Assembly (NCBI GenBank): GCA_913055625.1 | Contig: CAJXJW010000001.1 | Coordinates: 186,001 to 250,000, forward strand | DNA from: an uncultured Pseudomonadota bacterium | Lineage (GTDB): Bacteria > Pseudomonadota > Gammaproteobacteria > Steroidobacterales > Woeseiaceae | DNA length: 64,000 nucleotides | Reading direction: 5' to 3' | In this document: piece after piece, positions 1-64,000 of the stretch | Numbering within the stretch: position 1 is the stretch's first letter | Layout of the letters: each line of letters opens with the position of its first letter | Notes under the pieces: model-generated | The model's database searches: none | Told to the model about the DNA's origin: nothing | Seen by the model: the letters and a program-made list of their open reading frames with translations, nothing else | Made by a program: the position numbers and the translations under genes

Positions 1-214
1 CGTGCGTAACGGCGCGTTCTACCAGGACACCGGCGGGAACTGGGTCTTCGTGGTGTCGCCGGATGGTGCGCAGGCAGTGCGCCGCAATGTTCGCTTCGGG
101 CGACGCAACACCGATTTCATCGAAGTGCTCGACGGCCTGGAGCCGGGCGAGCGCGTCATTACCTCACCGTATACCAGTTTTGTCGGCATGGACCGGCTCG
201 CAATCAACCAGTAG
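1..214 (+). CDS. HlyD/MacA-type periplasmic adaptor, C-terminal end (partial)
   Basis: Only the last ~70 residues are in the window; the gene begins upstream, so the in-frame GTG at 2 is not a real start. The visible part (tryptophan-valine-phenylalanine strand, a basic RRNVRFGRR stretch, then EVLDGLEPGERVITSPY) matches the beta-barrel/membrane-proximal end of HlyD/MacA family adaptors, which bridge an inner-membrane transporter to an outer-membrane channel. It stops 12 bases before the ABC ATPase gene, as expected for a MacA-MacB type operon. The family is clear from this tail; the substrate is not. Confidence 0.8.
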   Translation, partial: VRNGAFYQDTGGNWVFVVSPDGAQAVRRNVRFGRRNTDFIEVLDGLEPGERVITSPYTSFVGMDRLAINQ

Positions 215-226
215 GGGGAAGCCCGC

Positions 227-907
<681 letters not shown>

Positions 908-932
908 TTGCCGCACCGGGGAGAATTCGCCC

Positions 933-3362
933 ATGATCTGGAACAACGTCAAGATCGCGCTGCGCAATCTGCGCAAGAACCGGCTCTTCGCACTGATCAA
1001 CATCCTCGGCCTGGCCATCGGGTTGACGATCTTCGTCTTCGGCGGGTTGCTCATCCGCTACGAGCAGACGCATGACAGCTTCTTTTTGAACGCCGGGCGG
1101 ACGTACACGGTCGGGTCGATTGCCGCGCCCGAACTGAACGTGGGCGTCGACCAGTTCAACGTCGTCTGGTCCGCAATCGGGCCGATCATCGAGGCTGAGC
1201 TCGGCGACGTCGATGCGGTTGCTCGTACGATTCTGTCCGAGTACCTGCTGCGCACCGGTGAAGAGAGCTTCTATCACCAGGTTCGGTTCGCTGACCCGGC
1301 GCTGCTGCGGATCTTCGACCTCGATTTCGTGCAGGGCGACGACACCGCGCTGGACGACCCGAGCAGTATCATCATCAACGAAAGCGCTGCCAGGAAATAC
1401 TTTGGCACTTCCGATGCTGTCGGCGAGGTCATCACGCTCGGGAACAAGTGGGATTTTCGCGTTTCGGCGGTGTTCCGCGATATCCCGCTGAATTCCCATT
1501 TCAATTCGATGCCGATCATGAACGTGCCGCTCGACGTCGTCCTGCCGATGGCGGCGCTTGTGCGCATGGAGGACCACGATCTGGCTGGCGACTACAACAA
1601 TATTTCTCTTGGCAACATGACGTACGTGATGTTGCCGCCGGGACTTGATCAAGGTTGGCTGGAACGGCAGTTGGACGGCGTGTTTGAGCGGCATATCAAC
1701 GAGGACTTGCGGAGCACGGTTTCGTCTTTCTTCGTTTCCCCGCTCTCGAATGCGAATCTCGCAATCTGGGACACGATGGGCATGCCGGTCATCGCCGCCG
1801 TGCAGCTGCTCAGTCTGCTGATCCTGTTGATCGCCTGCGTCAACTACGCCAATCTCGCGACGGCGCAGGCGCTCGGGCGCAGCCGGGAAGTCGGCATGCG
1901 GAAGACCATGGGCGCCGGCCAGCTGCAGCTGCTCGGCCAGTTCCTGATGGAGAGTCTCGTCATTGCGGCCATTGCGATGGTGGTGGCGATGGCGGCCGTC
2001 GAGATACTGGTTCCGCTGTTCAACAATCTCGCAAACAAGGCATTGGCCATTGACTACGTACGGGTGCTGCCGTGGCTGTGCCTGGTAACCGTGCTCGTCG
2101 GTATCGGAGCCGGTCTCTACCCGGCGTGGCTGATCACGCGGGCTTCCCCGATTGACGCCCTCCGTGACGTGGGCCGTAAGGGGAAGAAGGGAGCCCTGGT
2201 CCGCTCGTTCATGATCGGAGCCCAGTTCGCCATCTCGGCATTCATGCTGGCAATCGTGGCCGTCGTCTACATGCAGAACCGCCAGGTCGAGGCGTCGAGC
2301 TACGTCTTCCCGCGCTCCGAGATCTACGTGCTCGACCGCATGGCCGACGCCGACATCAGCGTCAGCCGGGATACGTTGCAGCGCGAGCTCGAAGCTCTTC
2401 CGCAGATCGAGGCCGTCGCCTACTCGTCGCAGGTGCCGTTCGAGCAGAACAACTCGATGACGATGGCAACGGCACAGCCCGGCGACGAGGCCGGGCAGTT
2501 CCAGATTCAGTTGATGCGCATGTCGCCCGGATTTCTCGGTGTGTACGACATTCCGCTGCTGGCGGGGCGGGACCTGAGCCGCGACGTGGCGAACGACCGC
2601 TACGTCTATATGGAGTCCGAAACGATCAACGTGCTGGTCAACGAGATGGTGCTCGATCAGCTCGGCATCGCGTCACCGGCAGAGGCGTTGAACACGCGTA
2701 TCTACGACCTGGACGACCGCGACTCGCTGCGTGAACTCGTCATTGTCGGCGTGGTACCGACTCAAAACATTGTCGGGCTCTACAGCCCGGAGAAGCCGTG
2801 GGTGTTCCGCTACGAACCGGCCGTCCTGCGCGAAGCCTCCATTCGAATCGCACCGGGTGATATGCGCGATGCTGTCCGGGCGATCGAAGGCGTATGGAAC
2901 CGCGTCGTGCCCAACTACCCGATGCAAGGTCGTTTCCTCGACGAGGTCTTCGACCAGGTCTTCAACATCATGCAGGCGATGAACATCGCGCTTGCCGGAT
3001 TTGCCGCCATTGCCCTGGCGCTCGCGCTGATCGGGCTGTTCGGTCTCGCAGCCTTCATGGCAACCCAGCGGACACGCGAGATTGGCGTCCGGAAGGTGCT
3101 GGGTGCGAGTTCGGCACAGATTGCACGGCTGCTGGTCTGGCAGTTCTCGAAGCCGGTAGCGTGGGCGCTGGCGATTGCCCTCCCGGCGGCGTACTTCGGG
3201 TCGAAGGCCTATCTCGATTTCTTCTCGAACAGAATCGATTCGCAATTGCCGATACTGCTGGTCGCCGGTTTCGTATCGGTACTGCTCGCCTGGTTGACGG
3301 TATCCGGGCATGCGATCCGTATTGCGCGCTCCAACCCGGTGCACGCGCTGCGGCACGAGTAG
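933..3362 (+). CDS. ABC transporter permease, MacB/FtsX family, double-length
   Basis: An 809-residue inner-membrane permease with two FtsX units in one chain. The first membrane helix is at about residues 20-42, followed by a periplasmic MacB_PCD domain, three or four helices around 285-445, a second periplasmic domain (about 450-670) and three helices at the C-terminus. The sequence after the third helix in each half (SREVGMRKTMGA and TREIGVRKVLGA) is the conserved coupling helix that contacts the ATPase. It follows the ATPase by 25 bases. The set probably exports a peptide, antibiotic or lipid-linked substrate; the substrate cannot be read from sequence. Such double-FtsX proteins are common in GC-rich gammaproteobacteria and Bacteroidetes. 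Confidence 0.92.
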   Translation: MIWNNVKIALRNLRKNRLFALINILGLAIGLTIFVFGGLLIRYEQTHDSFFLNAGRTYTVGSIAAPELNVGVDQFNVVWSAIGPIIEAELGDVDAVARTILSEYLLRTGEESFYHQVRFADPALLRIFDLDFVQGDDTALDDPSSIIINESAARKYFGTSDAVGEVITLGNKWDFRVSAVFRDIPLNSHFNSMPIMNVPLDVVLPMAALVRMEDHDLAGDYNNISLGNMTYVMLPPGLDQGWLERQLDGVFERHINEDLRSTVSSFFVSPLSNANLAIWDTMGMPVIAAVQLLSLLILLIACVNYANLATAQALGRSREVGMRKTMGAGQLQLLGQFLMESLVIAAIAMVVAMAAVEILVPLFNNLANKALAIDYVRVLPWLCLVTVLVGIGAGLYPAWLITRASPIDALRDVGRKGKKGALVRSFMIGAQFAISAFMLAIVAVVYMQNRQVEASSYVFPRSEIYVLDRMADADISVSRDTLQRELEALPQIEAVAYSSQVPFEQNNSMTMATAQPGDEAGQFQIQLMRMSPGFLGVYDIPLLAGRDLSRDVANDRYVYMESETINVLVNEMVLDQLGIASPAEALNTRIYDLDDRDSLRELVIVGVVPTQNIVGLYSPEKPWVFRYEPAVLREASIRIAPGDMRDAVRAIEGVWNRVVPNYPMQGRFLDEVFDQVFNIMQAMNIALAGFAAIALALALIGLFGLAAFMATQRTREIGVRKVLGASSAQIARLLVWQFSKPVAWALAIALPAAYFGSKAYLDFFSNRIDSQLPILLVAGFVSVLLAWLTVSGHAIRIARSNPVHALRHE

Positions 3363-3378
3363 ACGGAAGGTCATCGCG

Positions 3379-3414
3379 GCACCGCCGGCGCCTGTGACCA
3401 CGCGCCGGCGGTGC
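3379..3414. terminator. Perfect 13-bp inverted repeat after the ABC permease gene
   Basis: GCACCGCCGGCGC (3379-3391) and its exact reverse complement (3402-3414) flank a 10-base loop, 17 bases after the permease stop. It would fold into a very stable stem. No T-run follows, so it is not a classic intrinsic terminator, but its position fits the 3' end of the transporter operon. Confidence 0.5.
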
Positions 3415-3492
3415 GCTGCTGTTCGGGCGGCCGGTTCCTGATAGATTACGCGCTTTCCGGCCCAACGAGCCCCAGCGAAGGAACCCGCGTCG

Positions 3493-4344
3493 ATGACCCG
3501 ACCGTACCGATTGACCCTGTCCTGCCCGGATCAGCCCGGCCTCGTCGCGCGCGTGTCGACGATGCTGTACGACAACGGTGCGAACATCCTCGAGGCGCAG
3601 CAGTTCGACGACCTGCGAACGGGGCACTTCTTCATGCGGATCGAGTTCGCCTGCGGCGACAGTATCGACGCCGTGCGCGAGGCGCTGGACGGTCTGGCGA
3701 AGAAGCTGGACATGACGGTCAACCTGCGCGATGCGGCAAGTCGCAAGAAGGTGCTGATCCTCGTCTCCAAACTGGATCATTGCCTGGGTGACCTGCTGTA
3801 CCGCTACCGCATCGGCGAATTGCCGATGGAGGTCGTCGGCGTCGTCTCGAACCATCCGCGCGACGCACTCCCGGTCACCGATGTCGGGGACATTCCCTAC
3901 CACCACCTGCCGGTGACGCCCGAGACGAAACCGGAACAGGAAGCGGCGGTTCGCGGACTCGTCGAGGGAACGGGGGCCGAACTCGTCGTGCTCGCGCGCT
4001 ACATGCAGATCCTCTCCGACCAGATGTCGGCCTTCCTGTCCGGCCGCTGCGTGAACATTCACCACAGCTTCCTGCCCGGTTTCAAAGGCGCGCGCCCCTA
4101 TCACCAGGCTTACGAGCGCGGCGTGAAGATGATCGGTGCCACGGCGCACTTCGTTACGGCGGATCTCGATGAGGGGCCGATCATCGTGCAGGACGTGGAG
4201 CACATCACGCACTCGGACACGCCGGATGACCTGGTGCGCAAGGGCCGGGACATCGAGCGCCGCGTGCTGGCGCGCGCCGTCGGCTACCTGCTCGAGGACC
4301 GGGTGATGCTGAACGGGCAGAAGACGGTGGTCTTCGCCGATTGA
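3493..4344 (+). CDS. purU: Formyltetrahydrofolate deformylase
   Basis: A 283-residue protein that hydrolyses 10-formyl-tetrahydrofolate to formate and tetrahydrofolate, balancing one-carbon pools and feeding formate to PurT. Residues 5-80 form an ACT domain ([14 protein letters not shown]), followed by a formyltransferase fold. The catalytic triad of the family is intact: N188, H190 in [14 protein letters not shown], and D226 in TADLDEGPI, with the standard 36-residue gap between His and Asp. Length is normal for PurU. The ATG at 3493 is preceded by GAAGGAA. It lies 73 bases before maeB on the same strand. Confidence 0.97.
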
Positions 4345-4417
4345 CTTCCCGGGTCGCTTGCCGGCCGCAGGGCCAAAAATGCGACAATCGCCGCCCCACG
4401 AACGGATTGAGCACCTC

Positions 4418-6715
4418 ATGACGCCGTCACTGAAAGAAAGCGCGTTGCGCTATCACCGGTCGCTGCCCTCCGGCAAGCTGTCCGTCACGCCGACCAAGCC
4501 GCTGGAAAACCGGCTGGACCTCTCCCAGGCATATTCGCCGGGCGTCGCGTATCCCTGCCAGGAGATCATGGCCGACCCGCTCGCGGCGTCCGTGTTCACG
4601 GCACGCAGCAACCTCGTCGGCGTGATCACGAACGGGACCGCCGTGCTTGGGCTCGGCAACATCGGCCCGCTGGCCGCGAAGCCGGTGATGGAGGGCAAGT
4701 CGGTACTGTTCAAGCGCTTCGCGAACATCGACGCGTTCGATATTGAGATCGACGAACCTGACCCGAAGCGCTTGGTCGACGTGGTCGCGGCGCTGGCGCC
4801 GACGTTCGGCGCGATCAATCTCGAGGATATCAAGGCGCCGGACTGTTTCGAGGTCGAGAAAGCGCTCGAGGAGCGGCTCGACATCCCGGTATTCCACGAC
4901 GACCAGCACGGCACCGCCATCGTGGTCGCGGCGGCATTGCGCAACGGCCTGGAGCTGGTGGGCAAGCGGCTGGACAACGTCAAGCTGGTCGCGACCGGCG
5001 GCGGCGCCGCGAGCCTCGCGTGCCTCAATCTGCTCGTCGACCTCGGGCTGCCGGTCGAGGCGGTGACGCTCGTCGACATCGAGGGTGTGGTCTACGCCGG
5101 CCGCGAAAAGGACATGAACGCGTTCAAGTCCCGTTTTGCCCGCGACACGAAGGAACGCACGCTCGACGATGCGATCGACGCCGCCGACGTGTTTCTCGGG
5201 CTGTCGGCGCCGGGCATCCTGACCCCGGACATGGTCAAGCGGATGGCCGACAACCCGCTCGTCTTCGCGCTGGCGAACCCGGTGCCCGAGATACTGCCGG
5301 AGGAAGTACGGGCGGTGCGCGACGATGCCGTCATCGCCACGGGACGGTCCGACTACCCGAACCAGGTCAACAACGTCTTGTGCTTCCCGTTCATCTTCCG
5401 CGGGGCGCTGGATGTCGGCGCGACGACGATCAACCGGCAGATGCAGGCGGCGTGCGTGGACGCCATCGCCGGACTGGCGAAACGGGCGCTGGCGGACGAA
5501 GTGAGCAGCGGCGAGGCCGACGAGACGCCGGTTTTCTCCCGCGACTACCTGATCCCGAAGCCCTTCGACCCGCGACTCTATGTCGAGGTGTCGCTGGCCA
5601 CGGCCCGAGCCGCCGTCGAGTCCGGCGTTGCGACGCGGCCGGTCGACGATTTCGACGTCTACCGCCGGCGGCTGACGTCCTTCAACACGCGTTCGCAGCT
5701 CTTCATGCAGCCGGAAGTGGAAATCGCCCGGCGCGCGAAGGAGCGGCTCGTTTACGCCGAGGGCGAGAACCCGACGGTCCTGCGTGCCGCGCAGGCCGTG
5801 ATTGCCGAAGGTATGGCCGACGTCAAGCTGATCGGCCGTGCGGACGTCGTGCGCCGCCGGCTCGAGTCGATCGGCAGCGAACTCAAGGCCGGCCAGGACT
5901 TCGAACTCGTCGACCCGCAGGACGACCCACGCTACCGCGATTACTGGGAAACCTACCACGAGCTGACCTGCCGCCGCGGCGTGTCGAAAGCGGTGGCGCG
6001 CCTGGTCATGCGGACGAGTAACAGCGCGATCGCAGCCTGCATGCTGGCGAAGGGCGACGCGGACGCGATGCTGTGCGGGACGGAAGGTCGTTTCGACCGG
6101 CACCTGCGCAATGTCATCGACGTCATCGGCCCGCGCTCGCAGAAAGAACGCATCTGCTCGGTTTCGGTCCTTCTGCTGCCGCAGGGTCCGTTGTTCATCA
6201 CCGACCCGTACATCGACGTCGGCAAGAAGGTCGGCACGATCGTGCAGCTCACGCTGGCCGCGGCGGAGCGGGTTCGCAACTTCGGCGTCGCGCCCAAGGT
6301 CGCGATGTTGTCGCATTCGAACTTCGGATCGTCACGGACCCGGTCCGCGCAGAAGATGCGCGAAGCCACGCGGGCACTGCGCGAACTGGCGCCCGAGCTC
6401 GAAGTCGAGGGCGAAATGCACGCCAATGTCGCGCTCGACGAGAACGTGCGCGAGATGCTGATCCGGCACTCGCGCCTCGAGGGCGCGGCGAATCTGCTGG
6501 TCATGCCGACGCTCGACGCGGCAAACATCTCGATCGAGCTGCTGCGCTCGGTGACGAAGGCGGTGCTCGTGGGACCGTTGCTGATGAACACGGCGATGCC
6601 GGCCCACATCGCGACGCCCGCCACCACGGCGAAGGGCCTCTACAACATGAGTGCCGTCGCAGCGGCGGACGCCTGGCGGGCGGCCCGACGCGAGGCGACT
6701 GCCACACGTGGCTGA
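4418..6715 (+). CDS. maeB: NADP-dependent malic enzyme with phosphotransacetylase-like C-terminal domain
   Basis: Converts malate to pyruvate and CO2 with NADP+, giving NADPH and linking the TCA cycle to pyruvate. The start is taken as the ATG at 4418 (MTPSLKESALRYH), which matches the family N-terminus; an in-frame ATG at 4358 would add 20 unrelated residues. The 765-residue chain has the malic N-domain (Y39 in AYSPGVAY, K94 in KPVMEGKS), a metal-binding EDIKAPDCF region, a Rossmann motif (ATGGGAA, about residue 193) and, from about 440 on, the phosphotransacetylase-like domain of MaeB that binds acetyl-CoA as a regulator. Its stop overlaps the start of the next gene. Confidence 0.95.
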   Translation: MTPSLKESALRYHRSLPSGKLSVTPTKPLENRLDLSQAYSPGVAYPCQEIMADPLAASVFTARSNLVGVITNGTAVLGLGNIGPLAAKPVMEGKSVLFKRFANIDAFDIEIDEPDPKRLVDVVAALAPTFGAINLEDIKAPDCFEVEKALEERLDIPVFHDDQHGTAIVVAAALRNGLELVGKRLDNVKLVATGGGAASLACLNLLVDLGLPVEAVTLVDIEGVVYAGREKDMNAFKSRFARDTKERTLDDAIDAADVFLGLSAPGILTPDMVKRMADNPLVFALANPVPEILPEEVRAVRDDAVIATGRSDYPNQVNNVLCFPFIFRGALDVGATTINRQMQAACVDAIAGLAKRALADEVSSGEADETPVFSRDYLIPKPFDPRLYVEVSLATARAAVESGVATRPVDDFDVYRRRLTSFNTRSQLFMQPEVEIARRAKERLVYAEGENPTVLRAAQAVIAEGMADVKLIGRADVVRRRLESIGSELKAGQDFELVDPQDDPRYRDYWETYHELTCRRGVSKAVARLVMRTSNSAIAACMLAKGDADAMLCGTEGRFDRHLRNVIDVIGPRSQKERICSVSVLLLPQGPLFITDPYIDVGKKVGTIVQLTLAAAERVRNFGVAPKVAMLSHSNFGSSRTRSAQKMREATRALRELAPELEVEGEMHANVALDENVREMLIRHSRLEGAANLLVMPTLDAANISIELLRSVTKAVLVGPLLMNTAMPAHIATPATTAKGLYNMSAVAAADAWRAARREATATRG

Positions 6716-7541
6716 CAGGCGTCATGTCGCCGTCCTGTCCGGGTGGGTCGCCGCGGGCATCCTGTCGACGGCGGTTTTTCCGGCGACGGCGGATGACATG
6801 CCGACGGCACGGATCCTGATCGCGGGCGATTCGACCGCTTCGGACTACCCGGATGAACGGGCGCCGCAGGCCGGCTGGGGGCAGGCGCTGCCGTATTTCG
6901 TCCGCGAGGGTGTGCCGGTGCTGAACCGGGCAGTCAGCGGCCGGAGCACGAAGAGCTACATCGACGAGGGCAAATGGGAATCGCTGGTCGGCGAGATCCG
7001 TGCCGGCGACCTGGTGCTGATCAGCTTCGGGCATAACGATTCCCGCGACGATGCGCCGGAACGCTACGCGGCTCCCGACGGCGCCTACCGCGACAATCTC
7101 GTCCGATTCGCCGCCGACGTGCGGTCGCGCGGCGGGACGCCGGTCATCGTGTCATCGGCGGCCCGCCGGTTGTGGGAAGGGCCGGCGATGGTCGAGACGC
7201 ACGGGCTTTACGCGCTGAACTCGGCGGTCGCGGCCGACGAGGCCGGCGTCGCGTTCATCGACCTGGCGATCCTGTCGCTGGCTTATTTCGAGACGCTGGG
7301 GCGCGAGGGGACGAAGCGCGACTTCCTGTGGTTATCGCCGGAGCAGGGCAACGCACGCTTCCCGGACGGCGTCGAGGACAACACGCACTTCACGGAACTC
7401 GGCGCCTGCGGCGTGGCGCGGGTGATTGCCGCGGCGCTTGCACCGGACGCCGTCGTGGACAGTCGCCGCATCGGCCTGGACGGGACGGGCGGGGAGCGGC
7501 CGGCATCCGTCATCGCGTGCGCCGCCGCACTGCGGCCCTGA
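6708..7541 (+). CDS. Secreted SGNH/GDSL hydrolase, rhamnogalacturonan acetylesterase-like
   Basis: A 277-residue esterase of the SGNH fold, probably removing acetyl groups from rhamnogalacturonan or a related pectin. The start is set at GTG 6708, which overlaps the maeB stop by 8 bases; an upstream ATG (6651) would lie inside maeB. From the GTG the protein begins with a signal peptide (about residues 8-29, ending PATA). Block I has the nucleophile Ser42 in AGDST; the GHND block and the DNTHFTELGA block supply the rest of the catalytic machinery. Together with the GH105-like gene at 14627 it points to pectin use. Substrate assignment is by family resemblance only. Confidence 0.82.
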   Translation: MADRRHVAVLSGWVAAGILSTAVFPATADDMPTARILIAGDSTASDYPDERAPQAGWGQALPYFVREGVPVLNRAVSGRSTKSYIDEGKWESLVGEIRAGDLVLISFGHNDSRDDAPERYAAPDGAYRDNLVRFAADVRSRGGTPVIVSSAARRLWEGPAMVETHGLYALNSAVAADEAGVAFIDLAILSLAYFETLGREGTKRDFLWLSPEQGNARFPDGVEDNTHFTELGACGVARVIAAALAPDAVVDSRRIGLDGTGGERPASVIACAAALRP

Positions 7542-7555
7542 GGACCTGGTTTGCC

Positions 7556-7569
7556 GGCGCGGCCGCGCC
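7556..7569. repeat. 14-bp GC palindrome after the SGNH hydrolase gene
   Basis: GGCGCGGCCGCGCC is a perfect palindrome 15 bases after the esterase stop. It may form a short hairpin or be a chance product of high GC. Its function is unknown. Confidence 0.25.
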
Positions 7570-7604
7570 GCGCTTTGCCCGTGAATCAGGGCGTGCTGCT
7601 CACG

Positions 7605-7610
7605 TATACT
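7605..7610 (+). promoter_or_regulatory. Possible -10 element upstream of the TIM-barrel isomerase gene
   Basis: TATACT stands out in GC-rich sequence 40 bases before the ATG at 7650. No convincing -35 hexamer lies 16-18 bases upstream, so this is only a candidate promoter. Confidence 0.35.
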
Positions 7611-7649
7611 GCGCCGACAACGCGAGACACGGCCAAAGGGGGAGTAACG

Positions 7650-8897
7650 ATGGCGAGCAAAGCGGTTCCGTTCGAACCGAAACCGATGAAGATCAGCGTG
7701 CTGACGGCCGCGCTGCAGGAACTGACGCCGCGCGAAAAGCGCGACCCGGACCCGGATCTCGCGATCGAGGAGTGGCTCGCGTTCTCGCGCGATATCGGTT
7801 CGCCGTACATCCAGCTCTCTGCCGCGCTGCACCCGACGCTCACGGACGTGCCACCGGAAGCGATGCTGGACCCGGTCGCGAACACGCTCGACCTGCGCGA
7901 CCCGTTTGACGAGAAGCGTGCCGCGCGCGTGCATGCCGCGATGAAGGACACCGGCGTCGGCCTGTCGGACGTCGGCTACTTCGACAACATGCTCGTCGCC
8001 GACGACGCGGCCCGCAAATTCAAGCACGACTTCATGCTGCGCGTATTCGACGCCGCGGTGCTGATGGGCACGAACGCGATCTGCGGCTTCGTCGGTCGCA
8101 ACTACGACCTCGAGATGGACGGCAACCTCGAGATGTTCGAGTCGGAGTTCATTCCGCTGCTGAAAGAAGCGAAGGCGCGCGGCCTGACCTACCGCGTCGA
8201 GCAGTGCCCGATGCCGGGCTGGACCGTGCTCGACCGCTGGCACAACAACATCGCGTACGCGCCCGGCCCGTGGATTGCGCTGCACCGGATCTGCGAAAAG
8301 CACGGCGTCGGTGACCAGTTCCGCATTCACTACGACCCGTCGCACTCGGTGCTGATGGGCCAGGACACGCGCTCGATGTTCCAGTACCTGAAGGACGAGG
8401 GCTACAACTTCCTGATCGACGGCTTCCACGTGAAGGGGCAGGTCATCGATTCGAAGGGCGTGTCCGCCTGGGGCTACGGTGGACAGACAATGCAGCGCGG
8501 TGACTGGGAGGGCAGCACGCCGTCGTCGAACCCGGCGGACCAGGTGCACGCGTGGAAGAAGCAGACCGCGCTGTGCGAGCACGAGCTGCCGGGCACCGCC
8601 CGGCACGACCCGCTCGCGTACCTGCAGAATCGAACGGTCGACTGGCTCGACCACCAGCTCGCGGCGCGCGAATTGCTGGACATCGACCCGTCGGAGACCT
8701 ACCTCGTCGTCGAGCACGAGTACCCGCCGGCACGCATCCAGGACAAGGCGTTGCTGGAACCGATCCTGAAGGGTTCCGTCGACTTCACCCGTGCGATCGA
8801 CGAAGCCGCGGCGGCGATGTACGCACTGCAGAACGAGGTGATGCCGGCGCAGGGGATTCCCGTGCAGGGTTACGGCCGAGAACCCTACCGATCCTGA
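7650..8897 (+). CDS. Sugar phosphate isomerase/epimerase-like TIM barrel protein
   Basis: A 415-residue cytoplasmic protein of the xylose-isomerase-like TIM barrel superfamily (IolE/IolI/hydroxypyruvate isomerase relatives). The ATG at 7650 is chosen because AAAGGGGGAG lies just upstream and the protein then opens with [25 protein letters not shown], with the first barrel strand at about residue 12. Metal-ligand-like motifs include [28 protein letters not shown] and VEHEY. It is longer than the usual ~280-residue members. It precedes a nucleoside-type sugar permease, suggesting a shared carbohydrate substrate, but the reaction cannot be named. Confidence 0.8.
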
Positions 8898-9019
8898 GAG
8901 CGCCGCAGATGTCGCGATACGGCGTTGCGAAGTGTTCCCGGAATGCTCATGTACCCGCAAGTACACTGCGCTTCCGGGAACACTCCGCGCCTTGTCTCGC
9001 AACACCTGCGACGCTCTCA
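8895..9019. repeat. 125-bp imperfect palindrome (long intergenic hairpin)
   Basis: The two ~50-base arms are near-complete reverse complements. TGAGAGCG (8895-8902) pairs with CGCTCTCA (9012-9019), TTCCCGGAA with TTCCGGGAA, and TGTAC with GTACA around a 6-base loop near 8957. The left arm begins at the stop codon of the isomerase gene. No T-run follows. This resembles the long hairpin repeats or miniature elements found between genes in several gammaproteobacteria. Confidence 0.8.
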
Positions 9020-9077
9020 GCACGAAGATTGAGCATTGGGTTTGCAGTTTGAACGGCAACAATAAGAAGGAGCTGGC

Positions 9078-10337
9078 ATGAGCGTATCCGCTCGACTCAG
9101 CGTGATGATGTTCCTCCAGTTTTTCATCTGGGGCGCGTGGTACGTGACCATCGGCAACTACATGACGTCGATCGGCATGGCCGACCTGACGCACTGGCCG
9201 TACACGGTCAACCCGATCGCGGCCATTGTCGCGCCGTTCTTCCTGGGGCTGGTCGCCGATCGTTACTTCGCCACCGAGAAAGTGCTGGCGGCTCTGCACC
9301 TGCTTGGCGGTGTCGTCATGCTCATGCTGCCGCAGTTTGCCGGCAGCGCCACGGCGTTCATCCTCGGCCTGTTGCTGTACAACCTCTGCTACATGCCGAC
9401 GCTGGGCCTCGCGAACTCGCTGGCTTTTCACAATATCGAGGACCAGGAGCGGCAGTTCCCGCTGATCCGCGTGTTCGGCACGATCGGCTGGATCGTGGCG
9501 GGGCTCTTCATCGGCTTCGTGCTCGGCCAGTTCAGCGGCGACATCCTGCCGGATCGCACGCCGCTGCCGCTGTACACGACGGGCGTCGCCAGCCTGCTGC
9601 TCGGCCTCTACAGCTACACGCTGCCGCACACGCCGCCGCCGGGCGCGGGGGAGAAGGTTTCCTTGCGCAGCATCGTCGGGCTCGACGCGCTTTCCCGGCT
9701 GGGCAGTCGTTCGTTCTTCATCTTCATTTTCAGCTCGCTGCTGATCTGTGTCCCGCTGGCGGCGTACTACAATTTCGCCCCGATCTTCGCGGCGAACGCC
9801 GTCTACGACCAGGGCACCACGAACGCGTTGACCGGCCTGTTGCCGAATCCGTCGTCGCTGATGAGTCTCGGCCAGATGTCGGAAGTGGCGTTCATGCTGC
9901 TGATGCCGTTCTTCTTCGTGCGACTCGGCGTGAAGTGGATGCTGGCCATCGGCATGCTGGCCTGGGTGCTGCGCTACGCACTGTTCGCAATGGGTGCGCC
10001 GGATGCGGTGTTCTGGATGGTGGCCGGCGGCATCCTGTTGCACGGCATCTGCTACGACTTCTTCTTCGTCACAGGGCAGATCTACGTCGACAAGAAATCC
10101 ACACCGGCCATCCGCGGCCAGGCACAGGGTTTCCTCGTGCTGGTGACGTACGGCATCGGCATGTTCATCGGCGCGCAGGTCGCCGGTGCGATCTACAATC
10201 GCTTCCTGGCGGGCGCACCAGCCCTGAACCTCGCCCGCTGGGGCGATTTCTGGTATGTGCCGGCCGGCTTCGCGCTGCTGGTGCTCGTTTTCTTCCTCGT
10301 CGCGTTCCGCGACGACGCGTCAGGGGAGACGGCCTGA
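9078..10337 (+). CDS. MFS transporter, nucleoside:H+ symporter (NupG/XapB-like)
   Basis: A 419-residue, 12-helix inner-membrane permease. The N-terminus SVMMFLQFFIWGAWYVTIGNYM is the hallmark of the nucleoside:proton symporter family, and the loop LGLVADRYFATEKVLA between helices 2 and 3 is the MFS motif A region. The ATG at 9078 has AAGGAG five bases upstream. Members of this family in polysaccharide-degrading bacteria often sit beside sugar isomerases or oxidoreductases, as here, so the substrate may be a sugar or sugar derivative rather than a nucleoside. Confidence 0.88.
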   Translation: MSVSARLSVMMFLQFFIWGAWYVTIGNYMTSIGMADLTHWPYTVNPIAAIVAPFFLGLVADRYFATEKVLAALHLLGGVVMLMLPQFAGSATAFILGLLLYNLCYMPTLGLANSLAFHNIEDQERQFPLIRVFGTIGWIVAGLFIGFVLGQFSGDILPDRTPLPLYTTGVASLLLGLYSYTLPHTPPPGAGEKVSLRSIVGLDALSRLGSRSFFIFIFSSLLICVPLAAYYNFAPIFAANAVYDQGTTNALTGLLPNPSSLMSLGQMSEVAFMLLMPFFFVRLGVKWMLAIGMLAWVLRYALFAMGAPDAVFWMVAGGILLHGICYDFFFVTGQIYVDKKSTPAIRGQAQGFLVLVTYGIGMFIGAQVAGAIYNRFLAGAPALNLARWGDFWYVPAGFALLVLVFFLVAFRDDASGETA

Positions 10338-10340
10338 GCG

Positions 10341-10769
10341 TCAGGAGCCCTTGTCGAAGACGACACGCCACACGCCGTCGTCGTCCTTGCGCCATACCGA
10401 GTTGAAGCGGCCGGCAGATTGTCCGTCTGCCGTGGTTACCGGGCCGGAGCTGAGCGCAAGCCGGCCCGACTCGAGGACCACCACCGTGTCGGGCGCCCAC
10501 GAGAACGGCGCGTCAGGCCCTTCGTAGTAGCGTGACCACACCCGGCGAATCTCGTCGTGACCGCGAAGCGGCTCGGGGTCGCTGAAGAACACGGCCTCGG
10601 CTGAAATGAAGTCGAAGAAAGCGTCGAAGTCGCGGTCGGCCATTGTCCGCGCGAACGCGACTTCGCGCGCACGGACCTCAGCGGCTGCATCGTTTTCGGC
10701 GCGCGCCCCTGTCGCCGTACAGAGCGCAAGTGCGAGGAAAGCGAATAGTGTCACTGGCAGGCGGGACAT
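10341..10769 (-). CDS. SnoaL-like/NTF2-fold protein with signal peptide
   Basis: A 142-residue protein read from ATG 10769 (GGAG seven bases upstream), convergent with the MFS gene and only three bases from its stop. It has a cleavable signal peptide (residues 1-24, ending TGARA) and then a DUF4440/SnoaL-type cone fold: AREVAFARTMADRDFDAFFDFISAEAVF, a W-rich centre and the closing GRFNSVWRKDDDGVWRVVFDKG strand typical of this family. Members are often exported enzymes or binding proteins of unknown role. A longer reading frame upstream lacks any family match. Confidence 0.8.
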   Translation of the reverse strand: MSRLPVTLFAFLALALCTATGARAENDAAAEVRAREVAFARTMADRDFDAFFDFISAEAVFFSDPEPLRGHDEIRRVWSRYYEGPDAPFSWAPDTVVVLESGRLALSSGPVTTADGQSAGRFNSVWRKDDDGVWRVVFDKGS

Positions 10770-10938
10770 TGGCGGACTCCATGGCATTGTTTGCCGCAGT
10801 GTAGCCGCCGCGCCCGCACACACCCAGTCGATCCGGCTATATGGCGGCGGAAAGAGCCGGCGTCCCGTCGCGACGCACGAGGCGCATTTGGCCGTTACAC
10901 TGTACAGCGTCTGCAGCCTGGCGAACGCGGAACGCAAA

Positions 10939-11940
10939 TTGGACTCATTGACCCAGGCGGCGCTCGGCGCCGGTATCGCGGGTGCGCTCGCGCCGCCGCG
11001 TTCGCGACGGCGGGCCATGCTGCTCGGCGCGATGCTCGGGACGCTTCCCGACCTCGATGTGCTCATCGACTACGGCGACGATGTCGCCAACTTCACACGG
11101 CATCGGGGCTTTTCGCACTCGCTGTTCGTGCTGGCACCATTGTCCGTCCTGCTGTGGGCGATGCTCCAATGGCGTTGGGAGGCCGTTCGCGGCGCGCCCG
11201 GGCGGTGGCTTGCGGTCATAGTGCTGGCGCTGTGCACGCACCCGCTGCTGGACTGCCATACCGCTTACGGTACACAGCTTTTCTGGCCCGTGGACATGCC
11301 GCCCATCAAGTGGGCGACAATCTTCATCATCGACCCGGCGTACACGCTGCCGCTTATCGCGGCGGGAGTCTATGCGGCGTGGCGTCCGACGACAGCAGGC
11401 GCACAGCGTGCCCTGCTTGCCGGCCTCGGCATCAGTTCCCTGTACCTGGCGTGGACCTGGTACGCGCAGGCGCTGGTGCGTAACGATGCGCTCGCCGCGC
11501 TCGACGCTGCCGGCATCGAGGCACGCCAGGTGTTCGTGACGCCCGCACCGCTCAACTCGGTGCTGTGGCGCGTCGTGGCAATGACGGACGACGGCTACCT
11601 GGAAGCATTCGACTCCCTGTTCCTCGATGAACCGGAGATGTGCTTCCGGCCGTACAGGTCCGACGTCGATTCACTGGCAGCGGCATCCGGCGTCGCCGCC
11701 GTCAGCAGGCTCGATTGGTTCGCCGGCGGCTTCGTGAAGTCCGACGTCATCGATAACACGCTGCACATTGCGGACCTGCGCATGGGGCACGAGCCGATCT
11801 ACGTCTTCACGCATGCCGTGGCGCGCCGCGTGGACGGCCGCTGGCAGGCAATCGTGCCGGTGCGCCTTCCGGTGTCGCTCGGCGACCGGTCGCTCGGTGA
11901 GGTCTGGGAACGCATCTGGTCGGAGACCAGCGCGCGCTGA
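10939..11940 (+). CDS. Membrane-bound metal-dependent hydrolase, YdjM family
   Basis: A 333-residue inner-membrane protein. The N-terminus MDSLTQAALGAGIAGAL is the standard start of the YdjM/DUF457 family, which here requires a TTG start at 10939; the reading frame stays open further upstream but without homology. Conserved polar motifs sit around the helices: GTLPDLDVLIDYGDD, RHRGFSHSLFV (the HRGxTHS-type motif) and HPLLDCHTAYGTQ, which probably bind a metal. Membrane segments lie at about 60-80, 90-105, 135-155 and 165-190. In Escherichia coli ydjM belongs to the SOS regulon; no LexA box was recognised here. It converges with the LysR gene. Confidence 0.85.
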   Translation: MDSLTQAALGAGIAGALAPPRSRRRAMLLGAMLGTLPDLDVLIDYGDDVANFTRHRGFSHSLFVLAPLSVLLWAMLQWRWEAVRGAPGRWLAVIVLALCTHPLLDCHTAYGTQLFWPVDMPPIKWATIFIIDPAYTLPLIAAGVYAAWRPTTAGAQRALLAGLGISSLYLAWTWYAQALVRNDALAALDAAGIEARQVFVTPAPLNSVLWRVVAMTDDGYLEAFDSLFLDEPEMCFRPYRSDVDSLAAASGVAAVSRLDWFAGGFVKSDVIDNTLHIADLRMGHEPIYVFTHAVARRVDGRWQAIVPVRLPVSLGDRSLGEVWERIWSETSAR

Positions 11941-11949
11941 TGCGTTCGA

Positions 11950-12900
11950 CTAGCTTGCAGGAAGGACGGGGGACGGCGTCCCTCGTTCGGCGCGCCTCGA
12001 GCAGGACTCCCGAACGTCTTCGCGGATGATCGCCGCGAGGCGGTCGAGGCCGGGGCCCGCGGAATCAGGATCCGCGTAGACAAGGTAGAGTTCCGTGGAG
12101 CGCTCGGCGCCGCCTTCCAACGGCAGTACCTTGAGGATACCGTTGGCCAGTTCGTCCACGATCTTGTCGGACGGAAACCACGCGAAGCCGTAGCCGCGGC
12201 ACACGGCGCCGATCGACGTCGCCATGTTCGTCACGGTCCAACGCTGCGACGCATTCATCGTTTCGGGGTGCGCATCGCGCCGCGATCCGGAGTCGCGGAC
12301 GAGGACATGCCGATGCTCGCGCAGGTCGCGCAAGGAGAGCTCGCGCCCGAGCCGGTGCAGGGGGTGGTCAGGGTGCGCGACCGGCAGGAAGCGCATCGGC
12401 ATCAGCAACTCGCCGTTCATGTTGGGCGGGATGCGCGGTGTGATGGCGAGATCGACGCGGCCCTCGCGCAGCGCCTCGGACGTACCGTCGAGCACGGTCT
12501 CGTAAAGCTCGATGCGCGTCTGCGGGCTTTCTGCGCCGAAGCGATCGAGGCTCTTCAGCATGAGCCAGGTCGGGAACAGCACCTCCACGGCAATCCGGAT
12601 CTCGGCTTCCCAGCCGGCCGACGAGCGCCGCGCGGCACGTTCCAGGCCGCCGGCCTCGTCGACCAGCAGGCGGGCGCGTTCGACCAGCATGCGGCCCGCC
12701 GGCGTCAGAGTGGCCTTGCGTCCCTCGGTCGTGAACACCGCCACGCCCAGTTGCGACTCGAGTTTCTGCACGGCATAGGTAACGGTCGACTGGCTCTTGC
12801 TGAGACGTTCGGCGGCGTGCGCGTAACCGCCGGCGTCCACCACGGCGATAAAGCTACGCCACTGCTCGAGCGAGACGCGGGGTGGGGGATTTCGGTCCAT
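11950..12900 (-). CDS. LysR-family transcriptional regulator
   Basis: A 316-residue regulator. Residues 8-66 form the winged helix-turn-helix (SLEQWRSFIAVVDAGGYAHAAERLSKSQSTVTYAVQKLESQLG), followed by the periplasmic-binding-protein-like effector domain. It is divergent from the azoreductase gene with 108 bases between the starts, the classic arrangement for a LysR regulator and its target. The intergenic region carries two T-N11-A palindromes. The ATG at 12900 has no clear ribosome-binding site. The effector is unknown; quinones or electrophiles would be plausible given the target. Confidence 0.95.
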   Translation of the reverse strand: MDRNPPPRVSLEQWRSFIAVVDAGGYAHAAERLSKSQSTVTYAVQKLESQLGVAVFTTEGRKATLTPAGRMLVERARLLVDEAGGLERAARRSSAGWEAEIRIAVEVLFPTWLMLKSLDRFGAESPQTRIELYETVLDGTSEALREGRVDLAITPRIPPNMNGELLMPMRFLPVAHPDHPLHRLGRELSLRDLREHRHVLVRDSGSRRDAHPETMNASQRWTVTNMATSIGAVCRGYGFAWFPSDKIVDELANGILKVLPLEGGAERSTELYLVYADPDSAGPGLDRLAAIIREDVRESCSRRAERGTPSPVLPAS

Positions 12901-12902
12901 AT

Positions 12903-12917
12903 ATCGATAGAGTCGAT
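12903..12917. promoter_or_regulatory. LysR-type operator (ATC-N9-GAT)
   Basis: ATCGA-N5-TCGAT, a perfect palindrome centred on 12910 and abutting the LysR start codon. It contains T-N11-A (12904-12916) within ATC-N9-GAT, the typical LysR-family box. Its position suggests autorepression. Confidence 0.65.
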
Positions 12918-12942
12918 AAAATATGGCGAAAATATCCGCTAT

Positions 12943-12963
12943 TAAATTGAAAAAATCAATTTA
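12943..12963. promoter_or_regulatory. Second LysR-type palindrome (T-N11-A)
   Basis: TAAATTGA (12943-12950) and TCAATTTA (12956-12963) are perfect 8-bp arms around A5, and contain T-N11-A. The centre lies 43 bases from that of the first box, about four helical turns. This could be the activation site next to the azoreductase promoter. Confidence 0.6.
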
Positions 12964-12982
12964 TAAAGGAGGCATCCGAGTA

Positions 12983-12994
12983 ATGCGCAACTGA
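12983..12994 (+). other. Possible three-codon leader ORF (M-R-N)
   Basis: AAAGGAGG (12965-12972), the strongest Shine-Dalgarno sequence in this region, is followed after 10 bases by ATG CGC AAC TGA, ending 14 bases before the azoreductase start. This may be a minimal upstream ORF or coincidence. Confidence 0.25.
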
Positions 12995-13008
12995 CCAGGG
13001 AGGATTCC

Positions 13009-13617
13009 ATGAAAACGCTACTCGATATTCGGGCCAGCTTGTTCGGTTCGGCTTCCGTCTCATCGGAACTGGCCGATCGCTTCGTGGCCAGGTGGCTGGC
13101 CGAGCATCCGGACGGCCGTGTCGTGCGGCGCGACCTGTTGCCGGGCGCTTTCCCGTCGCTGACGGCTGCGCGCTATACCGCGTTCCGCACGCCGGGGAAC
13201 GAGCGCACGCGAGAGCAGCAGGACGACGTCGCGTTCTCCGACGAGCTGGTTGCGGAACTCAAGGCCGCCGACGAGATCGTCCTGACCGCGCCGATGTACA
13301 ACTTCAGCGTGCCGGCGACACTGCGTGACTACTTCGACCACGTCGCGCGGCCGGGGCTGACGTTCAGCTACACGGCGGACGGGCCCGAAGGCCTGCTGCG
13401 CGGCAAGAAGACCTACGTGTTCATTACGCGCGGCGGGCGCTACAACGGCGCCGCGGACACGCAGCGCCCGTACCTCGAGCAGTTCCTGGGCTTCATCGGC
13501 TTGTCGGACGTGGAGTTCGTGCTGGCCGAGGGCCTGGCGATGGGGGACGACGAGCGCCGGCAGAGCCTGGACAGCGCACGAGAGCACGTCGACGCACTCG
13601 CTCGCCTCGCGGCCTGA
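13009..13617 (+). CDS. azoR: FMN-dependent NADH:quinone oxidoreductase / azoreductase
   Basis: A 202-residue flavodoxin-fold enzyme that reduces quinones and azo compounds with NADH. The FMN-phosphate loop region (SLFGSASVSSELADRF), the TAPMYNFSVPATLRDYFDHV segment and FITRGGRYNG are the diagnostic blocks of AzoR. Length is typical (about 200). GGGAGG lies five bases before the ATG at 13009. Expression is probably controlled by the divergent LysR regulator. The family is certain; the physiological substrate is not, and quinone detoxification is the usual proposal. Confidence 0.95.
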   Translation: MKTLLDIRASLFGSASVSSELADRFVARWLAEHPDGRVVRRDLLPGAFPSLTAARYTAFRTPGNERTREQQDDVAFSDELVAELKAADEIVLTAPMYNFSVPATLRDYFDHVARPGLTFSYTADGPEGLLRGKKTYVFITRGGRYNGAADTQRPYLEQFLGFIGLSDVEFVLAEGLAMGDDERRQSLDSAREHVDALARLAA

Positions 13618-13619
13618 CG

Positions 13620-13649
13620 GCTGACGCTGGCGACCGCACGGTCGTCAGC
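13620..13649. terminator. Hairpin between convergent azoR and bactofilin genes
   Basis: GCTGAC (13620-13625) pairs with GTCAGC (13644-13649), and inside it GACC (13632-13635) pairs with GGTC (13640-13643) around a 4-base loop, leaving a bulge. There is no T-run. It may limit read-through between convergent genes. Confidence 0.35.
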
Positions 13650-14049
13650 GGTCCTCCGCCCGCGAGATTCGGCCGGACAGGACGGCGTGTTCCAGGTTCG
13701 TGCCGTCCTCGACGCACAGGCGTTCGGCGCGTATTTCCCCGATGACGTGCGCGGTGCGTCGCACGTACACCGTGCCGGTGCCGTTGAAGTCGCCCTCTAC
13801 CGTGCCGGCGATGTCGGCCGAGTCGCTCCGGACGGTGGCCTTTACGCTGGCGAACGTGCCGATCGACAGCGCATGGGCGCCATCGATGACATTGCCGTCG
13901 AACGTGCCCTCGATGATCAGGTCTTCGTCGAGCGTCAGTTCGCCGCGCATGACCAGCGTCGTGCCGATGATCGACGGTCCGTAGGCGCTGGGTGCTCGCG
14001 GTACGGGTGCCGGTTCGGATCCCTCCGCCGGCGGCGGCTCAGCCGCCAC
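13645..14049 (-). CDS. Bactofilin (second of a pair)
   Basis: A 134-residue polymer-forming cytoskeletal protein. A proline-rich N-terminal tail (about 1-24) precedes a beta-helix core of short repeated strands: SIIGTTLVMRGELTLDEDLIIEGTFDGNV, then VKATVRSDSADIAGTVEGDF. Bactofilins self-assemble into filaments at membranes and organise cell shape, stalks or cell-wall enzymes. The start is a GTG at 14049, and the gene overlaps the 3' end of the upstream bactofilin by 11 bases, implying translational coupling and a heteropolymer or fixed ratio. No M23 peptidase gene, a frequent partner, is adjacent. Confidence 0.92.
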   Translation of the reverse strand: MAAEPPPAEGSEPAPVPRAPSAYGPSIIGTTLVMRGELTLDEDLIIEGTFDGNVIDGAHALSIGTFASVKATVRSDSADIAGTVEGDFNGTGTVYVRRTAHVIGEIRAERLCVEDGTNLEHAVLSGRISRAEDR

Positions 14050-14539
14050 CGCCGTTGGCGGCCTGCGTGCCGTTGTCCGCGCTGCTCAGGTTCGCACGCT
14101 TGAGTGCGTCGCGCTTGGTGACGCCGGCGTCAATCGCGACCGACTTGCCCATGTCGACGGTGCCGCTGAAGTGCGCGCCGTCTTCCATCACGAGTCGCGG
14201 CGCGAACACGTTGCCCTGCACGACGGAAGACCGGTACAACTTGACGAGTTGATCGCCACGCACGTCGCCCTCGACCTGGCCGTGAATCTCGACGATGCTC
14301 GCGTGGATGTCCGCCTTGACACGGCCCTGCGGGCCGATCGTCAGGTTCTTGTCCTGGTGTGCGATCGTGCCCTCGATTTCGCCTTCGATGACCAGGTCTT
14401 CATTCGCGGACAACTCGCCGCGAAACTTGAGCGTCGGCCCGATTACGGACACGTTGCGTTTGCGCACATCGGGGTCGGGCATTTTCGGTGCCTTCGGCGG
14501 CGTGGGCTCGACCGCGGGCTCGCTGTTTTTTCCGAACAT
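14039..14539 (-). CDS. Bactofilin (first of a pair)
   Basis: A 166-residue bactofilin. Two candidate ATGs are nine bases apart (14548 and 14539); GGAGG directly abuts the first and is nine bases from the second, so 14539 (MFGKNSEP) is preferred. The tail carries PTPPKAPKMPDPDVRKRN, and the core repeats (VIGPTLKFRGELSANEDLVIEGEIEGTI, HGQVEGDV) form the right-handed beta-helix. The C-terminus is longer than in the downstream copy, with a glycine-rich end. The two paralogues differ enough to suggest an old duplication. The reading frame extends far upstream, but the part before the ATG is antisense to other genes. Confidence 0.92.
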   Translation of the reverse strand: MFGKNSEPAVEPTPPKAPKMPDPDVRKRNVSVIGPTLKFRGELSANEDLVIEGEIEGTIAHQDKNLTIGPQGRVKADIHASIVEIHGQVEGDVRGDQLVKLYRSSVVQGNVFAPRLVMEDGAHFSGTVDMGKSVAIDAGVTKRDALKRANLSSADNGTQAANGGGG

Positions 14540-14626
14540 GGATGTCATCCTCCGGGGCGGTTCAGGTGAGTGACCGTTCCGCTTATCATTCGTCTCCGTG
14601 CTTCCCAGAGAATAGCGCAAAAACAC

Positions 14627-15805
14627 ATGCAGACTGATGATCAGGCCTGGCTTTGCCGATCGGTAAGTTACAGCGGCGACGAATCCCGTCTGGCGGCACG
14701 GTGCGCCGCCCTGGTGGCACTGTTGTTCGGCGGCTGCGGCGTGCTTGCGGCCGACCTGCTGGACGCGGCGGATTCGCGTCATGTGGCCGGGCCGGTCATC
14801 TACACGCCCGCCGAGGCCGGCGCCTTTCTCACGGACAACCTGCTGGCCCGCGACTTCATGTTCTACGGCGAGGACGGCCTGCACTACGCCGAGGCGGCGA
14901 CGGCCGTCGGCGCACTGCGCTTCGCGGAGCGGACGGCAAGCACGGAAGCCGTTCGGCGGCTGCGCGAGCGATACGCGCCGCTCGCCGTGCCGGGCAGCGG
15001 TCTTGTCGGACAGCGGCCACACGTCGATTTCGCGGTGATCGGCATCGTGCCGCTGGAAATCGCGCGCCAGGCGGGCGACGCCGAAGCGCGGCGTTTCGGT
15101 CTCGCGTTTGCCGACGACCAGTGGCACGACACGCTGCCGAACGGCCTTACCGCGCAGACGCGCTGGTGGATCGACGATCTGTACATGGTCGGCATGCTGC
15201 AGATCCAGGCGTACCGCGTCACGGGAGACCGGGTCTACGCGGACAGGGCGGCCCGGCAGCTCGCCGCCTACCTGCCGACGTTGCAGCACGAGAACGGGCT
15301 CTTCTACCACAGCCCGGACGTGCCGGTGTTCTGGGGCCGTGGCAACGGCTGGGTCGCGGCCGCGCTGGCCGAGGTGCTCGTATCGCTGCCGGCCGATCAT
15401 CCGGATCGCACCGTGTTGCTGGACGGCTATCTCCGGATGATGGCGGCATTGCTCGCCTACCAGGCCGACAACGGCATGTGGCGGCAGATTGTGGACTACC
15501 CGTATGCCTGGACCGAGAGTTCGGCAACCGGGATGTTCGCATTTGCGATGGCGGCGGGAGTCAATGCGGGGCTCCTCGATGCCGATACCTACGCGCCGGT
15601 GGTGATCGCGGCATGGCGGGCGCTCGCTGCGCACATCGACAGTGCCGGCAACGTGCGAGAGATCTGCGTGGGAACCGGCAAGAAGAACGATTTCGAGTAC
15701 TACCTGAAGCGGCCGAGGGTTGACGGTGACCTGCACGGGCAGGCGCCCGTGCTGTGGCTGGCTGCGGAGTTGCTGGACGATCGCTGGCGCCGGGTGGCGC
15801 CGTAG
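14627..15805 (+). CDS. Glycoside hydrolase family 88/105-like, unsaturated rhamnogalacturonyl hydrolase
   Basis: A protein of about 392 residues with an (alpha/alpha)6 barrel, resembling YesR/YteR enzymes that hydrolyse unsaturated rhamnogalacturonan disaccharides after lyase action. Supporting motifs are TRWWIDDLYMVGMLQIQAYRVTGD, GLFYHSPDVPVFWGRGNGWVAAALAE, MWRQIVDYPYAWTESSATGMFAFAM and the C-terminal HGQAPVLWLAAELL. A hydrophobic stretch (LVALLFGGCGVLAA) near residues 30-45 suggests export, possibly from a start downstream of the ATG at 14627, which has no good ribosome site. It is divergent from the bactofilins and convergent with the GntR gene. GH88 versus GH105 is not separable by eye. 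Confidence 0.85.
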   Translation: MQTDDQAWLCRSVSYSGDESRLAARCAALVALLFGGCGVLAADLLDAADSRHVAGPVIYTPAEAGAFLTDNLLARDFMFYGEDGLHYAEAATAVGALRFAERTASTEAVRRLRERYAPLAVPGSGLVGQRPHVDFAVIGIVPLEIARQAGDAEARRFGLAFADDQWHDTLPNGLTAQTRWWIDDLYMVGMLQIQAYRVTGDRVYADRAARQLAAYLPTLQHENGLFYHSPDVPVFWGRGNGWVAAALAEVLVSLPADHPDRTVLLDGYLRMMAALLAYQADNGMWRQIVDYPYAWTESSATGMFAFAMAAGVNAGLLDADTYAPVVIAAWRALAAHIDSAGNVREICVGTGKKNDFEYYLKRPRVDGDLHGQAPVLWLAAELLDDRWRRVAP

Positions 15806-15818
15806 TGCCGGTGTCGAA

Positions 15819-16517
15819 TCAGCCCTGGCCGAGGCAGGCCCGGGCGTCTTCGACGAGTCGGCGCATGCGGCGGCGCGCCGTGTTGGCATCGCCGGCGCAG
15901 ATCGCGGCGTGCACGCCGCCGTGGCTTCGCAGCGTTTCGGCGTAGTCGGCCGATTTCGACGTCGTGAAGCGGATGCTGACGTGCAGCGCCGTACGAATGA
16001 AGTCGCGCATGCGCACGTAGAAGCGGTTCTTCGTGGCGTACAGGATCGCCACGTGGAACTCGACGTCGGCCGCGCGCGCCTCGTCGCCATGCTGTCGGGC
16101 CGCGGCCATGCCGTCCAGCGCGGCCCGGATCGCCGCCCGCTGCGCCTCGTCGGCGAACCGGGCGGCCAACGCCGCGGCCTCGGGCTCGATGGCCACGCGC
16201 ATCTGGAAGAACTCGTGCAGCACGGCAAGGCTCGGTTGGGTGTCGAGCGACCACGACAGCACGTCCGGGTCCAGGATGTTCCAGGACTCCTCGGGCAGCA
16301 CGCGGATACCCTGCCGGGGCTTGCTGGAGACGAGCCCTTTCGCGGACAGCATCTTCACCGCCTCTCGGACGGCGGTGCGGCTGACGCCGAACTGTTCGCA
16401 CAGCGCCGCCTCGGTCGGAAATGGCTGGGCCGGGCCGCGATTGCCGCAGACGATGTCGCGCCCCAGGTCCTGCGCGACCCGAAACGACAGGTTCGACCGG
16501 CGCGGATCGCGGGCCAT
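15819..16517 (-). CDS. GntR-family regulator, FadR subfamily (FCD domain)
   Basis: A 232-residue regulator. Residues 10-75 form the GntR winged helix (FPTEAALCEQFGVSRTAVREAVKMLSAKGLVSSKPRQGIRV), followed by an all-helical FCD ligand domain whose histidines and acidic residues normally bind a metal and an organic acid. It lies 22 bases downstream of the SSS symporter gene, so it is probably cotranscribed with it and likely controls the sugar-acid cassette around 16540-24535. FadR-type regulators of this kind usually answer to sugar acids (galactonate, arabonate, glucuronate). Confidence 0.92.
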   Translation of the reverse strand: MARDPRRSNLSFRVAQDLGRDIVCGNRGPAQPFPTEAALCEQFGVSRTAVREAVKMLSAKGLVSSKPRQGIRVLPEESWNILDPDVLSWSLDTQPSLAVLHEFFQMRVAIEPEAAALAARFADEAQRAAIRAALDGMAAARQHGDEARAADVEFHVAILYATKNRFYVRMRDFIRTALHVSIRFTTSKSADYAETLRSHGGVHAAICAGDANTARRRMRRLVEDARACLGQG

Positions 16518-16539
16518 ACCGGTCAGCCGCGCCGTCGCA

Positions 16540-18249
16540 TCAATTCAGCCAGAAGCTGAAGTACAGGTAGAGGCCCGCGACCAGTACGAGGATCGTCGTC
16601 GCCAGCAACTTGTTCCAGCCATCCCAGCTCGCCCGAATCTCGTCGCCGTGCAGTTCACGTATCGACCGGTAGGTCAGGCCGTGGACCTTCTCGTCCGGCG
16701 GCGGCGGCGTGGCGAACGAGCCGGCGATCATCAGGAGAGCCGCGGCGAGGAACAGGACCCCGCTGGCGTAGAGGAAGTTGAAATCGCCGATCGCCGCGAG
16801 CCAGGCGGGGTTCTCGATCTTGCCCGCGCCGAACAGGATCTGGCAGACGAGCTTGCCCATGCCGAGGACGAAGCCGCCGGCCAGGGCCCAGACGGCTCCC
16901 GTCGCGTTCAAGCGCTTCCAGAACAGGCCAAGGAGAAACACGGCCGTGATCGGCGGCGCGAGGTAACCCTGCACGCTTTGCAGGTAGATGTAGAGCCCGC
17001 CGCCGGCTACCTGCTTCATGACCGGAATCCACAGGATGCCGAGAATGACCACGACCGTTGTCGCGATCCGGCCCACTTTCAGCAAATGGCTTTCTGACTG
17101 CCCCGGCCGCAACTTCTCGTACACGTCGACCGTGAACAGCGAGGCGCTGGAGTTGAACAGCGAGGCCAGCGAACTCATCAGCGCCGCCAGCAGGCAGGCG
17201 ACGATCAGGCCACGGATGCCGGTCGGGAGCAGCGTCGAGACCAGCGTCGGAAACACCGTGTCGCCGTTGATGGTCTCGACGCCGTCCACGACGTGCATCG
17301 GCAGTGCGATCAGGCCTTTCTGGTGCAGGGCCCAGCCGATCAACCCCGGGACGAGGAAGATCATCACCGGCCACACCTTCAGCAGGCCGCCGAACAGGGC
17401 GCCGCGTCGGGCCGTCGTGAGGTCCTTTGCCGACAGCGCGCGTTGCACGATGTACTGGTCCGTACACCAGTACCAGATGCCGACGATCGGTGAGGCGATG
17501 ATGATGCCGAGCCACGGAAAATCCGGATCGCTCAGCGGGCGCCAAAGCGCGAACTGGTCGGCGTTCACCTTGACGGTCGACACGAGCTCGCCCCAGCCGG
17601 CAATGACGCCGCCGCCGTCAGCGAGTTTCGTCAGGCCGAGCGTGGTGATGACGAGGGAGCCGAAGAGGATGATGACCGCCTGCGGTGTCGCCGTCGCCAT
17701 GATCGCGCGCATGCCGCCGAATACCGTGTAGATGCCGGTGAGAATCACGGTCGTGAACGCGCCGACCCAGAACGCGTTTGCCGGCGAGCCGAACGTGTCC
17801 GGCAGCAGGGCCTGGAAGACGATCGCGCCGGCGTACACCGTGACGCTCACCTTGGTAAAGACGTAGGCAAACAGCGAGACGACGGACAGGATCGACCGGG
17901 CGCTGGCGCTGAAGCGCCGTTCCAGGAACTCCGGAATCGTCTGCACGCCGGCCTTGTAGTAGAACGGTACGAAGAAGCCGGCGAGCAGGATCAGGATCCA
18001 GGCATGCAATTCCCAGTGCGCCATCGCCATGCCGGTGGACGTGCCCTGGCCGGCAAGGCCGACGATGTGCTCCGAGCCGATGTTCGATGTGAAGATGGAT
18101 GCACCGACGGCGACGAAACCTGCGTTCCGTCCGGCGAGGAAATAGTCGACGCTGTCGTGCTGGTTGCGCCCGTACCACCAGGCCAGAAACCCGATGATGC
18201 CGAAATAGATGACGATGACGACCCAATCGAGTTCGCTCATGAAGTCCAC
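16540..18249 (-). CDS. Sodium:solute symporter (SSS family, SGLT-like)
   Basis: A 569-residue inner-membrane transporter with about 14 helices. MSELDWVVIVIYFGIIGFLAWWYGRNQHDSVDYFLAGRNAGF is the usual SGLT-type beginning, and FTSNIGSEHIVGLAGQG is the conserved sodium/substrate segment of helix 1. Further SSS blocks include YWCTDQYIVQRALSAKDLTTARRGALFGG and LMSSLASLFNSSASLFTVDVYEKLRP. It probably imports a sugar with Na+. It is divergent from the FAH/dehydrogenase operon across a 181-base region with candidate operators, and is followed by the GntR regulator. Confidence 0.95.
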   Translation of the reverse strand: MDFMSELDWVVIVIYFGIIGFLAWWYGRNQHDSVDYFLAGRNAGFVAVGASIFTSNIGSEHIVGLAGQGTSTGMAMAHWELHAWILILLAGFFVPFYYKAGVQTIPEFLERRFSASARSILSVVSLFAYVFTKVSVTVYAGAIVFQALLPDTFGSPANAFWVGAFTTVILTGIYTVFGGMRAIMATATPQAVIILFGSLVITTLGLTKLADGGGVIAGWGELVSTVKVNADQFALWRPLSDPDFPWLGIIIASPIVGIWYWCTDQYIVQRALSAKDLTTARRGALFGGLLKVWPVMIFLVPGLIGWALHQKGLIALPMHVVDGVETINGDTVFPTLVSTLLPTGIRGLIVACLLAALMSSLASLFNSSASLFTVDVYEKLRPGQSESHLLKVGRIATTVVVILGILWIPVMKQVAGGGLYIYLQSVQGYLAPPITAVFLLGLFWKRLNATGAVWALAGGFVLGMGKLVCQILFGAGKIENPAWLAAIGDFNFLYASGVLFLAAALLMIAGSFATPPPPDEKVHGLTYRSIRELHGDEIRASWDGWNKLLATTILVLVAGLYLYFSFWLN

Positions 18250-18328
18250 CCCCCAATGTGCCTGTACGGCGTTATTGTTGTTCGGCGCGTCGTCCCGGGA
18301 TGTCGTCCCCCACCGGGGCCGCCGCGAG

Positions 18329-18342
18329 TATTATTCGTAATA
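18329..18342. promoter_or_regulatory. AT-rich inverted repeat between divergent SSS and AraD1-like genes
   Basis: TATTA-TTCG-TAATA in the only AT-rich part of the shared intergenic region, with an ATTGTAGGATATAT tract just downstream. This is a candidate promoter/operator region for the GntR regulator encoded at 15819-16517. Confidence 0.35.
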
Positions 18343-18358
18343 TTGTAGGATATATCGA

Positions 18359-18378
18359 GCGGCATGTAATAATGCCGC
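18359..18378. promoter_or_regulatory. Inverted repeat GCGGCAT-N6-ATGCCGC
   Basis: Perfect 7-bp arms (18359-18365 and 18372-18378) around GTAATA, 52 bases before the AraD1-like gene. Either a regulator operator or an mRNA leader hairpin; the palindrome itself is certain. Confidence 0.45.
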
Positions 18379-18430
18379 CCCACCGACCGGCACCCGGTCA
18401 ACGTTCCAACAAGGGGAATTCGCGATCACG

Positions 18431-19420
18431 ATGAGCGCACGGCTGATCCAGTGCCTGGACGACGACGGCGAGCGTTGCGTCGCGACGGTGGATACGGACG
18501 GCAACGCGCGCGTGCTCGACGAGGTCCGCTCAACCTATGCGCTCGCGTGCGCTGTGCTCGAGGCCGGTACCACGCTGGAGGCCGCGGTCGCGCAGCATGC
18601 GACAGGTGCCGCCATCGATCTCGACGCGGCTCTCAACGAAGGTCGTCTGCTGCCGGCGATCGACCATCCGGATCCCGCGCACCTGTTGCTGTCCGGCACC
18701 GGACTCACGCATCTCGGCTCGGCGGAAGGGCGTGACCGCATGCACCGTGCTGCGGCGGGCGAGAACGAGACGGATTCGATGCGCATGTTCCGGATGGGGC
18801 TCGACGGCGGCAAGCCGGCCGACGGCCGTCCCGGCGTGCAACCCGAGTGGTTCTACAAGGGCGATGGTGACGCGATCGTCGGCCCGGGCGCGCCGCTGAC
18901 GTCGCCGTCGTTTGCCGAAGACGGCAGCGAGGAACCGGAGATCGCGGGCATCTACGTCATCGCTCCGGACGGCCTGCCGCGCCGGCTCGGCTTCTGCCTT
19001 GCGAACGAGTTCTCCGATCACGTGACCGAGCGGGGCAACTACCTGTGGCTCGCGCACTCGAAATTGCGGCCGGCGGCGCTCGGTGCCGAACTCATCAGCG
19101 ACCTGCCGACCGACGTCCGCGGGACCAGCCGAATTCGACGAAATGGTGACATTGCCTGGGAGAAGCCGTTCCTGACGGGCGAGGCGAACATGTCGCACAC
19201 AATCGCGAACCTCGAACATCACCACTTCAAGTACGCGCTGTTTCGCCGGCCGGGCGACGTGCACGTGCACTTCTTCGGTACCGCAACGCTGTCGTTCGCT
19301 GACGGGTTTCGTGCGGAGGAGGGCGACGAGTTCGAGATTACCGCACCGCCATTCCGGCTGCCGTTGCGCAACCGGCTGACGACTGCCGTCGCGGCGGCGG
19401 TCGCCGCGCAGCCGCTCTGA
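18431..19420 (+). CDS. FAH-superfamily protein, AraD1/GguC-like
   Basis: A 329-residue protein of the fumarylacetoacetate-hydrolase superfamily. It resembles the AraD1/GguC group, found in sugar-oxidation operons and assigned to 2-keto-3-deoxy-sugar acid (for example 2-keto-3-deoxy-L-arabonate) dehydration. Characteristic blocks are LLLSGTGLTHLGSAEGRDRMH, QPEWFYKGDGDAIVGPG, ANEFSDHVTERGNYLWLAHSKLRPAALG and GDVHVHFFGTATLSFADG. It is followed after one base by the sugar dehydrogenase and shares substrate logic with the lactonase and dehydratase at 20696-23378. Confidence 0.85.
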   Translation: MSARLIQCLDDDGERCVATVDTDGNARVLDEVRSTYALACAVLEAGTTLEAAVAQHATGAAIDLDAALNEGRLLPAIDHPDPAHLLLSGTGLTHLGSAEGRDRMHRAAAGENETDSMRMFRMGLDGGKPADGRPGVQPEWFYKGDGDAIVGPGAPLTSPSFAEDGSEEPEIAGIYVIAPDGLPRRLGFCLANEFSDHVTERGNYLWLAHSKLRPAALGAELISDLPTDVRGTSRIRRNGDIAWEKPFLTGEANMSHTIANLEHHHFKYALFRRPGDVHVHFFGTATLSFADGFRAEEGDEFEITAPPFRLPLRNRLTTAVAAAVAAQPL

Positions 19421-19421
19421 G

Positions 19422-20354
19422 ATGGCAGACAAGCCCATACGGCTTGCGCTGGTCGGCGTCGGCAAGATCGCGCGGGACCAACACGTGCCGGCGCTGGAAG
19501 CCAACCCCGACTTCGAACTCGTTGGCTGCGCGAGCCGCCACCAGTCTCTCGACGGTGTGCCGCATGCCGTCTCGCTGGAGGAACTGCTGGACACGGGTAT
19601 CGGGATCGACGCAGTGTCGATCTGCACGCCGCCGCAGGCGCGCTACGAGATCGCGGCGGCGGCGTTGCGGCGCTGCCTCGATGTAATGCTCGAGAAGCCG
19701 CCCGGTGCGACGCTGAACGAAGTAGCGGCGCTCGAGGGTCTTGCGAACGCCCAGGGCTCGTCGCTGTTTGCCACGTGGCACTCGCGCGAAGCGGCCAGCG
19801 TGGCGCCGGCGCGTGACTGGCTGTCGGGCCGGCGGGTCGTTCGCGTGCACATCGACTGGCGCGAGGACGTGCGCGTGTGGCACCCGGGGCAAACCTGGAT
19901 CTGGCAGGCCGGCGGCCTGGGAGTGTTCGATCCCGGCATCAACGCGCTGTCGATAATCACGCAGATCCTGCCGCAAAGTGTGCGCGTGATCGACGCAGAG
20001 CTTGCCGTACCGGAGAACTGCGAGACACCGATCGCGGCGAGCATTCGCATGCTGGGTGATGCCGGTGCGGAAGTGCTGGCCGAGTTCGACTTCCTGCACC
20101 CCGGCCCGCCGCGCTGGCAGATCGACGTGGAATGCGAGGATGGGCACCTGCGACTCACGCGAGGTGGCGCAGTGCTGGAGATCGACGGCGACACGCCTGT
20201 AACGGCCGAGGACCGGGAGTACGCCAACCTCTACCGCCGGTTCGCGGATCTGGTTCGTGCGCGGGAGAGCGACGTGGATTGCGAACCGCTACGCCTGGTG
20301 GCGGACGCGTTCCTGTGCGGCCGCCGACGCACGGTCGATGCCTTCGTCGAGTGA
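19422..20354 (+). CDS. Gfo/Idh/MocA oxidoreductase, sugar 1-dehydrogenase (D-galactose/L-arabinose type)
   Basis: A 310-residue NAD(P)-dependent enzyme. The Rossmann motif GVGKIARDQHVPAL is at residues 12-25, the catalytic EKPPGATL block follows the dinucleotide domain, and WQAGGLGVFDPGINALSI is the substrate-binding helix seen in D-galactose 1-dehydrogenase and Azospirillum-type L-arabinose 1-dehydrogenase. These oxidise the anomeric carbon to a lactone, the first step of a non-phosphorylative pathway whose next enzymes (SMP-30 lactonase, IlvD/Edd dehydratase) lie immediately downstream on the other strand. Sequence alone does not settle galactose versus arabinose or fucose. Confidence 0.88.
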   Translation: MADKPIRLALVGVGKIARDQHVPALEANPDFELVGCASRHQSLDGVPHAVSLEELLDTGIGIDAVSICTPPQARYEIAAAALRRCLDVMLEKPPGATLNEVAALEGLANAQGSSLFATWHSREAASVAPARDWLSGRRVVRVHIDWREDVRVWHPGQTWIWQAGGLGVFDPGINALSIITQILPQSVRVIDAELAVPENCETPIAASIRMLGDAGAEVLAEFDFLHPGPPRWQIDVECEDGHLRLTRGGAVLEIDGDTPVTAEDREYANLYRRFADLVRARESDVDCEPLRLVADAFLCGRRRTVDAFVE

Positions 20355-20410
20355 GTTACGAGGCAGATGGCGTCCGGATGCAATTGGTCAGCGCAGTGCG
20401 TTTGGAAAAT

Positions 20411-20684
20411 AAAAAGGTGTCTAAAAAGGTGTCAGGTTTATTTTTTTAAAACGGTGTCTAAAACGGTGTCAGGTTTATTTTTTCCTCAAGAATAAAAAGG
20501 TGTCAGGTCTATTTTTTCCTCAAGAATAAAAAGGTGTCAGGTTTATTTTTTCCTCATCTAAAAAGGTGTCTGTCTAAAAAGGTGTCAGGTCTATTTTTTC
20601 GCCGGTCTCGACGACTCTCATAGCAAAAAAATAAACCTGACACCTTTTTGTTTTTGGACACCTTTTTGGACACCTTTTTGGACG
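20411..20684. repeat. AT-rich GGTGTC repeat array with inverted end
   Basis: This region fills most of the 341-base gap between two convergent genes. There are eight direct copies of GGTGTC (20416, 20429, 20453, 20465, 20499, 20533, 20565, 20581), five of them extended to GGTGTCAGGTYTATTTTTT (20429, 20465, 20499, 20533, 20581). Three inverted copies (GACACC at 20639, 20657, 20669) follow. The last full direct copy (20576-20599) and the first inverted copy (20626-20649) are complementary at 23 of 24 positions around a 26-base loop. The base composition is sharply unlike the rest of the window. It could be a REP/BIME-like element and a two-way terminator. Confidence 0.85.
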
Positions 20685-20695
20685 GTGAACCTGGC

Positions 20696-21556
20696 TTATC
20701 CCCTGAACGGAGCTTGCGGCAATCCGCGTACGCCCGGATCCACTTCGAAGAGCATTCCGGCGTCCTGTTCTTCGTCTCTTCCGTGGGCCGCCGACGTGAC
20801 GAACATGCGGTCGAGACCGGTGCCCGCGAAGACGCAGCTCGTGATCCGGGATGCCGGCAACTCGATCGATCGTTCCCGTTTGCCGTCAGGGCTGAAGCGG
20901 CTGACGCAGCCGCCGTCCCAGTGCGCGACCCAGAGATAACCTTCGCTGTCCACGGTCATGCCGTCGGGGTATCCCCACTCGTCGGGAAACCGGATGAACT
21001 CGCGTCGTTCGCCCGGGTTCCCGCTGCCATCCATCGGGTACTTGTAGATCGTGCGCCGGGCGGAATCCGTGTGGTACATCGCCGCGCCGTCCGGGCTGAA
21101 CGCGGGTCCGTTCGTCACGCGATACCCGGAGTCGAGGCGCGTGATGCTGAAGTCCGTGTCGAGGCAATACAGCGAGCCCGACTCGGTGGCTTCTTCCGCG
21201 TCCATCGTCCCGGCCCAGATCCGTCCGCGCGCATCAGTCTTGGCGTCGTTCATCCGGTTGCCGGGAAGCTGCGGTTCCGGGTCGACGATAGGTGTGATCG
21301 AGAACGGGTCCAGCTTCAGCTCGACAAAACCCGATTGCAGGCCAGCAATGAAGCCGGGCCGATCGGCGCGTTCGATGAGCCAGCCGATACGCTCCGGCAT
21401 GTCCCAGGAGCGCACCGACAGGTCGTTGAGCGCGAGGCGGTGTATCGCCGGCGCCAGGATATCGACCCAGTAGACCGCGTTCTCCGCGGCAACCCAGCGC
21501 GGGCCTTCGCCGAGCTGGCAGCGAATGTCGCAACGTACGCGGTATGCGGCGGCCAC
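20696..21556 (-). CDS. SMP-30/gluconolactonase family sugar lactonase
   Basis: A 286-residue six-bladed beta-propeller lactonase that opens aldonolactones to aldonic acids. Family blocks are LGEGPRWVAAENAVYWVDI (metal ligand Glu), NRMNDAKTDARGRIWAGTMD (Asn/Asp ligands), VTNGPAFSPDGAAMYHTDS and EWGYPDGMTVDSEGYLWVAHWDGGCVSRFSPDG. All expected metal ligands appear present. It is the last gene of an operon galM - dehydratase - lactonase; its stop lies next to the GGTGTC array. It should act on the product of the dehydrogenase at 19422. Confidence 0.95.
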   Translation of the reverse strand: MAAAYRVRCDIRCQLGEGPRWVAAENAVYWVDILAPAIHRLALNDLSVRSWDMPERIGWLIERADRPGFIAGLQSGFVELKLDPFSITPIVDPEPQLPGNRMNDAKTDARGRIWAGTMDAEEATESGSLYCLDTDFSITRLDSGYRVTNGPAFSPDGAAMYHTDSARRTIYKYPMDGSGNPGERREFIRFPDEWGYPDGMTVDSEGYLWVAHWDGGCVSRFSPDGKRERSIELPASRITSCVFAGTGLDRMFVTSAAHGRDEEQDAGMLFEVDPGVRGLPQAPFRG

Positions 21557-21569
21557 GGCGGTGGCGGCG

Positions 21570-23378
21570 TCAGTGACTGTGGCGTGGCGCGCGGTACTTC
21601 TGGGCGAGGCGCTGGTATTTCGTCGCGTCCTTCAGCACCGCGCCCGTGTCGAGCTGGCTGACGGTCATGCGCTGTATTTCCTGCCACGGGGACTGGCTCT
21701 CCGGGTAGGCGTAGCCGCCGGCGGCCTCCAGTGCCTGCCGGCGCCGCTCGAGTTCGGCGTCGTCCACGAGCATGTCGGCAGTGCCACGCCCGAGGTCGAT
21801 GCGCACGGCGTCGCCCGTCTCGAGCAGTGCGAGGCCGCCGCCCACGGCGGCTTCCGGCGCGGCGTTCAGGATCGACGGTGAACCCGACGTGCCCGACTGC
21901 CGGCCGTCGCCGACACAGGGCAGGGTGCCGACGCCGGCGCGGATCAGTGCAGCCGGCGCGCGCATGTTCACCACCTCGGCGGAACCCGGGTAGCCGACCG
22001 GGCCGGTGCCGCGGATGAACAGGATCGTATTCTCGTCGATGCCGGAGTCCGGATCGTCGATGCGCGCGTGGTAGTCCTCCGGCCCGTCGAACACGACGGC
22101 CTTGCCTTCGAACGCGTTCGGGTCGTCCGGGTTCGAGAGATACTTCTTGCGGAACGCATCCGAGATCACGCTCGTCTTCATGATCGCCGAGTCGAAGAGG
22201 TTGCCCTTGAGTACCGTGAAGCCGGCCTTCGTCATCAACGGCCGGTCGAACGGCCGGATGACGTCCTCGTCGCGGATACGCGCGTTCCGGCAGTTGTCGC
22301 CGATTGATTTGCCGTTGACCGTCAATGCGTCCTCGGCGACCAGGCCCTTTTTCATCAGTTCCGACACGACGGCCGGTACGCCGCCGGCACGGTAGTAGTC
22401 CTCACCCAGGTACTCGCCGGCGGGCTGCAGGTTCACGAGCAGCGGCACGTCGAGGCCATGCGCCTGCCAGTCGTCCACGGTCAGTTCGACGCCGATGTGC
22501 GCGGCGATGGCATTCAGGTGGATGGGTGCATTCGTCGATCCGCCAATGGCCGAGTTGACGCGGATCGCATTGACGAACGCCTCGCGCGTCAGCACGTCCG
22601 ACGGCTTGCGGTCGGCGTGCACCATCTCGACGATCTGCTGCCCAGTTCGGTACGCACATTCCTGGCGGTCGCGGTGCGGCGCGGGAATCGCGGCGGAACC
22701 GGGCAGCGACATGCCGAGTGCCTCCGTCAGGCTGTTCATCGTCGTCGCAGTGCCCATCGTATTGCAGTAGCCGGTCGACGGCGCGGACGAGGCGACGAGC
22801 TTGATGAAGCCTTCGTAGTCCACCTCGCCGGCCGCGAGCATCTCCCGTGCCTTCCAGACGATCGTGCCGGAGCCGGTGCGTTCGCCGTCGTGCCAGCCGT
22901 TCAGCATCGGGCCGACCGACAACGCGATCGCCGGGATGTTCACCGTGGCGGCCGCCATCAGGCAGGCCGGCGTCGTCTTGTCGCAGCCGATGGTCAGCAC
23001 GACGCCGTCGAGCGGGTAGCCGAACAGGACTTCGACGAGAGACAGGTAGGCGAGGTTCCGGTCGAGCCCCGCCGTCGGCCGCTTGCCGGTCTCCTGGATC
23101 GGGTGCACCGGGAACTCGAGCACGATACCGCCGGCCTCGCGCACGCCTTCGCGAACGCGCTCTGCGAGCACGATGTGGTGCCGATTGCACGGCGACAGGT
23201 CGCTGCCGGTCTGCGCGATGCCGATGATCGGCTTGCCGGACTGCAGCTCCTCGAGCGACAGCCCGAAGTTCATGTAGCGCTCGAGGTACAGCGCCGTCAT
23301 ATCCGGGTTCGACGGGTCGTCGAACCATTCGCGCGATCGCAGTCGCTGCGCCGCGTCCTTCTTGCCGGGTCCGGCCAT
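21570..23378 (-). CDS. IlvD/Edd family sugar-acid dehydratase (arabonate/galactonate type)
   Basis: A 602-residue Fe-S dehydratase that converts an aldonate to a 2-keto-3-deoxy acid. The start is set at ATG 23378 ([39 protein letters not shown]), the usual beginning of this subfamily; the 48 upstream in-frame residues overlap the galM gene. Cluster cysteines C64 ([10 protein letters not shown]), C132 ([10 protein letters not shown]) and C205 ([10 protein letters not shown]) are all present. The subfamily with RSREWFDDP is mostly L-arabonate/D-xylonate/D-galactonate dehydratase rather than IlvD proper. It lies 13 bases from the lactonase gene. Confidence 0.93.
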
Positions 23379-23395
23379 CGGTAGTCGCTCGCGTG

Positions 23396-24535
23396 TCAGT
23401 CGCTGCTGCCGGACGAAAAGCGCAGCAGCAGCGTGTTGGTGTAGGTATCGCCGGGGTTCAGCCGGGCTGACGGAAACGCCGGCTTGTTCGGCGAGTCCGG
23501 GTAGACCTGCGGCTCGAGGCACAGTGCATCGCCCTGGCGGTAGATCTGGTCGTGCTTGCCGATGTTCGTGCCGTCGAGGAAGTTGCCGGAGTAGAACTGC
23601 ACCGCGGGGGCGCTGGTCAGGAGTTCCAGCGTGCGCCCGCTGTGCGGGTCGTGCAGGCGGGCGGCGAGCTTCAGGCCCTCGCCGTCGAGCACGAAGTTGT
23701 GGTCGTAACCGCGGCCGAACACGATTTGCGGGTCGGTCGCGTCGCGCACGGCGTCGCCGATACGGCGCGGTTCGCGAAAGTCGAAGGCCGTGCCAGCGAC
23801 GTCGCGGAGTTCACCGGTCGGAATCAGTGTTTCGTCGACCGGCGTATAGCGGCGGGAGGGGATCTCCAGGACGTGGTCGAGGATGCCGTGGCCGCTGTCG
23901 GCGCCGGCGAGATTGAAGTACGCGTGGTTCGTGATATTGACGATCGTGGGCTTGTCGGTCGTCGCGGTGTAGTCGATGCGCAGGCTGTTGTCGTCTGACA
24001 GGGCATAGCGCGCGCGGACGGTGAGCTTGCCCGGGTAACCGCTGTCGCCGTCGGGACTCTCCAGCCGGAGCACGACGCTCGCGGGCGAGCCGCTTTCCAC
24101 GGACTCGATCGTCCAGTGCCGCTTGTCGAAGCCGACCACGCCGCCGTGCAGATGGTTCGGGCCGTTGTTCGCTTCGAGCGGGTAGCGCTTGCCATCGAGC
24201 GTGAACGCGGCCTTGCCGATACGGTTCGCGTAACGACCTACCGTGGCGCCGTGGTAGCCGCCCTTGTCGAGGTACTCCTGCGCGCTGTCGTAGCCGAGCA
24301 CGACGTCGGCAAGTTCGCCGTCAGCGTCCGGCACCGCGAGCGACTGGATCGTCGCGCCGAGCGACAGCAGGCGCACGTGCATGCCGTTGTCATTGGCGAG
24401 AACCACAGCCGTGACGGCGGTCCCATCCGACGTGGCACCGAACGGTTCACGCTCGGCCGTGGCGGCCCACGCACCGGCATTGACGGCAAACAGGAGACAG
24501 CCGGCCCAGCCGGCGCCGCGGACGGTTTTGCGCAT
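23396..24535 (-). CDS. galM: Aldose 1-epimerase with signal peptide
   Basis: A 379-residue mutarotase interconverting the alpha and beta anomers of aldoses. A signal peptide (about 1-25, ending AWA) places it in the periplasm. Core motifs are [47 protein letters not shown] and the late catalytic-glutamate block [15 protein letters not shown]. It heads the operon with the dehydratase (17 bases downstream) and lactonase, so it probably supplies the correct anomer for uptake and oxidation. GGGGG lies six bases before the ATG at 24535. Confidence 0.95.
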
Positions 24536-24587
24536 CGGTAACCCCCAGGGCAGCCTCCGCCGTGGCGACCTGCCCGGCGGCTAATAA

Positions 24588-24621
24588 GTCATACAAAATG
24601 GCAGGAATCGGCCGGTATGAC
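24588..24621. promoter_or_regulatory. Inverted repeat upstream of galM
   Basis: GTCATAC (24588-24594) and GTATGAC (24615-24621) are perfect inverted arms separated by 20 bases, in the 108-base gap between the divergent-facing ends of galM and pepF. TTGTCA on the minus strand lies inside the right arm. Candidate operator or promoter of the galM operon. Confidence 0.35.
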
Positions 24622-24643
24622 AAGGCTGCCCGGGGGGCGGACG

Positions 24644-26521
24644 TCAGCCCCCGGTCTGCTTGAGCGCGAGCAGGCGCTCCATCTCGTCCATGATCGCGTT
24701 CATCTCGGTGACCACCGCACGGTAGGGCTCCGGTGTCGCGAGGTCGACGCCGGCGTTCACCAGCAGCTTGTACGGGTAATCCGAGCCGCCGGCGCGGAGC
24801 AGGTTCTTGTAGTTCTCGACGCCTTCCTCGCCCTGTTCGACGATCTTCCGGTACAGCGCGGTGCCGGCGGTCTGCGACGTCGCGTACTGGAACACGTACA
24901 TGTTGTAGTAGAAGTGCGGCACGAACATCCATTCGTTCGTGTACAGGTCGTCGATCAGGACCACGCCCTGGTCGTGGCCGTGGTAGCGCTTCAGGATGTC
25001 ACCGTACATCTCGGTGATTTTCTCGCCGGACAGCGCTTCTCCGCGTTCCGCCGCTTCGTACAGCGCGAGTTCGAACTCGGCGAACATCGTCTGGCGGAAG
25101 AACGTGCCGCGCAGGTTTTCGAGGGCCATTCCGAGGTAGTAGAGGCGTTCGTCGACGGATTCGGCATGCTTCTCCACGTAGTCGCGCAGGATCAGCTCGA
25201 GTGACGTCGACGGGATCTCGGCGATGAACGTCGAGTAGCCCGCCGTCTCGAACGGCTGCGACTGCTTCGCGTACAGCGTGTGCATCGCGTGGCCCCACTC
25301 GTGGGCAAACGTCGACAGCGAGTCGTAGTCGTCGTTGTGGTTCAGCAGCAGGTACGGGTGCACGTCGTAGGCGAAGCCCGACATGTAGGCGCCGGAGCGC
25401 TTGCCGCGTTGCGGGTAGACGTGCATCCAGCGCTCGTCCATCGCCGCCTTCTGCATGTTCACCCAGTCTTCGCCCAGCACCTGCATCGCGGCGAGCGTGA
25501 TGGTCTTGCTGGTCTCGATGTCGAACGTCTTGTCCAGAGACACGAGCGGCGGGTAGATGTCGTAGTAGTGCATCTGCTCGACGCCGAGCATCTTTCCGCG
25601 CAGGCGGAAGTAGCGGTGCAGCGTCGGCAGCGCCTTGTTCACTTCCTCGACCAGCGTGTGGTACACCGCCGGCGGCAGGTTGTCGTTGAACAGCTCGCGG
25701 TCGAGCACGCTGTCATAGTGCCGCGCCTTGGCCAGCGCGACCTGGGTCTGAAGGTGCGAGTTGAGCACGAGCCCGACCGAGTTCCGGTATTCCTCCCACT
25801 GTCCCCAGAACGTGTCGAACGCGAGCTTGCGGTCATCGCGGTTCTCGCTGTTCCGGACCCGGGCGTAGCCCTGGGAGTCGACCGTCACCTCGTCGCCGTT
25901 GCTCAGCGTGATCGTCGGCCACGGGATGTCGGAGTTCGCGATCATGCTGTAGACGTTCGACGGTGCGCCGAACGTCTGCGAGAAGTACGACAACGTCTGC
26001 TCGGCTTCCGCGCCCAGCGTGTGCGGCGCGTTGCGCAGTGCGTCGTCGATCTGGTACGCAAATGGCGCGAGCCGATCGTCTTCCTCGACGTAGGACTCGA
26101 TGACTTCGCGGCCGACCTCGATCAGCTCGGGCTGCATCCACGCGGTCGACTCGCTGAAGCGTGCAAACATGATCTGCGCGGTCTGGCGGCGCTCCTGCGT
26201 CGCCGAGTCGCGCAAGTTTTCGTCCGCGCTGAGCGACGCGTACACGTAGACGCGCCCGGCCTTCTTCAGCGTATCGGACACGAGACGGTAGGTCTCGTAC
26301 AGCGACTCGGCGCTCTCGCCGAGTGTGCCGCGCCGGGCTTCGATGGCGTCGAAGGACGCCAAGACCTCTTCGCGGGCCGCGTTCCAGGCGGCTTCGGTCG
26401 GGTACAGCTCGGTCAGGTCCCAGGTGTAGCGCGGGTCCGGCGCCGTGCCCTCGTCGGCTGCCGCGGCGGGCAGCGTTTGAAACAGGATGGCCAGCAGCGC
26501 CGGCAGGATCGTGGCTCTCAT
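24644..26521 (-). CDS. pepF: Oligoendopeptidase F, M3 family, exported
   Basis: A 625-residue zinc peptidase that cleaves short oligopeptides. The zinc motif HEWGH is in STFAHEWGHAMHTLYA, with the third ligand glutamate in the following helix (FIAEIPSTSLELIL). The N-terminal oligo_F domain (YTWDLTELYPTEAAWNAAREEVLASF) is intact. Unlike cytoplasmic PepF it starts with a signal peptide (about 1-22, ending AAAADE), so it probably works in the periplasm. It is a single gene with its own promoter region to the right, divergent from the aldo/keto reductase. Confidence 0.95.
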   Translation of the reverse strand: MRATILPALLAILFQTLPAAAADEGTAPDPRYTWDLTELYPTEAAWNAAREEVLASFDAIEARRGTLGESAESLYETYRLVSDTLKKAGRVYVYASLSADENLRDSATQERRQTAQIMFARFSESTAWMQPELIEVGREVIESYVEEDDRLAPFAYQIDDALRNAPHTLGAEAEQTLSYFSQTFGAPSNVYSMIANSDIPWPTITLSNGDEVTVDSQGYARVRNSENRDDRKLAFDTFWGQWEEYRNSVGLVLNSHLQTQVALAKARHYDSVLDRELFNDNLPPAVYHTLVEEVNKALPTLHRYFRLRGKMLGVEQMHYYDIYPPLVSLDKTFDIETSKTITLAAMQVLGEDWVNMQKAAMDERWMHVYPQRGKRSGAYMSGFAYDVHPYLLLNHNDDYDSLSTFAHEWGHAMHTLYAKQSQPFETAGYSTFIAEIPSTSLELILRDYVEKHAESVDERLYYLGMALENLRGTFFRQTMFAEFELALYEAAERGEALSGEKITEMYGDILKRYHGHDQGVVLIDDLYTNEWMFVPHFYYNMYVFQYATSQTAGTALYRKIVEQGEEGVENYKNLLRAGGSDYPYKLLVNAGVDLATPEPYRAVVTEMNAIMDEMERLLALKQTGG

Positions 26522-26669
26522 GTCGGATTCCCCAGGGTTCTATCGGGCATTTTGACCGGCGGCAGCCGTCCGGTTCCCCAAATAGGATGCTGCAGGCGCC
26601 AAAAGCGTTGCATTTGGTACAGTATCGTCGCGGCACGACAATGAAAACCACAACGCCGGACCCCGACAC

Positions 26670-27686
26670 ATGCAGATCAACGACAAATCCGGGCTGCTGC
26701 CGTACACGGCCAGCAGCCAGCGTTACGACACGATGACCTACCGCCGCTGCGGCACGACCGGGCTCAAGCTGCCGGCCCTGTCGCTGGGCCTCTGGCACAA
26801 CTTCGGGTTCGTGGACCGGCTGTCGACCGGCCGCGAAGTCCTGCGGGCCGCGTTCGACCGCGGCGTCGTGCACTGGGATCTCGCCAACAACTACGGCCCG
26901 CCGTACGGTTCGGCCGAACAGAATTTCGGGCTGATGCTGAAAGCGGATTTCGCGGCACACCGCGACGAACTCGTGATTTCGACAAAAGCCGGCTTCGACA
27001 TGTGGCCCGGCCCCTACGGCGTTGGTGGATCGCGCAAGTACCTCGTCGCCAGCCTCGACCAGAGCCTCGCCCGCATGGGCGTCGACTACGTCGATATCTT
27101 TTATCACCACTGCCCGGACCCGGAGACACCGGTCGAGGAATCCCTCGGTGCCGTCCGCGACGTCGTCCGGCAGGGAAAGGCGCTGTATGCCGGCATCTCG
27201 AACTACGATCCGCAGCTCACAGCGCGGGCCATCGAATTCTTTGCCGAGGAGCGCGTACCGTTCGTGCTGCACCAGGCGCGCTTCTCGTTGCTGGAGCGCA
27301 CGCCGGAAGAAGGCCTGCTCGACGTGCTCGATGCAGGCGGCGTCGGCTGCATCGCGTACTCCCCGCTTGCCCAGGGCTTGCTGACCGACCGCTACCTCGA
27401 GGGCGTGCCGGACGATTCGCGGGCGGCGAAACCGTTCACTTACCTCGAAAAGGACGCGGTGAGCCGGCAGCAGAAGAAGCTCGTGGCGCTGAACCGAATT
27501 GCCGCGGCGCGCGGGCAGTCGCTGGCACAGATGTCGCTCGCATGGCTGCTGACGCGCAAGGCCGTGTGCTCGGTACTTATCGGCGCGAGCTCGCGCGAGC
27601 AGCTCGTCGACAACCTCGGCGCGCTCGACACGCCCGATTTCGACGCGGACACGCTTTCGGCCATCGACGATGTCCTGGCGGCGTAG
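26670..27686 (+). CDS. Aldo/keto reductase, YghZ/Gpr-like
   Basis: A 338-residue NADPH-dependent reductase of the AKR14-like group (L-glyceraldehyde 3-phosphate reductase). The tetrad is visible: D70 and Y75 in HWDLANNYGPPYGSAE, K106 in ISTKAGFD and His 146/147 in DIFYHHCPDPETP. The N-terminal YTASSQRYDTMTYRRCGTTGLKLPALSLGLWHNFG is diagnostic of the group. It overlaps the GH2 gene by 17 bases and is probably cotranscribed with it. It may reduce a sugar-derived aldehyde or methylglyoxal. Confidence 0.93.
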   Translation: MQINDKSGLLPYTASSQRYDTMTYRRCGTTGLKLPALSLGLWHNFGFVDRLSTGREVLRAAFDRGVVHWDLANNYGPPYGSAEQNFGLMLKADFAAHRDELVISTKAGFDMWPGPYGVGGSRKYLVASLDQSLARMGVDYVDIFYHHCPDPETPVEESLGAVRDVVRQGKALYAGISNYDPQLTARAIEFFAEERVPFVLHQARFSLLERTPEEGLLDVLDAGGVGCIAYSPLAQGLLTDRYLEGVPDDSRAAKPFTYLEKDAVSRQQKKLVALNRIAAARGQSLAQMSLAWLLTRKAVCSVLIGASSREQLVDNLGALDTPDFDADTLSAIDDVLAA

Positions 27687-29481
27687 CTTCGCACTGCTGC
27701 TGTTCGCGCCCGTCGCGGCGTGCGCGCAGGGTGTCGCGCTGCCCGATGCGCAGCTCCTGCAGAACCCGCTGGCGCGGGACGGGATTTCGCTGAACGGCGA
27801 CTGGCGCGTAATCGTGGACCCGTACGAGAACGGGTACTACAACCACCGCTATGAACCGAAGGGTGACGGCTACTTCGTCGCACGCCGTCCCGCCAGCCCC
27901 GCCGATCTCGTGGAATACGACTTCCGGACGTCGCCCGTCGTCCCGGTACCGGGTGACTGGAACTCCCAGGACGAGCGGTACTTCTTCTACGAGGGCACGG
28001 TGTGGTACTACCGGGCGTTCGAGGCCGCAGCGCGCGACGGCCGGCACTACGTGCTGCACTTCGGCGCCGCGAACTACGCGGCTCAGGTCTGGTTGAATGG
28101 CCGGTACCTCGGTGCTCACGAGGGCGGGTTCACGCCGTTCGAGTTCGCGGCCGGTGACGCGCTCGTCGACGGCGAGAACTTCGTCGTCGTGAAAGTCGAC
28201 AACCGCCGCGAGCGCGACCAGGTGCCGACGGTCAACACGGACTGGTGGAACTACGGCGGGCTCACGCGCGACGTGCGCCTGATCGACGTGCCGGCCGCCC
28301 ACGTCGCGGACTACCGGTTCGTGCTCGCCGACGACGGCTCCGTCGCCGGTTGGGTGCGCGTCGGCGGCGTCGCGGGCGCACAAGCGGTATCGATATCGAT
28401 TCCCGACCTTGGTGCGCGGACCACGGTGCGCCCGGGCGCCGACGGCGTTGCGACATTCCGGCTCGATGCACGGCCGGAGCGCTGGTCGCCCGCGTCGCCG
28501 GTGCTGTACGACGTCATCGTCGGGTACGGCGACGAGCAGGTGACGGACCGGATCGGCTTCCGGACGATCGAGACGCGCGGCGAGGACATCCTGCTGAACG
28601 GCCGGCCGATCTTTCTTCGCGGAATCAGCATTCACGAGGAAGCACTCGGCCGCGAGGGTAGGGCCTGGAGCGAAGCCGATGCCCGCGCGCTGCTCGAAGC
28701 GGCGATCGAGCTCGGCTGCAACTTCGTGCGACTCGCGCACTATCCGCACAACGAGCACATGCTGCGAATGGCCGACGAACTCGGGCTCCTCGTCTGGGCC
28801 GAGATCCCGGTGTACTGGACGATCGACTTCAACTCGGACGCGGTGTACCGGAAGGCCGAACGGCAACTTGACGAGATGATTGCCCGCGACGCGAACCGGG
28901 CGTCGATCGTGCTGTGGTCGATGGCGAACGAGACGCCGATCAGCGACGCGAGGTTCGATTTCATCGGCAGGCTCGCCGCGCACGCGCGCGAACTGGACGG
29001 TACGCGCCTCGTTACGGCCGCGCTGGACACCCAGACCGCCGACCGGTTCCAGCGCATCATCGACGATCCGCTGTCGGCGGTGATCGACGTGATCGGCATC
29101 AACAGCTACTGCGGCTGGTACGGTGACTTGCCGGCCGACTGCGCCGCGCTGCGCTGGCACTCGGACTACGGGAAGCCCGTGATCCTGAGCGAAATGGGGG
29201 CCGGCGCCCTGGCGGGCCGCCACGGCGACGCCGCGGCGCGCTGGACCGAGGAGTACCAGGCGGACGTCTATCGCCACAACCTGGCGATGGTCGATCACAT
29301 GACGGCGCTGCGCGGGCTGTCGCCGTGGATACTGAAAGACTTTCGGTCGCCGCGCCGGCCGCTTCCGGGCATCCAGGACTACTGGAACCGCAAGGGGCTC
29401 GTCGACGAGTCCGGCACGCGCAAAGCCGCGTGGTTCGTGCTGCGTGACTACTACCGCGCGCGGGCCGGCGACGGGTCCTGA
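27670..29481 (+). CDS. Glycoside hydrolase family 2 (beta-glucuronidase/beta-galactosidase type), exported
   Basis: A 603-residue glycosidase with a signal peptide and possible lipobox-like VAAC near residue 18. The sugar-binding jelly roll comes first (LNGDWRVIVDPYENGYYNHR, VWLNGRYLGAHEGGFTPFEF), then the immunoglobulin-like domain and the TIM barrel (RGISIHEEALGREGRAW). The acid/base E421 lies in WSMANETP and the nucleophile E508 in LSEMGAGA. The domain layout and size match beta-glucuronidase-like GH2 enzymes rather than LacZ. The ATG at 27670 overlaps the reductase gene, and the shared context suggests oligosaccharide breakdown. Confidence 0.93.
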   Translation: MSWRRSFALLLFAPVAACAQGVALPDAQLLQNPLARDGISLNGDWRVIVDPYENGYYNHRYEPKGDGYFVARRPASPADLVEYDFRTSPVVPVPGDWNSQDERYFFYEGTVWYYRAFEAAARDGRHYVLHFGAANYAAQVWLNGRYLGAHEGGFTPFEFAAGDALVDGENFVVVKVDNRRERDQVPTVNTDWWNYGGLTRDVRLIDVPAAHVADYRFVLADDGSVAGWVRVGGVAGAQAVSISIPDLGARTTVRPGADGVATFRLDARPERWSPASPVLYDVIVGYGDEQVTDRIGFRTIETRGEDILLNGRPIFLRGISIHEEALGREGRAWSEADARALLEAAIELGCNFVRLAHYPHNEHMLRMADELGLLVWAEIPVYWTIDFNSDAVYRKAERQLDEMIARDANRASIVLWSMANETPISDARFDFIGRLAAHARELDGTRLVTAALDTQTADRFQRIIDDPLSAVIDVIGINSYCGWYGDLPADCAALRWHSDYGKPVILSEMGAGALAGRHGDAAARWTEEYQADVYRHNLAMVDHMTALRGLSPWILKDFRSPRRPLPGIQDYWNRKGLVDESGTRKAAWFVLRDYYRARAGDGS

Positions 29482-29519
29482 CGGTGTTTGGCGGCCGCGC
29501 GCGCGGTGGCCGCGAACAG

Positions 29520-29525
29520 TTGACA
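29520..29525 (+). promoter_or_regulatory. Consensus -35 hexamer before the GH3 gene
   Basis: TTGACA matches the sigma-70 -35 consensus. The -10 region would fall at about 29543-29548, inside the LacI-type palindrome, and its sequence is poor, which suits a repressor-controlled promoter. Confidence 0.45.
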
Positions 29526-29544
29526 AGCGGGCCGGCCGTCAAGC

Positions 29545-29560
29545 ATGGTAGCGCTACCAT
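29545..29560. promoter_or_regulatory. LacI-family operator palindrome
   Basis: ATGGTAGC-GCTACCAT is a perfect 16-bp palindrome with the central CG step typical of LacI/GalR operators. Very similar motifs control sugar genes in Caulobacter and Xanthomonas. It overlaps the expected -10 region 69 bases before the GH3 start. No LacI regulator gene lies in the window. Confidence 0.75.
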
Positions 29561-29628
29561 CTCTCGCTCCGCGGGGCGCGGTGACAGGTCACGATGCCGG
29601 CGGGGGCCGGCGGTTCCGGGGGGAACAC

Positions 29629-32028
29629 ATGAAGAAGAACACGTTACGTGTCGCGCGGCTGGCTGCCGCATCACTGACCTTGTTCGGCATCGCGGCTTCG
29701 GCCCAGTCGCCGGGCGCGGATCCCGTCGGGCCGGACGCGCTCTACAAGAATCCCGACGCGCCGATCGATGCGCGCGTGGACGATCTGCTCAGCCGCATGA
29801 GCGTGGCGGAGAAGGTGGCCCAGGTCGTCACGATCTGGAACGACAAGCCGGCCCTGTTCGACAACGACATGAACTTCGACGCGGACAAGGCGCGGCTGCG
29901 GATTCCTCACGGCCTTGGCCAGTTCGCGCGGCCGATGGACATCAACGGGCCGTCGTCGCCGCGCGTCGTGCCGTGGCGTGATGCGCGCGGCACGGTAGAA
30001 CTCGTCAATGCGCTGCAGAAGTATGCCGTCGAGGAAACGCGCCTCGGGATCCCGATCCTGTTCCACGAAGAGGGGCTGCACGGCTACGCGGCCGTCGGCG
30101 CGACGAGTTTCCCGCAGGCGATCGCGATGGCGTCGTCGTGGGACCCGCTGCTGATTCGTGACGTCAACGCGGTCACGGCGCGCGAGATCCGGGTTCGCGG
30201 CGTGCACTTCGTGTTATCGCCGGTCGTCGACGTTGCGCGCGACCCGCGCTGGGGCCGCATCGAGGAAACCTTCGGCGAGGACCCGTACCTCGTCGGCGAG
30301 ATGGGCGTCGCCGCGGTGCTGGGTTTGCAGGGCGACAGCGTCGACGGGCGGCTCGCGGACGGCAAGGTGTTTGCGACGCTGAAACACATGACAGGCCACG
30401 GGCAGCCGGAAAGCGGCACGAACGTCGGGCCTGCGCAGATCTCGGAACGTGAGCTGCGCGAGAACTTCTTCCCGCCGTTCGAACAGGTCGTGCGGCGCAC
30501 CGGTATTCGGGCGGTGATGGCGTCATACAACGAGATCGACGGCGTGCCGAGCCATGCCAACGGCTGGCTCCTGAACGACGTGCTGCGGGGCGAATGGGGC
30601 TTCGACGGCGCCGTTGTCAGCGACTACTACGCTATCGAGCAGATGGCGGAGATTCATCGCATCGCCGAGACGGTCGCCGATGCGGCCGTCATTGCGCTGA
30701 ACGCCGGCGTGGACGTCGACCTGCCGAGCGGTGCCGGCTTCTCGACGCTGCCGCAGGCGCTTGCCGACGGCCGCATTAGCGAGGCGCGGCTCGACGAGGC
30801 GGTACGGCGGCATCTCGAGATCAAGTTCCGCGCGGGTCTGTTCGAGAATCCCTACGCGTCCGCGGACGCGGCGGAGCGGCTGACGAACAATGACGAAGCA
30901 CGGGCTCTGGCGCGGAAAGCGGCAGAGCGATCGATCGTGCTGCTCACGAACGACGGGACCCTGCCGTTGTCCGTGCCGGAGCGCGGGGAGAAGCCCGTGA
31001 TTGCGGTGATCGGGCCGAATGCGGCTGTCGCGCGGCTCGGCGGCTACTACGGCATACCGCCGCACACGGTGTCGCCGCTCGACGGCATCCGGACGAAGGT
31101 CGGCGACCGTGCCGAGATCCTGCACGCGCAAGGCGTCGTCATCACCGAGAACGACGACTGGTGGGCGGACGAGGTCGTCCTCGGCGATCCGGCCGAGAAC
31201 CGCCGCCGTATCGAGGAGGCCGTCGAGGTCGCGCGCCGCGCCGACACGATCATCCTCGCCATCGGCGATACGGAACAGACGAGTCGCGAAGGCTGGGCCG
31301 ATTCGCACCTGGGCGACCGATCGAGCCTCGACCTCGTCGGCGACCAGCAGGCGCTGTTCGATGCGCTGGAGACACTCGGCAAGCCGATCGTGGTCGTGCT
31401 GATCAACGGGCGCCCGCTGTCGACCGTGGCCATCGCCGGGAAGGCGAACGCGCTGGTCGAGGCCTGGTATCTCGGCGAGCAAGGCGGCACCGCGCTCGCG
31501 AACGTCCTGTTCGGCGACGTCAGTCCCGGCGGCAAGCTGCCCGTGACGATACCCCGCCACGTGGGCCAGCTGCCGCTCGTCTACAACCACAAGCCGTCGG
31601 CGCGGCGCGGTTACCTGTTCGACACGACCGAGCCACTGTTTCCGTTTGGCTGGGGCCTGAGCTACACGACGTTCGAACTGGGGCCGCCGCGCCTGTCGGC
31701 ATCGTCGATTGCGCCGGGCGGGGCCGTCGATGTCACGGTGAGGGTCAGCAATACCGGTGACGTGACCGGCGACGAGACCGTGCAGCTCTACGTGCGAGAC
31801 CGGATCAGCTCCGTCACGCGCCCGGTCAAGGCGCTGCAGGGCTTCCAGCGCGTCACGCTGGCGCCCGGCGAGAGCCGCGATGTCCGGTTGACGATCAGCC
31901 CGGTGTCGTTGCAGATGTGGAACGACCGCATGCAGCGTGTCGTGGAACCGGGCGAGTTCGAGATCATGACCGGGCCGAATTCGGTCGACCTTCAGTCGGT
32001 GACGCTCACGGTAACCGACGCCTCGTGA
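29629..32028 (+). CDS. Glycoside hydrolase family 3 (beta-glucosidase/beta-xylosidase), exported
   Basis: A 799-residue enzyme starting at ATG 29629 with a signal peptide (KKNTLRVARLAAASLTLFGIAASA). The GH3 barrel spans about 45-385, with substrate motifs HEEGLHGYA, SPVVDVARDPRWGRIEETFGEDPYL and KHMTGHGQPESGTN and the nucleophile D332 in VVSDYYAI. The alpha/beta sandwich follows, then a C-terminal fibronectin-III-like domain (about 690-790). Such enzymes release glucose or xylose from oligosaccharides in the periplasm. Control by a LacI-family repressor is suggested by the operator at 29545. An upstream in-frame ATG lies inside that operator and is unlikely to be used. Confidence 0.95.
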   Translation: MKKNTLRVARLAAASLTLFGIAASAQSPGADPVGPDALYKNPDAPIDARVDDLLSRMSVAEKVAQVVTIWNDKPALFDNDMNFDADKARLRIPHGLGQFARPMDINGPSSPRVVPWRDARGTVELVNALQKYAVEETRLGIPILFHEEGLHGYAAVGATSFPQAIAMASSWDPLLIRDVNAVTAREIRVRGVHFVLSPVVDVARDPRWGRIEETFGEDPYLVGEMGVAAVLGLQGDSVDGRLADGKVFATLKHMTGHGQPESGTNVGPAQISERELRENFFPPFEQVVRRTGIRAVMASYNEIDGVPSHANGWLLNDVLRGEWGFDGAVVSDYYAIEQMAEIHRIAETVADAAVIALNAGVDVDLPSGAGFSTLPQALADGRISEARLDEAVRRHLEIKFRAGLFENPYASADAAERLTNNDEARALARKAAERSIVLLTNDGTLPLSVPERGEKPVIAVIGPNAAVARLGGYYGIPPHTVSPLDGIRTKVGDRAEILHAQGVVITENDDWWADEVVLGDPAENRRRIEEAVEVARRADTIILAIGDTEQTSREGWADSHLGDRSSLDLVGDQQALFDALETLGKPIVVVLINGRPLSTVAIAGKANALVEAWYLGEQGGTALANVLFGDVSPGGKLPVTIPRHVGQLPLVYNHKPSARRGYLFDTTEPLFPFGWGLSYTTFELGPPRLSASSIAPGGAVDVTVRVSNTGDVTGDETVQLYVRDRISSVTRPVKALQGFQRVTLAPGESRDVRLTISPVSLQMWNDRMQRVVEPGEFEIMTGPNSVDLQSVTLTVTDAS

Positions 32029-32057
32029 GCGCGCGGGCGGCGGGCCGCGGAGTCAGT

Positions 32058-32906
32058 TCAATCCATCGGGTTCGAGAGTTTGCCGATGCCGTCGATCTCG
32101 ATGTCGACGACGTCGCCGGGTTCGAGGCAGAGTTCGTCGGACGGCACGATGCCGGTGCCGGTCATCAACAGGCAGCCTGCCGGGTGTGCGTTGTCGCGGA
32201 ACAGCCACTCGACGAGTTCGTCGGGGCGCCGCTTCATCTGCGCGAGCGTCGTCGTCTCGTCGGCGATGACCGCGTCGGCGCGGCGGATCACGAGATGGAT
32301 CACAGTCGCGGGCGGCAGTGGCTCGGGCGTCACGAGCAGGCACGGGCCAAGCGCGGCGCAGCGGTCGAAGGTCTTGGCCTGCGGCAGGTACAACGGGTTC
32401 TCGCCTTCGATGTCGCGGCAACTCAGGTCGTTCCCGACGGTGTAGCCTACGATGCGCGCGTTGCGCGTGACGGCCAGCGTCAATTCGGGTTCCGGCACGA
32501 TCCAGCGCGAGTCCCGGCGCAGGTGCATCGCTGCCCCGTGACCGACGACACGCTGCGCGGTCGCCTTGAAGAAAAGCTCCGGGCGGTCGGCGTCGTAGAC
32601 ACGTTCGTAGAAATCGCCGCCGCCGGCGTCGCGGGATTCGGCGACGCGGGCTTCGCGGCTGCGGAAATACGTGACGCCGCACGCCCAGACTTCCTGTCGG
32701 CCGATCGGTGCCAGCGCGGTTCCCAACGCGCGGCCCGCCTCCGGCAGCGGTGTCGACGACGCGCAGTGACTGCGCAGCGCGTCGAACAACGCGTCGTCGT
32801 TGACGAGGTCGTCCCAGTCCTGCTCGACGGCATGGAACGCCGAATCACATTCGGCGACGGCGCCGTTCGCGGTGCGATACAGTCGAATGGCGGATGTCGT
32901 CGTCAT
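32058..32906 (-). CDS. Fumarylacetoacetate hydrolase family protein
   Basis: A 282-residue FAH-superfamily enzyme, convergent with the GH3 gene. The start is ATG 32906 ([11 protein letters not shown]); a further 22 in-frame residues upstream look non-homologous. The FAH core is present: [66 protein letters not shown] and the closing [17 protein letters not shown]. It probably acts on an acylpyruvate or 2,4-diketo sugar acid (as in the L-rhamnose or L-fucose oxidation routes). It is divergent from the GntP permease, which may import its pathway substrate. Confidence 0.9.
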
Positions 32907-33004
32907 CGTCGGGGCCGGGTCCTGGTGGCGAATGGGCGGCAAACAGTGCGGGACGAACGCGGGCGGCGTCAAGTGCGACGCGACGGTCGGGCGGTGAAGG
33001 CGGC

Positions 33005-34372
33005 GTGACGTCGGCGTACCCGCTACTGATACTCTGCGTCGGGCTCGTCGTGGTCGTCGGCGGTATCGTCGTGCTCAGGCTGCACGCGTTCATCGCGCTG
33101 ATCGCGGCGGCGATGATCGTCAGCCTGATGGCGCCGGGCGACTGGGGCGACAAGATTCCGCGCGTCGCGGAGGCGTTCGGCTCCACGGCCGCCGGCGTGG
33201 GTATCGTCATCGCCCTGGCGGCGATCATCGGCATGGCGATGACCGCGAGTGGCGCGGCTGATCGCGTGGTCAGGATGTTTCTCGGCCTGTTTGGCGAACG
33301 GCGTGGCGGCACCGCGCTGATGGCGAGCGGGTTTACGTTGGCGATCCCGGTGTTCTTCGACACGGTGTTCTTCCTGCTCGTGCCGCTCGTTCGGTCGATG
33401 TACCGCCGCACCGGCCGGCACTATCTCAAGTACCTGGTTGCGGCCGCGTCGTGCGCGGTCGCGCATGCGCTGATTCCGCCGACGCCAGGCCCGCTCATCA
33501 TCGCGGATACGCTGGCGATCGATCTCGGTGTGATGATGCTGGTCGGCTGCGCCGTGGGGCTGCCCGCGGCGGCTGCCGGCCTTGTCTTTGGCGCCTGGGT
33601 GGATCGCACGGTACCGGTGACGCCGCCGCGTGCCGAGGCCGCGACGGACGTGCCGACGGGCGTCGACGACGCGAACCTGCCCGGGCTCGGCTGGTCCATC
33701 GCGCCGATCGTCGTCCCGGTGGCGCTCATCACGGCGAACACCGTCGCGCGGGCGATGAGCCCGGATGGCGCGGCTTCGCCGCTCATGCATGCGCTCGCCG
33801 TGCTCGGCAATCCGCAGACGGCGCTGCTCGTCGCCGCGGCGATCGCCCTGTGGACCTACCGGCGCCAGTGCCGGCCGTCGTCGCAGCAGGTGGCGGACGC
33901 GGTCGGCGAGGCGCTGATGGCGGCGGGCGTCATCGTGCTCATCACCTGCGCGGGCGGCGCCTTCGGCGGCGCGCTGCGTGCGGCGGAACTCGCGCCGGCG
34001 ATCCAGGCACTGGCCGGCGATTCGGCGAGCAGCGGCTTCGGCCTGCTGTTCATGGCCTTCGGCGTCGCGGCGCTGATTAAGTTCGCCCAGGGATCGAGCA
34101 CTGCGGCGATGATCGTGACCTCCGCGATGATCGTCGCGATGATCGACACGGCGTCACTCGGGTTTCACCCGGTGTACGTCGGCACCGCGATCGGCGCCGG
34201 GTCGCTCGTGGGTTCGTGGATGAACGACAGCGGTTTCTGGATCTTCGCGAGGATGGGCGGATTGACGGAACTGCAGACGCTGCGTACCTGGACACCGCTG
34301 CTTGCACTCCTGGGTGCGGTCAGTATGGTGATGACACTCATTCTGGCGGCCGTCCTGCCGATGGCGCCATAG
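33005..34372 (+). CDS. GntP-family gluconate/sugar-acid:H+ symporter
   Basis: A 455-residue inner-membrane permease. The start is taken as GTG 33005, with AAGG four bases upstream and the first hydrophobic segment ([20 protein letters not shown]) directly after; the in-frame ATG at 32894 would add a low-complexity tail overlapping the divergent gene. Family blocks are [67 protein letters not shown], and near the C-terminus [12 protein letters not shown] and [16 protein letters not shown]. Family members carry gluconate, idonate or fructuronate. The gene is followed by an esterase on the same strand. Confidence 0.92.
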
Positions 34373-34398
34373 CGGCGGGGAAGCGGGAGAATCTGACG

Positions 34399-36360
34399 AT
34401 GATGAATGCTATCGACGGGCGACGAATGGCTGCGGTCGCGATGGTCGGGATGCTGTTGGCCTGCAACGCTCTGGCCGACGTGCGTCTTCCGCGGCTCCTG
34501 AGCGACGGCGCGATCCTGCAGCGCGACGTGCCGGTCACGATCTGGGGCTGGGCGGATCGCAATGAACGGGTGCAGGTTTTCCTCGACGGCAAGCGCGTCG
34601 GTGTCGGCGAGGTGAATGACGGTGCGTGGATGATCGAGGTCGGCCCGTTCCCGGCCGGCGGCCCGCATCGTCTGCTGGTTGCCGGGCGCAACCGGGTTGC
34701 GGTCGAGGACATCTGGTTCGGCGACGTCTGGGTGGCCGGCGGCCAGTCGAACATGGAACTCACGATGGAACGGGTGGCGACGCGCTTCCCGGACATCGCC
34801 GACGGTGCGAATTTCCCGCTGGTTCGCGAATTCGACGTGCCGCGCGGCAGCCGGTTCGACGCGCCGGCGGACGACTTCGACGGTGGCGAATGGAAGGTGA
34901 CGACGCCCGAATCCGTGTTGACCTCGTCGGCCGTTGCGTACTTCTTCGCCCGCGACCTGCACGTGCGCTACGACGTGCCGATCGGCATCATCAGCAGCAA
35001 CTACGGCGGGTCGGGCGCGGAGGCCTGGATGAGCGAGGCGGCGCTCGAGGATTATCCCCACTATCTCGACGTCGCGCTGCGCTACCGCGACGAGGCCGTC
35101 CTGCAGGCAGTGACCGACGCGGATGCCGCGGCCGAGAAGGCCTGGCATGCCTCGCTGGCGGATCGGGATGCCGGCTTCGCGGCCGACCCGCCCTGGTCGG
35201 GCGACGCGGTCGACGATGCCGACTGGTCGACGATCGCGATGCCGGGCTACTGGGAAGAGGCCGGCGAGCCGACGTTGGACGGCGCCGTCTGGCTGCGCAA
35301 GACGGTGTCGTTGCCGGCTGACGCGGCCGGCGAGGCAGGCAGGTTGCGGCTGGGCCGTATCGACGATGCCGACACGGCCTGGGTGAACGGCGTCGAGGTC
35401 GGCAATGTCACCTACAAGTGGCCGCCGCGCATTTACCCGGTGCCGGAGGGCGTTCTCCGCGCGGGCGACAACGTCGTCGCGGTGCGCGTGGTCGACATCG
35501 GCGGCGAGGGCGGCTTTGTCGGCGACAAGGACTACACGCTCGACGTCGGCGCGACCTCCTACTCGCTGGAAGGCGACTGGAAGTGGCACATCGGTGCCCG
35601 CTCGGAACCGCTTCCGCCCGCCGAATTCGTCCCCTGGCGGCAACCGCTAGGTTTCTACAATGCCATGCTGGCCCCGCTGCGCCTGATGAAGATCAAGGGC
35701 GTCATCTGGTACCAGGGTGAGACGAACGTCGGGCGCGCCGGGGAATACGTCGACCTGTTTCCCGCCATGATCCTCGACTGGCGCCGGCTCTGGCGGCAGG
35801 GCGACGTGCCGTTTCTGTTCGTGCAACTCGCAAACTATCTCGAAACCGTCGCCGAGCCCGCGGACAGCGCGTGGGCGGAGCTCCGCGAGGCACAGCGCCG
35901 CGCGTTGCGTGTGCCCAATACCGCGATGGTCGTGACCATCGACGTCGGCGAATGGAACGACATCCATCCCCTCGACAAGGAAACCGTCGGCGGCCGGCTC
36001 GCACTCGCGGCGCGCAAGCTCGCGTACGGAGAAGAGGACATCGTTGCCTCCGGGCCTCGATTTCTTGCGTTGCAGAAGCGCGGCCCCCGGCTCGTGGTGG
36101 AATTCGAGTCCGTGGGCGGCGGGTTGATCGCGCGCGATGGCGCGTTGTCGGGCTTCGCGATCGCCGGCGAAGACGGGCGCTATGCCTGGGCAGAAGCAGT
36201 GATCAAGGGTGACACGGTCGAACTGAGCAGCGACGCCGTGCCCGATCCGACCCGCGTGCGCTACGCCTGGGCCGACAATCCGGATACGGCCAACCTCTAT
36301 AATGATGAGGGCCTGCCTGCATCGCCCTTCCAGGCCAGTATCACGGGACGGTTCGACTAG
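34399..36360 (+). CDS. Exported sialate O-acetylesterase-like SGNH hydrolase
   Basis: A 653-residue carbohydrate acetylesterase. From ATG 34399 (GGGAG nine bases upstream) there is a signal peptide ending NALADV. The nucleophile Ser117 sits in VAGGQSNMELTME; GVIWYQGETN and the Asp-x-His pair in WNDIHPLDKETVGGRLA complete the site. A galactose-binding-like beta sandwich (about residues 275-380) is inserted in the catalytic domain, as in SIAE family proteins of plant-polymer degraders. In bacteria such enzymes often deacetylate xylan or glucuronoxylan rather than sialic acid, and no sialic acid genes are present here. Confidence 0.9.
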   Translation: MMNAIDGRRMAAVAMVGMLLACNALADVRLPRLLSDGAILQRDVPVTIWGWADRNERVQVFLDGKRVGVGEVNDGAWMIEVGPFPAGGPHRLLVAGRNRVAVEDIWFGDVWVAGGQSNMELTMERVATRFPDIADGANFPLVREFDVPRGSRFDAPADDFDGGEWKVTTPESVLTSSAVAYFFARDLHVRYDVPIGIISSNYGGSGAEAWMSEAALEDYPHYLDVALRYRDEAVLQAVTDADAAAEKAWHASLADRDAGFAADPPWSGDAVDDADWSTIAMPGYWEEAGEPTLDGAVWLRKTVSLPADAAGEAGRLRLGRIDDADTAWVNGVEVGNVTYKWPPRIYPVPEGVLRAGDNVVAVRVVDIGGEGGFVGDKDYTLDVGATSYSLEGDWKWHIGARSEPLPPAEFVPWRQPLGFYNAMLAPLRLMKIKGVIWYQGETNVGRAGEYVDLFPAMILDWRRLWRQGDVPFLFVQLANYLETVAEPADSAWAELREAQRRALRVPNTAMVVTIDVGEWNDIHPLDKETVGGRLALAARKLAYGEEDIVASGPRFLALQKRGPRLVVEFESVGGGLIARDGALSGFAIAGEDGRYAWAEAVIKGDTVELSSDAVPDPTRVRYAWADNPDTANLYNDEGLPASPFQASITGRFD

Positions 36361-36383
36361 GCGGCGCCGGAACTTCGCTTACC

Positions 36384-36893
36384 ATGATTGACCTGCAGAC
36401 GGACGCGATGCCCACTGTCGACTCGATTGCCCAGACGATCCAGATTGCCGTTGCGCCGGTCTTCCTGCTGGCCGGTATTTCCGGATTGCTGATGGTGCTG
36501 ACGACCCGGCTCGGGCGCATCATCGACCGCGCCCGCATCGTCGAAGGCCGCATCCCGCACGCGCGGCGCGAAGACCAGCAGGAATTGCTGCATTCCGAGG
36601 CAGAGGCCCTGTGGCGGCGGATCCGCCTGATGAACTGGTCCATTCGCTTCTGCGTCGGCGGCGCGCTGGCCATCTGTCTCGTCGTCGTCATGTTGTTCGT
36701 CGGCGACTTCACGCACGTGAACGCGTCGATCGTCACCGCGACCTTTTTCGTGGCCGCCATGGTGCAGATTATCAGCGGGCTATTGTGCTTGTTGTACGAG
36801 GTGGGCATCTCGACGAATCGCATGCGGCAGGGTATCGAGATCGCGCTGGAGGAAGTGTTGCACGATCTTCCGCGGGCACGGCGGCACGAATGA
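36384..36893 (+). CDS. DUF2721 membrane protein
   Basis: A 169-residue protein with three membrane helices (about 20-40, 90-112, 118-140). The motif VFLLAGISGLLMVLTTRLGRIIDRAR followed by a charged helix (ARREDQQELLHSEAEALWRRIRLMNWSIR) is the DUF2721 signature. Function is unknown. Its stop overlaps an ATG of the next frame (ATGA at 36890), but the next gene has a better start further on. Confidence 0.9.
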   Translation: MIDLQTDAMPTVDSIAQTIQIAVAPVFLLAGISGLLMVLTTRLGRIIDRARIVEGRIPHARREDQQELLHSEAEALWRRIRLMNWSIRFCVGGALAICLVVVMLFVGDFTHVNASIVTATFFVAAMVQIISGLLCLLYEVGISTNRMRQGIEIALEEVLHDLPRARRHE

Positions 36894-36910
36894 GAAAAAG
36901 GAGGGGGATG

Positions 36911-38440
36911 ATGCGCACGTACATACTGATCTCATGCGTGGCGATGGTCTGCCTCGCAGGCAACGTTCGCGCTGACGAGCCGCCGGGGTCGGCCGGGACC
37001 TACCACCGGGACTTGGATCCCGACGGCCAATTCGATGGCGCAGACGACGTGGGCGCGGTGCGCACGGCGGGCGTCCTGCGTTTCGATGCGGACAGGCAGC
37101 GGTACACCTTGTCCGGATCCGGCACGAACATGTGGGCCGCCGAGGACGAGTTCTTCTTCGTCTGGCGAAAGATGAGCGGCGACTTCATCGTGTCCGCGGA
37201 CGCGGCGTTCGAGGGCGAGGGCGTGGATCCGCATCGCAAGATGGGCTGGATCATTCGACGCGACCTCGACACGTCATCGCCCTACGTGGACGTGGCGCTG
37301 CACGGAGACGGCCTGACGTCGCTGCAATTCCGGCGCTCCGCGGGCGCCGAGACGGAGCAGTTCGAGTCGACAGTCAACGCACCGGACGTATTGCAGCTCG
37401 AACGCGATGGCGACCGTTTCGTCATGTCCGTGGCGAAAAAAGGCGAGGCGCTGACGAGTACGGAGCTGTCCGGCGTCGAGCTGCCCGACGAGGTTTACGT
37501 CGGGCTGTTCATCTGCGCGCACAACCCGGATGTCGTCGAAACGGGCACGTTCTCCAATGTGCGCATCACCGTTCCGGCCCCGGACGGCTTTCGCCCCTAC
37601 CAGGACTACTATGCAAGCCGGCTCGAGATCATGGACGTCGAAACGGGCCATCGCCGGGTCGTGCACACGACGCCGGATTCGATGCAGGCCCCCAACTGGA
37701 CGCGCGACGGCAAGGCGCTGATCTTTAATCGCAACGGGCGGCTGTACCGCTTCGACCTCGCCCGGGGTGCGGCCGAGGAGATCGACACGAATTTCGCCAT
37801 CCGCAACAACAATGATCACGCGTTGTCGTTCGACGGCTCGATGCTCGCGATCAGTCACCATTCCGAGGCGCACGGCGGCGACTCGATCGTCTACACGGTG
37901 CCGGTGGGCGGCGGGAAGCCGGAGCTCGTCACGCCGCAGGGCCCGTCCTATTTTCACGGCTGGTCACCGGACGGTCGCTGGCTGACGTACACCGGCGGCC
38001 GGGACGGGGCCTGGGACATCTACAAGACCCGGTCGGACGGCAGCGGTTCGGAGATCCGGCTGACCGAGCACGAGGCGCTCGACGACGGGTCGGAGTTTGC
38101 GCCCGACGGTGAGACTATCTTTTTCAATTCGTCGCGCAGTGGCCGCATGGAGCTGTGGCGGATGCGGGCCGACGGTACCGGCGAGCAACAGCTTACCGAC
38201 GACGAGTACAACAACTGGTTCCCGCACCCGTCGCCGGATGGCAAGCGCATCGTGTACCTGGCATACGGCCCGGATGTCGCTGCCGACGATCATCCGTGGT
38301 ACCGGCACGTTTACCTGGTGCTGCGGGACCTCTCGACGGGTGATTCGCGCGTCATTGCGAACCTGTACGGCGGGCAAGGCACGATCAACGTGCCGTCGTG
38401 GTCGCCGGACGGCCGCTACATCGCGTTCGTGTCGAACTGA
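36911..38440 (+). CDS. Exported TolB-like beta-propeller protein with laminin-G-like N-domain
   Basis: About 509 residues. AGGAGG lies six bases before ATG 36911 and three before ATG 36908, so 36911 is preferred; an ATG at 36890 overlapping the DUF2721 stop is a coupled alternative. After a signal peptide (ending NVRADE) comes a DUF1349-like concanavalin domain (FFFVWRKMSGDFIVSADAAFEG... MGWIIRRDLDTSSPYVDVALHGDG), then at least five PD40/WD40-like TolB blades (APNWTRDGKALIFNRNGRLYRFDL, WSPDGRWLTYTGGRDGAWDIYKT, PSWSPDGRYIAFVSN). It probably binds carbohydrate or protein in the periplasm. No catalytic residues could be assigned. Confidence 0.85.
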   Translation: MRTYILISCVAMVCLAGNVRADEPPGSAGTYHRDLDPDGQFDGADDVGAVRTAGVLRFDADRQRYTLSGSGTNMWAAEDEFFFVWRKMSGDFIVSADAAFEGEGVDPHRKMGWIIRRDLDTSSPYVDVALHGDGLTSLQFRRSAGAETEQFESTVNAPDVLQLERDGDRFVMSVAKKGEALTSTELSGVELPDEVYVGLFICAHNPDVVETGTFSNVRITVPAPDGFRPYQDYYASRLEIMDVETGHRRVVHTTPDSMQAPNWTRDGKALIFNRNGRLYRFDLARGAAEEIDTNFAIRNNNDHALSFDGSMLAISHHSEAHGGDSIVYTVPVGGGKPELVTPQGPSYFHGWSPDGRWLTYTGGRDGAWDIYKTRSDGSGSEIRLTEHEALDDGSEFAPDGETIFFNSSRSGRMELWRMRADGTGEQQLTDDEYNNWFPHPSPDGKRIVYLAYGPDVAADDHPWYRHVYLVLRDLSTGDSRVIANLYGGQGTINVPSWSPDGRYIAFVSN

Positions 38441-38462
38441 TGCCGTACAGCAGGGCGTGCTC

Positions 38463-38471
38463 TGCGATAAT
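38463..38471 (+). promoter_or_regulatory. Extended -10 promoter element before the thiolase gene
   Basis: TG-C-GATAAT has the extended -10 layout (TGn plus a five-of-six hexamer). No clear -35 is visible, as is common for extended -10 promoters. It lies 57 bases before the thiolase ATG, in the 88-base intergenic region. Confidence 0.45.
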
Positions 38472-38528
38472 CGCGTGATGGTGCGCCCCGTGCGGCAGCA
38501 CGACCGGACCCTCTAAGGAGCAAACAGC

Positions 38529-39737
38529 ATGCGTGAAGCCGTCATCGTATCCACCGCCCGTACGGCCCTGACCAAGTCTGTGAGGGGCACGTTCAACGAC
38601 ACGCACGGCGTCGTCATGGCCGCGCACGCACTGCGGCACGCAATGCAGCGCGCGGCGCTAGACCCGGCCGACGTCGAGGACGTCATACTGGGGTGTGGAC
38701 ATCCCGAGGGAGCGACCGGGTACAACATTGCGCGTAACGCGGCGATATCGGCCGGATGTCCCGTGACGACGTCGGGGTCCACGATTAACCGCTATTGCTC
38801 GTCCGGCCTGCAATCCATCGCGGTCGCGGCCGGGCGCGTCATCGGGGAGGGCGTGCCGGTGATGGCGGCGGGCGGGGTCGAGTCCATTTCCCTGGTGCAG
38901 CTGGGCGGACACTTCAACCGGTTTCACGCAACGGAAGACGCGCTGTCCGCGCGTATGCCGGCGTTGTGGATGAGCATGATCGAGACGGCGGAAATCGTCG
39001 CCGAGCGCTACGTCGTGTCGCGCGAGGCGCAGGACGCGTTTGCGCTGGAGAGCCAGCAACGCACGGCACGTGCGCAGGAAGGCGGCCTGTTCGCCGACGA
39101 GATCGTCGCGCTCGAGGCGCGCTGGAAGAAAGTGGATCGGGAAACCGGGGAGGAATCCTTCGAGATGCGCGTCGCGGACCGCGACGAGTGCAATCGCCCG
39201 GACACCACGGCGGAGGGCCTCGCCTCGCTGAAGCCGGTATTCCGCGACGGCCAGCAGGTGGCCGAAGGCCGGTATATCACCGCCGGCAACGCGAGCCAGC
39301 TCGCGGATGGCGCAAGCGCATGCATCGTCATGGAGGCGAAGGAGGCGGAGCGCCGCGGCCTCGAGCCGCTCGGTGCCTTTCGCGGATTTGCGGTGCACGG
39401 CTGCGAGCCGGACGAGATGGGCATCGGTCCGGTGTTTGCGGTACCGCGACTACTGGCCCGATACGGGCTGTCGGTCGACGACATCGACCTCTGGGAGCTC
39501 AACGAGGCCTTCGCGAGCCAGGCCGTATATTGCCGCGATCGCCTGGGCATCGACCCCGAAAAGGTCAACGTCAACGGCGGTTCAATATCGATCGGCCATC
39601 CTTACGGCATGACCGGTGCGCGTTGCACCGGCCACCTGCTGCTGGAGGGCCGCCGGCGCAAGGCGAAGTGGGGCGTCGTGACGATGTGCGTCGGCGGCGG
39701 CATGGGCGCTGCCGGCCTGTTCGAAGTTTTCCGGTGA
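38529..39737 (+). CDS. Acetyl-CoA acyltransferase (thiolase)
   Basis: A 402-residue thiolase that cleaves 3-ketoacyl-CoA with CoA, or condenses two acetyl-CoA. The nucleophile C90 is in [11 protein letters not shown]; the GHP histidine is in [15 protein letters not shown] and the second cysteine in [18 protein letters not shown] lies eight bases before ATG 38529. It has no adjacent beta-oxidation partner (FadB-type) gene. The sequence looks like the FadA/acetyl-CoA C-acyltransferase branch; degradative versus biosynthetic use cannot be fixed by eye. Confidence 0.95.
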
Positions 39738-39845
39738 CGTTCGCGACGACGGGTTTCGCCGCAATCATCCCCGGGCCAGTGAGCCACCGGCCGGCGTAAG
39801 CGGCGGCGTTTCTCCCGACCAGGCGGCGTCTGGACGCGCCGCAAA

Positions 39846-39889
39846 ACAGCACGCGGTCTCAGCCTCGCACCAATGTGGTGCCGTGCTGT
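39846..39889. terminator. Nested hairpin downstream of the thiolase gene
   Basis: Outer arms ACAGCACG (39846-39853) and CGTGCTGT (39882-39889) enclose an inner stem GCACCA-ATG-TGGTGC (39867-39881). It lies in the 205-base gap before otsB. There is no T-run, so it is a possible terminator or a leader structure for the trehalose genes. Confidence 0.4.
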
Positions 39890-39942
39890 GGCCGCTCAGA
39901 ATCGCATGCGACAGCGCCGTGTTTGCACGGTAGAGTAAGTGC

Positions 39943-40686
39943 ATGGAACGACCGCCGGTCACGCTCGACGCCGCAAATGCGGCGCTCTTTCTCGACGTCG
40001 ATGGAACCCTGCTCGATTTCGCCGACCACCCCGATGACGTCGCCGCCGACGCCGACCTGAAAGCGCTGCTCGGGGGCCTGCACCAACGCGTCGGTGGCGC
40101 GCTTGCGCTCGTCAGCGGGCGCACGATCGCTTCGCTCGACCGGATATTTGCGCCATTGTGCCTTCCCGCCGCGGGAGGCCACGGCGTCGAACTCCGGGCC
40201 GATGGCGCCGGCACCGTGCCAGCCGCCGTGCACCATTTGCCCGACGAGGTGCTGACCGCGCTCGAGAAATTCGCGTCGGCCCACGACGGCGTGCTGGTGG
40301 AGATCAAGCCGGGCGGCGCGGCATTGCACTACCGCCGCGCGCCGCACCTCGAACGGCAATGCCGGGAACGGGTCCTGTCACTGATGGAACACCGCCTCAC
40401 CGAGTTTCGCGTGCTCGACGGCAACATGGTGCTGGAGGTTGCGCCGGCCGCGGCGAACAAGGGTGAAGCCATCCTCGCCTTGCTGCACGCCCCGGCCTTT
40501 GCCGGCCGGCGGCCCGTTTTTCTCGGCGACGACGTAACCGACGAGGACGGCTTTCGGGCGGTGAACGCGGTCGGCGGCCTGTCGATCCGGGTGGGCGCGC
40601 GGCCGGGCAGCGTCGCGCAGTATGTCGTCGACGATACCGACCACGTGCGCCGGTGGCTGGCGCAGGCGCTCGACGGCCGGGCATGA
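39943..40686 (+). CDS. otsB: Trehalose-6-phosphate phosphatase
   Basis: A 247-residue HAD-superfamily phosphatase making trehalose from trehalose 6-phosphate. HAD motif I is DVDGT with the nucleophile D18 and acid/base D20 (ALFLDVDGTLLDF); LVSGR is motif II; the lysine in VEIKPGG and LGDDVTDEDGF (motif IV) follow. Length is typical. It is first of a three-gene unit in the order otsB - GH15 - otsA, in which the neighbouring stops and starts touch or overlap. The 5' region has no obvious ribosome site. Confidence 0.95.
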   Translation: MERPPVTLDAANAALFLDVDGTLLDFADHPDDVAADADLKALLGGLHQRVGGALALVSGRTIASLDRIFAPLCLPAAGGHGVELRADGAGTVPAAVHHLPDEVLTALEKFASAHDGVLVEIKPGGAALHYRRAPHLERQCRERVLSLMEHRLTEFRVLDGNMVLEVAPAAANKGEAILALLHAPAFAGRRPVFLGDDVTDEDGFRAVNAVGGLSIRVGARPGSVAQYVVDDTDHVRRWLAQALDGRA

Positions 40687-40687
40687 C

Positions 40688-42496
40688 ATGACCAAGGGAG
40701 ACGAATCGTTGACCAACCTTGATGTCGGCGTGATTGGCAACTGCCAGGTCGCGTCCCTGATCGACGCGGATGCCACGATGGTATGGACGTGCCTGCCGCA
40801 ACTCGACTCCGACCCGGTGTTCTGTCGGCTGCTGCGGGCGGCCGGCGAGGAGGGACTGCCAGGGTACTTCGGTATCGAACTCGTCGACCAGGAACGCAGC
40901 GAGCAGGAATACCTCGTCAACACGGCAGTCCTCGTAACGACCCTCTACGACCGCCACGGCGGCGCAATCCGCGTGACCGATTTCGCGCCGCGTTACCATT
41001 ACGTCGGGCGAATGTTCGCGCCGATGATGCTGCTCCGGCGTGTCGAGCCGGTGTCTGGCAGTCCCCGCATACGCATCCGGCTGCGCCCGGCCCGCGACTA
41101 CGGCGCCGCGGCCTGCGATGTCGCCAAGGGCAGCAACCACATCAGCTATCGGTGCAGCGACACGGTGCTGCGCCTGACCACCAACGCGTCCCTGACGCAC
41201 GTGATCGAGGAAGCCACGTTCCTGCTGGATCGACAGGTCTTTCTGGTGCTCGGCCCCGACGAGACGATCGCCGAGTCACCGGGCGACACGTTTTACCAGC
41301 ATTACCGGGCGACGAAGCAGTACTGGCAGGACTTCTCGCGCAGCCTGTCGATCCCCTTCGAATGGCAGGAGGCCGTGATCCGCGCCGCGATCACGCTCAA
41401 GTTGTGCACGTTCGAGGACACCGGCGCGGTCGTCGCGGCGTTGACGACGTCAGTGCCGGAGGCGGCGAACAGCGGCCGCAACTGGGATTACCGCTTCTGC
41501 TGGCTGCGCGACAGTTACTTCGTCGTGCAGGCGCTGAACCGCCTCGGCGCGACGAAGACGATGCAGCAGTACCTGCGCTACATCATGAACATTGCCGCCG
41601 ATGCCGGCGACGAGGAGTTGAAGCCCTTGTACGGCATCAGCGGGCGTTCGAACATGGAAGAGGTGATCGTCGAGTCGCTGTCCGGGTACCAGGGCATGCC
41701 GCCGGTAAGGCGTGGCAACCAGGCCTACGAGCAGAAGCAGCATGACGTGTACGGCGCGACGGTGCTCGCAAGCACACAGCTCTTCTTTGACACGCGGCTG
41801 ATCGAGGCCGGTACGGACGCGGAGTTCCGTCGGCTCGAGGTGCTGGGGGAATGGGCGAAGCGCAAGTACGACCAGCCCGACGCGGGGTTGTGGGAATACC
41901 GCGGGAGGGCGCGCGTGCACACATTCTCGAGCGTGATGTGCTGGGCCGCGTGCGACCGGCTGGCGAAGATCGCGGAACGGCTCGGCCACGCCGACCGGGC
42001 AGCGTACTGGCGCGACGCGGCCGGCGGTATGCGCGAGCACATCCTGAAGGCGGCCTGGGACGACCGGCAGAAGGCTTATACCGAGAGCTTCGGCCGGCCG
42101 GAGATGGACGCGAGCCTGCTGACGATGCACCAGCTCGGTATCCTCGAGGCCGACGATCCGCGCTTCGTCTCGACCGTTGAGTGCATCGGCAAGCACCTTC
42201 TGCGCGGCAAGTACATGTTTCGCTACGTCGCCGCCGACGATTTCGGCGAGCCGGAGAATGCGTTCAATATCTGCACGTTCTGGTACATCGACGCCCTGGC
42301 CAGCATCGGCCGCCTGGACGAAGCGCGCGAGCTGTTCGAGAACATGCTGGCCATGCGCAACCCGCTCGGCTTGTTGTCGGAAGACATCGACCCGCGGACC
42401 GGCGCCTTGTGGGGGAACTTCCCGCAGACTTACAGCATGGCGGGTATCATCAATGCGGCCGTCCGCCTGAGTCGCCCCTGGGAGCATGCCTGGTGA
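40688..42496 (+). CDS. GH15-family glycosidase (trehalase/glucoamylase-like)
   Basis: About 602 residues from ATG 40688, or about 595 from TTG 40709, which has AAGGGAG eight bases upstream and gives the family N-terminus (LTNLDVGVIGNCQVASLIDADATMVWTCLPQLDSDPVF). An N-terminal beta-sandwich (about 1-250) precedes the (alpha/alpha)6 barrel, with NSGRNWDYRFCWLRDSYFVVQAL (substrate and catalytic region) and LSEDIDPRTGALWGNFPQTYSMAGIINAA (second acidic region). Family GH15 contains glucoamylases and bacterial trehalases; placement between otsB and otsA favours trehalose turnover. It is cytoplasmic (no signal peptide). Its stop overlaps the otsA GTG start. Confidence 0.9.
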   Translation: MTKGDESLTNLDVGVIGNCQVASLIDADATMVWTCLPQLDSDPVFCRLLRAAGEEGLPGYFGIELVDQERSEQEYLVNTAVLVTTLYDRHGGAIRVTDFAPRYHYVGRMFAPMMLLRRVEPVSGSPRIRIRLRPARDYGAAACDVAKGSNHISYRCSDTVLRLTTNASLTHVIEEATFLLDRQVFLVLGPDETIAESPGDTFYQHYRATKQYWQDFSRSLSIPFEWQEAVIRAAITLKLCTFEDTGAVVAALTTSVPEAANSGRNWDYRFCWLRDSYFVVQALNRLGATKTMQQYLRYIMNIAADAGDEELKPLYGISGRSNMEEVIVESLSGYQGMPPVRRGNQAYEQKQHDVYGATVLASTQLFFDTRLIEAGTDAEFRRLEVLGEWAKRKYDQPDAGLWEYRGRARVHTFSSVMCWAACDRLAKIAERLGHADRAAYWRDAAGGMREHILKAAWDDRQKAYTESFGRPEMDASLLTMHQLGILEADDPRFVSTVECIGKHLLRGKYMFRYVAADDFGEPENAFNICTFWYIDALASIGRLDEARELFENMLAMRNPLGLLSEDIDPRTGALWGNFPQTYSMAGIINAAVRLSRPWEHAW

Positions 42497-43911
42497 CCGA
42501 CAAGTCCGACCGACGCCTTATCATCGTCTCGAACCGTGTCGCGATGCCGCGCAAGAACGGTGCGGCGGCCGGCGGATTGACGGTCGGTATCCTGGCGGCA
42601 CTGAAGGACCAGGGCGGCGTGTGGTTCGGATGGAACGGCAGGCTCACGGACCGGGAATCCGGGCCGCCCGACATCGTCACGCGGGACAATATCGATTTCG
42701 CGACGATCTCGCTGAACCAGGCCGACTACGAGCAGTACTACAACGGCTACAGCAACAAGGTGTTGTGGCCCGTGTGCCACTATCTCCTCGACTTCATCCA
42801 GTATGACGCGGCGGACTTCGACGGCTATCGGCGGGTCAACGCGCTGTTCGCCCGCAAGCTGGCATCGATACTCGAGCCGGACGACATCATCTGGGTGCAC
42901 GACTATCACCTGATCCCGCTCGCCGCCGAGCTGCGCGCGGCCGGGTTCGACAACCCGATCGGCTTTTTCCTGCACGTGCCGTTCCCGAGCTACGAGGCGC
43001 TGCGGGCCGTGCCGGGCCACGACTACCTGTTGCGCACGCTTTGTGCGTACGACGTGATCGGCTTCCACACGCCGCGCGATCTCGCGGCGTTCAAGACCTG
43101 CCTCAGCGAGCCCGTCGTCGACGCGGAGCCCTTGTCCGACAACCGGGTCGCGGTGGCCGGTGGCGAACTGATCGCGGACGTGTTCCCGATCGGCGTGGAC
43201 GTCGACGACATCGTAGAGCTTGCCGGCAAGGCGCAAGGCTCGAAAAAGCTGCGGTCGATGGTCGAGAGCCTGAACGGCCGCGAGCTGATCATCGGCGTCG
43301 ACCGTCTCGACTACAGCAAAGGCCTGACGCAGCGACTACTGTCCTACGAACGCCTGCTCGAGAAGTATCCGAACGCGCAGAACGACCTCGTGCTGATGCA
43401 GATTGCGCCGCCGACGCGTACCGGCGTGCGTACCTACGACGAGATCCGCTCGGAACTGGAGCAAACGTCCGGCCGGATCAACGGTCGCTTCTCCGAGGCG
43501 GATTGGGTGCCGATCCGGTACCTGAACAAGGGCATCGATCGCAAGACGCTGATGGGCATGTTCCGGCACGCCGCCGTCGGCGTTGTGACCCCGGTGCGTG
43601 ACGGCATGAATCTCGTGGCCAAGGAATATATCGCGGCACAGGACCCGGCGGATCCGGGCGTGCTCGTCTTGTCGGGCCTGGCGGGCGCCGCGTGCGAGCT
43701 CGACCAGGCCATCATCGTGAATCCCTATGACCGGGACGAGGTTGCCGACGGCATAGCGCATGCGCTGAACATGCCGCTCGAGGAACGCCGGGAACGGCAC
43801 GCGTCGATGCTTGCGACGCTGCGCCAGAACGACATTACCGCGTGGCGAACGCGCTTCGTCGACGCGCTGCTCTCCCGCACTCACCGAGGCGCCGCGCCGG
43901 GTGTCGCATAG
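42493..43911 (+). CDS. otsA: Alpha,alpha-trehalose-phosphate synthase (GT20)
   Basis: A 472-residue retaining glycosyltransferase making trehalose 6-phosphate from UDP-glucose (or ADP-glucose) and glucose 6-phosphate. The start is GTG 42493, overlapping the upstream stop by four bases (GTGA), and the protein then reads MTDKSDRRLIIVSNRVAMPRKNGAAAGGL. Donor and acceptor residues are in the standard blocks: WVHDYHLIPLAAELR, GFFLHVPFPSYEAL, GVDRLDYSKGLTQRL (Arg and Lys contacting phosphate) and TPVRDGMNLVAKEY (Asp-Gly-Met loop). The product is used by OtsB; trehalose protects against osmotic and desiccation stress. It is convergent with the flavoprotein gene six bases away. Confidence 0.96.
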   Translation: MTDKSDRRLIIVSNRVAMPRKNGAAAGGLTVGILAALKDQGGVWFGWNGRLTDRESGPPDIVTRDNIDFATISLNQADYEQYYNGYSNKVLWPVCHYLLDFIQYDAADFDGYRRVNALFARKLASILEPDDIIWVHDYHLIPLAAELRAAGFDNPIGFFLHVPFPSYEALRAVPGHDYLLRTLCAYDVIGFHTPRDLAAFKTCLSEPVVDAEPLSDNRVAVAGGELIADVFPIGVDVDDIVELAGKAQGSKKLRSMVESLNGRELIIGVDRLDYSKGLTQRLLSYERLLEKYPNAQNDLVLMQIAPPTRTGVRTYDEIRSELEQTSGRINGRFSEADWVPIRYLNKGIDRKTLMGMFRHAAVGVVTPVRDGMNLVAKEYIAAQDPADPGVLVLSGLAGAACELDQAIIVNPYDRDEVADGIAHALNMPLEERRERHASMLATLRQNDITAWRTRFVDALLSRTHRGAAPGVA

Positions 43912-43917
43912 CCGGCG

Positions 43918-45762
43918 CTACGCGTCGGCGTTCCGCGCCAGGAGTTCATGTACTGCGCGATGCGCCTCGCTGATGGCCGTGTTCGTGTCGGCGGACGCGC
44001 CGGCGTCGGAATTCGCGATCGCGATACGTCCGACGGGCTGCCGCCCGACAATCCACGGCGGCTGATCGCCGGGGCCGCGCTTTGGCTCCCACAGCAATGT
44101 CGGATTGTACGCGTAGCCGTGTGACCAGCGATTGACCGTGATGCCGGCGATGTCCCGTTCGACGTCAAAGCCGGACGCGCCGAGCGCGCTGTCGAGCTGG
44201 TTGAAAACGTGTTGCTCGTAGGTCGCGAACGGCATGCCGAGCAGTTGCCGCCGGCCCGCACGCCATTGTTCGGGGCCACTGATGTCCTGGAAGTACGGCA
44301 CGTGGCACATGTGCAGCACCATCGGGTCGTCAGGGGAAGCGCCGAAGCGGTAATCGCCGATCGACACCGGGTAATCCAGTTCGACCTGTTTGTAGAAGTC
44401 GCGCGTGTAGTAGACGAAGGACACGTCGAGGTCGGCGAACGCGCGCCAGTGCCGCGCCATTACCTTCGTGTAGACGAGGGGTACCTTGACGGCCTTGCCC
44501 AGCGCGGCGGCCTGTGCCGCCGGAAGGTCGGGGCACAGGTACGGAATCGCGGCGTTGTAGCAGGCCATCACGCAATTGGACGCGCGAACCGTGCGGCTCT
44601 TGCCGCCGGTGACGGCGGTAACGTCGACGTGCCGGCCGTCGGACGTGTGTCGGACGTCGACGACGGTCGAATTAAGGCGCAGCCGGACGTCCGCATCGGC
44701 CGCATCGAGGCGCGCGTAGTCGACGCGCGCCGTCACGACATCTTCCATGGTCGTGCCGGGCACGGCATCGGGACGCAGTGCCCGCACGAGCAGGCGCGCC
44801 ACCGAGGCATTGCCGTCCGGGAAATGGAAGATGTACGGCTCGTCGCCGCGATGCCCGACGCGCGGCATCGTGTGCGCGAGACCCGGCATGCCGCCGCCGT
44901 CGTCGTAGGCCTGCACCTGGATGGCCGGGATCTCCTCGATGCCGACGCACCAGAAGCTGATGCCCCAGCGCCGGTACATCTCGAGCACCTGCGCATCGAC
45001 ACGCGCGTGGTCTTTCAGGAAGTCGAAGTAGCTGGTCCGCGACAGGACGTCCCGTTTCTCGGCGAGGCTCAGGCCCGGCAGGTAGTCGCGCTCTTCGGTG
45101 AAGACGCGAACGAGGTCCGCGCGGGCTTGCTCGCTCATCGGGGTCCGCCGGACGAAGTCTTCCCAGGGCACGCTCCCGTAGCCGGTGGCCAGCGCGCTTC
45201 GGCCGTAGGTCGCCGCGTCGTAGTACACCGCCTTGCCCATCGAGGCGTACAGCGACTGGTCGTAGTACTCGTAGAAGCGCTGCACGTCGACGCCGATGTC
45301 GCGGAGCAGGCGCTTCGCGACGGCACTGTAGGCCGACGGTGTGTCGATGGACTCGGTGCCGCCGTAACCGATGCGCGTTCGCCCGTTCACGCGGAACTCG
45401 TTGCGCTTCGCGTGGCCGCCGAAATCGTCGTGGTTGTCGAGCAGCAGGATGCGCGCGCCCGGGTTCGCCTGGCGGTAGAAGTGCGCGGCAGCGAGGCCGC
45501 TGATGCCCGCGCCGACGACGACGAGATCGTAGCGTTCCGATGGTGACGTCGCGGGCCAGGTTTCGCCGCTGACGCGCGCGTGCATCGTCTCCCAGGCGCC
45601 GTCGTGGCTGCCGCGCAGCCCCGTCAGCGCCGGTGGGTAGTAGCCCTCGGGCAATGCCGCGCCAAACAGGTCGGACCAGGGCGTGAGCGCCGCGGCGCCG
45701 ATGGCGAGCGGGGTGCCGTTCAGGAAGTCGCGGCGAGTGATGCGAGGGGTGCGGCGTTTCAT
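43918..45762 (-). CDS. Tat-exported FAD-dependent oxidoreductase, spermidine dehydrogenase-like
   Basis: A 614-residue flavoprotein. The N-terminus RRTPRITRRDFLNG is a twin-arginine signal, so it folds with FAD before export. The dinucleotide motif VVVGAGISGLAAAHFYRQ and the following DNHDDFGGHAKRNEF are those of amine-oxidase-like enzymes. Overall length and blocks (RTRIGYGGTESIDTP, YDDGGGMPGLAHTMPR, YIFHFPDGNASVARLLVRALRPDAVPG, HGYAYNPTLLWEP) resemble SpdH-type spermidine dehydrogenase, which cleaves polyamines. It is divergent from a di-haem cytochrome-like gene that could accept its electrons. The substrate is inferred only. Confidence 0.85.
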   Translation of the reverse strand: MKRRTPRITRRDFLNGTPLAIGAAALTPWSDLFGAALPEGYYPPALTGLRGSHDGAWETMHARVSGETWPATSPSERYDLVVVGAGISGLAAAHFYRQANPGARILLLDNHDDFGGHAKRNEFRVNGRTRIGYGGTESIDTPSAYSAVAKRLLRDIGVDVQRFYEYYDQSLYASMGKAVYYDAATYGRSALATGYGSVPWEDFVRRTPMSEQARADLVRVFTEERDYLPGLSLAEKRDVLSRTSYFDFLKDHARVDAQVLEMYRRWGISFWCVGIEEIPAIQVQAYDDGGGMPGLAHTMPRVGHRGDEPYIFHFPDGNASVARLLVRALRPDAVPGTTMEDVVTARVDYARLDAADADVRLRLNSTVVDVRHTSDGRHVDVTAVTGGKSRTVRASNCVMACYNAAIPYLCPDLPAAQAAALGKAVKVPLVYTKVMARHWRAFADLDVSFVYYTRDFYKQVELDYPVSIGDYRFGASPDDPMVLHMCHVPYFQDISGPEQWRAGRRQLLGMPFATYEQHVFNQLDSALGASGFDVERDIAGITVNRWSHGYAYNPTLLWEPKRGPGDQPPWIVGRQPVGRIAIANSDAGASADTNTAISEAHRAVHELLARNADA

Positions 45763-45768
45763 GCGTGC

Positions 45769-45774
45769 AGTATA
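45769..45774 (-). promoter_or_regulatory. -10 element seven bases from the flavoprotein start (possible leaderless mRNA)
   Basis: On the minus strand TATACT ends six bases before the ATG at 45762, and no Shine-Dalgarno sequence lies between. Transcription would begin at or next to the start codon. No good -35 hexamer is evident. Confidence 0.4.
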
Positions 45775-45895
45775 CGCGCTGTCCGCGCCCGGGTTTCTGG
45801 ACGAGCCGGCGGTTTATTCCGCGCGCAGGGCCTGCGATCGCCGCCTAGGCTGTGTTGTGCCGCAACGGACGCGGCAGCCTACAAGGAGATCCGAC

Positions 45896-47443
45896 ATGGA
45901 AGTGCTGATTCGAACGGCGCGCCTCGCCGGCGCGCTGACATTCCTGGCCACGGTCTTGCCGGCCGCCGCGGGCGACCGGACCGCTGCGACGCCCGGCGAG
46001 GAGCGCTCGGCCTACGTGCGCACGCAGGATGCCGACGCGCCGTTGCTCACGATCGCCGACTGGTTGCGGCGCGGCGAGTCGGTATTCTCGGCGCAGTGGA
46101 CACCCGTCGAGGGCGCCGGCCGGCCGATGTCGACGGGCACCGGCGCGCCGCTCGCGGACGGCAGCCGACCGCTCACGTTCCCGCACAATTTCAACCGAGT
46201 GTCGGCACGGGACGCGAACAGCTGCGCCGGCTGCCACAATGCCCCGTACGGCATCGCCGGCGGAGGAGGGGACTTCGTCACCGGCGTATTCGTCGCCGCC
46301 CAACGCTTCGATTTCGCCACGCTCGACGCGGGCGACGGAGTTCTGCTGCGCGGCGCGGTTGCCGAGACCGGCGCGCCGGTGGATCTGCAGTCGATCGGAA
46401 ATTTTCGCGCCACGCCCGGCATGTTTGGCGCCGGCTTCATCGAGATGCTGGCGCGCCAGATGACCGCCGACCTGCAGGACGCGCGTGATCGCCTCGGCCC
46501 CGGCGGCTCGGTGGTGTTGTCGTCGAAAGGCGTCCAATTCGGGACGCTGGCGCGGGCCGCGGACGGCCGCTGGCTCGTCGCCGAAGTGGAGGGGTTGCCG
46601 GCGCAGAGCACGCGCAGCGCGGGCCCCGCGAATCCGCCGTCGCTGGTGATTCACCCGTTCCACCAATCGGGCAGCGTGGTGTCATTGCGGCAGTTCACAA
46701 ACAATGCCTTCAACCACCACCACGGCATGCAGTCCGTCGAGCGCTTCGGCGACGGCACGGACCCGGACGGCGACGGCATCGTCGATGAGCTTACGCGCGC
46801 CGACATCACGGCCGCGACGCTGTTCCAGGCAGCACTGCCGGTGCCGGTGGTCGAGTTTCCGCGGGACCCGGTGCTGCGGAAGGCTGCGGTGCGCGGGCGC
46901 CGGCTGTTTTCCCAGATCGGCTGCGCCGATTGTCATCGACCGACGCTCGCCCTGGATGACGAGGGCTGGATCTACACGGAGCCGAATCCCTACAACCCGG
47001 ACGGCAACCTGCGGCCAGGCGACGCGCCGACGGTGCGCATGGACCTGACGAGTCCGGCGCTGCCGGGACCGCGGTTGCGTGCGAAGCACGGCGTCGTGCG
47101 CGTGCCGGCGTTCACCGACCTCAAGTTGCACGACATCACGTCCGGTCCGGACGACCCCAATGCGGAGGCCGTCGACATCAACGAGCCGGGAGGCTCACCG
47201 GGGTTCTTCGCGGGGAACAGGCGGTTCCTGACGAAGAAACTCTGGGGCGCGGCGAACGAGACGCCGTATTTCCACCACGGCCTGTACACCACCCTTCGTG
47301 CCGCGACCCTGGGGCACGCGGGCGAGGCGCGCGTCGCGCGCGAGGCCTTCGAGTCCCTGTCGCCCGCAGACCAGGGTCGGGTCATCGAGTTCCTGAAGAC
47401 GTTGCGGGTAGCCGGGCCTCGCGAACGCGGGCGGCGCCACTGA
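45896..47443 (+). CDS. Di-haem oxidoreductase/peroxidase-like c-type cytochrome (DUF1111 type)
   Basis: A 515-residue exported protein from ATG 45896 (AAGGAG seven bases upstream) with a signal peptide ending LPAAAG. Two haem-binding CxxCH motifs are present: CAGCH in the N-terminal half and CADCH in the C-terminal half (RLFSQIGCADCHRPTLALDDEGW). The DHOR/DUF1111 blocks FGAGFIEMLARQM, TNNAFNHHHGMQSVERFGDG, RTPAFTDLKLHDIT-like (RVPAFTDLKLHDIT) and LTKKLWGAANETPYFHHGLYTTL are clear. It likely acts as a periplasmic peroxidase or electron acceptor. It is divergent from the Tat flavoprotein, and its stop abuts the stop of the next, convergent gene. Confidence 0.9.
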   Translation: MEVLIRTARLAGALTFLATVLPAAAGDRTAATPGEERSAYVRTQDADAPLLTIADWLRRGESVFSAQWTPVEGAGRPMSTGTGAPLADGSRPLTFPHNFNRVSARDANSCAGCHNAPYGIAGGGGDFVTGVFVAAQRFDFATLDAGDGVLLRGAVAETGAPVDLQSIGNFRATPGMFGAGFIEMLARQMTADLQDARDRLGPGGSVVLSSKGVQFGTLARAADGRWLVAEVEGLPAQSTRSAGPANPPSLVIHPFHQSGSVVSLRQFTNNAFNHHHGMQSVERFGDGTDPDGDGIVDELTRADITAATLFQAALPVPVVEFPRDPVLRKAAVRGRRLFSQIGCADCHRPTLALDDEGWIYTEPNPYNPDGNLRPGDAPTVRMDLTSPALPGPRLRAKHGVVRVPAFTDLKLHDITSGPDDPNAEAVDINEPGGSPGFFAGNRRFLTKKLWGAANETPYFHHGLYTTLRAATLGHAGEARVAREAFESLSPADQGRVIEFLKTLRVAGPRERGRRH

Positions 47444-48295
47444 TCAGCCGGACAGCGACGCACCGCGGGCGACGGCGCCTTTCAGGAGTTCCAGGACCAG
47501 CCACACGAAGACGATGGGCAGGATGATCGTCTGCAGCACGAACAGCACGATCAGGTTCACGATGTGTTCGCTCGCATTCGCGGTCGCCATGCGCAGACGA
47601 TCGAGTCGCGCCTCGACGTCCATGGAACGCCAGGTGTCACGAATCGTCGTGCCGAGACGGTCCATGAACGATTCGTCACCCGGCGGCAGCGCGGGCGCGG
47701 CGCCGGCGTTCAGGTCCTCGATCGTCGCGCTCGTCGCTTCGAGCGCGGCGGTCGCGGTGCGTTGTTCGGGCTCGAGAAAATGCGTGGCGACGGTATTCGT
47801 CGCGATGATCAGCGACGGCACGATGAAGCGCAGGGCGAGCGTCATGACGAGGAGGTTCGTGCCGGTGACCACGTATCGACGTTCGGCCATGCCGGGCCAC
47901 CAGAGGAGAATCACGGCCGCCGCGCCGGCCAGGCAAAGCGCGGCGGTAAAGCCCCACCAGCGCGTCATTTTCAACAGGACATTCTGCAGGCCGAGGGAAC
48001 TGGTCGCGACCAGCATCACGCCCGAGAACTGCTCGACGAGATCGTTGATCGGGTCGAGCACTTCGCCGACGCCGAGATTGACGCCGACGCCGCCCGGTTC
48101 CAGGGCGAGTTCGGTGCCTTGCGCGAGCGAGATGACGCCGTTCAGCGTCCGTGCCACCGCGAACGTGACGAGCGCGCGGCGAAAGGCGTCCTCGGCATAC
48201 TCCTCGGCGGCGTCGTCGACGATGCCGCTGGCCGCCAGGGCAATCGCCAGCACAATCATGAGCGTCCACGCGATCTTTCGCTTCTGCATCGGCAT
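47444..48295 (-). CDS. Uncharacterised membrane protein
   Basis: A 283-residue protein I do not recognise. Membrane helices are predicted by eye at about 7-24, 112-134, 143-167 and 240-268. A soluble region between the third and last helix carries an amphipathic helix (ATAALEATSATIEDLNAG) and DESFMDRLGTTIRDTWRSMDVEARLDRLRMATANASEHIVNLIVLFVLQ. The N-terminus MPMQKRKIAWTLMIVLAIALAASGIVDDAAEEYAEDAF could be an uncleaved signal. It is divergent from the TIR gene (225-base gap) and abuts the cytochrome gene. A channel-like architecture is possible, but no homology supports it. Confidence 0.75.
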   Translation of the reverse strand: MPMQKRKIAWTLMIVLAIALAASGIVDDAAEEYAEDAFRRALVTFAVARTLNGVISLAQGTELALEPGGVGVNLGVGEVLDPINDLVEQFSGVMLVATSSLGLQNVLLKMTRWWGFTAALCLAGAAAVILLWWPGMAERRYVVTGTNLLVMTLALRFIVPSLIIATNTVATHFLEPEQRTATAALEATSATIEDLNAGAAPALPPGDESFMDRLGTTIRDTWRSMDVEARLDRLRMATANASEHIVNLIVLFVLQTIILPIVFVWLVLELLKGAVARGASLSG

Positions 48296-48472
48296 ACGGC
48301 CTCGGAACCGGGTTCCCGGATGCTAGCACGGCGGCCGGCCACCGCCGGCCCGGCCGGAGCGTCGGCCGACTGGTCTCCCCCTTATGTTAAGGCCGGCCCG
48401 TCGTGGTCCGGAACGCCCACCGCACCGGACATTTCCCGGCAGCCGAAAGGGCGATTCGTTACACTTGGCACG

Positions 48473-48510
48473 GCCGGTCAAAGACCGGCGCTCGACCGGT
48501 CGACGACCGG
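48473..48510. promoter_or_regulatory. Clustered CCGGTC/GACCGG palindromes before the TIR gene
   Basis: GCCGGTC-AAA-GACCGGC (48473-48489), then CGACCGGTCG (48493-48502), then GACCGG (48505-48510), ending 10 bases before the TIR GTG start. This may be an operator array or a leader hairpin that hides the ribosome site GGGGAG at 48509-48514. A TACACT -10-like hexamer lies at 48460-48465. Confidence 0.5.
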
Positions 48511-48520
48511 GGAGACGAGG

Positions 48521-50722
48521 GTGGCCGATAAATACAAGTACAAGGCCTTCATCAGCTACAGCCACGCCGACGAAAAATGGGCGTCCTGGCTGCACAAGGC
48601 GCTGGAGACCTACCGGGTTCCGAAACACCTGGTGGGGCAGCCGACCGATTTCGGTCCGGTGCCGGAACGGCTTGCGCCTGTTTTTCGTGACCGCGAGGAA
48701 TTGGCGTCTGCCACGAATCTCGGTGACACACTGACCGAAGCACTGCGCGGCTCCGCGTGCCAGATCGTGATCTGCTCACCGCGGGCCGCGAAGTCGCACT
48801 GGACGAACGAGGAGATCGTCACGTTCAAGCGGCTCGGCCGCGCACACCGCATCTTCGCGCTAATCGTCGACGGTGAGCCCGGCGCGTCCGGCAATCCGGA
48901 CACCGCGGACGAGGAGTGCTTTCCGCCGGCATTGATTTACGAACTCGGGCCGGACAAGAAGCTCTCCGATGTCCGGACGGAGCCGATCGCGGCCGACGCT
49001 CGCCCCGGCAAGGACCCGCGGCAGGCAGCGAAGCTGAAACTGATCGCCGGGATGCTCGGCGTCGGTTACGACGACCTTGCCCAGCGCGACGCGCACCGGC
49101 GGCACCGGCGCATGATGGCGCTGTCGGCGGCGGCGTCGGTCGGCATGCTCGTGACGTCGGGGCTTGCGGTCACGGCCTACCTGGCGCGCAACCAGGCGCA
49201 GATCGAGGCCGAGAAGGCGAACCAGACCACGCGCTTTCTCGTGGACATGTTCCGCATGTCCGATCCGAGCGAGGCGAGGGGCAATACCATCACGGTGCGC
49301 GAGGTCCTGGACAAGGGCGCCGATCGCATCGAGGACGAACTGGCCGAGCAGCCGGAAATACAGGCGACGCTAATGGACACGATGGGCACCGTGTACCAGA
49401 GCCTGGCGCTGCTGCCCGAATCCGCATCCCTGCTCGAGAAGTCGCTGGCGAAACGTGTCGCGTTGTTCGGGCCGGACAGCGAACACGTGGCGCAGGCCCA
49501 GGCGCATCTCGCCGAAGTGCTCGGTTTACAGGCACGGTACTCGGAGTCGGAGCCGATGTTCCGCGCAGCGCTGGAAACCCAGCGCAAGGAACTGGGCGAC
49601 GAATCTGCCGCGGTCGCCGCCTCCCTGCAGGGCCTGGCCGACGTCCTCACCATGGAAGGGCGCTTCGACGAGGCCGAGCCACTGCTGCGCGAATCGCTGG
49701 ACATCTATCGGTCGATGGGCGACGGGGAGTCGCGCGACGTCGCCGAGGCGCTCGAGTACCTTGGCATGAACCTGTACGACCAGGGGCAGTACGACGACGC
49801 GGAGCGGCTATTGCGCGACTCGGTCGCACTTCAGCGACGGCTGACGCCCGATAGTCTGCACCCGGATCTCGCCGACGCGATCAGCAACCTGGCGCTGGTC
49901 CTCAGTGGCGGTAGCGACACCGCGGAGGTCGAGGCACTGTACCGCGAGGCACTGGCCATCAACCGGGCCGTGCTGGATCCGACACATACGACCATTGCGG
50001 CCAACCTGAACAACCTCGCATTCCTGTTGCATGACAAGGGGGAACTCGCGGCGGCGGAAGCACTGTATCGCGACGTCATCAGCATCCGTCGGCAGCGGCT
50101 CGGCGCTGAGCACCCGGAGGTTGCGCTCGCGATGAACAATCTCGCCTTCCTGTTGTACGACAAAGGCGATGTCGGCGGGGCCATGGACATGGCCTCGCAG
50201 TCGCTGGCCATGCTCAATCGCTTGTTTCCCGACGGGCAGCATCCGCACATCGCGACGTCGTTGACGAACCTCGCACGTTGGTCGATCGATCAGGGCTCGT
50301 ACGCAGAGGCGGAGCCGCTCCTCGCCCGGTCGCTCGACATCCAGGAGGCCCAGTTGGGTCGGGATCACCCTCGATACGCAGTGTCGCAAACGGAGATGGC
50401 TCGCGTTTACCTGCTGACGGGCCAACCGGAGCTGGCAGCCGAAGCGGCGGCTGAGGCACGAGAGACCCTGGCGCGCACGCTGTCGCCGGCACACTGGCGG
50501 ACCGCCTGGGCCGGCGCCGTCGAAGGCGCTGCCCGTCTGGAGCAGGGCGATACGGAGCAGGCCGAGGTCCTGCTTCTCGATAGCTACAACGTGATCCAGG
50601 ACGACCCGACGGTCGGGAATCAGGTCACCGAGAGTACCAGCTCGTTTCTCGCGCGCCTGTATCTCGAATCCGGGAGGCCGGAGATGGCGGCGCAGGTCGT
50701 CGCCGGCACGGAAGCGGAATGA
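48521..50722 (+). CDS. TIR domain - transmembrane helix - TPR repeat protein
   Basis: A 733-residue protein from GTG 48521 (GGGGAG upstream). Residues 5-185 form a TIR domain: YKAFISYSHADEKWASWLHKALE, the BB-loop region VFRDREELASATNLGDTLTEAL, and SPRAAKSHWTNEEIVTFKRLG, where E98 lies four residues after W94, the position of the catalytic glutamate in SARM1/AbTir-type NADases. One membrane helix follows (about 198-221) after a basic HRRHRRMM stretch, which by the positive-inside rule puts TIR in the cytoplasm and the C-terminal ~510 residues outside. That part contains kinesin-light-chain-like TPRs (NLAFLLHDKGELAAAEALYRDVISIRRQRLGAEHPEVA). Possibly an NAD-cleaving signalling receptor. Confidence 0.9.
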   Translation: MADKYKYKAFISYSHADEKWASWLHKALETYRVPKHLVGQPTDFGPVPERLAPVFRDREELASATNLGDTLTEALRGSACQIVICSPRAAKSHWTNEEIVTFKRLGRAHRIFALIVDGEPGASGNPDTADEECFPPALIYELGPDKKLSDVRTEPIAADARPGKDPRQAAKLKLIAGMLGVGYDDLAQRDAHRRHRRMMALSAAASVGMLVTSGLAVTAYLARNQAQIEAEKANQTTRFLVDMFRMSDPSEARGNTITVREVLDKGADRIEDELAEQPEIQATLMDTMGTVYQSLALLPESASLLEKSLAKRVALFGPDSEHVAQAQAHLAEVLGLQARYSESEPMFRAALETQRKELGDESAAVAASLQGLADVLTMEGRFDEAEPLLRESLDIYRSMGDGESRDVAEALEYLGMNLYDQGQYDDAERLLRDSVALQRRLTPDSLHPDLADAISNLALVLSGGSDTAEVEALYREALAINRAVLDPTHTTIAANLNNLAFLLHDKGELAAAEALYRDVISIRRQRLGAEHPEVALAMNNLAFLLYDKGDVGGAMDMASQSLAMLNRLFPDGQHPHIATSLTNLARWSIDQGSYAEAEPLLARSLDIQEAQLGRDHPRYAVSQTEMARVYLLTGQPELAAEAAAEARETLARTLSPAHWRTAWAGAVEGAARLEQGDTEQAEVLLLDSYNVIQDDPTVGNQVTESTSSFLARLYLESGRPEMAAQVVAGTEAE

Positions 50723-50731
50723 TGCAGTCCG

Positions 50732-50750
50732 CGGTCCTGGCGAAGGACCG
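50732..50750 (+). repeat. Short hairpin between TIR and lectin genes
   Basis: CGGTCC-TGGCGAA-GGACCG starts 10 bases after the TIR stop. It is a possible attenuator or processing site within the presumed operon and has no T-run. Confidence 0.35.
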
Positions 50751-50835
50751 GATGATGGATTGCCCGGCGAGTCGAGGCCATGTAGCCCTGCACCCGCAAC
50801 GATAACAAGAACACAGAACCAGGAAGGGAGCTCTT

Positions 50836-52416
50836 ATGAATACGTCAGTGCGAAAAAATTCGATACTGGTCGTGCTGTTGGCCGGTCTTCTGCCCAGCCT
50901 GGCCAGCCGGGCCGAGACACCCGGGCCGGTCCAGTGCGGCGGCCCGGAGGGCAGCTGTTACCAGGTCTTCATTTATGATGCCGAGCCGAATACCGAGGCA
51001 TCGAAAGGCTGGCCTTCCGCCCGGACGGCGGCGAACGGCAAGCTGAACGACGGTGTATCTGGCCATCTGGCGACGATTACGTCGCCCGAGGAAGACGAGT
51101 TCATCCGCTTGCTCGCGATCCAGACGTTCGCCGACACCGGGCTTCCGTCGGGGGAGCTCTGGGTGGGCGGGCAGCAATTGCCGATCGACGGCGCCTTCGT
51201 CGAGCCGGACGTCAATTGGTCCTGGATCAATGGCGAAGGGCTCTTCATGTACCAGAACTGGGAAGACGGGGAGCCAAACAACCAGGGTGGCGAGCAGTAC
51301 CTCGGTATTGGATTGGGAGGATTCGGTCAGCAAGACTACGGATGGAACGATGAACGGGTCCTCGGCAATATCCGGGGCTACGTGGTCGAGTTCGGTGCCT
51401 GGTTCCCGCAGGAAAATGCGGACGTGCTGCCACCCAGCCCGCTGACGCAGATGACGGCGGTGGCCCAGGAGGTCGTCGAGGCGGGCACGTTCCGGCAGTA
51501 CAGCTGCTTGTTGTCTCAGCCGGTCCATTCCTACGGAGCGACGAACCTGGTCCGGGAGATCCGGAATACCCCGGGGTGCGAAGAACTGGCCGAGAACCTC
51601 GCTCCCGGCTCCAAGGCGTGGTTGCACCCTTACCAGCGTGCCTTCGCGACGATTGTGGATGACAACGGCAACGTCTATGACAACACCGTGGCGCAGGGTT
51701 CGGGACGGCATGCCCGCCTCGAAGCGAACTTCGTGGTGACGCTCGTCACCACGCGGGATCTGAACGGCCAGCCGGCGGCACTCACGCGCGGCGTGCTGCT
51801 GTCCGAGGAGGAAGCGGCGACCCTGCTGCCCGCAGAACCGACTTGCAATACGTCCCCGGTCAGTGACTCGCCGACCACGGTCGGTGTCACGTTGTCGGAG
51901 CGGACGTCGAGCGGAAGCCTGGCGAGGAACGTGACCGCGACCTGCAACCGTACGCGCAGCGCGGTGCGATTCTCCGACAACCTCTTTGCCTATCCGATCC
52001 GCAATATCTCGGCGGTCGCCCACCCCTGGATCCAGGTCCTGCAGGAAGGCATCGATCTCCGGCAGACCATCAATATGGCCTTACGCGATCGTTGCGTCGA
52101 TCCGCAATTCCTTCGCGAGCTCCGCCGACAAACGGACGCCGCGCTGGTCAATGCACTGTCCGGCCAGGTCGCTCGCATCGAGGCTGGAATCGCGGCCTTC
52201 CAGGAGGCGACGGTATTCGCGCTTGACGTGCCGGGCGAGACATACGGTGATTGCCCGGGCGAACCGAAGGGCGAGATCGGCAGTCGGCTCCTGGGCATCA
52301 CTTTTCAGGTACACCGGGGATTGCGCTACCCTGACACCTATGTGCTGTACCAGATTCCCGACGAGATCAAGGATCTGCTGCCGAGCTTTGCCGGCGAGAC
52401 ACCACCGGTCCAGTAG
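50836..52416 (+). CDS. Exported C-type lectin-fold protein
   Basis: A 526-residue secreted or periplasmic protein. The signal peptide is about 1-26 (ending ASRAE). Residues ~40-187 form a C-type lectin domain: GHLATITSPEEDEFI, LWVGGQQ, WSWINGEG, then E146-P147-N148 in NWEDGEPNN and W170-N171-D172 in YGWNDERV. EPN plus WND is the calcium and mannose/glucose-type binding signature of animal lectins. The remaining ~330 residues carry several cysteines and beta-rich sequence I do not recognise. AGGAAGGGAG precedes the ATG. It lies 113 bases after the TIR gene and 84 before the SLOG gene, apparently in one operon. Confidence 0.85.
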   Translation: MNTSVRKNSILVVLLAGLLPSLASRAETPGPVQCGGPEGSCYQVFIYDAEPNTEASKGWPSARTAANGKLNDGVSGHLATITSPEEDEFIRLLAIQTFADTGLPSGELWVGGQQLPIDGAFVEPDVNWSWINGEGLFMYQNWEDGEPNNQGGEQYLGIGLGGFGQQDYGWNDERVLGNIRGYVVEFGAWFPQENADVLPPSPLTQMTAVAQEVVEAGTFRQYSCLLSQPVHSYGATNLVREIRNTPGCEELAENLAPGSKAWLHPYQRAFATIVDDNGNVYDNTVAQGSGRHARLEANFVVTLVTTRDLNGQPAALTRGVLLSEEEAATLLPAEPTCNTSPVSDSPTTVGVTLSERTSSGSLARNVTATCNRTRSAVRFSDNLFAYPIRNISAVAHPWIQVLQEGIDLRQTINMALRDRCVDPQFLRELRRQTDAALVNALSGQVARIEAGIAAFQEATVFALDVPGETYGDCPGEPKGEIGSRLLGITFQVHRGLRYPDTYVLYQIPDEIKDLLPSFAGETPPVQ

Positions 52417-52500
52417 TCCCGAACTGCAGTCGTGCCGTGACCACCGTCCGCCGGCCCCGGGCGTGTGCTTGCGGCGCGGCTCGTTTGGGCACGTGACGGG

Positions 52501-55017
52501 ATGACCAGCCTGAGGCAGCAGCCCGGTTTGCGCGGGAGCGAGTCGAAGTCGCGGCCGCTGATCGTCGGCGTCACCGGCCACCGGGACCTCGTCCCGGAGG
52601 AGATCAGCGCGATTCAGCGACGCGTCCGCGCACTGTTCGACGAGCTGCGTGATACGTTTCCCGGGCGCCCGTTACGCTTGTTGTCGCCGCTCGCCGAAGG
52701 CGCGGACCGGCTGGTGGCGCTGATCGCCGAGGATCTCGGCATCGACCTCGTCGTGCCGATGCCGATGCCGGAATCGCTGTACGCGAAGGACTTCGAGTCG
52801 AGCCGTTCGTGGGCCGAGTTCGGCCGGCTGACGCGCTACGCCCGCGAGACTCTGGTGCTGCCCCTGGCGCCCGGGTGCACGCCGGAGTCGATCGCCGAAT
52901 ATGGGCACGACCGGAACCGGCAGTACGCGGAAGCCGGTGCCTGGGTTGCCGCACACGCGGATGTGCTCCTCGCGCTGTGGGACGGTAAGACGACCGGCGA
53001 CCTCGGTGGTACCGGCCACGTGGTGCAGTTCAGACGCTCCGGCACTATGCCCGACTACCTGCCGTGCTTCGTCGAACGGCCGACACACGATCTCGTGGCG
53101 CACGTCGCCTGCACGCGGGATCGGCAATTCGGCGAACCGGCCGATGGTCTTGAACCAGCCTCCATGCGCTGGCTCACGCGCCGCAAGGAACCGTGGCCGG
53201 CGATGCCGAGCCACGCGGTCGAGAGAATCAATCGCCTGGCGCCGATGAGTCGCGATGACGGTGCCGCGAGCGCGTCGGTCATCGAGGATTCCTACCGCTT
53301 CCCGCTGGTGATCGGCGTGACGGGGCACCGCGACCTGCGCACCGACGAGTTGCCCGGTATCCGGCAGCGAGTCCGCGAGTTGTTCCTGGCACTTCGCGAA
53401 CGCTACCCGCAGCGCAGGCTGCGCCTGTTGACGCCGCTGGCCGAGGGCGCAGACCGGCTGGTCGCCGAGGAGGCATTGTCACTCGACGTCGAAATCCGCG
53501 TCGTGTTGCCGATGCCGCGCCACATTTACTACACCGACTTCGGCTCCGAGTCGTCGATCGTGGCGTTCAACGCGCTCTACCGGCGCGCGAGCGGCGTCCT
53601 GACCCTGCCGCTGGCACGCGACCATACGCTGGACGATATCCGGAGCCCGGGGCCTGCGCGCGACCTGCAGTACGCGCAGGCCGGCGTATTCCTGTCGGCA
53701 CATTGCCACATCCTCCTCGCCCTGTGGGACGGCAAGATATCCGGAAAGCTCGGCGGCACCGCGCAAGTCGTTCGTTTCCACCACCACGACATCATGCCCG
53801 GCTACTCGACGCGGTCTGTCGCGACGCAGCAGATGCTGATCGACGACGAGAGCGACCTGATCTATCACGTCGTGTGCTCGCGCGAAGGGCCCGACGGCAC
53901 GCCGGCCGAGCCGTTCGAGCCGCTCGAGTGCTGGTGGTACACGAATGACCGGCATGAACCGCGCACGCGCGAACTCCCGCGCCAGCACGAGCTCGTCTTT
54001 CGCCGATCCAGCGAGTTCAGCGAGGACGCGACCCGGTTCAAGTCCCGCATTGCGGACGAATGTTATCCGCTCTACGACCCCGAATCGGACAACGCGCTGC
54101 CGCGCGGCCTCGTGTCGGTCAATCACCTGTTCTGCATCAGCGACTGGCTGGCGATTCACTACCAGAAGCTTACGATGCTGACGCTGCGCGGCACCCACGT
54201 GCTCGCGTTCCTGATGGGTATCATGTTCATCCTGTATTCCGACGTCGGAACGCAGGAGATCTACATCGGCGCGTTTCTCGTCTTCTTCGTGCTGGCGGCT
54301 GGCCTGCAACGCTTCGCCATCGAGAAAGGCTGGCAGCGCAAGTACCTGGACTACCGGGCGCTCGCGGAAGGGCTCCGGGTCCAGTTCTACCTGACGGCTG
54401 CCGGCATCACGAGCGACAACGAGTCCAAGTTCACGCACGACAACTTCCTGCAGACGCAGGACCCCGAGCTCGGCTGGATTCGCAACGTCATGCGCGTAGC
54501 CGGGACGCGTGCCGATGCGGAGCGCAACGTGACGCCGGAAGGTCTCGCGTTCACCATCCGGGAGTGGATTGGCGACGACCAGGGCGGGCAACTCGGCTAC
54601 TACAAGCGCAAGGCGGCGCAGTGGGTGCAGCGCAATCGCACGACGCAGCGACTCTCGGCACTGAGCCTCGCGACCAGCGTTATCGTCGTGCTCGTCATCC
54701 TGGTCGCGGGGCGGACGCTCGGCGACGACGTCGTCAACCCGTTGTTCGCGTTCATGGGCATGATCCTGCTCGCGTACGCGGTACGGCAGGGCTTTGCGCA
54801 GAGCACGGCGGAGAAGGAGTTGATCAAGCAGTACGAGTTCATGTTGCGCGTCTTCGAGAACGCCGAACGCCGCCTGGAAAACGCGGACGACGACGCGGAA
54901 CGTCGCCAGATCATCCGGGCGCTCGGCGGCTCGTGCCTGGACGAGCATGCGGAGTGGATCCTCATGCACCGGGACCGCTCGATCGACCAGGGCGATATCT
55001 GGCGGCCCGGTAGCTGA
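52501..55017 (+). CDS. Tandem SLOG-like domains with four-helix SLATT-like membrane region
   Basis: An 838-residue protein from ATG 52501 (GTG 52465 is an alternative 12 codons earlier). Two repeats share a Rossmann-type SLOG pattern: residues 20-215 (LIVGVTGHRDL ... LRLLSPLAEGADRLVA ... YAEAGAWVAAHADVLLALWDGK) and 268-465 (LVIGVTGHRDL ... LRLLTPLAEGADRLVA ... YAQAGVFLSAHCHILLALWDGK). After a linker come helices at about 563-580 and 587-603, a soluble segment (YLDYRALAEGLRVQFYLTAAGI), and helices at 721-737 and 743-760, resembling SLATT effectors. SLOG domains bind nucleotide-derived ligands; the membrane part is a plausible pore-forming effector. Its pairing with a TIR gene recalls Thoeris. 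Confidence 0.88.
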   Translation: MTSLRQQPGLRGSESKSRPLIVGVTGHRDLVPEEISAIQRRVRALFDELRDTFPGRPLRLLSPLAEGADRLVALIAEDLGIDLVVPMPMPESLYAKDFESSRSWAEFGRLTRYARETLVLPLAPGCTPESIAEYGHDRNRQYAEAGAWVAAHADVLLALWDGKTTGDLGGTGHVVQFRRSGTMPDYLPCFVERPTHDLVAHVACTRDRQFGEPADGLEPASMRWLTRRKEPWPAMPSHAVERINRLAPMSRDDGAASASVIEDSYRFPLVIGVTGHRDLRTDELPGIRQRVRELFLALRERYPQRRLRLLTPLAEGADRLVAEEALSLDVEIRVVLPMPRHIYYTDFGSESSIVAFNALYRRASGVLTLPLARDHTLDDIRSPGPARDLQYAQAGVFLSAHCHILLALWDGKISGKLGGTAQVVRFHHHDIMPGYSTRSVATQQMLIDDESDLIYHVVCSREGPDGTPAEPFEPLECWWYTNDRHEPRTRELPRQHELVFRRSSEFSEDATRFKSRIADECYPLYDPESDNALPRGLVSVNHLFCISDWLAIHYQKLTMLTLRGTHVLAFLMGIMFILYSDVGTQEIYIGAFLVFFVLAAGLQRFAIEKGWQRKYLDYRALAEGLRVQFYLTAAGITSDNESKFTHDNFLQTQDPELGWIRNVMRVAGTRADAERNVTPEGLAFTIREWIGDDQGGQLGYYKRKAAQWVQRNRTTQRLSALSLATSVIVVLVILVAGRTLGDDVVNPLFAFMGMILLAYAVRQGFAQSTAEKELIKQYEFMLRVFENAERRLENADDDAERRQIIRALGGSCLDEHAEWILMHRDRSIDQGDIWRPGS

Positions 55018-55062
55018 CGTGCGGACGAACGCCCTCGGCGGCCGGCGGCCGGCCCTTGCCGC

Positions 55063-56955
55063 ATGAGCGCCGTGATCGGCGCGGGCCGGGTTTTCGATTC
55101 CGCCGACGTGCTGGTCGACAGTATCGTCGGGCGGCTGGGTCGCCGGATCGTCCTCGGGCTTCCGGTGGGCATCGGCAAGGCCAATCGCGTGGCCAACGCG
55201 CTGTATCACCGGGCCCGGACGGACCGGACGCTCGACCTGACGATCTTCACCGGGCTGACGTTGTCACCGCCTGCGCCGACCAGCGGGTTCGCGCAGCGGC
55301 TCGCCGGGCCGATCGTCGATCGCCTGTACGCGGACTGGCCGGCGCTGGATTTCGAGACGGACAGGGTGCGCGGCACCTTGCCGGAGAATGTCCGGGTTCG
55401 TGAGTTCTACCTGCGACCCGGGGCCTATCTCGGCAATGCGGCCGTGCAGCAGGCCTACACCAGCATCAACTACAGCCGGGTCGCGGCCGAACTGCTGCGG
55501 CTCGGCGTCAACCTGGTGGCGCAACTCGTCGCGCCGCACCCGAACGGCGAGCCGACGGTCAGCCTCGGCAGCAACCCGGAAGTCACGCTCGACCTGATGC
55601 CGGCGCTGGAGGGGCGGCCGCACCTTCTCGTCGGCGAGGTCAACCCGAACCTGCCGTACATGCCGGGCGCCGCCGAGATGGCCGCGTCGGCATTCGACGG
55701 GCTGCTCGACGCGGCGGAGACCCGCTATCCGCTCTTTGCGCTTCCGAACCGCGCCGTGGGCCACGCGGACTATGCCGCCGGCATGCACGTGGCGAGCCTC
55801 GTACCGGACGGTGGTACGCTGCAGGTAGGCATCGGTTCGATGAGCGACGCCGTGGCGCACTGCCTGCGCCTCCGGCACGAGAACAATACGCTGTTCCGCG
55901 ACGTGCTGCGGCGCCTGCCCGGCGGCACGGCGTCGCCACACAGGGGCGAGCTGCCGATCGAAGACCGCCCGTTCTCTCAGGGGCTGTACAGCTGCACGGA
56001 GCTCCTGAGCGACGCCGTGTTCTCGCTGTTCCGCGCCGGCATCGTCCGCCGGCCGGCGGACGACCGCGACGACGCGGTGATACATGCGGGGTTCTTCATC
56101 GGCTCGCCCGCCCTCTACGATGGCTTGCGGGCGCTCGCGCCGGCGCAGCGCCGGCGCATCGCGATGTCGCCGATTTCCTGGGTCAACACGCTCTACGGCG
56201 ACGAACAGCGCAAGCGCCGGCAGCGCAGGGATGCCCGGTTCGTCAACGAAACGATGATGGTGACCTTGCTCGGCGCGGCCGTGTCAGACGCGCTCGACGA
56301 CGGCCGCGTGGTCAGCGGGATCGGCGGCCAGTTCGACTTCGTCGACATGGCCGGCGCGCTGCCGTCGTCGCACTCGATCCTGATGCTGCACAGCTGGCGG
56401 CGGCATGGCGGCCGTGCGCGGTCGAACATTCGCTGGTCTTATGCGCACAACAGCGTGCCCCGTCAGCATCGGGACCTGTTCGTGACCGAGTACGGCGTCG
56501 CCGCCACGCGCGGCCGCCCCGACAGCGAGGTGATCGAGTCATTGCTCCGGATCGCCGACGCACGCTTCCAGGACTCGCTCGCGGCGTCGGCGTGCGATGC
56601 CGGAAAGCTGCGGGCGTCTTTCCGCGCTGAATCAGCGCCCGGCCAGAACCGGCCGGATGCGATCGAGCGCGTGTTTCGTGACCCGGCCATCGCCGCGCAT
56701 TTTCCGGCGTATCCTCTCGGCAGCGTGCTGTCGCAGGAGGAACAGGCGCTGGCCGCGGCCCTGCAGTGGCTGAAGGAGACGTCCGCGACGACCTCCGGCA
56801 AGTGGCGAATCCTGCGCGGCGCTGCCGGCCGTGGTGGTGGGCAGGAGCGCCGGGCAGCAGAACTCCAGCGCATGGGCCTTGCGAGCCCGGACGGCCTGCG
56901 CGAACGCTGGCTGCGTCGCGTCCTCCGGTTCGCCCTCGACGAAACGGGGCGTTGA
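55063..56955 (+). CDS. Acetyl-CoA hydrolase/transferase family protein
   Basis: A 630-residue protein of the class I CoA-transferase fold. The N-terminal domain (VGRLGRRIVLGLPVGIGKANRVANALYHRA, FTGLTLSPP) and C-terminal AcetylCoA_hyd_C domain (GSPALYDGLRALAPAQRRRIAMSPISWVNTLYGDE, ETMMVTLLGAAVSDALDDGRVVSGIGGQFDFVDMA) are both present. This long form occurs in many proteobacteria and probably transfers or hydrolyses CoA between short acids. It begins 45 bases after the SLOG gene on the same strand; a link to that system seems unlikely but shared transcription is possible. It is convergent with the TerB-like gene. Confidence 0.9.
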   Translation: MSAVIGAGRVFDSADVLVDSIVGRLGRRIVLGLPVGIGKANRVANALYHRARTDRTLDLTIFTGLTLSPPAPTSGFAQRLAGPIVDRLYADWPALDFETDRVRGTLPENVRVREFYLRPGAYLGNAAVQQAYTSINYSRVAAELLRLGVNLVAQLVAPHPNGEPTVSLGSNPEVTLDLMPALEGRPHLLVGEVNPNLPYMPGAAEMAASAFDGLLDAAETRYPLFALPNRAVGHADYAAGMHVASLVPDGGTLQVGIGSMSDAVAHCLRLRHENNTLFRDVLRRLPGGTASPHRGELPIEDRPFSQGLYSCTELLSDAVFSLFRAGIVRRPADDRDDAVIHAGFFIGSPALYDGLRALAPAQRRRIAMSPISWVNTLYGDEQRKRRQRRDARFVNETMMVTLLGAAVSDALDDGRVVSGIGGQFDFVDMAGALPSSHSILMLHSWRRHGGRARSNIRWSYAHNSVPRQHRDLFVTEYGVAATRGRPDSEVIESLLRIADARFQDSLAASACDAGKLRASFRAESAPGQNRPDAIERVFRDPAIAAHFPAYPLGSVLSQEEQALAAALQWLKETSATTSGKWRILRGAAGRGGGQERRAAELQRMGLASPDGLRERWLRRVLRFALDETGR

Positions 56956-56968
56956 CGAAAGCCGTGTG

Positions 56969-57442
56969 TCAGGCCGCGCCGCTTGCGAGTGCGGCGTCGT
57001 GTTTCAATCGCATGACGAGGCCGCGGCTGACGTACAGGAGGTCGCTGATCCGCAGCACCAGCGCGTCCTCGAACTTGTCCAGTTCGCCGTCAGCGTAGGC
57101 CACGCGCCACAACGACGCGACGATCTCCGCTTTCTCGCTGTCGCCCAGCGACTCGTGCAACAGGTGGGTGAACTCGTGCAGTGACACGAGGTCGTCGGCC
57201 GTCGCATCGGCCCGGGCGGTGAGCGCTGCCGCGTCGTCGGCAGACAGTCCGAAGCGTGCGCGCACGAGCGATTCGATGTGCTGTGCCTCGACGTCGGAGA
57301 AACGGTTGTCGGCGCGAGCGACCTCGACCATCAGGACCGCGGTAGCGAGCCGCACCGCCTCGTCGCGACGGGCCTGCCGGCTCTTGTCGTCGCCGGGCTG
57401 GCCGACGGCGTCGGCCACGCGTTCGAAGAGGCGGCGCAGCAT
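56969..57442 (-). CDS. TerB-family protein
   Basis: A 157-residue all-helical protein. AVRLATAVLMVEVARADNRFSDVEAQHIESLVRARFGLS and EKAEIVASLWRVAYADGELDKFEDALVLRISDLLYVS are the two pseudo-repeats of the TerB fold, each with the conserved acidic metal-binding positions (ARAD, YADGELD). The start is ATG 57442 (MLRRLFERVADAVGQ); longer upstream reading overlaps the DUF3014 gene. The fold is named after tellurite resistance, but most stand-alone members have no tested role and may bind calcium at the membrane. It lies seven bases downstream of the DUF3014 gene. Confidence 0.9.
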   Translation of the reverse strand: MLRRLFERVADAVGQPGDDKSRQARRDEAVRLATAVLMVEVARADNRFSDVEAQHIESLVRARFGLSADDAAALTARADATADDLVSLHEFTHLLHESLGDSEKAEIVASLWRVAYADGELDKFEDALVLRISDLLYVSRGLVMRLKHDAALASGAA

Positions 57443-57449
57443 GCCCGGA

Positions 57450-58259
57450 CTAGGAGTCCCCGGCCAGCCGATCCCGCAATTCCGCGAGCCGGCTGTTGAC
57501 GGCAGCGGCATTCGCGGGCCCGATGCGAATGAGCAACTTGTGGCCCACCGACAGCGATTCGAGTTCGGGGTCGGCGTACTGGAACAGTACATGCGGCCGC
57601 ACGAGCGCGGGTGCTGTCGCCGGGGTCGGCGCGGCGAGCAGGTGGTCGATCACCTCGATGACCCGGTCGTTGAACCAGGCGTCGGGATAGCCCAGGCCCT
57701 CGTAGGCTTCCTGCAGCAAGGGGTAGTAGCGCCGGTACAGTTCCGCCATGGCGTCCGGGTCCGTGGACACGAACAGCATCACCAGCGATTCGTACCGTGC
57801 GTAGTTTTCGGCAGAAATGCGCAGGTCGTTGCCTTCGGCCGTGCCTTCCGTGAGAAAGGCGCCGGGCGGCGCCGCGACCGGGCGCATGCGCTCGGCAAGT
57901 TTCGAACGCGGCAGGTTGTCGATGGTCACCACGACTTTCTCGATGACGGCTTCGTTCGCCAGCAGTTCCTCGAGACCGGGACCGAACAGGCCGCCGAGTT
58001 CGAGCTTGAAGAAGCGGTCACTGTCGTTGAGTGCCGGCAACGGGACGTAACGCGACGCGTCCGACGGGGCGGCGTCGATCGGCGGGCGTACCGGGTGCCG
58101 CGGTGTTGCGTCAGCCGGCTCCGGCACCTGTTCCGGCATCGCCGGTCGCTCGGCAACGGGGTCCGGAACCGCGTACCGGGTCCAGGCATACCACAGCATG
58201 ACGGCGACGACGGCGGTGATGAGGGCGGCGACCAGCCATTGTTCCGTGCGTGTTTTCAT
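57450..58259 (-). CDS. DUF3014 membrane-anchored protein
   Basis: A 269-residue protein with one N-terminal membrane anchor (about 8-27) followed by a proline-rich linker (VPDPVAERPAMPEQVPEPADATPRHPVRPP) and a soluble periplasmic domain. The domain blocks LPALNDSDRFFKLELGGLFGPGLEELLANEAVIEKVVVTIDNLPR and LLQEAYEGLGYPDAWFNDRVIEVIDHLLAAP match DUF3014, common in gammaproteobacteria and of unknown function. The start is ATG 58259; an earlier in-frame start would add 21 unlikely residues. Probably cotranscribed with the TerB-like gene. Confidence 0.88.
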   Translation of the reverse strand: MKTRTEQWLVAALITAVVAVMLWYAWTRYAVPDPVAERPAMPEQVPEPADATPRHPVRPPIDAAPSDASRYVPLPALNDSDRFFKLELGGLFGPGLEELLANEAVIEKVVVTIDNLPRSKLAERMRPVAAPPGAFLTEGTAEGNDLRISAENYARYESLVMLFVSTDPDAMAELYRRYYPLLQEAYEGLGYPDAWFNDRVIEVIDHLLAAPTPATAPALVRPHVLFQYADPELESLSVGHKLLIRIGPANAAAVNSRLAELRDRLAGDS

Positions 58260-58358
58260 GCGCCGATTGTAGCGCATCGCCCCGTCCCGCCGCTTGCATC
58301 CCCGGCGCCGGTTGTGCGTCAATCGGTCGCCCGCCTTGCCGGGCCATACCAGGTACCC

Positions 58359-60182
58359 ATGTCGCAGAAACCCGAACCGGAAGCCGGTTTTTTCCGGCGC
58401 GCGCTAGGCGTCTTTGCCTATAGCCGCCGCGCGCTGGAACTCGTGTGGACGACGAGCCGGGCACTCACGCTCACGCTCGCCGCGCTGACCGTGCTGGCCG
58501 GTATCCTGCCGGCGCTGATCGCGTGGATCGGACAGCTGATCGTCGACGCGGTCGTGGCGGCGATGAACGCGTCGGAGCCGGACGTTGCAGGAGTACTGCG
58601 GCTGATCGTCTACGAGGCCGCCGTGGTGGTCGCCGTCGCGGCATGCCAGCGTGGCATCTCGGCCAGCCAGTCAATCCTGCGCGCGCTGCTCGGTCAGCGG
58701 GTCAACGTCATGATCCTCGAGAAGGCGCTGACCCTGCAGCTCACGCATTTCGAGGACTCGGAGTTCTACGACAAGCTGACGCAGGCGCGGCGCGAGGCGT
58801 CCAGTCGGCCGCTGAGCCTCGTCAACCGGACGTTTGGCCTCCTGCAGAACCTGTTGTCGCTCGGCAGCTACGCCGTGCTGCTCGTGGCGTTTTCGCCGTG
58901 GGCCGTCGTCGTGCTGATCGTCGCTGGCCTGCCATCGTTCTTCGCCGAAGCGAAATTCTCCGGCGATGCTTTCCGACTGTTCCGCTGGCGCTCGCCGGAC
59001 ACCCGCATGCAGCTTTATCTCGAGACCGTGATCGCGCGCGAGGACGGCGTGAAGGAAGTAAAGCTGTTTCAGCTCGGTCCCCGGTTGCTGCAGCGCTACC
59101 GCGACATCTTCACCAAGCTGTTTCGCGAGGACAGGCGTCTCACGCTTCGCCGCGACGGGTGGGGTTTCGTGCTCGGCCTGTTCTCCAGCGCCGCGTTTTA
59201 TGGCGCCTATGCCTGGATCGTGCTGGCGACAGTGGCGAAGGAGATCACGCTCGGCGCCATGACGATGTACCTGATGCTGTTTCGGCAGGGCCAGTCCGCG
59301 GTCGGCGCGATCCTCGCGGCAATCAGCGGCATGTACGAGGACAACCTGTACATCTCCAACCTGTACGAGTACCTGGAGCAGCCGGTGATCGCGCGGTCCG
59401 GCACGGCACAGGCCGGGCCGGATCCGTCGCGCGGCATCGAGCTCGAACACGTCTCGTTCCGCTATCCGGGCGCGGACGGGCTCGCGCTCGACGACGTCTC
59501 GATCAACGTGCGCCCCGGGGAGAGTCTCGCCCTGGTCGGTGAGAACGGATCCGGCAAGACCACGCTGATCAAGCTGCTGACCCGGCTCTATGAACCGACC
59601 GGCGGGCGGATTCTGCTCGACGGGCTCGACCTCAGGGAATGGGACATCGACGCGTTGCGCCGCCGCATCGGGGTCATCTTCCAGGATTTTGGCCGATACC
59701 AGTTCTCGGTCGGCGAGAACATCGGCGCGGGCGACGTGCGCTACTTCGAGGACGAGTCGCGGTGGCGCGAAGCGGCGGACAAGGGCATGGCGGCGCCATT
59801 CATTGACGATCTGCCGGACCGCTACGGCACGCAGCTCGGCCGCTGGTTCAAGAGCGGTCGCGAGCTGTCCGGCGGCCAGTGGCAGAAGATCGCGTTGTCG
59901 CGGGCGTTCATGCGTTCGGATGCGGACATTCTCGTGCTCGATGAACCGACCGCGGCGATGGACGCGGCGTCGGAGGCCGCGATCTTCGATCACTTCCAGC
60001 GACTTCGCGACAAGCGCATGGTGATCCTGATTTCGCACCGGTTCTCGACCGTTCGCGCGGCGGACACGATCGTCGTGATGCGCCACGGCCGGATCGAGGA
60101 GCGCGGCGACCACGCGGCACTCATGGCCGCTGACGGGCAGTACGCCCAGCTCTTTCGGCTGCAGGCCCGGGGCTACCAGTAA
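58359..60182 (+). CDS. ABC exporter, fused permease and ATPase
   Basis: A 607-residue half-transporter working as a homodimer or heterodimer. The start is ATG 58359 (MSQKPEPEAGFFRRALG). Six helices span about 35-330. The ATPase has Walker A ENGSGKTT (about 395), signature LSGGQ, Walker B DILVLDEPT and a final ISHRFSTVRAADTIVVM switch. The pattern, with an unusually long helix 4 segment (EDGVKEVKLFQLGPRLLQRYRDIFTKLFRED), resembles exporters of the peptide/bacteriocin type without a peptidase domain. It is divergent from the DUF3014 gene. Substrate unknown. Confidence 0.93.
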   Translation: MSQKPEPEAGFFRRALGVFAYSRRALELVWTTSRALTLTLAALTVLAGILPALIAWIGQLIVDAVVAAMNASEPDVAGVLRLIVYEAAVVVAVAACQRGISASQSILRALLGQRVNVMILEKALTLQLTHFEDSEFYDKLTQARREASSRPLSLVNRTFGLLQNLLSLGSYAVLLVAFSPWAVVVLIVAGLPSFFAEAKFSGDAFRLFRWRSPDTRMQLYLETVIAREDGVKEVKLFQLGPRLLQRYRDIFTKLFREDRRLTLRRDGWGFVLGLFSSAAFYGAYAWIVLATVAKEITLGAMTMYLMLFRQGQSAVGAILAAISGMYEDNLYISNLYEYLEQPVIARSGTAQAGPDPSRGIELEHVSFRYPGADGLALDDVSINVRPGESLALVGENGSGKTTLIKLLTRLYEPTGGRILLDGLDLREWDIDALRRRIGVIFQDFGRYQFSVGENIGAGDVRYFEDESRWREAADKGMAAPFIDDLPDRYGTQLGRWFKSGRELSGGQWQKIALSRAFMRSDADILVLDEPTAAMDAASEAAIFDHFQRLRDKRMVILISHRFSTVRAADTIVVMRHGRIEERGDHAALMAADGQYAQLFRLQARGYQ

Positions 60183-60230
60183 GGGTCGGCCGGGCCGGCC
60201 GATTTTCGGCATCGGGCCGACCCGATACAG

Positions 60231-60236
60231 TAGAAT
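60231..60236 (+). promoter_or_regulatory. Possible -10 element before the RND adaptor gene
   Basis: TAGAAT (within GATACAGTAGAATCC) is a fair -10 match only six bases before the ATG at 60243. No clear -35 or ribosome site was seen, so transcription may start very close to the ATG. Confidence 0.3.
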
Positions 60237-60242
60237 CCGCCC

Positions 60243-61373
60243 ATGATCCCGGTTACCCCCCAGCCCGGACTTCGTCGGCCTGCGCGTGCAGCACGCGGCC
60301 TTGTGGCCGGCGTCTCGGCGGCGCTGCTGTTGGCGGCCTGCGGCGCGGAATCGCCTTCCGATGCGCCGCGCCAGCGCGCGGCCGTCCGCGTCATCGCGGA
60401 GCCGTTGCGATTCGAGAGCGAGCGCACGCGGGTCGAGGCGGTGGGCACGTCCCGCGCGCTGCGCTCCATCAATGTCCACCCCGCGTCCGCCGGCGAAGTC
60501 GTCGCCGTCAATTTTGCGCCGGGTCAGCACGTCGAACAGGGCTTCGTCCTGGTCGAGCTCGACAGCCGCGACGAGCGGCTCGCCGTGGAGCTCGCGCGCG
60601 TGCGGCTCGCTGATGCCGAACGGCTCTACGAGCGCTACCGGCGCAGTGCCGACAGCGGTGCAGTGCTGCCGACACAGCTCGATGCTGCCGCCACGCAAGC
60701 CGACACGGCACGCATCGAACTCGGGCGCGCGCAAGTCGCGCTTGACGACCGCTTCGTCAAGGCGCCGTTCGCCGGGCACGTGGACGTCACTGACGTCGAT
60801 CCGGGCGACCGTGTCGGCGAAAACACGCTGATCACGACACTCGACGATCGCAGTGAGTTGCTCGTGAGTTTCGAGATGCCGGAGGTACTGGTCGGCGACC
60901 TGCAGATCGACGACCCGGTGTCGCTCGTCGCCTGGAACCGCGATGCCACGTCGCGCGAGGGGAAGATTGTCGAGCTGAGCAGTCGCATCGACCCGGTCAC
61001 GCGCACGTTCGTGGCGCGCGCCACCGTGGAAAACCGGGACGATACGCTGCGGCCCGGCATGAGCTTTCGCGTGTCGGCAAACGTCGACGGGCGCACGTAC
61101 CCGGTGATCGCCGAGACCGCGCTGCAATGGGGGGCCGACGGCGCCTACGTCTGGCTGATCGTCGACGGCGTTGCCGAACGGCGCGACGTGCATATCATCC
61201 AGCGGCAACAGGGCCGGGTGCTGGTCGACGGCGATTTCGGCACCGGCGACCTCGTCGTCGTCGAAGGCATTCAGCGGATGCGCGAGGACCTGCCGGTGGA
61301 CTACGAGACGACCGGCTACGCTGATACGGCGCCCGGCGGCGTGACGTCGACGACACCTGCGGGCGGTCACTGA
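60243..61373 (+). CDS. RND efflux periplasmic adaptor lipoprotein (MFP family)
   Basis: A 376-residue adaptor of the MexA/AcrA type. A lipobox (LLAAC, Cys33) after a hydrophobic signal indicates lipid anchoring. The biotinyl-lipoyl halves (INVHPASAGEVVAVNFAPGQHVEQGFVLVELDSRDERLAVELARV and DRFVKAPFAGHVDVTDVDPGDRV) flank the coiled-coil hairpin (about 100-160, short), followed by the beta-barrel (SLVAWNRDATSREGKIVELSSRIDPVTRTFVARATVEN). It is followed after 10 bases by the pump gene. Substrate cannot be inferred. Confidence 0.95.
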   Translation: MIPVTPQPGLRRPARAARGLVAGVSAALLLAACGAESPSDAPRQRAAVRVIAEPLRFESERTRVEAVGTSRALRSINVHPASAGEVVAVNFAPGQHVEQGFVLVELDSRDERLAVELARVRLADAERLYERYRRSADSGAVLPTQLDAAATQADTARIELGRAQVALDDRFVKAPFAGHVDVTDVDPGDRVGENTLITTLDDRSELLVSFEMPEVLVGDLQIDDPVSLVAWNRDATSREGKIVELSSRIDPVTRTFVARATVENRDDTLRPGMSFRVSANVDGRTYPVIAETALQWGADGAYVWLIVDGVAERRDVHIIQRQQGRVLVDGDFGTGDLVVVEGIQRMREDLPVDYETTGYADTAPGGVTSTTPAGGH

Positions 61374-61383
61374 GCCGGCGCCG

Positions 61384-64000
61384 GTGAAACGCCACTCGGA
61401 AAGCCGCGACGACGACGCGCCGACGGGGCTGGCGCGCACGAACGATCTCCCGAGTCTCAGCATCCGGCGGCCGGTGCTCGTGCTGGTGCTGAACTTGCTG
61501 ATCGTGCTCGCGGGCATCGCCGCCATCCTCGCGGTCGAAACGCGCGAATTGCCGGACGTCGATCGTCCGATCGTCGGAGTCCTGGCCGAGTACCCGGGCG
61601 CCTCGCCGGAAACGATGGACTCCGAGGTGATCAGCCTCCTCGAGGGCGCCGTGGCGCGCGTGTCGGGCATCCAGAACATCGAGTCCTCGTCCGAGGAGAA
61701 TAACGGCCGGATCCGGATCGAGTTTCGCCCCGGCGTCGATCTCGACAGCGCCGCTTCCGACGTGCGCGAGGCGGTGAGCCGCGTGTCGCGACGCCTGCCG
61801 GACCGTCTGGAACAGGTTGTCGTCGTCAAGGCGGACAGCGACGCGCAGGCAATCCTCAGCATAGCGGTCGTCAGCAACCACCTGGTCGAGGAAGAGCTGA
61901 CGCGTGTTGTGGAGCAGGACATCATCCCGGCACTCGTGTCCATCGAGGGCGTCGCGGACGTGCAGCTGAACGGTGGCCGTCAGCGCATGCTGCGAGTGGT
62001 CGTGGACCCGCTGCGCCTGGCGAGCTACGGGCTCTCCGTCACGGATGTCTCCGACGTCCTGCGACTGGCCGCATTCGACGTGCCGGCCGGCAGCTTTCGG
62101 TCGGAGGACCAGGAACTGATCGTCCGCGCGGACGCGTCGGTCGTCACCGCCGAGGAAGTCGCGGACATCGTCATCCGCGACCCCATTCGTATCGGCGACG
62201 TCGCGCGCGTCTACTTCGGGCCTGCGGACGCCAGCAATTACACGCGGCTCGACGGCCAGTCGGTGGTCGGGCTCGGCGTGGTGCGCCAGGCGCGGTCGAA
62301 CACCATCCGTATTTCCGATTCAGTCCGGCGCGCGGTGGACAACCTGAACCGGCGCTTCAACGACGTCGAACTCGTCGTCACCGACGACCAGGCCGTGTTC
62401 ATCCGCAGCTCGGTGCAGGAAGTGCTGTTCACGCTGACGCTGACGATCTCGATCGTCATCGCGACGATCTGGCTGTTCATCGGTTCCTTTCGAGCCACGC
62501 TGGTGCCGAGTGTTGCGATTCCGGTTGCCCTCATCGGCACTGTCGCCGCGATCTGGATACTCGGGTTCTCGGTCAACATCCTGACCCTGCTGGCGCTGGT
62601 GCTGGCTACGGGCCTCGTCGTCGACGACGCGATCGTCGTGCTGGAGAACATCAAGCGGCGGCGCGGGCAGGGTCTCGGCCCGCGCGCGGCGGCCGTGCTC
62701 GGCACGCGCCAGGTGTTCTTCGCCGTGGTGACGACGACCGCAGTCCTGATCTCCGTGTTCATCCCGATCGCGTTCCTGCCGAGTACCGCGGGCCGCCTCT
62801 TCCGCGAATTCGGGCTTGTGCTCGCGTGCGCCGTCGTGATCTCCAGCTTCGTTTCGCTGACGCTGGTGCCGGCGGCCGCGTCGCGATTGCCGGCGCCAGG
62901 GCGTGACGGGCGCTTCCGGCGGTTTATCGAGTCGACCGGCTCGCGGTTGCACGGCTTTTACCGACGATCCCTGTCCTGGATGCTGGACCGCCCGTGGCTG
63001 CCCATAGTCGTGGCCCTGTTTTTCGCGGGGGGCACCGCGATGCTGCTCACGTCGATCGACCAGGTCCTGTTGCCGGACGAGGATCGGGGTTTCATCAGCA
63101 TCAACGTGACCGGCCCCGACGGCGTCGGCATCGGCTACATGGACCGCCAGGCGCGCATCATCGAGGAGCGACTGCAGCCGCTGATCTACAGCGGCGAGGC
63201 GGAATCGATACTGACGGTCGTTGGCTGGCGCGACCCGAACCGGGCGCGCATCGACGTGCCGCTCGCCGACTGGCGCCAGCGCAGCCGCTCCCAGCGCGAA
63301 ATCATGGATTCCCTCCAGGCGCCACTCGCCGGGCTTCCCGGGGCCTTCGTGTCCGTGTCCGGCAGCAACAGCCTGAACCTGCGGCGCGGGTCGGGCGAGC
63401 TCGAAGTCGCACTGGTCGGCAACGATTACGCGACGATCTTCGCCGGGGCGAAGACCTTCGTTGCGGCGCTCGAAGAGCGGATGCCCGCCATCTCGCAACC
63501 GCAGATCTCCTACGACCCGACGCAGCCGCAACTTTCCGTCGACATCGACCGGCGGCGTGCGGCCGACCTCGGCATCGATCTCGGCAGCCTCGGCGATACG
63601 CTGCGCGCCATGATTGACGGCGACGAGCTGATCGACCTGAACGTGAACGACGAAGCCGTGCCGATCCTGCTCGAGTCGTCGAGTGGCGAGATCAACGATC
63701 CGTCGGATCTCGTCAATCTCTACGTGAGTACGAATGCCGGTCGCCTGGTGCCGTTGTCGAGCCTCGTGACGTTGCGCGAAGAGGGCGTGGCGGCGGAGCT
63801 CGACCGCCAGGCGCAGCGGCGCGCCATCGAGGTCGACATGCAGCTCGCGTCGTCGGTCAGCCTGGGTGACGCCGTGGAGCAACTTCGCGGCATTGCCGAC
63901 GAGGTATTGCCGGACAGCGTGTCGATGGTGTTGATGGGCGAGGCCGCGACGCTCGAGGAGACCTCGCGCGAGGTGCTGTTCACATACGCGATCGCACTGG
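61384..64000 (+). CDS. RND multidrug efflux permease (partial, 3' end beyond window)
   Basis: About 872 residues are visible of an expected ~1,030-1,050; the frame is open at the window end. The start is GTG 61384 (MKRHSESRDDDAPTGLARTNDLPSLSIRRPVLVLVLNLLIVLAG). Hallmarks are ELPDVDRPIVGVLAEYPGASPETMDSEVISLLE after helix 1, GVADVQLNGG in the porter domain, and the helix 4 proton-relay segment LALVLATGLVVDDAIVVLENIKR with its Asp pair. Helices 2-6 and 7 and the second porter repeat follow. It is a hydrophobe/amphiphile exporter resembling MexB/MdtB-type pumps. No outer-membrane TolC-like gene is in the window. Confidence 0.95.
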   Translation, partial: MKRHSESRDDDAPTGLARTNDLPSLSIRRPVLVLVLNLLIVLAGIAAILAVETRELPDVDRPIVGVLAEYPGASPETMDSEVISLLEGAVARVSGIQNIESSSEENNGRIRIEFRPGVDLDSAASDVREAVSRVSRRLPDRLEQVVVVKADSDAQAILSIAVVSNHLVEEELTRVVEQDIIPALVSIEGVADVQLNGGRQRMLRVVVDPLRLASYGLSVTDVSDVLRLAAFDVPAGSFRSEDQELIVRADASVVTAEEVADIVIRDPIRIGDVARVYFGPADASNYTRLDGQSVVGLGVVRQARSNTIRISDSVRRAVDNLNRRFNDVELVVTDDQAVFIRSSVQEVLFTLTLTISIVIATIWLFIGSFRATLVPSVAIPVALIGTVAAIWILGFSVNILTLLALVLATGLVVDDAIVVLENIKRRRGQGLGPRAAAVLGTRQVFFAVVTTTAVLISVFIPIAFLPSTAGRLFREFGLVLACAVVISSFVSLTLVPAAASRLPAPGRDGRFRRFIESTGSRLHGFYRRSLSWMLDRPWLPIVVALFFAGGTAMLLTSIDQVLLPDEDRGFISINVTGPDGVGIGYMDRQARIIEERLQPLIYSGEAESILTVVGWRDPNRARIDVPLADWRQRSRSQREIMDSLQAPLAGLPGAFVSVSGSNSLNLRRGSGELEVALVGNDYATIFAGAKTFVAALEERMPAISQPQISYDPTQPQLSVDIDRRRAADLGIDLGSLGDTLRAMIDGDELIDLNVNDEAVPILLESSSGEINDPSDLVNLYVSTNAGRLVPLSSLVTLREEGVAAELDRQAQRRAIEVDMQLASSVSLGDAVEQLRGIADEVLPDSVSMVLMGEAATLEETSREVLFTYAIAL

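Follow-up and report, generated by a model that had tools for sequence, protein, structure and literature searches.

A putative XylR-type operator, conserved over the promoter of GH3 exo-glycosidase genes, in a predicted xylan/xylose regulon of an uncultured Woeseiaceae bacterium

LacI-family regulators bind even palindromes, 16-22 nt long and centered on CG, which in most cases precede the start codon by 30-140 bp (PMC4052901). Within this family, the xyl-box recognized by XylR of Xanthomonas is given as TGGTAGCGCTAACA (PMC7748154, PMC10380989), and the LacI-type XylR of Caulobacter crescentus leaves its operator once xylose is present (PMC10380989). Xanthomonas xylose genes and two TonB receptor genes are also preceded by a 20-bp palindromic motif known from the xylose regulon of C. 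crescentus (PMC1790865). The 64,000-nucleotide stretch of DNA analyzed here (the window) carries a 16-bp perfect palindrome, ATGGTAGCGCTACCAT, at positions 29545-29560, upstream of a gene for a GH3 exo-glycosidase of the beta-xylosidase/beta-glucosidase type. With its length of 16 bp, its central CG and its distance of 68 bp from the likely ATG (29629, an inferred start codon), the palindrome conforms to the LacI-type pattern and at this level shows no difference from LacI-family operators generally. Its core, TGGTAGCGCTACCA, agrees with the Xanthomonas xyl-box at 13 of 14 bases and is thus one base off the box of the XylR regulon of X. campestris pv. campestris and X. citri as it appears in the available text of these reports; there too, the box stands before a xylose isomerase gene (PMC7748154, PMC10380989). 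This supports the original prediction, which had likened the motif to sites of LacI-family sugar regulators in Caulobacter and Xanthomonas. A full-text literature search for the core and its 14-base variants, with most subscription papers outside its reach, returned matches solely from Xanthomonas, with TGGTAGCGCTAACA. Unlike the xyl-box, the palindrome here is perfectly symmetric, and the likeness implies no link to virulence regulation in this genome.

We consider it very probable that ATGGTAGCGCTACCAT is the operator of an XylR-type LacI-family repressor that keeps the GH3 gene silent as long as it has no xylose or xylo-oligosaccharide bound. By analogy with the known XylR systems we infer the binding, the sign of regulation and the inducer: a repressor dimer, most likely the product of a gene designated R4 or else that of its paralogue R3, would sit on the palindrome and block RNA polymerase at the -10 position, and xylose or a xylo-oligosaccharide would free it. 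The GH3 gene would then be induced together with a GH67/GH10/xylA-xylB cluster, a second GH3 gene, a GH31 gene and TonB receptor genes, targets that are dispersed over several contigs of the genome, with the regulator presumably acting in trans.

The GH3 gene occupies positions 29629..32028 of the forward strand (C1:215629-218025 in the genome of origin, G000) and encodes 799 aa with the Pfam domains GH3 N, GH3 C and Fn3-like. Its longest open reading frame begins at 29545, using an ATG within the palindrome; the true start is most likely 29629, because a purine-rich stretch precedes it and the N-terminus that follows, MKKNTLRVARLAAASLTLFGIAASAQS, looks signal-peptide-like as judged by eye, and with this start the palindrome is non-coding. 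The upstream edge of the promoter region is formed by a GH2 gene on the same strand (27670..29481; best NCBIfam match beta-glucuronidase, under the cut-off), the stop codon of which lies 63 bp from the palindrome. All NCBIfam matches of the GH3 protein, including the best one (beta-xylosidase/alpha-L-arabinosidase, 597.8 bits against a cut-off of 1050 bits), fall below their cut-offs and do not settle its substrate specificity, and its best sequence matches in the PDB are 7zb3, named a beta-xylosidase, and 8c7f, named a xylosidase.

The promoter region contains the consensus -35 hexamer that had been noted, an exact TTGACA at 29520..29525 on the forward strand, followed by the perfect palindrome after 19 bp (a hexamer-to-palindrome offset of -25). 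That the palindrome occupies the -10 position, as was also claimed, stands as far as spacing is concerned: a -10-like hexamer, CATGGT (29544..29549, forward strand), follows TTGACA with an 18-bp spacer and overlaps the left half-site. It is a poor hexamer with three of six consensus bases, and a generic consensus scan of the GH3 upstream region found no sigma-70 promoter, which speaks against our preferred explanation. The palindrome is the sole match to ATGGTAGCGCTACCAT in the window at up to three mismatches; dinucleotide shuffles of the window gave a mean of 0.12 such matches, with at least one match in 12 of 100 shuffles.

To place the site in its genomic context, we searched the genome of origin (3.63 Mb, 20 contigs) for the palindrome and its near matches, with the reversed pattern as control. 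ATGGTAGCGCTACCAT occurs in two exact copies, in the window and at C6:154520, and in one copy with a single mismatch at C13:15401, while the control has no place at up to one mismatch. At up to three mismatches there is no excess (9 places against 16 in the control), which counts against our preferred explanation and means that near-perfect sites alone can be counted; two of the three three-mismatch places (C1:415709 and C2:453327) were dropped as regulon members, being inside called genes. With one mismatch allowed, the degenerate pattern ATGKTANCGNTAMCAT matches 9 places against 1 in the control; exact matches to a looser pattern, TGNTANCGNTANCA, again show no excess (6 against 5), which likewise counts against our explanation.

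The second exact copy separates genes for GH67, a sugar porter and GH10 from a manD-xylB-xylA-transaldolase series; XylA (TIGR02630), XylB, ManD and transaldolase each score above the NCBIfam equivalog cut-off, the porter is an XylE-like MFS protein with a score under the XylE cut-off, and on the ManD side of the site TTGACA is present 17 bp before TATGGT. The one-mismatch copy precedes the second GH3 gene. Matches to ATGKTANCGNTAMCAT include a tandem pair before a TonB receptor gene (C2:265901 and 265923), a pair before the LacI-family gene R3 (C3:148463 and 148516), a site flanked by genes for a TonB receptor and a cupin (C7:59729) and a site with the GH31 gene on one side and a divergent gene for pyrophosphatase on the other (C7:99485), the target of which is not certain since it adjoins both. 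The sites in the window and at C6:154520, C13:15401 and C7:59729 run into the 5' part of the longest ORF called at each place; we read the first three as non-coding, since a start of signal-peptide-like or lipoprotein-like character comes further in. An identical or nearly identical site thus recurs at other xylan and xylose genes of the genome, and the wider sugar regulon that had been proposed, which absence of the palindrome from the promoters of other glycan genes was to refute, found support. The paired sites, 22 bp apart before the TonB receptor gene (C2:265901-265938) and 53 bp apart before R3 (C3:148463-148531), could allow cooperative binding or looping.

To assess how far the arrangement is conserved, we examined the best 80 of 449 matches to the GH3 protein (61-70% identity), which come from many sphingomonads, some other Alphaproteobacteria, Microbulbifer and Steroidobacter-like genomes, and sought the site within 500 bp upstream of each match. 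A site with at most three mismatches is present at 76 of the 80 loci, the best site having 0, 1, 2, 3, 4 and 6 mismatches at 4, 29, 18, 25, 2 and 2 loci, respectively; the loci are mutually related, so these counts are not independent, and the 76 include some sites that are distant or of doubtful form (e.g., at -472 relative to the match in L079 and at -345 in L106). At the same threshold, shuffling gave 3 of 1600 regions, stretches within the gene 0 of 80 and the reversed pattern 1 of 80. In 65 of the 76 loci, the site is accompanied by an exact TTGACA at the corresponding distance (offset -24 in 47, -25 in 16 and -26 in 2) compared with none of the 76 when sought 30 bp further upstream, and CATGGT occupies the -10-like place in 43 of the 76. 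The retention of this spacing indicates that the operator-over-promoter layout is conserved, though the -10 hexamer is weak. That the palindrome is a chance feature of a GC-rich intergenic stretch, or forms an RNA hairpin in the 5' UTR, would agree with the empty promoter scan and with the lack of excess at three mismatches in the genome of origin. Set against the recurrence of the site in 76 of 80 relatives with TTGACA at a constant distance, and against the asymmetric versions in several relatives (e.g., ATGGTAACGCTATCAG), which would suit a protein site better than a hairpin, we regard such an origin as highly improbable. Across the 37 GH3-bearing genomes chosen for variety from the 80, the pattern at up to two mismatches matches 131 places against 31 in the control, its count lying above that of the genome's own control in 31 genomes and below it in three.

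Many sphingomonad loci (L053, L061, L073 and others) additionally have an AGTCAAG-like element at about +27 to +34 from the start of the palindrome, which is absent from the promoter region of the window. A promoter running leftward from this downstream AGTCAAG was considered and rejected; by inspection, the element stands at another distance from the palindrome than a mirror image of the forward promoter would.

The palindrome had been predicted to lack a local regulator, and the window indeed contains no LacI-family gene; a LysR-type gene is present 16.6 kb away (11950-12900). In agreement with the corollary that the regulator is encoded elsewhere, five LacI-family genes (R1-R5) were found in the genome, all outside the window. 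R4 (C6:144449-145558), in the xylan cluster of C6, is the best candidate, and R3 (C3:147278-148333) is its paralogue; the two are 66% identical, compared with 27-39% for the remaining pairs, and among the five they are the only ones with the recognition helix S-P-M-T-V-S-R. R1, R2 and R5 were set aside as binders, having KK, IK and QA in place of PM in the helix and no strong site in the surrounding 19.5-kb stretches.

Either R3 or R4 could be the binder, given their identical recognition helix. It is possible, if clearly the less probable variant of our preferred explanation, that the GH3 site is bound mainly by R3, or that R3 and R4 share the sites and compete for them. Besides the identical helix, this variant draws on the two sites upstream of R3, a usual mark of autoregulation, while the upstream region of R4 yielded none. 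Against R3 stand three points. It is R4 that belongs to the xylan cluster of C6, with xylA and xylB in the roughly 9 kb separating it from the second exact site; the scanned neighbors of R3 include no glycan gene, unless a general MFS protein is counted as one; and of 30 relatives of R4 from other genomes, 28 are equally close to R4 or closer to it than to R3. On balance, we would prefer R4 over R3 as the probable binder of the GH3 site, by an estimate that leaves R3 a substantial share. In NCBIfam, nothing matches R4 at cut-off, and no XylR model is among the matches.

The location of R4 invites a different reading, in which the R4-type protein is a GluR/BglR-like regulator of glucose or beta-glucoside use and the effector at the site is glucose or a cello-oligosaccharide in place of xylose. 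R4 directly follows zwf, a 235-aa ORF and edd, which is the place given for the Caulobacter GluR gene, described in the available text as following zwf-pgl-edd-glk (PMC4052901), and which speaks against the XylR reading. Solved GH3 structures related to the window protein also include beta-glucosidases. The sites, however, are found at GH67, GH10, xylA and xylB, and the regions upstream of zwf and of R4 are free of them. What precedes zwf are two palindrome-like sequences, TGTAGGAAAATTACA and TGTAGTAAACTTACA (C6:140304-140318 and C6:140367-140381; L110:3305-3319 and 3368-3382), which resemble HexR boxes, suggesting that zwf-edd is controlled by HexR rather than by R4. In two congeners, moreover, a xylose isomerase gene is found near the R4 relative, and in Sphingomonas cavernae (L163) the R4 relative is close to GH67, GH3 and ManD; we therefore find a glucose-type role for the site improbable. 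The same gene set bears on the inducers originally suggested, xylose or cello-oligosaccharides: it points to xylan and xylose, and nothing specific for cello-oligosaccharides was seen in it.

In the window itself, the GH2-GH3 pair is flanked by sugar-acid genes of the oxidative type (18431-23522 and 32058-34372), namely GguC/AraD1-like, Gfo/Idh, SMP-30 lactonase, IlvD/Edd dehydratase, FAA hydrolase and GntP permease genes. C. crescentus degrades xylose oxidatively. Unlike in Caulobacter, the site in this genome adjoins isomerase-type xylB-xylA genes, whereas the oxidative-type genes of the window, when scanned, had no good xyl-type site, an absence that runs against the XylR-type operator we prefer.

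To examine the link between regulator and target, we searched for R4 relatives in the 37 GH3-bearing genomes. At E <=0.001 a relative is present in 36 of them, G076 being without a match. Among the 30 genomes of the 37 tried in which it was placed, the gene lies upstream of and divergent from the GH3 gene, at 0.2-11.4 kb, in 27; in the other three it is 29.6 kb away (G074), downstream (G075, with contig identity assumed) or on another contig (G073), and G048, G062, G063, G064, G066 and G070, without a locus, are unplaced in this count. Since the regulator adjoins GH3 in most placed relatives, its absence from the neighborhood here is a peculiarity of this genome. The recognition helix reads SPMT in 27 of 30 R4 relatives and SAMT in three (29 from GH3-bearing genomes and one from the congener G015). 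In a phylogenetic tree, R3, R4, the 30 relatives and two further congener proteins (34 rows) are united with a support of 100/99, apart from R1, R2 and R5, several branches outside this group being long. A site scoring >20 is found within about 1.5 kb at 13 of the 30 loci of R4 relatives (L117-L146), some of these being the GH3 site itself, and, among two more R4-type loci from congeners, at L149 though not at L148, compared with none of eight more distant congener homologues (L150-L157; about 1.5 kb on each side, less in L156).

To trace the origin of the gene and its site, we surveyed 61 congener genomes including that of this study, drawn from a larger group and many of them incomplete (25 reach 90% completeness or more with no more than 5% contamination). 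At E <=1e-150 the window GH3 has no match in the other 60, so that this genome alone of the 61 carries it; among the best 80 of 449 GH3 relatives, proteins about 70% identical are common in Sphingomonas and Sphingobium. An R4-type gene with at least 60% identity is present in four of the 61 (G000, G015, G092 and G007), and in G015, G092 and G007 a site lies within 3 kb of it; a xylose isomerase gene is located about 1.2 kb from it in G015 and about 6.6 kb in G092, and the neighbors in G007 were scanned in part. The palindrome at up to one mismatch occurs in two of 40 genomes (this one and 39 relatives), the second being G015, and the regulon is thus not genus-wide. Matches to ATGKTANCGNTAMCAT in the other 60 congeners together, G015, G092 and G007 included (65 against 53 in the control), are at background, with a maximum of four per genome compared with nine in the genome of origin.

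This congener pattern fits a possible horizontal acquisition of the window GH3 gene together with its operator, with loss elsewhere as the alternative. Going further, and only tentatively, the xyl-box code may be so common among Alpha- and Gammaproteobacteria that xylan genes could pass from one lineage to another with their wiring in place. The GH3 gene could then have come in together with its operator and been read at once in trans by a resident XylR-type repressor; on this view the dispersed regulon would have been put together from ready-wired parts, and its two paralogous repressors would use a common operator code.

The predicted xylose-responsive regulon brings the GH3 gene, the GH67/GH10/xylA-xylB cluster, the second GH3 gene, the GH31 gene and the TonB receptor genes under one switch with a likely repressor, and the layout of TTGACA followed by a palindrome over the -10 position is conserved in many sphingomonads as well as in some further Alpha- and Gammaproteobacteria. 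Such sites may be of use for annotation and for the choice of an inducible promoter. The case is a solid but ordinary one of a known switch, extending a known regulon and opening no new question. Elsewhere in the genome, at C11:19203-19216, we observed a CG-centered near-palindrome, TGATATCGGTATCA, with one unpaired position, which belongs to a different class with TGATA half-sites.

Follow-up and report, generated by a model that had tools for sequence, protein, structure and literature searches.

An exported C-type-lectin-like protein in the exchangeable middle position of a conserved receptor and SLOG-SLATT gene cassette

The window analysed here, a 64,000-nucleotide stretch of a contig from an uncultured Woeseiaceae bacterium (CAJXJW010000001.1), carries three genes in a row on the forward strand: a receptor-like TIR-TPR protein, an exported C-type-lectin-like protein and a SLOG-SLATT membrane protein (Table 1). 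The locus lies outside any recognisable defence island, and PADLOC returns no match for the lectin or the SLOG gene. Downstream, on the reverse strand at 56969–57541, is a TerB-family gene (PF05099, 3.1e-29); ORFs with a similar N-terminus occur near two related loci, L033 and L036.

Table 1 Features of the three-gene locus (window coordinates)
Feature	Position	Strand	Basis
Gene 1, receptor, TIR – single TM helix – TPR repeats, 733 aa, GTG start assumed	48521..50722	+	Pfam TIR_2 2.7e-12, TPR_12 3.6e-60
TIR domain, residues 10–118, E98 in WTNEE at the catalytic-glutamate position	48548..48874	+	Pfam
Predicted transmembrane helix, residues about 199–222, RRHRR on the cytoplasmic side	49115..49186	+	Hydropathy, charge
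TPR region, predicted periplasmic; part of the receptor varying with the exported partner	49223..50719	+	Pfam, identity comparisons
Gene 2, exported C-type-lectin-like protein, 526 aa	50836..52416	+	ORF
Signal-peptide-like N-terminus, residues 1–26	50836..50913	+	Hydrophobic N-terminal segment
C-type-lectin-like domain (CTLD), residues about 38–187	50947..51396	+	Sequence matches, AlphaFold model, Foldseek
EPN motif, residues 146–148	51271..51279	+	
WND motif, residues 170–172	51343..51351	+	
Lectin C-terminal region, residues 190–526	51403..52413	+	Full-length kinship to L029, model
Predicted helical bundle in lectin, residues 392–497	52009..52326	+	Model, low confidence
Gene 3, SLOG-SLOG-SLATT membrane protein, 838 aa, proposed nucleotide-gated effector	52501..55017	+	
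First SLOG domain, extra copy	52534..53196	+	Second match to A1 profile
Second SLOG domain and SLATT-like TM region (TM helices in residues about 537–832)	53242..55014	+	

With phmmer, the middle gene matches CD23 and a C-type lectin of a mosquito (E 1e-4 to 4e-4, CD23 at 1e-4). Pfam Lectin_C reaches E 0.012 on the window copy, under its cut-off, and so misses it when used alone; one full-length relative clears that cut-off. Foldseek places mannose-receptor CRD4 at the top of the PDB matches to the AlphaFold model (prob 1.00, TM 0.64–0.69, E 2e-3), in agreement with the lectin domain proposed in the initial annotation. The whole-chain model is poor (mean pLDDT 48.6, the C-terminal half unreliable), with moderate pLDDT inside the CTLD, about 50–84 by block. 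Together, the phmmer matches, the relative above the Pfam cut-off and the CRD4-like predicted fold establish that the window protein carries a domain of the CTLD superfamily fold.

Both triplets, which in animal C-type lectins bind sugar, lie in a genuine ORF at the sites where they had first been reported and, with E153 read from the sequence between them, complete the ligand set of a calcium-dependent mannose-type CRD (E146-P147-N148, E153 and W170-N171-D172). A second EPN at residue 50 is a chance occurrence. The conserved disulfides of animal CRDs are absent, there being no cysteine between residues 42 and 223. Most lectins of the cassette described below keep the EPN/E/WND set, with departures in L022 (QPD), L023 (EPD/WID) and L044 (EPT, without WND). 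Ordinary bacterial CTLDs, such as the PEP-CTERM-like lectin L017, have EPN and WND too; the motif is therefore not the remarkable part of this protein.

The TIR gene proposed next to the lectin is also real. Its E98 sits at a position that we take to be equivalent to the catalytic glutamate of SARM1, and all TIR members retain a glutamate there. The TM helix is placed between the TIR or STAND module and the TPRs, with N-in/C-out topology by the positive-inside rule in every receptor of the family. Since the positive charges sit on the N-terminal side of the helix, hydropathy and charge predict a periplasmic location for the TPRs. In relatives, an alternative receptor is built as DUF4062 and an nSTAND1 NTPase (PF20703, 1.4e-96), a TM helix and TPRs.

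Gene 3 is better modelled (pLDDT 81.5). Its best structural matches are YpsA (E 1.8e-4), ShosA and DprA, each at prob 1.00, and the model confirms a SLOG (YpsA/DprA-like) fold. The tandem SLOG pair is found only in the window copy and close relatives. The TM part contains helix pairs and draws weak matches to SLATT_3 and SLATT_1, all under curated cut-offs. SLOG-SLATT is the most conserved of the three genes.

An order-wide search found CTLD relatives in 11 of 296 genomes, nine of them full-length, the window included. Each of the nine full-length lectin genes comes immediately after a TIR-TPR or STAND-TPR receptor gene, and in eight a SLOG-SLATT gene follows. The window and L024 have a TIR-TM-TPR receptor, and the other full-length loci with a visible receptor start have DUF4062 + nSTAND1-TM-TPR; the CTLD is found paired with both receptor kinds. 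The suspected tie between lectin and adjacent receptor gene holds in every full-length relative from this search. The reading of the TIR as a constant partner is only partly right: a TPR receptor gene precedes every one of these lectins, but DUF4062 + nSTAND1 replaces the TIR in most relatives. The remaining two CTLD relatives, L017 and L025, are short, generic PEP-CTERM-like lectins with unrelated neighbours and were rejected as cassette members. Also rejected was L004, a weak C-terminal match (E 5.6e-4) lying out of frame within a thiolase gene, as chance. A direct GTDB scan with the lectin alone gave no matches. L022 consists of a receptor and a lectin with no adjacent SLOG-SLATT gene.

For a wider survey, a SLOG-SLATT profile served as anchor (39 loci), and exported genes were detected by six-frame searches. 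SLOG-SLATT occurs in 57 of 296 genomes of the order, 5 of 369 of the class and 6 of 299 of the phylum, our own genome being counted each time. The order receptor, exported gene, SLOG-SLATT is kept in many non-redundant loci. The lectin is the middle gene of a conserved cassette: a TIR or DUF4062 + nSTAND1 receptor, an exported protein and SLOG-SLATT. An exported gene is present wherever the receptor TPR is of the close type; in loci without one, the TPR is divergent or missing.

Several loci show other configurations. L097–L101, from another family of the order, form a two-gene unit of DUF4062-nSTAND1-TM-TPR and SLOG-SLATT with no recognised exported gene. Solitary SLOG-SLATT genes, with neither a receptor nor an exported gene recognised beside them, occur in L026, L043, L045, L046, L053 and L061, and TIR-like ORFs of different types adjoin SLOG-SLATT in L074 and L111. 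Cassette genes appear broken or split in L041, L051, L058 and L095, where sequencing error in the metagenome-assembled genomes is possible; L095 has its nSTAND1 and TPR parts on separate ORFs, and SLOG-SLATT in pieces is found among these four.

The lectin is not a constant partner of TIR-TPR genes, as at least four other exported types occupy the same place. Besides the CTLD, the middle position is held by an Ig-like type (Big_7 detected in L060), LDRVD, P978 and the L091/L095 type (T72); LDRVD, P978 and T72 resemble β-propellers, as judged by eye only. Mapped onto the SLOG-SLATT tree, the exported type has changed at least seven times and the receptor module at least four times. The closest SLOG relatives of the window, L033 and L036 (about 76–77% identical), both carry the unrelated P978 protein, and L033 has the same flanking genes as the window. 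In a search for an empty site at the window locus, the one genome with these flanking genes on a single contig was a carrier of the cassette too.

Homology links the C-terminal parts of the CTLD, LDRVD and Ig types (hhalign 6e-8, 4e-6 and 4e-4; reversed controls 5e-3 or worse), which suggests a single common coupling region. P978 and T72 C-termini show no detectable homology to the other types. The last 330 residues of the window lectin, initially said to look novel, belong to a family region with relatives that can be detected, though weakly for this copy, and that reading is only partly right. The window lectin is akin to L029 over its full length (hhalign 3.7e-15), the two forming a CTLD subtype, and its C-terminus matches other CTLD members only weakly (E 0.074).

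Exchange of the middle gene is mirrored in the TPR region of the receptor. Window and L033 are 68% identical in TIR and 76% in SLOG, and only 36% in TPR; L033 and L036, with a common exported type, are 66% identical in TPR. Given SLOG identity, sharing an exported type adds 10.7 points of TPR identity across 18 loci, and 12.6 points when only the 11 TIR loci are taken. An effect of this size appeared in none of 20,000 label permutations, a procedure that does not fully correct for descent. Control comparisons gave no comparable effect of exported type for TIR (p 0.15) or SLOG (p 0.21). The trio L034, L035 and L039 makes the same point: TIR is 82–85% and SLOG 70–71% identical in every pair, with TPR at 70% for L034/L035, which share a partner type, and 44–45% between different types. 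In L035, TPR similarity pointed to a CTLD, and a frame-by-frame search then found an intact lectin behind the receptor. Because TPR identity, unlike that of TIR or SLOG, follows the exported type, the simplest reading of these alignments is that TPR and exported protein form a matched pair. Alternatively, the TPR and exported gene could move together as linked DNA, although SLOG, which in most loci is the neighbour on the opposite flank, does not move with them.

We propose, with about even confidence, that the three genes form an outside-in sensing cassette in which the lectin serves as the exchangeable subunit that binds the ligand. The proposal is built on what can be read from the genes themselves (the export signal and CTLD of the lectin, the order of the genes, their predicted topology and folds, swapping and covariation), from which we infer ligand binding, catalysis, a second messenger, pore opening and any role in defence. 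The exported protein would bind a ligand outside the inner membrane, in CTLD versions a glycan or surface molecule, and would dock on, or leave, the TPRs of its own receptor on the periplasmic side. The signal would pass the single TM helix and activate the cytoplasmic TIR or DUF4062 + nSTAND1 module. TIR may produce an NAD-derived nucleotide for the SLOG domain or domains to bind, much as the SLOG of Thoeris ThsA senses a TIR product (PMC11204291). The SLATT TM bundle might then open or cluster, depolarising the membrane and leading to growth arrest or death; SLATT has been predicted to be a membrane effector regulated by ADP-ribose derivatives (PMC9503650, PMC7159879). The likeliest setting would be cell-surface defence, with phage or rivals as the target.

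The same three genes could instead make up a non-immune envelope or nutrient sensor, its exported domains binding polysaccharides or peptidoglycan fragments and its TIR and SLOG-SLATT parts tuning membrane physiology without killing. Consistent with such a role, the locus is chromosomal and has metabolic neighbours (acetyl-CoA hydrolase, ABC transporter), a congener is syntenic at this site, and no matches were obtained for the lectin in plasmids or for SLOG-SLATT in phages or viral contigs; on those same null searches a mobile-element origin was rejected. We nevertheless consider it rather unlikely, since occurrence is patchy (SLOG-SLATT in 57 of 296 order genomes, the full-length lectin in nine), the exported part has been swapped repeatedly, and TIR, nSTAND1, SLOG and SLATT are otherwise described in conflict systems (PMC7159879, PMC9503650).

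Type-matching of the exported partner and TPR, which switch together among near relatives, would also be expected if the exported protein were a ligand displayed to neighbours and read by the paired TPR, with mismatch triggering the effector. This form of kin or non-self recognition seems improbable to us: no dedicated delivery system is seen beside the locus, a CTLD suggests carbohydrate over protein recognition, and a periplasmic partner would serve equally well. Least probable, and by our estimate very doubtful, is that the lectin acts as an ordinary adhesin or scavenger, its place in one operon with the TIR and SLOG genes being incidental. Bacterial CTLDs can be stand-alone secreted proteins, as the short PEP-CTERM-like matches L017 and L025 in unrelated contexts illustrate, but all full-length relatives in the order-wide search lie directly behind a TPR receptor gene, and TPR divergence follows the exported type.

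Taken as an outside-in sensor, the cassette may, more tentatively, represent a class of bacterial cell-surface pattern-recognition receptors, in which a transmembrane TIR or STAND protein with outer TPRs and a swappable exported sensor would send a nucleotide to a SLOG-gated pore. Known bacterial TIR and STAND immunity mostly senses threats in the cytoplasm. If true, such a class would be its mirror image, letting bacteria start the same chemistry from the cell surface, like animal Toll-like and C-type lectin receptors. The paired switches of TPR and exported gene make the recognition code directly testable.

Among known systems, Thoeris (a ThsB TIR with a SIR2-SLOG or TM-macro ThsA; PMC11204291) resembles the cassette in setting a TIR beside a SLOG protein, and both probably work by sending a nucleotide signal to an effector. 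The window TIR agrees with ThsB (TIR_2 2.7e-12, E98 at the catalytic position), and TM-macro ThsA (PMC11204291), a nucleotide-triggered membrane effector, is comparable to the role proposed for gene 3. Gene 3, a SLOG-SLOG-SLATT protein, matches neither SIR2 nor macro, and for want of such an effector the cassette is not Thoeris. It also differs in fusing SLOG to SLATT-like helices, in a membrane-spanning TIR protein with predicted periplasmic TPRs and an exported partner, and in allowing DUF4062 + nSTAND1 to replace the TIR. The TIR/SLATT and SLOG/SLATT conflict genes predicted by Aravind and colleagues would have in common with the cassette a SLATT membrane effector, for which they predict a response to an ADP-ribose derivative, and a TIR-DrHyd-SLOG logic; the excerpts covered describe for them neither an exported, swappable lectin-type subunit nor a TM-TPR receptor (PMC9503650, PMC7159879).

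Avs-like STAND NTPase antiviral systems combine nSTAND1 and TPR as in the alternative receptor. Theirs is a cytoplasmic STAND with TPRs, whereas the window receptor has a TIR and the nSTAND1 of relatives has a TM helix before the TPRs; sensing would therefore occur outside the cytoplasm. The cassette further differs from them in allowing a TIR in place of STAND and in its extra exported gene. For DGR-diversified CLec proteins, encoded next to STAND or TIR genes, the C-type lectin fold has been proposed to act as the sensor, and some targets are predicted to be exported or periplasmic (PMC10907252). DGR diversification of the window lectin was considered and rejected, no template/variable repeat pair being found in window positions 47000–57000. 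Apart from lectin or Ig domains where present, the exported genes have no model in PADLOC, Pfam or NCBIfam, and a search of open-access papers and family libraries did not turn up the cassette arrangement. Unlike the DGR-linked sensors, the cassette bears its CTLD on a separate exported protein and gains diversity through whole-gene swaps. The parts are of known kinds; their arrangement appears to be new.
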